Positions 1 through 27,289 of a DNA stretch of 27,289 bases are shown piece after piece. The notes beneath the pieces were generated by a model that worked only from the letters and a program-made list of their open reading frames with translations, ran no database searches and was not told where the DNA came from. How positions within the stretch are numbered: the stretch's first letter is position 1; every line of letters starts with the position of its first letter. A program made the position numbers and the translations under genes. The stretch is from Neolecta irregularis DAH-3. Taxonomy: Eukaryota; Ascomycota; Neolectomycetes; Neolectales; Neolectaceae. The stretch is from contig LXFE01000391.1 in the NCBI GenBank assembly GCA_001929475.1, positions 1 through 27,289 of the forward strand, written 5' to 3'.

Positions 1-531
1 CAACAGCCGCTAGAGCACTCTCCAGGCGGGCTCTTCGGCGGGTGTGCGGCGTAGTAATCTGCCCGAGTGCCTGCCGCCGGACAACTCTCCGACGGACGAA
101 CGGTTCAGATTTCTTCGACGGACGGGCGGTTGGACTCACTGACTGCCTCTCGCACAAACAGCAACGCTACCGGGTAACAGCCCGGATCCACATTTGTGCT
201 ACATGTAAGCCACTTTCTGGGATATCCGCTAGATGACAATCGGATTACTTTGGACATCGGATAGATGTAACATTCTTTCTATTTCAACAAACTAGATAAG
301 CGAAGCCCAACCGCATTTGGCATGGCGGATTGCTCAACTCAAACCGGCGTCCCTTCCCCCGACTTGGCCTTCTCCACAACCACAATGTATTTGTGCCTTT
401 GAGTATCCTTGTTGCTGGACATGAATGATTCAACCGATATCTGCAGCTTATACTTCAATCTTTGATTTTATCTTGCAGTACCAGACTTTCAATTACTGAC
501 TCGCTCCAAATTATATCGTCACGCACCGCTT
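1..531. other. Upstream region of TSC1, GC-rich at the left edge
   Basis: No confident gene. The left end is visibly GC-rich (38 of the first 60 bases are G or C), unlike the AT-leaning rest of the window. It carries an imperfect 16-bp direct repeat at 90-105 and 116-131 (cgacggacgRRcggtt). A plus-strand frame is open from the window edge to 236, but its translation matches no family I know. A short minus-strand ORF starting at 422 is listed separately. The stretch from about 430 to 531 should hold the TSC1 promoter and 5' leader. Confidence 0.5.
339..422 (-). CDS. Possible first exon of an unidentified divergent gene
   Basis: On the minus strand an ATG at 422 opens a 27-codon frame (begins MSSNKDTQRHKYIVVVEKAK) that ends at a TGA. 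The stop falls inside a plausible donor, GTTTGA, a donor sequence also used by two confident introns in this window (POLD3 intron 3 and Rpa12 intron 2). Its codons are G/C-ending, unlike random sequence. The ATG lies 109 bp from the TSC1 ATG in divergent orientation, as in other gene pairs here. Downstream exons toward position 1 are only weakly suggested: a 53-nt intron and then open frames with no recognisable homology. I do not recognise the product. It may be a chance ORF. Confidence 0.2.
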   Translation of the reverse strand: MSSNKDTQRHKYIVVVEKAKSGEGTPV

Positions 532-3500
532 ATGTCTGGGTATATCCTCTCGCGTTTTCGCTTCTTTCTTATATTTGTCAGATCCCTGAAGGACCTGGTA
601 GAGAAGCTCAACGTCAGCTACTCGGCCACCGATCCCTTCTCTCCGCTTCCCCCAGAGCTGAAAGCATCCATTGAAGCCTACTTGCACAAACATCCTGATC
701 CAGAGCGATCCGATCAGCAAAAGCTGAATGACGAACTAAATATTTTTTACAAGTCCAAGGTCACTGTAGATCACCACCAGCTCAAGCACGTGTTCTTCCT
801 CTCGTGCTTGAGAAAGCTACAGCCTGCTCTCGCAAGATCAGATCTAATCGCGTGGTGGGACGTGTTGGTTAAGCCAACAATCGAGTACCTGGGCGACGGT
901 CCGGTTGGACAGACTTTGAAGAATTTACGGTCATTAGTATTGGGCGTTTTGGTATATGATGGAAACGAGGATGCAGATCGCGACGGTGAAAGAGAGAAAT
1001 CAGCCATCGCATTGAGGAAAAGATTGTTTGAGCTTTATATGAGTAAGACCAAATCAGTATCACCCGAAAGTACAGATCAACACATCAGTGAGGAGCAGCG
1101 AAAGTTCTGGACCGGCAGCATGGAAACCCTGATTATTGAATATGGAAAACGAAAACCCAAGGTACTCAATTCGGACTGTCATCACCCTGAAATTCTAGGA
1201 TTTCTTCCAATCTGTCGATTTATTTATTGTTCAGAAAGAATATCGCCTTCAAACGCTTAGTTTATTGTGCGGATACGTACGTCTCCAGGGGCCACATCTC
1301 CACCAAATCTTGCAAACTCCCCTCTTTGATCATCTGTTGGATTGTCTGCAAGTATGCTGAGCACCTTCTGGAATTTTCAGCTCATGTTATAGAATGACAC
1401 ATCCACTACAGTCATCTCGCTTGCCCTAACGATCATTGTTATGTTGATGCCGCATATATGTAATTCACTCAGCGCTTATTTACCCAGACTGTTCTATATC
1501 TATATTCGCGTGCTTTGCTGGGACCAGTTTGGTGGTCTTATGCGTAATGCAAATCTCGCTGAAACTAAATATGCGGAAGAAAATTCCGAGGTCTCATCCA
1601 AAAAAGATACTGGTTCCCCAGAAGTCTGGCAAAGGCTAGGTAGTTTAATTGCTATTTCGTCAAATTGATGGTCAGATTCTTCCTTTGATACAGCACCGAC
1701 TTCTACGCCAGATTGCTCCGAATTTTTCACTTTTATCTACGGTCTATACCCAGTCAACTTTTTTCATTTTATAAAACAGCCCCAGCAAGTCCTCAATGCT
1801 TTTCCAAAGGATGGCGAAATCGAAATCGATGAAGAATCGATTCGCTCGCGGAGCATGGTATCAAACCACTGTCTCTGATACTTGTCTCACGAATTTTAGC
1901 CGCTAATCGAGTGCCACACCATACATCCGAATTTTTTGATTTACACCGTCGAAACGGAGCTAACGGATCAGTCGAGATGGATCAAATTAGAACCTTCTGA
2001 TGTCGTTTCTATGTGCGTCCGGTTTAACACCGTCAATATGTCATCGGCTAGACAATCAGCTGATTTCGAAGAAGAGGAAGAAAGCTTCTCGGTGGTTGAG
2101 GAGATACCACGAGATAGTCATCTCTTTCCTGATGTTGGTGAAGCGACATCATTTCGAATAGAACCCGATCATAAAGCTTCTCGATTCTCCGCGCAAAACA
2201 GCCCGAGAACAAGCATATCCAGTCCAGAGTCTCGATTAGCTTCACCAGCATTTAAACCCAGATTGTCACCCGTACATTCTCCTGAACTCGTGGCCATTGA
2301 GGATAAACTCAATACCCCCGCAGTTGCAGAGAATGATAATCTTTCTTCCGGTCCAATCCGTCCCCGGGATAAGCAAAGCATAAGCTCTGGGAGCGAACAT
2401 TCCAAGGCTTCGTCGTCGCTACATGGAGTGGTATTGCATGAATTGAATACTAAGGATACCAATTTCCTCTCTTCACCAGCGATATCTCCTATAAATGTCG
2501 TGAGAAATCCAGCCCATCCCCCCGCTCCGAACAAATTAGAAGATTCTGTTGCGTTTCTCCAGAGAGAAGTGTTGTTACTTACCAACGAACTGAATTTTCA
2601 ACGCCATTTGAAATCTCAGTATCTCCAGCGCATAGGAAGGTTACAACGAGAACATATCCTTGATTCTGCTGTGGAGGCAGAGCGGCAATCATTGGTTCGT
2701 TCGGCTCTCCTTCAGAAATTTAATATTACATAGCATATCAGCGTCAAAGCACTCAAACAGCAACTTCGCGATAAAGACCGCCTCGTTCAAGAAACCCGCG
2801 AAAAATCTGTTTCGGCAAAGTCTCAGCGTCTGCGATGGGAGAAGGAAATCAATACGAAATTCAAGCAATTGCGAGAAGATAAGAAAGTCTGGCAAGCAGA
2901 GAAAGCCGACCTCGCTCAGCAATTGCAGCTTGCCAAAGAGGAGATTGAGGGTCTGTCTGCGGAGAAAGAGGATGCAACGTCTAAACTCGTCGAGTTGAAA
3001 CTTGAGCTAGAAAGTCTCCAGCCGGATTTGAAGCAGCTAGATGTTCAGAAGGAAACCATCTCGCTGTTACAGCAGGAATTGGAGGATTTTGATGAGCAAA
3101 ATGCGGATATTGAATCGTTGCAAAATCAGATTAATATCTCAGAAAAGAGGTGTTGCGAGCTTGAGATGCGTTTGCAAAGTGCAGCTCAGCAGATGGAGGA
3201 AACAGAAAAGTATATTCTTTTTTTAGCCATGATTTAATTATTCCAGCGAGTACATATCTATCATTCGAAGCCTTGAAGGGCGGCTCACCCATCACCTACA
3301 TACCACTGAACGACCAGAGCATACAAGGAACAACATCTATGAATCTGCCATTCAAAAAACTCAGTCAAAGTTTCAACACCTTCAAACAGCACACAATCAA
3401 TTAGTCGAAAAATGTCAATACCTAGAAGTCGAATGCGATAGATGTCACGCGGTGATCGAAAGTCTCGAACTTGATTTGCACAGAATAGAACACGAACTTC

Positions 3501-3955
3501 AAAGAAGCTTGGAACTTGATGCCGAAGGACCGCTCCAAACCCTTCGCATTAGCCAAAGAACCCCTCGGGTAGTAGAAGTTCACCCCAAATTGAGCCCAAC
3601 TTCCACTTTTCATCACTCTGATTATGCTGAACCAGCATTCACGAATGCAAGTGCAACAGCTGGTTCGTCGTTGTGCGATGGGGCCAGTATGCAATCAGCT
3701 GCTTCAATCGAGCGAAAACGCGCAGGTTCGAATATATATAAGAATCTAGTACAACCAGCTGCTCAAAAAACTCTTTCCAAGATTGAAAGTATAGGGCAGA
3801 CCCCCAAGTTTGGGTCAACGTCGCCGACAACTACGCTTTCAGAATTGTCTTTAAGTCATATATCAAGTGTTGATTCATCACCCATGAAAGATAAAGGGCC
3901 TAAGGCTCCCCCGCAGAGGATTTACGGCCGCGGGGGAGCTCAGAATATTAAGTGA
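532..3955 (+). CDS. TSC1: Hamartin / Tsc1 homologue
   Basis: Tsc1 scaffolds Tsc2, the GTPase-activating protein for Rheb, and so restrains TORC1 at vacuole/lysosome membranes. Exons: 532-539, 582-1161, 1199-1351, 1393-1639, 1676-1857, 1900-2694, 2734-3209, 3247-3955, giving 1049 residues (human 1164). The N-terminal alpha-helical hamartin core covers roughly residues 1-420. It includes a segment ending in FFTFIYGLYP near residue 345, which is diagnostic of the family. A serine-rich acidic linker follows, then a long coiled coil at about 606-905 (FLQREVLLLTNEL onward) and a disordered tail. Introns of 36-42 nt are all frame-consistent. The first intron (540-581, 42 nt) has no in-frame stop, so read-through would add 14 residues (hydrophobic, rich in F, I and L) near the N-terminus. 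I prefer the spliced form. Only the first, 8-nt coding exon is uncertain; the family call is firm. Confidence 0.9.
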
Positions 3956-4192
3956 GAGAGTATTAATATCTGAATTGATTGATTGCTATTTATTCCGCAA
4001 AGATGTTGAGCAAAATGATAAAAGTTTTATGTTTTTTCTTTTTTTTCTGGACTGTGGATCGTGGGATTTTCAAAGAATATGCGATAACAGGGCTGCAGAG
4101 AACTTCCCATTTGGATTTTGTAATCGAAACATCGTTTTACCCGGATAGCATGTATGAACTCTACTCAATTTGAAACTTTTATTATCAGTTCA
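3956..4192. terminator. Shared 3' region of convergent TSC1 and uL23m genes
   Basis: These 237 bp separate two convergent stop codons. The stretch contains T-rich runs on the plus strand near 4033-4048. Both transcripts should end here. No precise poly(A) signal can be assigned by eye. Confidence 0.4.
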
Positions 4193-4748
4193 TCACGATT
4201 TCCCCCTTCTATTTGTTGGTTCTTCTATGAACTCCTCCATCGTTTCCGGTTGTTGTGCGTAAAACTTCTTCATGACCCGTTCAGGCGGTTCGTCCAGTCC
4301 ACACTTTATAGCTTGAATTTTTGCATCAGCGTAATCCGTATATAATTTATTCCATCTAAAATAGTAAAAATATATAGGGGTATGCGTTCTGGGGAAAAAC
4401 ATACGGGTTCAAATTCTTGGGCACTTCAGGATAATAAAACGGCTTCTCAAATTCGACGATCGCTTTCTTCTTACTTGGCAGCCGGAATTTCCAATTCTCC
4501 CCTGGCTTTTTGGAATTGAACTTGGCCATATCTCCGTGGGATATTAAAGTTTTCACAGACTTGACCTCAAGTCCATAGATGTTCCACAGGTAGTCTTTGA
4601 TATCTAGTTTATTCACATTCAACGGAACATGGAATGCCGCAAAATTAGCTTGAAGATTCGGTTTTCGTAGAAGAGTGAATATGATATTTGGCAGGTAGAT
4701 TTTGTATCTTCCTGGACGGAAGGGTATGCGATTTACGGTGGAGGTCAT
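4193..4748 (-). CDS. MRPL23: Mitochondrial large-subunit ribosomal protein uL23m
   Basis: uL23m (yeast Mrp20) sits at the polypeptide exit tunnel of the mitochondrial 54S/39S subunit. Exons on the minus strand are 4748-4405 and 4355-4193, joined across a 49-nt GT-AG intron, giving 168 residues. The N-terminus carries the beta-strand region with FRPGRYKIYLPNIIFTLLRK. A central helix-loop around WNIYGLEVKSVKT is typical of the L23 fold. The segment FEKPFYYPEVPKNLNPWNKL, restored only after splicing, matches the mitochondrial uL23 pattern (EPFWYPELPEDLKPW in other fungi, from memory). The basic N-terminus is compatible with mitochondrial import. The gene lies 195 bp downstream of the POLD3 stop on the same strand. 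Confidence 0.88.
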
Positions 4749-4943
4749 TTGAATTGTGGACGTTAAAATTTTCGGATATTCCCGGAAGTCGACTTATCAC
4801 TATTTTGAAATGCCACCCACTATATTCTAAAAAAGGGAATATGTATTATTTTGGTGGAAATTAAAATATTGGGATATACTTTCGCGTTAACGCCACATAT
4901 TGCGTTCGGTGGGGTTTAATTCCACAAGTTATTCAATACACCA

Positions 4944-6602
4944 CTATTTTTTCCCAAACCAGCTGGTAATGGATTTCTGTCCCTGCCCAGAATTTTTGTC
5001 TTTTTTGCTTTTACTTGGAGCGGCATCGAATGTTGCTTTGGTCTTGTTACCTTGGTCCTTCTCACTTTCAGAGAAACTTTCCCATGCAGTTTCCTCTTTA
5101 GTCACTAAATATCCCTTTGCATCTTTACTTGTGACTTTCTTGGTGACCTTGCGTCGTCCGTGTTTACGTTCAGGAGCTGCTGGACCAGCACCAGGCCGAG
5201 ACTCTTGAACTGCTGCTTCCATTACAGTTTCTTGGGGAGGCTCTGGAATGTTCACGTCTTCCATTTCGGTATCTGAAACAATCAAGAACTAGATGGGAGA
5301 TAAAGTGACAACCTTCATCCATCAGCCTGGATAGAGCTTCTTCCTGCTCTTTACTTTGAGATTTTGCAGTTTCGTCATCTGCTTCTTGTGATCTGGTTAA
5401 TTTGAACCGGTCATAGGGAAAGATACCTCTGGGAGATTCGGATTTACGTGACGCCTTGTTTTTCTAAATCGTGAGCAGATGAAGCCAACTTCACTACTTT
5501 GGGTACAGCAACATCTTTCGATAGAGTCTTGTCTTTCTTGGACGCGGCCTTGAGATTTAGTTTATTTCAGACCTAAGATTCTACCTTGGCCGGCAATTCC
5601 GCAGCATGAATCGGGGAGGGATCTGTCTCTTCGATCTTTGGGGCAAGAAGCTTCTTCATAGTCGATTTTGAACCAAAGAAATTGGCAGCCATTTCTCTTT
5701 AATGGCTAAGTTGCATCAAATTGACAAAACATACTTCTTTGACGGATGTGCAGGTTTCTCCGCCTGCGAGTCAGACTCGAGTCGTGAGGGTTCTTCTGAA
5801 GCTTCGGGTCTGGTAACGGGGGCTACTCGTCTTTTTATTTGCACAGGCTGCTTTGTAGGGAGCAATCTGGCGGTGGAAACAGCTTTACGCTAGACATTTT
5901 AATGTAAAGATGGTCGAAGAGGGATACATGTGCTTCTGGGTTATAGACTGAACCGTATACCTTCGACATTTCCTCGGAGGAGATCAATTCGGGGTAGTTT
6001 ATTCGAATATCTTGCGAGACCGTAGCGAGCACGGTAAGATCCTGAAATTGAATTAATGAAAGCTGATTTTTGCTTCAAACCTTGAGTGGATTTGGCTCGA
6101 GACTATAGATGTGAATTGACGATATTTCAGCAAACGATGCTTTGGATTCTGACAATGTTGAGAATGGGAGAATAGTGATTTTCATACTATCGAGATCTTC
6201 CTCCGGTATCAGACTCACTGTCCGTACTCTGACATCCTGATCGTTCTCAACCGTCGAATCCTGAGTTTGAAGGGGACTACTGGAAGATTCGCGTGATCTC
6301 TTCAAGGTCTCTGGCAGTTTTTGGATGACAAATCCAGAAATGATATAGGTAGCATGAAGTTTATTGCCTTTCTCCAGCGAGACCATGTAGTATTCGTAAA
6401 GCATCCTTTGAAGGTTATTTAAGACGGATCGAGGAGATCGATACTCTTTGGCGCGATTGACATGACACTTTAATTCTCTACTCAGGAGACGATATGTAAC
6501 CTAACAGTTGTCAATATTTTTCAAGGTTACTTGAGTGACTACTAGACGTTTTTCGCTCACAATCCATTCGGCAAGTTTATGTAGATGGTCGTCCACAGTC
6601 AT
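4944..6602 (-). CDS. CDC27: DNA polymerase delta subunit 3 (Cdc27/POLD3)
   Basis: This non-catalytic subunit joins the Pol delta B-subunit to PCNA during lagging-strand synthesis. Minus-strand exons: 6602-6543, 6500-6445, 6405-6081, 6041-5928, 5889-5735, 5696-5585, 5548-5495, 5463-5313, 5272-4944, giving 451 residues (human 466). The N-terminal winged-helix region shows RLVTYRLLSRELKCHVNRAK and LHATYIISGFVIQ, matching IVTYKWLS...HVNQAK and LHVTYLVSG in human POLD3. The middle is charged and low in complexity. The C-terminus has the conserved stretch GYLVTKEETAWESFSESEKD and ends in a PCNA-interacting motif, QKSITSWFGKK. The eight introns are 31-42 nt. The 31-nt one (5494-5464) and the boundary of exon 8 are the least certain, because the region is poorly conserved. 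Confidence 0.9.
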
Positions 6603-7099
6603 TTTACGAAAGAATTGGTTGTGGGTCAAGGTATTCAGAACTGTAATTTGTCAAAGTCGCCTATCGCGAATCACAATGTATACAAGAAACATTTGAGTAA
6701 TATTGAATAGTACAACATATCGATCTAGCAGTGGGTCAATTCAATATCTTCTTTTAGTGTAGTGTTTACTTCCAAAAAGAATCACTTTTCAGAAACCATA
6801 AAAAGTGTTTGCCAAACATTTGTAGTTTTCTTAGATTCTGATAATATCTCCTTTTGTAGTATACCTCCAAGCATGATTATTCTGCAATGAGACATGAGTC
6901 TGTTTGTGGATATTGTGAGCAGTTGTCTACACGAATTATGAAAATTACGAGCTATCGTCAGAGATTATCAGCAGTTTCCTTGCAAAGTTATCTTTACGCC
7001 AAGGTAATATCTCTACGTATAAAGAGCAATCCTAGGCAGAACAATGTTAAAACATCAAACTTTGACTATGGTAGACGATCGCTAGATTCCTCGTCCCAA
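6603..7099. promoter_or_regulatory. Intergenic stretch upstream of POLD3
   Basis: These 497 AT-rich bp lie between the Dib1 stop and the POLD3 start, both on the minus strand. They should contain the POLD3 promoter. A small inverted repeat (CACTTTT at 6783-6789 and AAAAGTG at 6801-6807) is present but looks incidental. I see no RNA gene or convincing ORF; the 77-codon plus-strand frame at 6887-7120 has no recognisable similarity. Confidence 0.4.
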
Positions 7100-7714
7100 C
7101 TAATATCTGTATTTGGTTGAGTAGTCTACAAGTCAGTATACTAAATTCACAAAGTGAGTGATTGCCTCTATTTGAAATCACCAACCCCTTTCCTTTCTTG
7201 GCTGATATAGGTCAAGGAAGTGCAAAAAACTCAAGTTCATACCTCCTTTATATACAGTCTCAATAATATCAATAAGCTCCTGCTTATCTTCAAGCACCCA
7301 GTTAATTTTATTGTTGTTGCCAGTACCCAGATCTGTATTTAGCATGTCCCGCTCCAAGCACACACACCCATCATCATATGCTTGTTGCGAAAGAAGAACA
7401 TAATGGTGTTTCGATCATAAAGTTCATACATCTGAGCTCTCAACCTCTTGCCCAACTGACACTCGTACCTTGTTAAAGTCTGAAACTTCGTCTATATCGA
7501 CGAGATAGATGACTGCAAAATTCTTGACCTTCTCAGCGATTTTGAGCAGTGCTTCGTCCTGCCGCATGCATTGGTCATCGGCATCACGACCAAACCGGAT
7601 CACGACAACTCGTTCTTCCTCACGGAGAATCGCCTGATCAACGTGCCTATGCTTTCAGATTGACCAAATGAATATTTACCATCCCGAATGGAGATGCGGG
7701 AGAACATAGGACAT
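7100..7714 (-). CDS. DIB1: Dib1/Dim1 U5 snRNP thioredoxin-like protein
   Basis: Dib1 (human TXNL4A, U5-15kD) is a thioredoxin-fold protein of the U4/U6.U5 tri-snRNP that leaves before spliceosome activation. Minus-strand exons: 7714-7680, 7646-7469, 7431-7368, 7332-7243, 7201-7166, 7125-7100. The spliced product is 142 residues, exactly the human length. Hallmarks are MSYVLPHLHSGW at the start, AEKVKNFAVIYLVDIDEVSDF, TIMFFFRNKHMMMDLGTGNN, and the terminal DYSTKYRY. Introns are 33, 37, 35, 41 and 40 nt. The last one begins with GC (7165-7126) and is needed to restore the universal C-terminus; no GT donor gives that result without extra residues. The start is divergent from deoxyhypusine hydroxylase across 71 bp. 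Some substitutions (for example RFGRDADDQCMRQDEALL) are unusual for this very conserved protein. Confidence 0.95.
7126..7165 (-). other. GC-AG intron in Dib1 (40 nt)
   Basis: Read on the minus strand, the intron starts GCAATC after exon sequence AGAG and ends TTGTAG. A TACTGAC branch-point-like sequence lies about 10 nt from the 3' end. Splicing gives ...VISNR followed by DYSTKYRY and a stop, the conserved end of the family. The neighbouring GT at 7150 would leave a 25-nt intron and insert residues absent from other family members. Confidence 0.8.
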
Positions 7715-7785
7715 ACTGTTTTTATGTGTCGGAGTTTGGATATCGATAAACTTGTTGAAACAATTCGTCGATTTCTCCTCCAAAA
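7715..7785. promoter_or_regulatory. Bidirectional promoter between Dib1 and DOHH
   Basis: Only 71 bp separate the two divergent start codons, so the regulatory region and 5' leaders of both genes must share it or extend into coding sequence. No TATA box stands out. Confidence 0.5.
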
Positions 7786-8797
7786 ATGCCTTCTCTAGAT
7801 GATCCTAGGATAAACCTCGAAAGACTTCGATCTGAGCTTTTGAATATTCCTGGTACTGTTTCTCTAGGCCGTCGGTTTAGATCTCTGTTTGAACTGAAAT
7901 CTCTCGGTGCTGAAGGAAATAATCAAGCCATCGACGTGATTGCCCAAGGTATAACGAGATCTGTTAAACCATGCCAACTGTTTCAAGCATTTTCTGACAA
8001 ATCTGCGCTCTTGAAACATGAGCTTGCATTTGTTTTGGGTCAAACAGGAAATCTACATGCTGCTCAGTCGTTGACCAATATTCTCAAGGACGAATCAGAA
8101 GAGCCCATGGTCCGCCATGAGGTACGAAATTCATAAACTATTGCTGAAAAAAAACGGGCTGCTGAAGCCCTGGGAGCCCTTGGACATCTCAAGAGCGTAC
8201 CACTGTTGAAATATTATCTCGTGAACGATAAAGAAGAAGTAGTTCGACAGACTTGCGAGCTTGCAATCGCCCGAATCGAATGGGAACAATCAGAAGAACG
8301 CAAGCACGAAAATATCCAAAAGAGGCATTGAATCAATTATTACTAAATTCTGATCATCTAGTCTTTTCACCAGCGTTGATCCTGCACCCGCTTTGCCTAT
8401 TAATATCGATTCAGATGTAGAATCTCTCCTAACAACACTCAATGATCAGTCCTTGGAACTTTTCCACAGGTACAGAGCAATGTTTAGGCTCAGAGATATT
8501 GGTACTATTGCTGCTATGGACGCTTTAGCTAGTGGTTTTGATGACCCTTCTGCCCTTCTCAGACATGAAATTGCATATGTGTTTGGTCAACTTTCACATT
8601 CCCATTCAATTCCCGCTCTTTCAAAAGTTCTTCAAAATTCGCAAGAACTGGGAATGGTCAGACATGAGGCTGCTGAAGCTCTTGGAAGTATTGGGACCGA
8701 TGAAGTAATGGCAGTACTGAAGAAATTCGAGCATGATCCAGAGATTGTAGTATCTGAATCTGTGGTTGTTGCTCTCGACATGACAACAGAGCCTTGA
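7786..8797 (+). CDS. LIA1: Deoxyhypusine hydroxylase (Lia1/DOHH)
   Basis: DOHH is a di-iron HEAT-repeat enzyme that hydroxylates deoxyhypusine on eIF5A, the final step of hypusine formation in the cytosol. Exons: 7786-7948, 7988-8121, 8158-8324, 8362-8797, giving 299 residues (human 302). The four His-Glu metal-binding pairs are present at residues 65-66, 98-99, 223-224 and 256-257, in KHEL, RHEA, RHEI and RHEA contexts. The 33-residue spacing within each half matches the family. Each half is a set of alpha-helical repeats, joined by a linker with SVDPAPALP. Three short introns: the first (39 nt) contains no in-frame stop; the second (8122-8157) would have to end in GG; the third (8325-8361) starts with GC. 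If the GG acceptor is not used, the protein would be truncated after the second HE pair. Confidence 0.93.
8122..8157 (+). other. Apparent GT-GG intron in DOHH (36 nt)
   Basis: The donor GTACGA is ordinary. The reading frame contains a TAA, so this segment must be removed. The conserved junction RHE|AAEALG places the acceptor exactly after ...AAAACGG. The nearest true AG, at 8166-8167 (GCTGAAG), would delete conserved residues and shift the frame. A one-base difference (CGG for CAG) would explain it. Confidence 0.6.
8325..8361 (+). other. GC-AG intron in DOHH (37 nt)
   Basis: The intron starts GCATTG after AGAG and ends ATCTAG. A perfect TACTAA box lies about 16 nt before the 3' end. Splicing links ENIQK to [13 protein letters not shown], matching the DOHH linker. 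Unspliced, the frame meets a TGA at once. Confidence 0.78.
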
Positions 8798-8932
8798 AAA
8801 AAGATATCTGACTTATGTCGTTGTGCACACGAAATCTGTTATTTTCTGACTTGTGCTATACATAAAGGATTGTTAGGACTATAGAATGAGCCAGATACAG
8901 TTCATATTAAGCCGGCGTTGATGTTCAAAATA
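8798..8932. terminator. Convergent 3' region of DOHH and RPA12
   Basis: These 135 bp lie between convergent stop codons. Nothing else is visible. Confidence 0.35.
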
Positions 8933-9402
8933 TTAGTTGTTTGAACTGAATTTAAAGCTATCAATTAACATCGCCATACCCATCTCTAATACTTACGCAC
9001 AACGTGGACATTCGTAAAATACAGTTGCTCCTTCATCTGCGCTGCGCAGTTGAAGAGTATGGAAGCTCATTTCTTCATTACCACACTTTGGGCACTTTTC
9101 CTTGATCTTGATTTTTAACGACTTTATCGATTTTCACAGTCAAACCATCGCAGTTTCTTCTTTCTCATTTGTATTCAGTTGATTCACTGCTGATCTCTTT
9201 AGCCTTAAAAGGGAGGGAAATGCCAAAGGAACTGATTTAGTAACGACTTCGATATTGCTGAACTCTTCCTGATCAGTGAATTTCCCCTGATAAACATACT
9301 CTCAGCAGGTAAAACATATTTACAGAGCTCACATTCGATATCTCCTTCTCCAATAACCTCTAGCAGATTGCCGCAATCTGGGCAGAATATCAGCCCGGAC
9401 AT
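8933..9402 (-). CDS. RPA12: RNA polymerase I subunit Rpa12
   Basis: Rpa12 (A12.2) supports RNA cleavage and termination by Pol I in the nucleolus. Minus-strand exons: 9402-9300, 9264-9146, 9106-8997, 8957-8933, giving 118 residues (yeast 125). The N-terminal zinc ribbon has Cys at 7, 10, 24 and 27 ([10 protein letters not shown] ... CELC). The linker includes [18 protein letters not shown]. The C-terminal TFIIS-like ribbon has [20 protein letters not shown] followed by [13 protein letters not shown] and ends AFKFSSNN, parallel to GYKFRTNN in yeast. The acidic DE of the RSADE loop is kept. The introns (35, 39 and 39 nt) are supported by these matches. The frame is open upstream to an ATG at 9504, but [11 protein letters not shown] is the family start. 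Confidence 0.93.
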
Positions 9403-9821
9403 TCTGGATGGTTTGATCTCGATCAAGCCATTAAAAAGAATCATCAACGTGACTTCCCAAGAAAAATGACGGGGCGCTATTATCGATAAGCCTTGTTCAT
9501 GCAAACTATTATGCCTGAGAAGTATACCAATGCGATCAAGATATTTTCTTCCATTAAACTAGATACTTATTCAATTGCTGAATATATTTTGCAGTACAAT
9601 ACTTTTTGTGCGAAATTCTAGTTTCCGCCTTGGTTTGCTTTTAAATTTGATGCCCATGCTTTAATCAAGTTGTTTAGTCTTGAGCATGAATATGTAGCGT
9701 ATTTACTCTCTTTGATATAGCTAGAAAGCTACTACTGTGAGTAATAGAGAAAGTCAAAGTTGTTTGATAAATGTCAATATATTTACGGCAGACCAAAGCG
9801 CTAAACACTACTAAAAATCAA
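9403..9821. promoter_or_regulatory. Intergenic stretch upstream of RPA12
   Basis: These 419 bp lie between the GH125 stop and the RPA12 start, both on the minus strand. They are AT-rich with no recognisable gene or RNA. They presumably hold the RPA12 promoter and the GH125 3' end. Confidence 0.35.
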
Positions 9822-11651
9822 TCATTTGTGCTCAAAAATACTGCTCAAGTAGAAAGGGTTGTTTCCGTCTTTGAAGATCAGCAAAGGCTTTCGCTTAGCT
9901 AAATCCAAGATCACTCTCGCAAATTCAGAATTCGCCCAAGAAAACCAAGATCTTGTAAACATCCCTAAGTTATTGACATTTACTGACTCATGAATTAATC
10001 CCAGTCCATAAGTACTTTCCTTGATAAAATTCAAGAGCTCAAGGATTTCGTTATCATTATCAGTTGTCGAGATCTGTTGAAGTAAACTCATCGGCCATGC
10101 ATTCCTTAGGCCAACATGAGGGCCGCCGATGCCCTTAAAAACGGATCCCTGAAGATAATAAGGATTTCCAGTTTTCGAGAGGATAGCTTTTCGAGTATTC
10201 TGGTAGACTTGATCTTCTTTTTTCAGGAACCCTAGACGTGGCAGGGAGAGCAAGCTGGGAATGTTGGCATCATCTGCAAGATTAAACTGGATACTAGGAA
10301 ACAATACCCATGATTATTCGCCCTCCATAGCCATCAACTTCATAAGCAAAAATCTTTCCAAAGACAGGATGTTCGAAAATCGCATGTTCTTCAATCCCTT
10401 TTCGAACACTATTACTAGTTTCCTGAGCAAATGTGGCAAGTTCATTCTTTCCAATCTTACTTAACAATTGGCTTATTTTCTCCAGTTGGACAGCCATCAT
10501 CGCGTTCACCGGGATGAGAAATGGAAGGATCGTAGAATCATCGCTGGGTCGAAAGGAGCTTTTTATCAACGAGGTACCCGTATTGACAGGATATCCAATT
10601 CCGTTCAGCGCGAGAGTTTCTGTTGCAAGAGTTGTCGTTCGTTCAAACAAATATTCCGGAAAATTTGGCGAATTGTCACTTGTAAAAGTTGGCATTTGTT
10701 GATCCCTGATAACATCAAAAATACTCTCGATAGCTCTAATCCAAGCATCATCCATGAATTTTGTGTCTCTGGTCGCTGTATAATATTCGTTGGAGAGATC
10801 GAGGAATGACGCAAGACTATCCAGTTCGTATTTACATTCAAAAACGACTTTCCGATTTGGCGGCGGATACACACGGTCAGCGTAGCCACTTCCCGCAGGT
10901 GGAATATTACTTTCCGGCGGTGCATTAAAGGCGTTACAGTATGGTGATGATATAATATAATCTGCCTAAAAGTCAATCTTGTCCTAGTAAAGCTGCGTAC
11001 TTGCATTCGGATTGCACCCAAGACTAGCTTTCTCAGATTCTCGTCATAGTGCAATAGGTCAATATACGGTTGAAGTTGATTTGCCGAATCTCGTAGCCAC
11101 TGGGCATTACTTTCCAGTCAGTCATTCCAACCCCCTTGAGACATTACATGTCGCCCTAAGGTGTGAATTTAACTACAAGGCAGCAGCAATCATACTGTAG
11201 TGATAAATGCCTTTGGATCATCACCCAAGACATACCATCTGATAGTAGTATCCAAAGTGTTGGGAAAACAATTCTCAAACATTCTCGCAAGGTCATTATC
11301 CTTCATTCGTGACGTAACCTCTTCAATTACCTTCTCAACTGCGGGTGACTGGAATGTCCGGCACTCTTTCTTCGGTCGTTGAAAAGCCAGCTGTAATGGA
11401 CCTTATATCAGTCCAATGTAACGGGTTTGACTACCGTTCGAATAAGGGAGATGACGAATACCAGCGTATTGACTATATGGTGGGCAGCGAGCTCCAGGGT
11501 AAGGAGCAGAAACATCCTGATATTGGGATATACGAGAAGGAGGAGGCCAGTTGTCGAAATTGTATTCATTTAAATTATCGTTCGATTTGAATGTAAGAAG
11601 CATGAAAATCACGAACAATATCAACATCCCGACTCTTTGCCACTTGCGCAT
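9822..11651 (-). CDS. GH125 exo-alpha-1,6-mannosidase-like protein
   Basis: GH125 (formerly DUF1237) enzymes are metal-independent inverting exo-alpha-1,6-mannosidases. Minus-strand exons: 11651-11435, 11401-11196, 11155-11148, 11109-11001, 10965-10308, 10273-9822, giving 549 residues. A hydrophobic segment at residues 9-21 (MLILFVIFMLLTF) after a basic start suggests a type II signal anchor, so a Golgi or secretory location is likely. Family blocks in order are RCPPYSQYAGIRHLPYSNG, FQRPKKECRTF, FPNTLDTTIRW, TGDINAQWLRDSANQLQPY, DDANIPSLLSLP, GIGGPHVG, and LIHESVNVNNLGMFTRSWFS. The Asp of WLRDS and the Glu of HES are the likely catalytic acids by analogy with bacterial GH125. Exon 3 is only 8 nt. 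Introns are 33-40 nt. Substrate specificity cannot be read from the sequence. Confidence 0.9.
11148..11155 (-). other. 8-nt micro-exon in the GH125 gene
   Basis: Between a 40-nt intron (11195-11156) and a 38-nt intron (11147-11110) lie just eight bases, GGCGACAT on the minus strand. They supply G-D and the first two bases of I in the conserved TGDINAQWLRDS block. Both flanking introns have GT and AG ends and keep frame. Confidence 0.82.
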
Positions 11652-12605
11652 ATTCAGAGAGGACTATCCCAGATTAGCACCGTTTATTCAGACTGCATTC
11701 TTCTCTCATAAACAATCGCTCAGAAGGATATGTGAGGGGCAGGATAGGTTGCCTTTATATTTGGGTTGCGATCATCACGCTTCGGATATATGTATTCCCG
11801 GCCGGTCCATCCCATATTTGCTAAGACCAGAGCCTAATGATTTACTCAAATGGGAGCGTAGAATAGTTCCAACGCCTGGAATTCAAACCCTTCTTTATCA
11901 TCATTTTCCAATTCACCAAGGTGGTTGAACCGAATGTCATGTGGATGCCTTTGTCCTTAGACCTATGAATTAAGCGTTTCTAATTTTCACTTCTCCAAAT
12001 CTACCAGTAAATCGAAAAGTGTAGCGAAAATGCCTATAATTGCTTTTATAAAACTTTTTGCAATTTGGGGTTGAAAGCCTTGGTTTAGCCCTGCGCTATT
12101 GCAAGGTTAAGAGAGAGGTCCATTCCAATAATATCCCCTCGCTTGTCTAAATATTTAGTACGCTATCCTCTGTAATAAGATAGAAGAATGACATGGGAGT
12201 AACTAGAATATAGGAGTCTTGCAGGAAAATTTTGCTTCACGTATTTCTATTTGTGACATTCATGGAAGATTGATATATCGCGGTATGATATATATATATA
12301 GAGAAAATGGCATAAAACAATGTACAAGAGCCTTTGGAATTATAAGAGTTCGAGAACAAGTTGGCCAATTTGGTAAAATGTCACACCCAAAGACAAAGTG
12401 GACTAGCTAGAACAGACACAGAATGGTAATCGCTATTGGATGGTTGGGGGAATAGCCTAGTGACGTTGGCTCTAATAAAGGTTATTCATGTCGTTGATAA
12501 TGTCACAGATGGGGTTGTCGATGGTACATCATTACAAGAGAACACCAGACCATTTGACCCGGTTCAAACCCTCCTGTTTGATTACTCCTACTTCAGCAAT
12601 AAATA
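11652..12605. other. Largest gene-free stretch, between GH125 start and ERG8 stop
   Basis: These 954 AT-rich bp should contain the GH125 promoter and the ERG8 3' region. A short (TA)n run lies near 12288-12300. A plus-strand frame at 11551-11928 (125 codons) overlaps the GH125 first exon antisense and has no recognisable similarity. Box A- and box B-like motifs near 12452 and 12558 do not fold into a tRNA. I see no transposon ends or RNA gene. Confidence 0.4.
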
Positions 12606-14080
12606 TCAAGCGGATTCCTCATCAAAATAATCCCATAACGTATCAAACATTTCTGAATCTTCGCTTTTAATTCCTGTAGATATCCCTTCCGCAGTCAAAG
12701 GTGACACATTGGTATCCTTCCAGTCATTCCAGAGCGTATGTAGTTCATTCTCAGCAGTAGTTTCTTCCAATATAACAGCGAATATAGCGTCAAGGCCACC
12801 TGCTCCAGGGACGCCACAGCCAAGCACGCCATTTATTTGCCCACAGACATCGAGCAAAGATGTCTGTTCGGGCGGTTCAATGGGTGTGCCAGATAATTCG
12901 CCTATTGTTCGGAGATATCGACGGTTGTTCTGTTGGTTAGTGATTGTTCATTGAATATTTATCTACTTGAAAATGCCTCCGTATTTCGTCGAATAGATGA
13001 CAAAAGGGAATATTCGTGACCGATTTGCCCTCTGAGATTTCTTTCACGCTTTGATCGTAGTCGATGGGAGACTCCCCGATGGCCTGAGTCAATTTCTCAA
13101 ATGCCTTAATTAACCGGCTATTCGATTCGCCGAGATTTGTCCACAAGGTTTCTGCCATGTCGCGAGCCTCTGCCTTCCAAGCCAAAACCTTTCTAACCAT
13201 GCTCGGTGTCTCAGATCCAGCATCAACGTCTGCCATAACAACCCTCACCCCTCGAGGCAGAGAAATACTCTCAATCTCCGAGTCCCAAGTTGAGTTGACC
13301 ATCAATTTAACCTGATCCGCAAATTCTTGACCATTCATTTCTCGAGAGCTTGGAAAATTGGATCGCGAGGATGTGCTGTACACACAACTCCCATAGGTAG
13401 CAGCAGCAACGTCGAAACCACTACCAATTTTGCCTTGTGCAGCACAATGTGCCAGCTGGGCACAATTATTTATGATGCGTTTCCCCTGATTTGACTCAAG
13501 ATTGATTGAATCATTGAAATGAGTGAGAAGAGCGCCGGTAAGACTAGTGATAAGAGCAGCCGAAGATCCAAGGCCAGTTTTATTGACCTGTGATAGCGTG
13601 TGATCCAAGGGGCTGAACTGAGGGAGAGATTTGCGGTACGTATAGGCATCTTCACCTTGTGGTACCGCACGAGAATAATATTCGTTATCAGCGTAGATGG
13701 AAATTGTAAGATCGGAAGACTTGAACGGCGAGAGATATGCAAAAACGTGTTCTATTGCTTGCTGTGCAAACGCATTCTTGGTTACTCCTGATCTAGAATG
13801 ATGAGGGTGGATACTCAGCACAACTTTGATACGTCTGTTCTATGGTCACAGAGGAATCGTCACCGAGGGAGCACGTATACACCCATTGCGCATCTTTAAA
13901 CTGTGGAGATTTGACTATTACGGTGAAAATCGATGACTGTGGTCCGGATGAGGGTTGTAGAACGGCGTATATACGGGCAGACAGAGCTACAACGAGACTC
14001 TTATAGGCCGAATGGAGTACGAGGTAACCGCCAGCTACAAGAGCTTTTCCTGGCGCAGACACCACGGTAAGTCCAGACAT
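12606..14080 (-). CDS. ERG8: Phosphomevalonate kinase (Erg8)
   Basis: Erg8 phosphorylates mevalonate-5-phosphate to the diphosphate, feeding ergosterol and isoprenoid synthesis. Minus-strand exons: 14080-13833, 13792-12967, 12929-12606, giving 465 residues (yeast 451). The three GHMP-kinase motifs are present: SAPGKALVAGGYLVL near the N-terminus, KTGLGSSAALITSL at about 154-167 (ATP-binding loop), and GVPGAGGLDAIF near 394. The substrate-side segment around SPQFKDAQWVY is typical of fungal Erg8. The introns (40 and 37 nt) are confirmed by continuity through TSGVTKNAFAQQAIEHV and FQ|NNRRYLRTIGELSG. The frame stays open upstream to an ATG at 14350, but that 90-residue extension is basic and unlike the family, so the start at 14080 is preferred. 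Confidence 0.94.
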
Positions 14081-14382
14081 ATTCTGGGCCTGAATAACGC
14101 CAAAAAGATGAGTTTTTGTATGGTAGAGTATGGGGAGCCGCAGTTCATAAAAACGGGTTTCGGGACTCCGAAGTTTGCTAATCGGGTAAACCCGGCGTGG
14201 CTTCTGTATATAGCGAAAACTTTTACTTTCACTGCGTAAACCAACAAAATCACCGTACCTCGTCCAACTCTTTCTACCAATTTTGTCTTCTTTCCTCTTT
14301 CTACCTAGGCGAAGGTCTCTCTGATCTATATGGTTTTGTTTGAAAGCCATGCTGATTGCTGTTTAGGCCTGTTGACTTGGGC
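14081..14382. promoter_or_regulatory. Bidirectional promoter region between ERG8 and the PPR gene
   Basis: These 302 bp separate the divergent start codons of ERG8 (14080, minus) and the PPR gene (14383, plus). Frames are open on both strands but show no family similarity. No single element can be named. Confidence 0.4.
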
Positions 14383-17300
14383 ATGGTTTACATAAAAGGA
14401 TCCGCGTTCGCTAATTTTGTCCGCAATGGCTTCCAAAAACATCTTTTCGCCGGATCGTCGCAGCCTGTTTCACCCGGAACGTCATATTTCACCTCAAATG
14501 TCGCCACTATCGGGGCTCAGTTAAAACTGCAGCTAGGCACAACCCAGTCCCATCCTACCAGCGGCAGTCAGTCGTTTTTTGGTAGTCAGGGAACTGGACA
14601 TACTGCTCAGCACGGCCAGCCTTTTTGGGCTACTTCAAATCCCCTACTCCCAGCTTGTACTTTGGACGAAAGGAACAAAGACCGAGAGTCAAGGCTATCT
14701 TCTATTAATCAACTCACCTTCACTTCTACCTTAGCCGGAAGAGTCCCTTCGTTTGCTCGAGAGTATTCAACACAAACATCTGTAACAAATACACTCACAT
14801 CCCCATTTCCTACTTCCCCGGAGCCTTCATTACCGGAAGATTCCAGGGCTATTGACTCGGACATTGATAATCCTACATTGACCGAAAATGATCTTCTCAT
14901 TGGCAAGTTCAGAAAATGGACGCGAGAAGGCAGTCTTGACCTTGTCATCGATGAGTACATTGTCATGAAAGCAGAAGGCCGCAAAATTCCAAAGGAGGTC
15001 TACAATAATGTCATCCATACACTCTGCAAAGTGCGTAAAGTTAGGTATTCTGAAGGCTCCTTAAGGCTTGCAATGTCAGTACTCGAGGATATGGAAGCCA
15101 ACGGCATCCAGCCAGACGGACGGTCCTATGCCCCGTTGATCAGTATCTATTGTGATCGAGATACAGGTCTTTATTCGGCACTTGAATCCTTGGACAATTC
15201 GCCCGATACAAATTCAGTACATTTCGAGCGTCGAAAGAGCGTTATCAGTTATAATATCTCAAAGGAGGGAATTAATTCGGCGCTGCGTCTATTTAATGCC
15301 GCGATCGCAAAGGGTGTTAAGCTTCCGATCTATGTATTCAACAGTCTCTTGAAGATAACCTCCAAAGCGGGCTGCATCGATGATATGATTACGATCTACT
15401 CTATTCTCGAAAATTCTAGCGTAGAAGCGGACGTACGGACCTATCAGATTTTAATAATGACATTCGGAGATGCCAATGACATTAAGTCAGCAGTCCTTAT
15501 CTATGAAGACTACAAGAAACGCGTCAACTGTTTACCTTCTCATGATGAATCATGGATTTATAACGCTTTGTTATATGCCTATTTTGCATGTAAAGACCCG
15601 ACTGGTGCAATCAAATTCTTCAAGAAAGTATATGAAGCGAACCCTTCGGCCGTCAAAACTGTTACATTGACTCTCATCTGTCAAGGTCTAAGCCAAAATG
15701 GCGATCATGAAGGGGCATATCTTTGGTTGGCTCGAATGATCACCGAGGAAAAAACAGAGAATCCTTCACTGATCATCTTGAGCCGACTCCTCCAAAATGC
15801 GGTTAATGATGGAAAATTAGAAATGGCACATAAACTGTTTGATCTTACCCCTCATATTAAGATCATCAACTCGCCGGGTGAAGGTTTCAGTCTCTATTCA
15901 AAGGCGTGCTTTCAACAGGGCAAGATCGAACGAGCTAAACAAGTTATCGAGTATACATCAGAGACAACATATTATCATACAGCTGATGTAGTCTCCGACG
16001 TCGTTCTAACACTTGCGAAGACCAAGCCCGATATTGCAATTTCCACGCTGGAGAAGGCTACTCGCGCTGCCATTCGAAGAAGTGGTAGTTTGACCTCGAC
16101 TCGATCATTGTATTTTCAACTAGGCGCTACTTTACTGGACGCACTTCGAGAACAATCTGACCTTACTAGTACAAGATTTAATAGAATTGTCGAATCGTTA
16201 CGTTGGTTCAGAAAAGAGACTAACGTTGATATCTCACTCTCTACAGCGAGAGCATTGTGTTATCTCTTTGAGCACAAAGATTTTCCCTCGTGCCTATTCA
16301 TGTATCGTCAAACTGTGGATTGGTTACTATTCGATTTCGAGCTTTTGAATCAAAGCAACCAACTACATGGCCTGTTAAGCAACACTTTTGAAGCTTGTCT
16401 CTTTGCGATCATGGGTCAGGGAGTGGTTATCATTCAGCTATTCCATAATTTCATCTCACAGTTTGTCGCCTCAACAGATAATCCAAAATTGATCCAAGCC
16501 TGGGAAAAATATCTCCATCCAGACGATGAACTCGTAAACGAATATCGCCCTGTTCGTAGCACATCTTTGCATCAAATTCCCGAGGATGCGTTGAAGAATA
16601 GGATAAAGACCCTTGGCAGTCTTGACTTTAGAGATGATGTCAATCATCGCTTCTTGTTCGCACCTGATGCTGCAAATCTGGTTACTTCGTTCATGGAATG
16701 GAGAGCAGCTAGCCAAAGAAACGCTAGAATCCATCCAGTCACTTACTTCAAACTCATGGAACGGCTAGCAAAGATTGGACGATTTGATCATGTTAGAGAG
16801 GTCTATGAACTGGCTAAAATTGGAATACCAACAGTCACCCACCCAGATTCGCTGCCGTTGATATGGGCATATGTGGAAAATTCCCTGCTGATTGCGGCGG
16901 CGTACGAAGGCGACTATCCCAGAACCCGCACACATCATCAGAATCTTATTAATTCGGGGTTCGCTCCAAACGCTAATGCATTCGCTGCTTGCATTCTGAA
17001 TCTCAAAGAATCAGGATTGAAAGACGAAGCTTCTGCTGCATTGAAATATCTCAACGAAGCTCTCTCTTTAGGTGTTTGTCCCAATACTTACCTTTACAAT
17101 GTCCTTATGTCCAAACTCGCCAAAGCTCGTCGTCTTGCTGATGTCATTGATTGTCTGGAAAAGATGCGAATGAATGGTATTCCGCCAAATCATATTACTT
17201 ACGGCGTTATTATCAACGTTTGCTGCCGAACGGATAACGAAGCTTTGGCAAGTCAATTCTTTACCGAGATGGATTCGATACAAAGCTACAAACACCGAGT

Positions 17301-17991
17301 CGCGCCGTATAACACCATGATGCAATATTACTCTCAAACAAAGCGAAACCGTCCGATGGTTCTTTATTATTACAATAGGATGCTTGCAAAGAAATGTTCT
17401 CCCACTGCGTTTTCATTCAAATTACTCCTCGAAGCGTACACTGCTCTGGAACCATTCGATTTCCCCACCGCCGAAATTCTCATGAATGAGATGGTTTCTG
17501 TTCATGGAATCAAACTCGAATCACAACATTATGCTGTCATTCTTCATTCAAAGGGTTGTGTTCTTAAGGACTTTGAAGGCGCAATGGCATATTACGATGC
17601 TATTGTGGATTTTAAAATCCCTATGGATGGCATCATGTATCAAGCCCTCTTCGAAATCTGTGTCGCGAATCGCCGGTTTGACAAAGTTGAAGAATTTCTC
17701 CAAAGGATGTCTACAGATAAAGTTTCGATGACCCCATATATTGCAAATATTCTGATTCACGCCTGGACAGTCCAGGGTGACATTAACAAGGCTCGAAATA
17801 TTTACGATCATCTGGCGATGACGAAAGAACCTTCGACCTACGAAGCTATGGCAAGAGCATATGTTGCTGTTGGCAATCATGATGCGGCTAAGAGTATTTT
17901 GGATGATATGGCAACTCGTCAGTTCCCACTGGCCGTCATGTCTACCGTTTCTGATCTTCTTACCGGGGCAGAAACAAGCAAGGTTTCTTAG
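14383..17991 (+). CDS. Large mitochondrial-type PPR protein
   Basis: This is an uninterrupted 1202-residue frame. The first in-frame ATG is at 14383; the frame is open a little further upstream (to 14356) without another ATG. The N-terminus is rich in basic and hydroxylated residues, with few acids for about 60 residues, as in mitochondrial presequences. Two clusters of pentatricopeptide helices follow: one at about 200-480 (for example VFNSLLKITSKAGCIDDMIT), the other at about 780-1190 (TYLYNVLMSKLAKARRLADV, ITYGVIINVCCRTDNEALAS). A non-repeat spacer lies between. Fungal PPR proteins of this size bind organellar RNA and act in stability or translation, as Pet309/Cya5 do for COX1. That specific role is inference here. 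It has no introns, although most neighbours are heavily split. Confidence 0.88.
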   Translation: MVYIKGSAFANFVRNGFQKHLFAGSSQPVSPGTSYFTSNVATIGAQLKLQLGTTQSHPTSGSQSFFGSQGTGHTAQHGQPFWATSNPLLPACTLDERNKDRESRLSSINQLTFTSTLAGRVPSFAREYSTQTSVTNTLTSPFPTSPEPSLPEDSRAIDSDIDNPTLTENDLLIGKFRKWTREGSLDLVIDEYIVMKAEGRKIPKEVYNNVIHTLCKVRKVRYSEGSLRLAMSVLEDMEANGIQPDGRSYAPLISIYCDRDTGLYSALESLDNSPDTNSVHFERRKSVISYNISKEGINSALRLFNAAIAKGVKLPIYVFNSLLKITSKAGCIDDMITIYSILENSSVEADVRTYQILIMTFGDANDIKSAVLIYEDYKKRVNCLPSHDESWIYNALLYAYFACKDPTGAIKFFKKVYEANPSAVKTVTLTLICQGLSQNGDHEGAYLWLARMITEEKTENPSLIILSRLLQNAVNDGKLEMAHKLFDLTPHIKIINSPGEGFSLYSKACFQQGKIERAKQVIEYTSETTYYHTADVVSDVVLTLAKTKPDIAISTLEKATRAAIRRSGSLTSTRSLYFQLGATLLDALREQSDLTSTRFNRIVESLRWFRKETNVDISLSTARALCYLFEHKDFPSCLFMYRQTVDWLLFDFELLNQSNQLHGLLSNTFEACLFAIMGQGVVIIQLFHNFISQFVASTDNPKLIQAWEKYLHPDDELVNEYRPVRSTSLHQIPEDALKNRIKTLGSLDFRDDVNHRFLFAPDAANLVTSFMEWRAASQRNARIHPVTYFKLMERLAKIGRFDHVREVYELAKIGIPTVTHPDSLPLIWAYVENSLLIAAAYEGDYPRTRTHHQNLINSGFAPNANAFAACILNLKESGLKDEASAALKYLNEALSLGVCPNTYLYNVLMSKLAKARRLADVIDCLEKMRMNGIPPNHITYGVIINVCCRTDNEALASQFFTEMDSIQSYKHRVAPYNTMMQYYSQTKRNRPMVLYYYNRMLAKKCSPTAFSFKLLLEAYTALEPFDFPTAEILMNEMVSVHGIKLESQHYAVILHSKGCVLKDFEGAMAYYDAIVDFKIPMDGIMYQALFEICVANRRFDKVEEFLQRMSTDKVSMTPYIANILIHAWTVQGDINKARNIYDHLAMTKEPSTYEAMARAYVAVGNHDAAKSILDDMATRQFPLAVMSTVSDLLTGAETSKVS

Positions 17992-18168
17992 ACCGAATTC
18001 TCCATTATTTCTGCAACACGAATTGCGCCCGGTGTTTAAAAATATTGTATATAGTTATGTTTTCATTGTTGTTGAAACTTGGGCTCGGTGGAGTGATACT
18101 CGTTTCTTTAAAGCATGTTGATAGATCTAGATGAGAATATTGCAAAAATATGTTTACACAATCCATAA
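17992..18168. terminator. Convergent 3' region of the PPR gene and PDX3
   Basis: These 177 AT-rich bp lie between convergent stop codons. No other feature is visible. Confidence 0.35.
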
Positions 18169-18945
18169 TTACGGACTTAATCTCTTCAATGTCCATTCAG
18201 AGTGGTTTCCATCTACACTTAGTTGTCTCTCGTATATAAATCTATCATGCAATCTATTATCTCGTCCCTGCCAAAATTCAATCTCATCGGGAATAATTCG
18301 CATTCCTCCCCAGAAAGGCGGTATGGGAATGTAGGCCATTCCCGCAAATTTGTTCTCCAACTCGGAGACTTTGGCATCTAATTCATCTCGGGAATGAAGG
18401 AGAGTGCTCTGAGCAGAGGCCCATGCTCCAATCCTAGATTTTCGCGGTCTGGTATCAAAGTACTCCTTTGATTCCTCCTGTGATAAATGTTCTGTGACGC
18501 CTTCAACACGGACTTGTCTCTGTAAGGGCTCCCACCAAAATGTCAGAGCGGCTCTCGGATTCGATTTTATATCTCTTGCTTTCTTACTTGTTTCCCAATT
18601 CGAGTAGAATACAAAGCCCTTGGAGTCGAGTTGTTTCAGTAGGACTGTACGGGATGAAACACGGCCGCTTGGAAGTTGGGATGTAGAAAGCGTAAGTGCC
18701 TCTGGAGAGGTGATCATCTCTGACGAGGAAGCCTGGTTGAACCATCGGTGAAATATCTGAAATGGGGTTTTCGGATTGAGTTGAGATTCAGAGAGAGAGC
18801 CTTTAGTGTATTGATACCGATCTGGGGCGAAAATAACTTTCTCCGGAGATTGCGGCAAAGTGGACATTCTATATGCTATCGTGATTTTCCTACTGCGGTT
18901 GACTGAAGAAACGAGTTTGGTGGTGAAGTAACTAGCTATTCTCAT
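18169..18945 (-). CDS. PDX3: Pyridoxamine 5'-phosphate oxidase (Pdx3)
   Basis: This FMN enzyme oxidises pyridoxine/pyridoxamine 5'-phosphate to pyridoxal 5'-phosphate. It is a single intronless frame. From the ATG at 18945 it is 258 residues. A second ATG at 18867 (MSTLPQSPEKV) gives 232, close to yeast Pdx3 (228). The extra 26 residues are basic, rich in S/T and free of acids, and could be a mitochondrial presequence. The choice between the two starts cannot be made from sequence. FMN- and PLP-binding blocks are clear: GRVSSRTVLLKQLDSKGFVF, FYSNWETSKKARD, WWEPLQRQVRVEG, ASAQST, and the C-terminal EFWQGRDNRLHDR with the catalytic R and H. An AT run at 18969-19000 lies just upstream. Confidence 0.94.
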   Translation of the reverse strand: MRIASYFTTKLVSSVNRSRKITIAYRMSTLPQSPEKVIFAPDRYQYTKGSLSESQLNPKTPFQIFHRWFNQASSSEMITSPEALTLSTSQLPSGRVSSRTVLLKQLDSKGFVFYSNWETSKKARDIKSNPRAALTFWWEPLQRQVRVEGVTEHLSQEESKEYFDTRPRKSRIGAWASAQSTLLHSRDELDAKVSELENKFAGMAYIPIPPFWGGMRIIPDEIEFWQGRDNRLHDRFIYERQLSVDGNHSEWTLKRLSP

Positions 18946-18968
18946 AAATGAAAACGCGCCATCCTGCT

Positions 18969-19000
18969 TATATATATACATATATTATATATATTTAAAT
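18969..19000. promoter_or_regulatory. AT run upstream of PDX3, possible TATA region
   Basis: A 32-bp stretch made almost wholly of TA steps lies 24-55 bp upstream of the PDX3 ATG at 18945. It could act as a TATA-type element. If so, transcription would start near 18945 and favour the internal ATG at 18867. Confidence 0.35.
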
Positions 19001-19042
19001 GTATCCAAAACTCCCAAACCCGCAAGTTGGACATCCAGCCCA

Positions 19043-19645
19043 TCAAACTCTATGCATATAATGCAAAAGAGCTCTCCGCTTCTCCATTTCCCGTTTATAT
19101 CGTTTGACAATGTCCCCCTGAGGCAACATAGTCTTGATTTCTTTGGTCTTCCTCTTTTTCCGCTTTACACCAAGACCGATAGTATCATTCTTGACTCGAC
19201 TAGCTTTTATCGGCTCTCGCGGACCCTGATTACCTTCCACACCTAGTCCACGTTCCTGGAGATGTGTCCAGCCCAGAGTCTCGAGATGCTGAAATCCAAA
19301 AGACGTGCGAGAGATATGCAGCGGGTTTAATGGAGCTTTTTGATGTTTGTGGGACGTTAAATGTGCCGTTGACATTACATGCTCTTTTTGAGATCCTTTG
19401 ATTTGCAACCCACATGTTGTGCAGGTTTCAAAATATGGTTCATCTGTGATTGGGATTGTAGATTCTGGTGTACGAGACGGATTCAGCGAACGATAAAACC
19501 GAGAAATTTCCGCTCCGGTGGCCTTTGATGACGGACGGGTTTCTGTTGATGGTTTAGATTGTTCAGTGCCGCCTTTAACGAACTTTACTCGTGGTGTTTT
19601 GCGAAAACCATATCCAAAAGATTTGGCGGTGTCGTGAGTAGACAT
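19043..19645 (-). CDS. Zinc-finger and G-patch protein (GPANK1-like)
   Basis: An intronless frame of 200 residues from MSTHDTAKSFGYGF. The frame runs upstream to 19750, but that part is hydrophobic and unrelated to the family. Near the middle is a zinc finger, C-x2-C-x10-H-x5-H (CTTCGLQIKGSQKEHVMSTA then H). It is followed by a G-patch-like stretch: SFGFQHLETLGWTHLQERGL, then G-rich and GLGVKRKKRK. The C-terminus is strongly basic. This order resembles the C-terminal half of human GPANK1 without ankyrin repeats. G-patch proteins commonly activate DEAH RNA helicases in splicing or ribosome assembly; that role is inferred, not shown. Confidence 0.72.
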   Translation of the reverse strand: MSTHDTAKSFGYGFRKTPRVKFVKGGTEQSKPSTETRPSSKATGAEISRFYRSLNPSRTPESTIPITDEPYFETCTTCGLQIKGSQKEHVMSTAHLTSHKHQKAPLNPLHISRTSFGFQHLETLGWTHLQERGLGVEGNQGPREPIKASRVKNDTIGLGVKRKKRKTKEIKTMLPQGDIVKRYKREMEKRRALLHYMHRV

Positions 19646-19883
19646 GCGTAGAAACCTATCGAGACATGCGAGTATTTGATAACATGGCAAGTGTAATAAA
19701 TATATCAAAATGTATATTGACAGAAAAGTATATCTACAATTATTGAACAAAAAAGAAAATTTTCTGTAGTTTCATCCCCCTTCCTTTTCCCAAAGATGTG
19801 TTCCCTGCTAGAATGCTAAAAGGTCTCAATTTTGACAACCTGATGACCCAAATTAGATGCTCCACAGTAGCAAACAGAAGATG

Positions 19884-20987
19884 CTACAAGTCGGAAGAAT
19901 GTTCTGCATCGATATCATCGTCATCGTCCATTTTAACGCCTTTGTTGCCTTCAAGACTTTCGAGCGACGCTACAACTGTCCCGATAATTCGTTTTACACG
20001 ATCGTTTAAGATTGTTCGAGGGGGATATTCCTCATCTGTAAAGTCGGTTAGGCCTGAATTTAATTAGAGAAAATTATCAATGATCAATAACCTCGAGACG
20101 CGGCACCAGCACGTCTAGCTCTAGCTTCTTGTTCGTATCGTTGTTGTATGGCTCGATCTATACGCATGGCTGATTGTCAAAAGAAAAGTCCTCAAAGATG
20201 GTCTTACGAATGGCTAAAGTTACTCGAACAAGTTGGACCGTCAGTCGCATTCTTCCTACCACATCGAAATATGACAACGATCGTAGATGTCTTTGAACGC
20301 GATTCACACGGTGTAATTCTACAAGGAAAAGTACTGAATAAACTTGGGTAGCTGATCCATATTAGATGGACATGTGCAAATAAAGATACCCGTGACAAGC
20401 TCCCTCAATTTCTTGAATGAGTTTTCCACGCCGTCAATTGTATCTTCAGAAATAGCCAACCCAGGGTACGCACGCCCTAGTGTTTCGAAAGCATTTCTGA
20501 TTACTGAAAAGTCTCCATTTATAAATTCGTGAATAATGGCTGAGACAACGCCTTGGAGAGTATGTTCTCCTGCCAGAAAGTTTCGACTCAATGAGGGATT
20601 GAAAGAGTTGCTCTTTGCAGCTTTATCATAGTTGAGGCGAGAGGTTGGTACAGAGAGTATCTGATATGCGAATGAAACTTTTTGGAATGCGGATGTAGAT
20701 CTCGAGTTATTTTGAAATTTGTCCGGATGTATCAGACGACATTTCTTTTGATCAGTCAGCGATATATTTAACCACATACGTCAAGGTATGCTCTCCGCAA
20801 CTCTTCGCCGCTACAATTCCGTTTTACGTCCAAAAGTATATAAAGATCGTCCTCCTTGAGAATAGCTAAGCGTCAGCTGAAACTTGGGATAAAACGAACA
20901 TTCCACTATCTTTAATTTTTCTTGTGTCGATTTAGACTTCCATGGAGTAGCAGCTGCGCGCGGATTTGGAGCTTTAGTTGATGACAT
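19884..20987 (-). CDS. J-domain protein, fungal family of unassigned role
   Basis: Minus-strand exons: 20987-20900, 20865-20780, 20744-20390, 20351-20208, 20169-20092, 20053-19884, giving 306 residues. Residues about 32-95 form a J domain: DDLYILLDVKRNCSGEELRR, then CRLIHPDKF with the HPD motif that stimulates Hsp70 ATPase, then AFQKVSFAYQILSVPTSRLN. A conserved helical region follows (GVVSAIIHEFINGDFSVIRN, LSYFDVVGRMRLTVQLVRVT, IPMRIDRAIQQRYEQEARAR), ending in an acidic tail with a DDDDD run. I recall this helical region as conserved among fungal J-proteins, especially basidiomycete ones, but cannot name a function. No signal peptide or membrane segment is evident. Introns are 34-38 nt. The gene is divergent from FIG4 across 126 bp. 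Confidence 0.82.
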
Positions 20988-21113
20988 TGTTGCAAATCGC
21001 GCAAAGTGAAGACTGCTCGGACTGGGTGTGCCGGTGTTTGTTGGCTACATAGAAAAAAGCATGTGAAGACACGTGCAAACTAACCTCCATCTTATGTCTC
21101 AACACACAAAATT
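20988..21113. promoter_or_regulatory. Bidirectional promoter between the J-protein and FIG4
   Basis: These 126 bp separate divergent start codons. No clear TATA box or repeated site was seen. Confidence 0.45.
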
Positions 21114-24100
21114 ATGAATTATTTTACCCGGTTTGCATTGTACGAAACAAAGTCTCGCCTCTATCTTGTTGCTACTTCTCATGACGAATTGCACTGTAAG
21201 CTACTCAAGATTGAACGCGATGCAGAACCCCCACAACTCGGATTCGTCGAAGATGCCACGCTTTATACATATGAACAGCTGGCATCAATTCTGGCTGCTA
21301 TTGAGTCGGGGAGCAAGAGCGTGGTTGGTGGTTTCAGGAGGGTGTTGAACGCTTTTGCAATCCTGGGATTTATCCGTATGTCCATACCGACGAGTGGAAG
21401 TTGTTCATTCCAAAGAATTTACTTCCGGTTGGTACATTTCAGTCATAACAAAGCGAAAAACAGTCGCACTTCTCGGGGGTTACTATCTCTACCACATCGA
21501 AGCAACAGAGTTAATTCCGGTATCTTCCTCAAATGCAGGAAGATCGTCGTTCAAGGGGTCTGAAGAATCGAGGTGGATCGCATTTCCAAAGGCTACAATT
21601 TCTAACGGTTCAGATTCGTCAGTATCTTCCAAAACCTCGATCTTTCGAAAACTTTCTATTATAGTTATTCGTATGATATCACTCAAACTCTGCAACACAA
21701 TATTCTCCGTCTTAGAGCCAACCCGAATGCATTACCAGAATATAGTGACATGTTTGTCTGGAATCACTTTCTTATGCAACCTGCACAAGCCCTGCAGAAT
21801 CCTCAGGATTGGGTTCAACCAATCATCCACGGATTCATTGACCAAGCAAGTTGGTCATTCTGTCTTGGAGCCCAATTAATAAATCAGATGTCTCGGTGTA
21901 CGGTCGATCAGTCTTTATAACTGTGATCGCGCGAAGATCCCGCTACTTTGCCGGTGCTCGTTTTCTCAAACGAGGAGTCAATGATAAAGGTTTTGTTGCT
22001 AACGATGTCGAGACGGAACAGATTGTCGCAGATATGCAAACGACGAGCTTCCACGCACCTGGAGGCGCTCTATTCGCCAATCCCAATTATTCTTCTTATG
22101 TCCAGCATCGAGGAAGTATACCGTTATACTGGACGCAAGAGGGCACAAATATGACTCCAAAACCCCCGATTACCTGTATGCAAATTGGATTTAGCGTCTA
22201 CTAACAAAAGTAACCATTGCAGATCCGTTCTACCAGGCTGCCGCTTTACACTTTGATAATATGTTTGAAAGATACGGGGCTCCGTGTATTGTCTTGAACC
22301 TGGTCAAGGTATCAAGGTCATGTAGCAAAAAGATATCAAAACTACTAGTCCAGAGAGCGGATTCCACGAGAGTCGTTGCTATTATATGAATTCACCAAAC
22401 TTCTTGAATATCTCAATCAGTTTCTACCTCAAGATAGGAAAATCCAACATATTGCCTGGGATATGTCGAGAGCTTCAAAAGGGTATAATAATATATATGT
22501 GGCTGTCTTTCAAAGCAAGTCATTCGAGCGAAGTGATCGATACACTCGAAGATATAAGTCAACGGGTCTTGCAGACCACCGGTTTCTTTTACAGTGGACA
22601 AAGCCAAGCCTCGGATTATAACACGGGCCCAAGTATTCAATCCGGGGTGTGTCGAATGAATTGTATCGACTGCCTGGACCGGACCAATGCTGCTCAATTT
22701 GTCATTGGAAAACGTGCTCTTGGTTATCAAGTTTGTGTCTTGAGTTGATTAAGTTATTTAACGACATAGCTTCATGCTCTAGGAGTTATAAGTGAGCCAA
22801 AAATTAAATATGATTCGGACGCTGTAAACCTGTTGACTGAGTTGTACCATGATCACGGAGATACAATTGCATTGCAATACGGCGGATCGCACCTGGTAAA
22901 CACTATGGAAACCTATCGGAAAATCAATCAGGCAGGGTTCTCATAAAACCTTGGGGCACTAATGATTCAGTGGAGTAGTCATACGCGAGATATGATCGAA
23001 AGCATACGGCGCTTTTATAACAATTCGTTCTTGGGTATTTCTTGTTCACACCTCAATTGAAAGTATAGATAGTCAGCGTCAAGAAGCAATCAATTTGTTT
23101 CTTGGGAATTACGTTTTTGTTCACGGACAGCCAAAGATTTGGGAAATGCCTTCAGATCATCACCTCCATAACGACAGTTTAAAGTTCAAGGGTCTGCGTA
23201 GACAGTATCGTTCTGGTCCAGTACCCCTCTGATGGCGTAGTTACCAGCAATGGTGGACGCCGGCTAATCTCGAGAAGCCTGTCGTTGCACCACAAGGAAG
23301 CGTGTCGAAAGATGAACAACAGAAATTGATTGAAGCATACTGGACAGAGTATTACAGACCTCGTGTCTTATCATCCCTTTGCAAGGTTTTTGCTTATAAT
23401 GTTAATTCGACATTGCGTTATATTCCTGTGTATGAAAATACTTGTTGCGTATCTAATGAGCTGCGACAACAGACGGAATCGATTGGACCTCGGCCCTTTC
23501 AGACCTCATGCTTCAATTGAGAAAGATAGGCCCTCGAGCGGCGAGAAAAGACGGTTTACACCGGGTGATAGGTATGTTTCCAGTGTAGACGAATTTTACA
23601 AACTAGTCGTAAAATCCGTCTTTCACTGCATAGATGGCTGCCACATTCTCAGACAAAGGCTCGAAATATGGAAATCAGAAGTCATCCCGAGGTTTCATCT
23701 GAGAAAGAAGTAGTCGTTGTTCCTCAGCGGACAATGGAGGGTTTCGTTTCATCGTTGCTGAATCCTGTTGTTACTATGTCCGAGATGGCAGAGTATGAGC
23801 AGTAACGACTTCCCTTTCAAGGTTCTGCCGACAGACTAGATATATCACGCATCCACAACTACTTCCGCTTACCTCCTCTACGGATCTAGCTACAGCCCAT
23901 CCAGAATATTCACCATATGTCAATGAACTTTTCAAAGAAGGATCACATCAGGAAGATTTGACCTTGTTTGAAAAGTACGTGGATATGTCTGAGAAGCCTA
24001 TGCAGATGCAAGGCTCGTTAAATTCGCTTTGCGAGCTCGAGGAGAAGCGAAGAACTGCATATGCAGGATGGATCATTGGCAAAACTTTGGGTACGAAGCT

Positions 24101-24190
24101 CAAGGTATAAGCATTCTTGCGAATGACAATCGCATATTTGTAATGTATATATTACAGATATTGGCGTTGGACGATATTACTGAATTTTGA
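21114..24190 (+). CDS. FIG4: Fig4 SAC-domain polyphosphoinositide phosphatase
   Basis: Fig4 removes the 5-phosphate of PI(3,5)P2 and, with Vac14, scaffolds the Fab1 kinase on vacuole/endosome membranes. Fifteen exons: 21114-21375, 21416-21572, 21614-21849, 21888-22175, 22211-22308, 22349-22482, 22520-22730, 22770-22931, 22971-23034, 23069-23204, 23241-23429, 23473-23571, 23607-23801, 23840-24104, 24158-24190. The product is 842 residues (yeast 879). Blocks in order: [80 protein letters not shown], and the catalytic CX5RT loop [10 protein letters not shown] (Cys440, Arg446). Later blocks are [42 protein letters not shown] and [14 protein letters not shown]. Intron 8 has a GC donor. The last intron (53 nt) is least certain; without it the protein ends at 24110. 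Confidence 0.93.
22932..22970 (+). other. GC-AG intron in FIG4 (39 nt)
   Basis: The intron starts GCAGGG after ...AATCAG and ends GATTCAG, with a CACTAAT branch-point-like sequence near the 3' end. Splicing joins TYRKINQ to [20 protein letters not shown], matching TYRKIAPWTQHSKDIMQTL in human FIG4. Unspliced, the frame stops after four codons. Confidence 0.78.
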
Positions 24191-24245
24191 TCTCCACGTT
24201 ACTCTCCACCTTGTATTTCAACAGGAACTCCATTTATGAGCCGCA

Positions 24246-24728
24246 ATGCCGCCGCCACAGAGATCATCTGGGGGAAAAGGTCTGGGAAAGGGGTTTCCGC
24301 AGAAACGGCACCGAAAAATTGTTAAAGTATTGAACCCAATTCTCAGTTCTGACGAATCACAGGACGCTATTTTTGGTATTTCGAAACCAGACATTCGGTT
24401 GGGCTTTTTTTTGGCTATTAATTGATTCAAGACGGATGGCACGGAGAGGAGGTGTCAAGCGAATCTCTGCAGGAATCTACAATGAAGCCCGAAAGGCGAT
24501 GCGTCAATTCTTGAAAGAGGTGTTTTTTTTCCTTGGTGGCAGTTTTATTAATCAACAGGTTCTTCATGATTGTACCATCTTTGTTGACCATTCGTCTCGA
24601 AAAACTATCACCGTTCGAGATGTTATCTATGCATTAAAGGTATTTCTATATGTATCATGATTGACAATTGCTAGCGTCGGGGACGTCCCATCTATGGGTT
24701 TGACCCGGACGTCACAAAAGCCTCATAG
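24246..24728 (+). CDS. Highly divergent histone H4 variant
   Basis: Exons: 24246-24326, 24363-24397, 24432-24519, 24559-24639, 24675-24728, with introns of 36, 34, 39 and 35 nt. The product is 112 residues (canonical H4 is 103 with Met). From KRHRK to YGF it aligns gap-free with canonical H4 over 85 positions, with about 49 identities by hand count. The DNA-contact block IRRMARRGGVKRIS and the C-terminal helix region DVIYALKRRGRPIYGF are kept. The alpha-2 helix (AGIYNEARKAMRQFLKEV) and the following loop and helix (LHDCTIFVDHSS) are heavily changed. In the tail, lysines matching K8, K12, K16 and K20 remain (GGKGLGKGFPQKRHRK, one residue longer between K12 and K16), but the SGRGK start is replaced by PPPQRSS. 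The C-terminus ends DPDVTKAS instead of GG. The gene follows FIG4 by 55 bp on the same strand. An H4 variant, not the bulk H4, is the likely role. Confidence 0.9.
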
Positions 24729-24826
24729 CGACCGCTACACGTGATATGGGCGGTAGTGATAGAGACTGGTAGTTTTGTTCATGCGTGTTGCTTTTATTAT
24801 TATTTCTAATGGTGATGAATTGCATC
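24729..24826. terminator. Convergent 3' region of the H4 variant and TTI2
   Basis: These 98 bp lie between convergent stops. T-rich sequence near 24789-24810 could carry 3'-end signals for the plus-strand gene. I did not find a replication-dependent histone stem-loop. Confidence 0.35.
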
Positions 24827-26320
24827 TTATCTTGATAGCAAACTTTCTAGCTGTGGTTCCGCCTGGACTAATGCAATGATATCAGATTGAAGATCATTGC
24901 TGCATACAGTCTTTAGTAGCCGTGCGATTTCAATCAACTTTTGGCGAATTTGAGAAACCTGCTCAGAGTCTTGTTGCGATAAATTTCGAAAACATATAGA
25001 AATTGCTTTCAGTATTTTTGCGTGGTGATAATCTAGTCTCGGCCAGCACTTTGTACAAATCGTCAAGAGACATTGAACGCTTGAGGTGAGGTTTGATAGA
25101 TCATGATGTGCCAGAGGGTGTTGAAGTTGATCTGCAAGGATCTGGAGTGTGTTCTTGAATCAATAGAGGTATTTGATAACAGGTACCTTTAAATGCTTGA
25201 CATGATAAATCCCAGTCACTTGGACCAATTCATTCAACCAGCGAATAAGAGTGCAGATAATCTTGAGATATTCTCCCGCAAAAGCAACGCCTCTCTCGAT
25301 ACCCTCTCGATAAACCTGATCCAATAACTTTGCTCGACTCTGAATGTCATCCGGAAACCGAATTGCTGCAATTTGAAATAGACCGGCTAGTGCAACGTCG
25401 AGCAGTTCCGCAGAGTCGTCTTCAGGTGTAATTGTAGGGAGATACGTCAAGCAAACCATCAACGACTGCCAAAATAAATCTGCAAGCCCGCTTTTTTGGA
25501 CAATTGTTGGGTCAACGCGTTTCAGCACGACCAACAATATTTCACACCCTCGGATTTTAAAAGTGACAGAGATGTCTTGCAGCATTGTCACAACAGGAGG
25601 GATGATTAATGGCCATTGAGACACCATTTCTTCCGTCTGCAAGTCAGCTCGAGGCACTGAAACAAATACCGGTAAATTCCGTATAGTCCATTCAAGAATG
25701 GTGATAGTCTCAGCGTGAGCCTTCCAAGGATATTTAATATCCCGGTCTTGAGCATAAACGTATTCGGGGGCTGATTTTCGAGGGTAGGGATGAAGTCGTC
25801 CATGGTCTGTAATCTTGGAATTTTTAAGAAACCGCGGTTTGAGTTTATCCTGAAGAATAGCGGTGTATACGAAATTCTCGATATTATTGTTTTGCAGGAT
25901 TGTATTTGCGAGTTTCGTTGATACTGGAGTAGTCCACGGATCCTTATCTCGAGTATACGATGCTAGTGCGACGAACAAGTCTAATTTTATGTCTCTTTGT
26001 AATTCCAGTGGATATTTTTCCAACACAGCCTGTATGAATTCCAATATCTTTTCAGCTCGTGCCGAAAAGGCTTTCTCTGGCTCATGATCGACGACTACCA
26101 AGTAAGCCTATATCAGCAATATTCGCACCTTGGTAGAGTTTATCCTTGCCAAAAGATGATAAAGGTTTCAACAAGGGCACAGTTTTTTGAATTATTTGGT
26201 TCAGAAACTTGCTGGAAGGAAGCTGCATCGTAAATATACATTACATGGTACATATACTGGAGAAAGTCCGTTCTGGAGCTGATCAAGTAGACTTGGAATC
26301 AAATCGAATTCATCGGGCAT
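24827..26320 (-). CDS. TTI2: Tel2-interacting protein Tti2
   Basis: Tti2 is a HEAT-type alpha-solenoid subunit of the TTT complex (Tel2-Tti1-Tti2), which with Hsp90 stabilises the PIKK kinases TOR, ATM, ATR and others. Minus-strand exons: 26320-26258, 26222-26129, 26094-25187, 25141-24827, giving 459 residues. The recognisable core is the block KYPWKAHAETITILEWTIRN, then VSQWPLIIPPVVTMLQDISV, KIRGCEILLVVLKRVDPTIV and LADLFWQSLMVCLTYLPTIT. This is the pattern of the Tti2 family (former DUF2454). The rest is helical with no other domain. Introns are 35, 34 and 45 nt. The start codon is 45 bp from the CCA1 stop upstream, leaving almost no room for a promoter of its own. Confidence 0.83.
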
Positions 26321-26365
26321 AAGTATGACGTTGGGAGTATCAAAAATGCACGGATACATTTACAA

Positions 26366-27289
26366 TTAAAATTTCCCTTTCAAAACAAGATTTTCATATT
26401 CTGTGGCGGTACCATCTGGATTTTCCAACTGCCATTGCAAAAGGTTGTCCAAGGCGTTTTTAATCTCGGGGCCTGGTTGCAAATGAAGTAGATTGGCCAG
26501 CTTTTTCCCCTAGATGTTATATTATTGACGACAGATGTGTGTACATTGATGAGTGGTTTGAGGGCATAAGCTTCGCCTACGCCGTGGAAGGAAACTTGTC
26601 TTTCGAGGCGATTGTACATTTCCACAATTCTTTGGGCGTCTATTGAAGTTTCCAGAGATGAGTCAGTGGTATGTGCAAGATCGTATATAAACGACGAATT
26701 TACAATCAATGGCCAGTTCTTGCCTAGAACCCGAATAAGAAGACCTATTGATGTCAACAAATCATGCAAACAGGAAACAACCGGTTTCTAGACGAGAAAG
26801 TCCATTTTCTGATGAATAATTTCTGGAAGCGGCTTTGTGGACGTCTTGCATGTGCATGAAGCAGTGTTTAATAAAGTCCGAGTCGATTGTAGGCAACTTT
26901 AGTGCGTCGCGAACAGACACGACTGCTGCAATATGTTTTTGATCAGGACTAGGTTGATGAAGCCAGGGGAGAACAGCGGCAACAAGAAACAAGCGTCGTT
27001 GGGACACAGAATCTAGTTGAAGAGAGGAAAGGGGTTTCGACTCTAGTATCCATTTTACTATTTTGGCTGCGGAAGAAGCGAGCGTAGGATCAATAGATGT
27101 TTGCCATGTCGAGAAAACTGAATCGTACAGTCCATATTCGCAGATCATTCTAAGCGCATATTCCGGGTCGGGACCTACGATGTTATTATTACGAGATAGT
27201 AGCTACCTTTCAACATCTTGTTGACTTCTTCACCTACTCGTTCCCGACTGATTTTGAGTTTCAAAGCTTGCTAAAAGTTTAACAAGAGA
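26366..27289 (-). CDS. CCA1: CCA-adding tRNA nucleotidyltransferase, C-terminal part
   Basis: Cca1 adds CCA to tRNA 3' ends in the nucleus, cytosol and mitochondria. Only the body and tail are in the window: minus-strand exons 27270-27207, 27174-26782, 26744-26545 and 26509-26366. The window edge cuts through an intron (27289-27271 is its 3' end). The visible start QALKLKISRERVGEEVNKML is the end of the neck helix. ALRMICEYGLYDSVF follows, then RLETGLLIRVLGKNW. At the C-terminus are GEAYALKPLINGKKLANLL and LQPGPEIKNALDNLLQWQLE, the class II CCA-enzyme tail motif. Introns are 32, 37 and 35 nt. The catalytic head, with its two metal-binding aspartates, lies outside the window, so activity cannot be judged. 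Confidence 0.9.

Follow-up and report, generated by a model that had tools for sequence, protein, structure and literature searches.

Histone H4 is among the least variable proteins, and H4 variants are rare. An ascomycete family of such variants, H4E, was published in 2024 (Flipphi et al., PMC10878826). According to this paper, H4E is found throughout Pezizomycotina as well as in Taphrina, Saitoella complicata, Neolecta and Glomeromycota, and the N. crassa H4v counts as an H4E orthologue. The Neurospora crassa gene, hH4v, goes back to Hays et al. 2002, as cited in PMC6703697 and PMC10878826. In A. nidulans, H4E was found to be nuclear, bound H3 in BiFC and occurred at a low protein level. It cannot replace H4.1, and neither its deletion, including growth and sexual development, nor its overexpression led to a phenotype; when nitrogen was lacking at 37 C, its transcript was more abundant than the hhfA transcript (PMC10878826). 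Among the papers listed on H4E and Neurospora H4v, one was devoted to the family, and no function was found.

The divergent H4 gene described in this study lies in a window, the whole stretch of DNA that was analysed, of 27,289 nucleotides from Neolecta irregularis DAH-3. It is very probably an H4E/H4v histone variant and thereby a member of an already published family.

Gene structure and genomic neighbourhood

The gene occupies positions 24246-24728 on the + strand, where five exons join into an open frame of 339 nt that encodes 112 aa and a stop. Its parts, in which P0001 denotes the closest relative among the proteins used, are:

24246..24326, + strand: exon 1, divergent N-tail and start of the core (MPPPQRSSGGKGLGKGFPQKRHRKIVK), in agreement with P0001
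24327..24362, + strand: intron 1, 36 nt, phase 0, stop-free, multiple of 3
24363..24397, + strand: exon 2, 35 nt
24398..24431, + strand: intron 2, 34 nt, phase 2, inside the canonical R35 codon, with the phase of the published H4E intron i3
24432..24519, + strand: exon 3, exactly 88 nt, with the DNA-contact loop ARRGGVKRIS and the beginning of alpha-2
24520..24558, + strand: intron 3, 39 nt, phase 0, stop-free, multiple of 3
24559..24639, + strand: exon 4, 81 nt, remaining alpha-2, L2 and alpha-3
24640..24674, + strand: intron 4, 35 nt, phase 0, between canonical K91 and R92
24675..24728, + strand: exon 5, core end RRGRPIYGF with Pro96, extension DPDVTKAS, stop

The sequence-only reading had proposed four introns of 34-39 nt, and the lengths of 36, 34, 39 and 35 nt bear this out. 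All four introns start with GT and end with AG, and branch-like motifs could be read in introns 1 to 4 as CTGAC, TTAAT, TTAAT and TTGAC, respectively. The splice pattern is deduced from the sequence, and the gene is apparently intact. As introns 1 and 3 are free of stops and are multiples of three, their retention would keep the frame and add 12 or 13 residues. Neither intron was taken as coding: the residues in question are missing from P0001, and the insertions would interrupt the core, in one case within helix alpha-2. The 5' site of intron 1 was set at 24327 on account of the gap-free core and the agreement with P0001; a site at 24321 was rejected, as it leaves the core two residues shorter.

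In the published model of the typical H4E gene, an 88-nt exon is preceded by a phase-2 intron and followed by phase-0 introns (PMC10878826). In the window gene, a phase-2 intron, an 88-nt exon, a phase-0 intron, 81 nt and a further phase-0 intron follow each other, so that it matches the H4E model in spacing and phases, which are the terms of this comparison and are distinct from codon positions. The 81 nt of exon 4 agree with the 63+18 given in the text of that paper and not with the 60+18 of its legend. The typical 5' introns of H4E are a phase-2 i1 and a phase-1 i2 that lies 16 nt before i3, whereas intron 1 of the window gene is in phase 0 and separated from intron 2 by 35 nt. Since Taphrinomycotina are reported to have only some intron positions in common (PMC10878826), this 5' mismatch is not family-defining there.

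Two further traits of H4E were found, namely a divergent H4 beside two canonical H4 genes, which here encode an identical canonical protein, and longer N- and C-terminal tails. In A. nidulans, too, two canonical H4 genes coexist with the divergent H4E gene, hheA, which has in common with the window gene the succession of phase-2 intron, 88-nt exon and phase-0 intron, the longer tails and the kept core. The two differ in the number of introns, with four in the window gene and seven in hheA, and the window protein is without a core insertion, which amounts to 5-16 aa in Eurotiomycete H4E (PMC10878826).

The closest neighbours of the gene are:

21355..21876, + strand: upstream ORF, weakly matching the SacI-homology domain (Syja_N; PF02383) at E 5.2e-5, which does not reach the Pfam cut-off
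25163..26101, - strand: Tti2 family protein gene, PF10521, E 1.7e-57, convergent with the H4 variant gene

In Eurotiomycetes and Dothideomycetes, H4E is flanked by dynein heavy chain and svf1 (PMC10878826). No dynein or svf1 Pfam match occurred in the 20 of 33 window ORFs that were scanned; as this synteny is reported for Eurotiomycetes and Dothideomycetes only, its absence is not family-defining. Elsewhere in the window, a single ORF without interruption stretches over 14356-17988 (+) and encodes 1211 aa that include PPR and TPR repeats, in contrast to the H4 variant with its four tiny introns. ORFs for a GH125 alpha-mannosidase, a GHMP kinase, a pyridoxamine-phosphate oxidase and a DnaJ-domain protein were located at 10297-10872 (-), 12940-13821 (-), 18172-18981 (-) and 20322-20777 (-).

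Relatives and probable placement in the H4E family

A protein search with the variant yielded 1809 proteins at E <= 0.001, the best 120 of which were used. The closest among these 120 was P0001, a JGI metagenome protein that is 94% identical (7 differences in 111) and runs unbroken across all four splice junctions of the window gene; its contig may be a transcript. Next among the best 120 of 1809 were proteins of Saitoella coloradoensis and S. complicata, with 74% identity over 82% of the query, followed by many Pezizomycotina proteins including P0059 of N. crassa. The best E values of 4e-63 for P0001 and 2.9e-42 for Saitoella mean that the H4 resemblance is not due to chance, and solved H4 chains matched the variant protein with E down to 1.9e-34. 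The pyridoxamine-phosphate oxidase of the window also had its best named match in Saitoella coloradoensis, with 60% over 86%, and the matches of these two window proteins point to a probable Taphrinomycotina affinity of the fungus.

The Saitoella proteins P0003/P0002, the nearest named relatives among the best 120 of 1809, have RRGGVKRISAGIY and GRPIYGFDPD in common with the variant and differ from it by a four-residue insertion in the N-tail. The N. crassa protein P0059 is longer, with 163 aa and extended tails; 54 of its 85 core residues are identical to the window protein, and it fell below the Pfam cut-off for both families matched. From species and sequence, we infer that P0059 is the Neurospora hH4v and P0003 the Saitoella H4E of PMC10878826.

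For the comparison of residues and the trees, 105 rows of matches to the query, the query included, were taken as H4E. Once the core identities were known, 16 rows were excluded from H4E on the basis of their core identity to canonical H4 and of the residues after YGF; the partial P0006 was omitted from counts and trees. P0057, P0062, P0090, P0098 and P0113 were set aside by their YGFG end, their core identity to canonical H4 of 57-61/85 comparing with 45-63/85 for many H4E rows. These five formed a branch of their own (100/99) on the canonical side and are perhaps another divergent H4 group.

In the first tree, with 41 H4E rows, 19 others and 85 columns, the H4E rows were found on one side of a branch with 99/98. 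For this tree the 41 of 105 rows were hand-chosen, 26 of the 55 inner branches are open, and the bootstrap had not converged completely. The query, P0001 and the two Saitoella rows were placed together with 96/91, and P0059 of N. crassa stood on the H4E side. The second tree, computed by a quick method from the full set of 105 H4E rows together with the 19 others of the first tree, and with twelve long rows flagged, kept the split with an SH-aLRT of 93, albeit not as a starred one. As the tree rows are matches to the query, the sampling is one-sided, and no Glomeromycota or Taphrina name is among them. When the four Taphrinomycotina-type rows were constrained to group with the own canonical H4 of the genome, the tree became 32.5 log units worse (AU p 0.031), and constraining the same four rows to group with four canonical-type rows made it 31.5 log units worse (AU p 0.087). 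The four canonical-type rows were the own canonical H4, P0072 and two PDB chains that we take to be fungal. The AU test thus leaves an independent origin not clearly excluded. Whether the gene is an orthologue of Neurospora H4v, a point which the sequence-only reading could not settle, is therefore answered with a probable yes by the two trees, under the reserve of these AU values.

The published study likewise obtained no stable phylogeny and could not reliably place the Taphrinomycotina H4E genes (PMC10878826). This, together with the AU p of 0.087 for the grouping with canonical-type rows and an intron 1 that is absent from the typical H4E model, gives some room to the explanation that the gene is an independent lineage-specific duplicate of canonical H4 which became H4E-like by convergence. 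Such an origin is nevertheless improbable in view of the split in both trees, the core residues A57, C69, V83, P96, I97 and D after YGF that are held in common, the 88-nt exon with matching phases, and the much poorer tree (AU p 0.031) when the rows are forced with the own canonical H4.

Among the best 120 of the 7986 candidates scored in a profile search, many long animal and plant H4-like proteins ranked first, and none of the names belonged clearly to a new member from Taphrinomycotina or Glomeromycota. ARRGGVKRIS occurred twice in four of the five new long H4-like proteins checked, so these are partly tandem or fused H4. The search for the DNA of other H4E genes gave two loci in genome contigs, both canonical-type H4 in bacterial bins (L029, L030), and none in viral contigs. 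These two loci are probably eukaryotic contamination, and so is P0107, a near-canonical H4 (69/85 of the core) that is labelled as a Promethearchaeia MAG and comes from a 3.9-kb contig.

Comparison with canonical H4 and the other histone genes

The assembly that was searched consists of 363 contigs with 8,961,725 bases in all. Besides the variant, two H4 genes were found in it, on contigs C213 and C300. Their coding sequences, with differences at 60 of 312 nt, specify one and the same canonical protein of 103 aa. The C300 gene is divergent from an H3 gene. Both canonical genes contain a phase-0 intron between K44 and R45 that is absent from the variant, and the C213 copy contains an extra intron after 7 nt. 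Since these two genes encode an identical canonical protein, the window gene is a variant and not the usual H4 of the lineage. The H4 copies of this lineage are hence not all alike, so that one of the results named as refuting the earlier reading did not occur. A second variant H4 was not found in the genome with P0001 as query; of its eight matches, three fell on the window gene, four on the two canonical genes and the last, a weak one (E 0.037), on C91.

Over the 85-residue core, which aligns without gaps, 49 residues are identical to human-type H4, in line with the roughly 49 counted by hand before, and 50 to the own canonical H4. With limits of helices and regions that we take from general knowledge, identity to the own canonical H4 was 10/14 in residues 16-29, 9/12 in alpha-1, 6/7 in L1, 9/28 in alpha-2, 3/5 in L2, 8/11 in alpha-3 and 5/8 in residues 93-100. 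The earlier claim that the faces of alpha-2 and alpha-3 change most holds for alpha-2, while alpha-3 is largely kept. The accompanying claim that the H3- and H2B-facing parts change most is half right, as D68, H75, Y88, K91 and R92, which we assume to be among the H2B-facing contacts, are kept in the variant and, of those assumed, Y72 is replaced by F.

The DNA-contact loop, the YGF end and K8/K12/K16/K20 are common to the variant and the own canonical H4, whereas 35 of 85 core residues and the intron positions are unlike, and the canonical protein has a YGFGG end and Thr96. The retained ARRGGVKRIS contacts and YGF end had been recognised correctly from the sequence, as had the features of the tails, all of which are present: the N-tail has equivalents of K8, K12, K16 and K20 and lacks the SGRGK start, and it contains one extra residue before K16; counted as tail length, the variant has three more residues before K16 than canonical H4. 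After YGF, the variant carries the eight residues DPDVTKAS, versus two in canonical H4. Between the variant and the own canonical H4, dN was 0.33-0.35 and synonymous change was saturated.

The AlphaFold monomer of P0001 (38 sequences) had a mean pLDDT of 73.5 and a pTM of 0.48, with alpha-1 and alpha-2 merged into one helix. Nucleosomal H4 chains were the best Foldseek matches of this model, with a query TM of 0.42-0.47 and an rmsd of 10-22. Owing to the pTM, the low TM and the high rmsd, the model was not used as evidence. Pfam matches of the variant to CENP-T_C, TAF and Histone were not accepted as identity, and the CENP-T gene of the genome is probably located on C198 (100 bits).

Three H3 genes were found, two of them canonical (C297 and C300) and one that reads as CENP-A-like (C249). 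The latter, at C249:933-1277 (L013), has a probable intron within the histone fold and is the only divergent H3 found. H2A and H2B are represented by one divergent pair on C362, and an H2A.Z query matched the same H2A gene. A dedicated H3 or H2A partner for the variant was not found in exon-by-exon searches of the genome, in which few candidates were scored.

Because no divergent H3 apart from the CENP-A-like one turned up in the genome, the variant could pair specifically with the centromeric H3 (CENP-A) and not with ordinary H3, which we consider quite unlikely. Fungi such as Penicillium, Ophiostomatales, Botryosphaeriales and Saccharomycotina have a CENP-A. H4E is reported to be missing in these fungi, and A. 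nidulans H4E binds ordinary H3 in BiFC, overlaps the linker-histone marker over the nucleus when overexpressed as H4E-GFP, and can be deleted without a growth or sexual phenotype (PMC10878826). That the gene is a decaying pseudogene or a mis-assembled fragment can practically be dismissed, although introns 1 and 3 are stop-free and the splice pattern is deduced, since four GT-AG introns separate exons that join without stop or frameshift, a near relative from another source, P0001, has the same spliced protein with 94% identity and 7 differences in 111 across the four junctions, and dN to the own canonical H4 is 0.33-0.35 at saturated synonymous change.

Signature residues and a possible effect on H2A-H2B docking

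Pro96, which was not used in sorting the rows, occurred in all 105 H4E rows, the query included, and in 2 of the 16 others. Cys69 was found in 92 of 105 H4E rows versus 0 of 16 others, Ile97 in 99 versus 7, and Ala57 in 85 versus 5. Val or Ile at position 83 was present in 98/105 and 2/16 rows and Ile or Leu at position 87 in 101/105 and 8/16 rows, respectively. Asp directly followed YGF in 104 H4E rows and in 3 of the 16 others, but it is not an independent marker, as the residues after YGF had been used for sorting. Position 88 was Phe or His in 91 and Tyr in 12 of the 105 H4E rows, and the window protein has Tyr88 like canonical H4. At position 75, 53 of the 105 rows had His, as does the window protein, and 50 had Tyr. 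On the 124-row tree, Pro96 needs three changes, so that it must also have arisen outside H4E. In the main text of PMC10878826, neither "proline" nor "docking" occurs, while a mention as "Pro" or "P" is possible, the view covering 12 of 63 places. Among the papers listed on H4 T96 and the docking domain, "H4 T96" was not found.

We take residue 96 of H4 to belong to the docking-domain strand. According to PMC11500106, the C-terminal tail of H4 forms a short beta-sheet where it touches the "bowl" of the H2A docking domain, this contact ties H2A-H2B to the tetramer, and H2B and H4 also pack via aromatic rings. The variant would fold as H4 and pair with ordinary H3, as no divergent H3 other than the CENP-A-like gene was found in the genome. 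The DNA contacts would be kept, and under special conditions H4E may be incorporated into a small fraction of the nucleosomes or tetrasomes. The term "replacement-type", which had been applied to this H4 at first, does not fit the A. nidulans orthologue, which cannot replace H4.1 and whose deletion is without phenotype (PMC10878826).

The family-wide change of Thr96 to Pro and the acidic D-P-D extension would sit at the site where H4 pairs with the H2A docking domain. As proline is without a backbone NH, a fixed Pro96 and an acidic extension after the strand should weaken the docking joint. On this residue-level argument, it is conceivable, though we would not favour it, that H4E particles hold H2A-H2B more loosely. 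Pro96 may be tolerated without a loss of docking, and the listed H2B-facing residues kept by the window protein as well as the A. nidulans deletion and overexpression without phenotype (PMC10878826) also count against a loosening. More doubtful still is the full proposal of an old ascomycete H4E that predates the split of Pezizomycotina and Taphrinomycotina, in which Pro96 and the acidic extension would disable the docking pairing and the nucleosomes or tetrasomes would shed H2A-H2B easily.

The H4E family spans much of Ascomycota, and what is new here is a short and testable list of signature residues, comprising A57, C69, V/I83, P96, I97 and D after YGF. If the full proposal were true, the easy shedding of H2A-H2B would explain why H4E binds H3 yet does not replace canonical H4.
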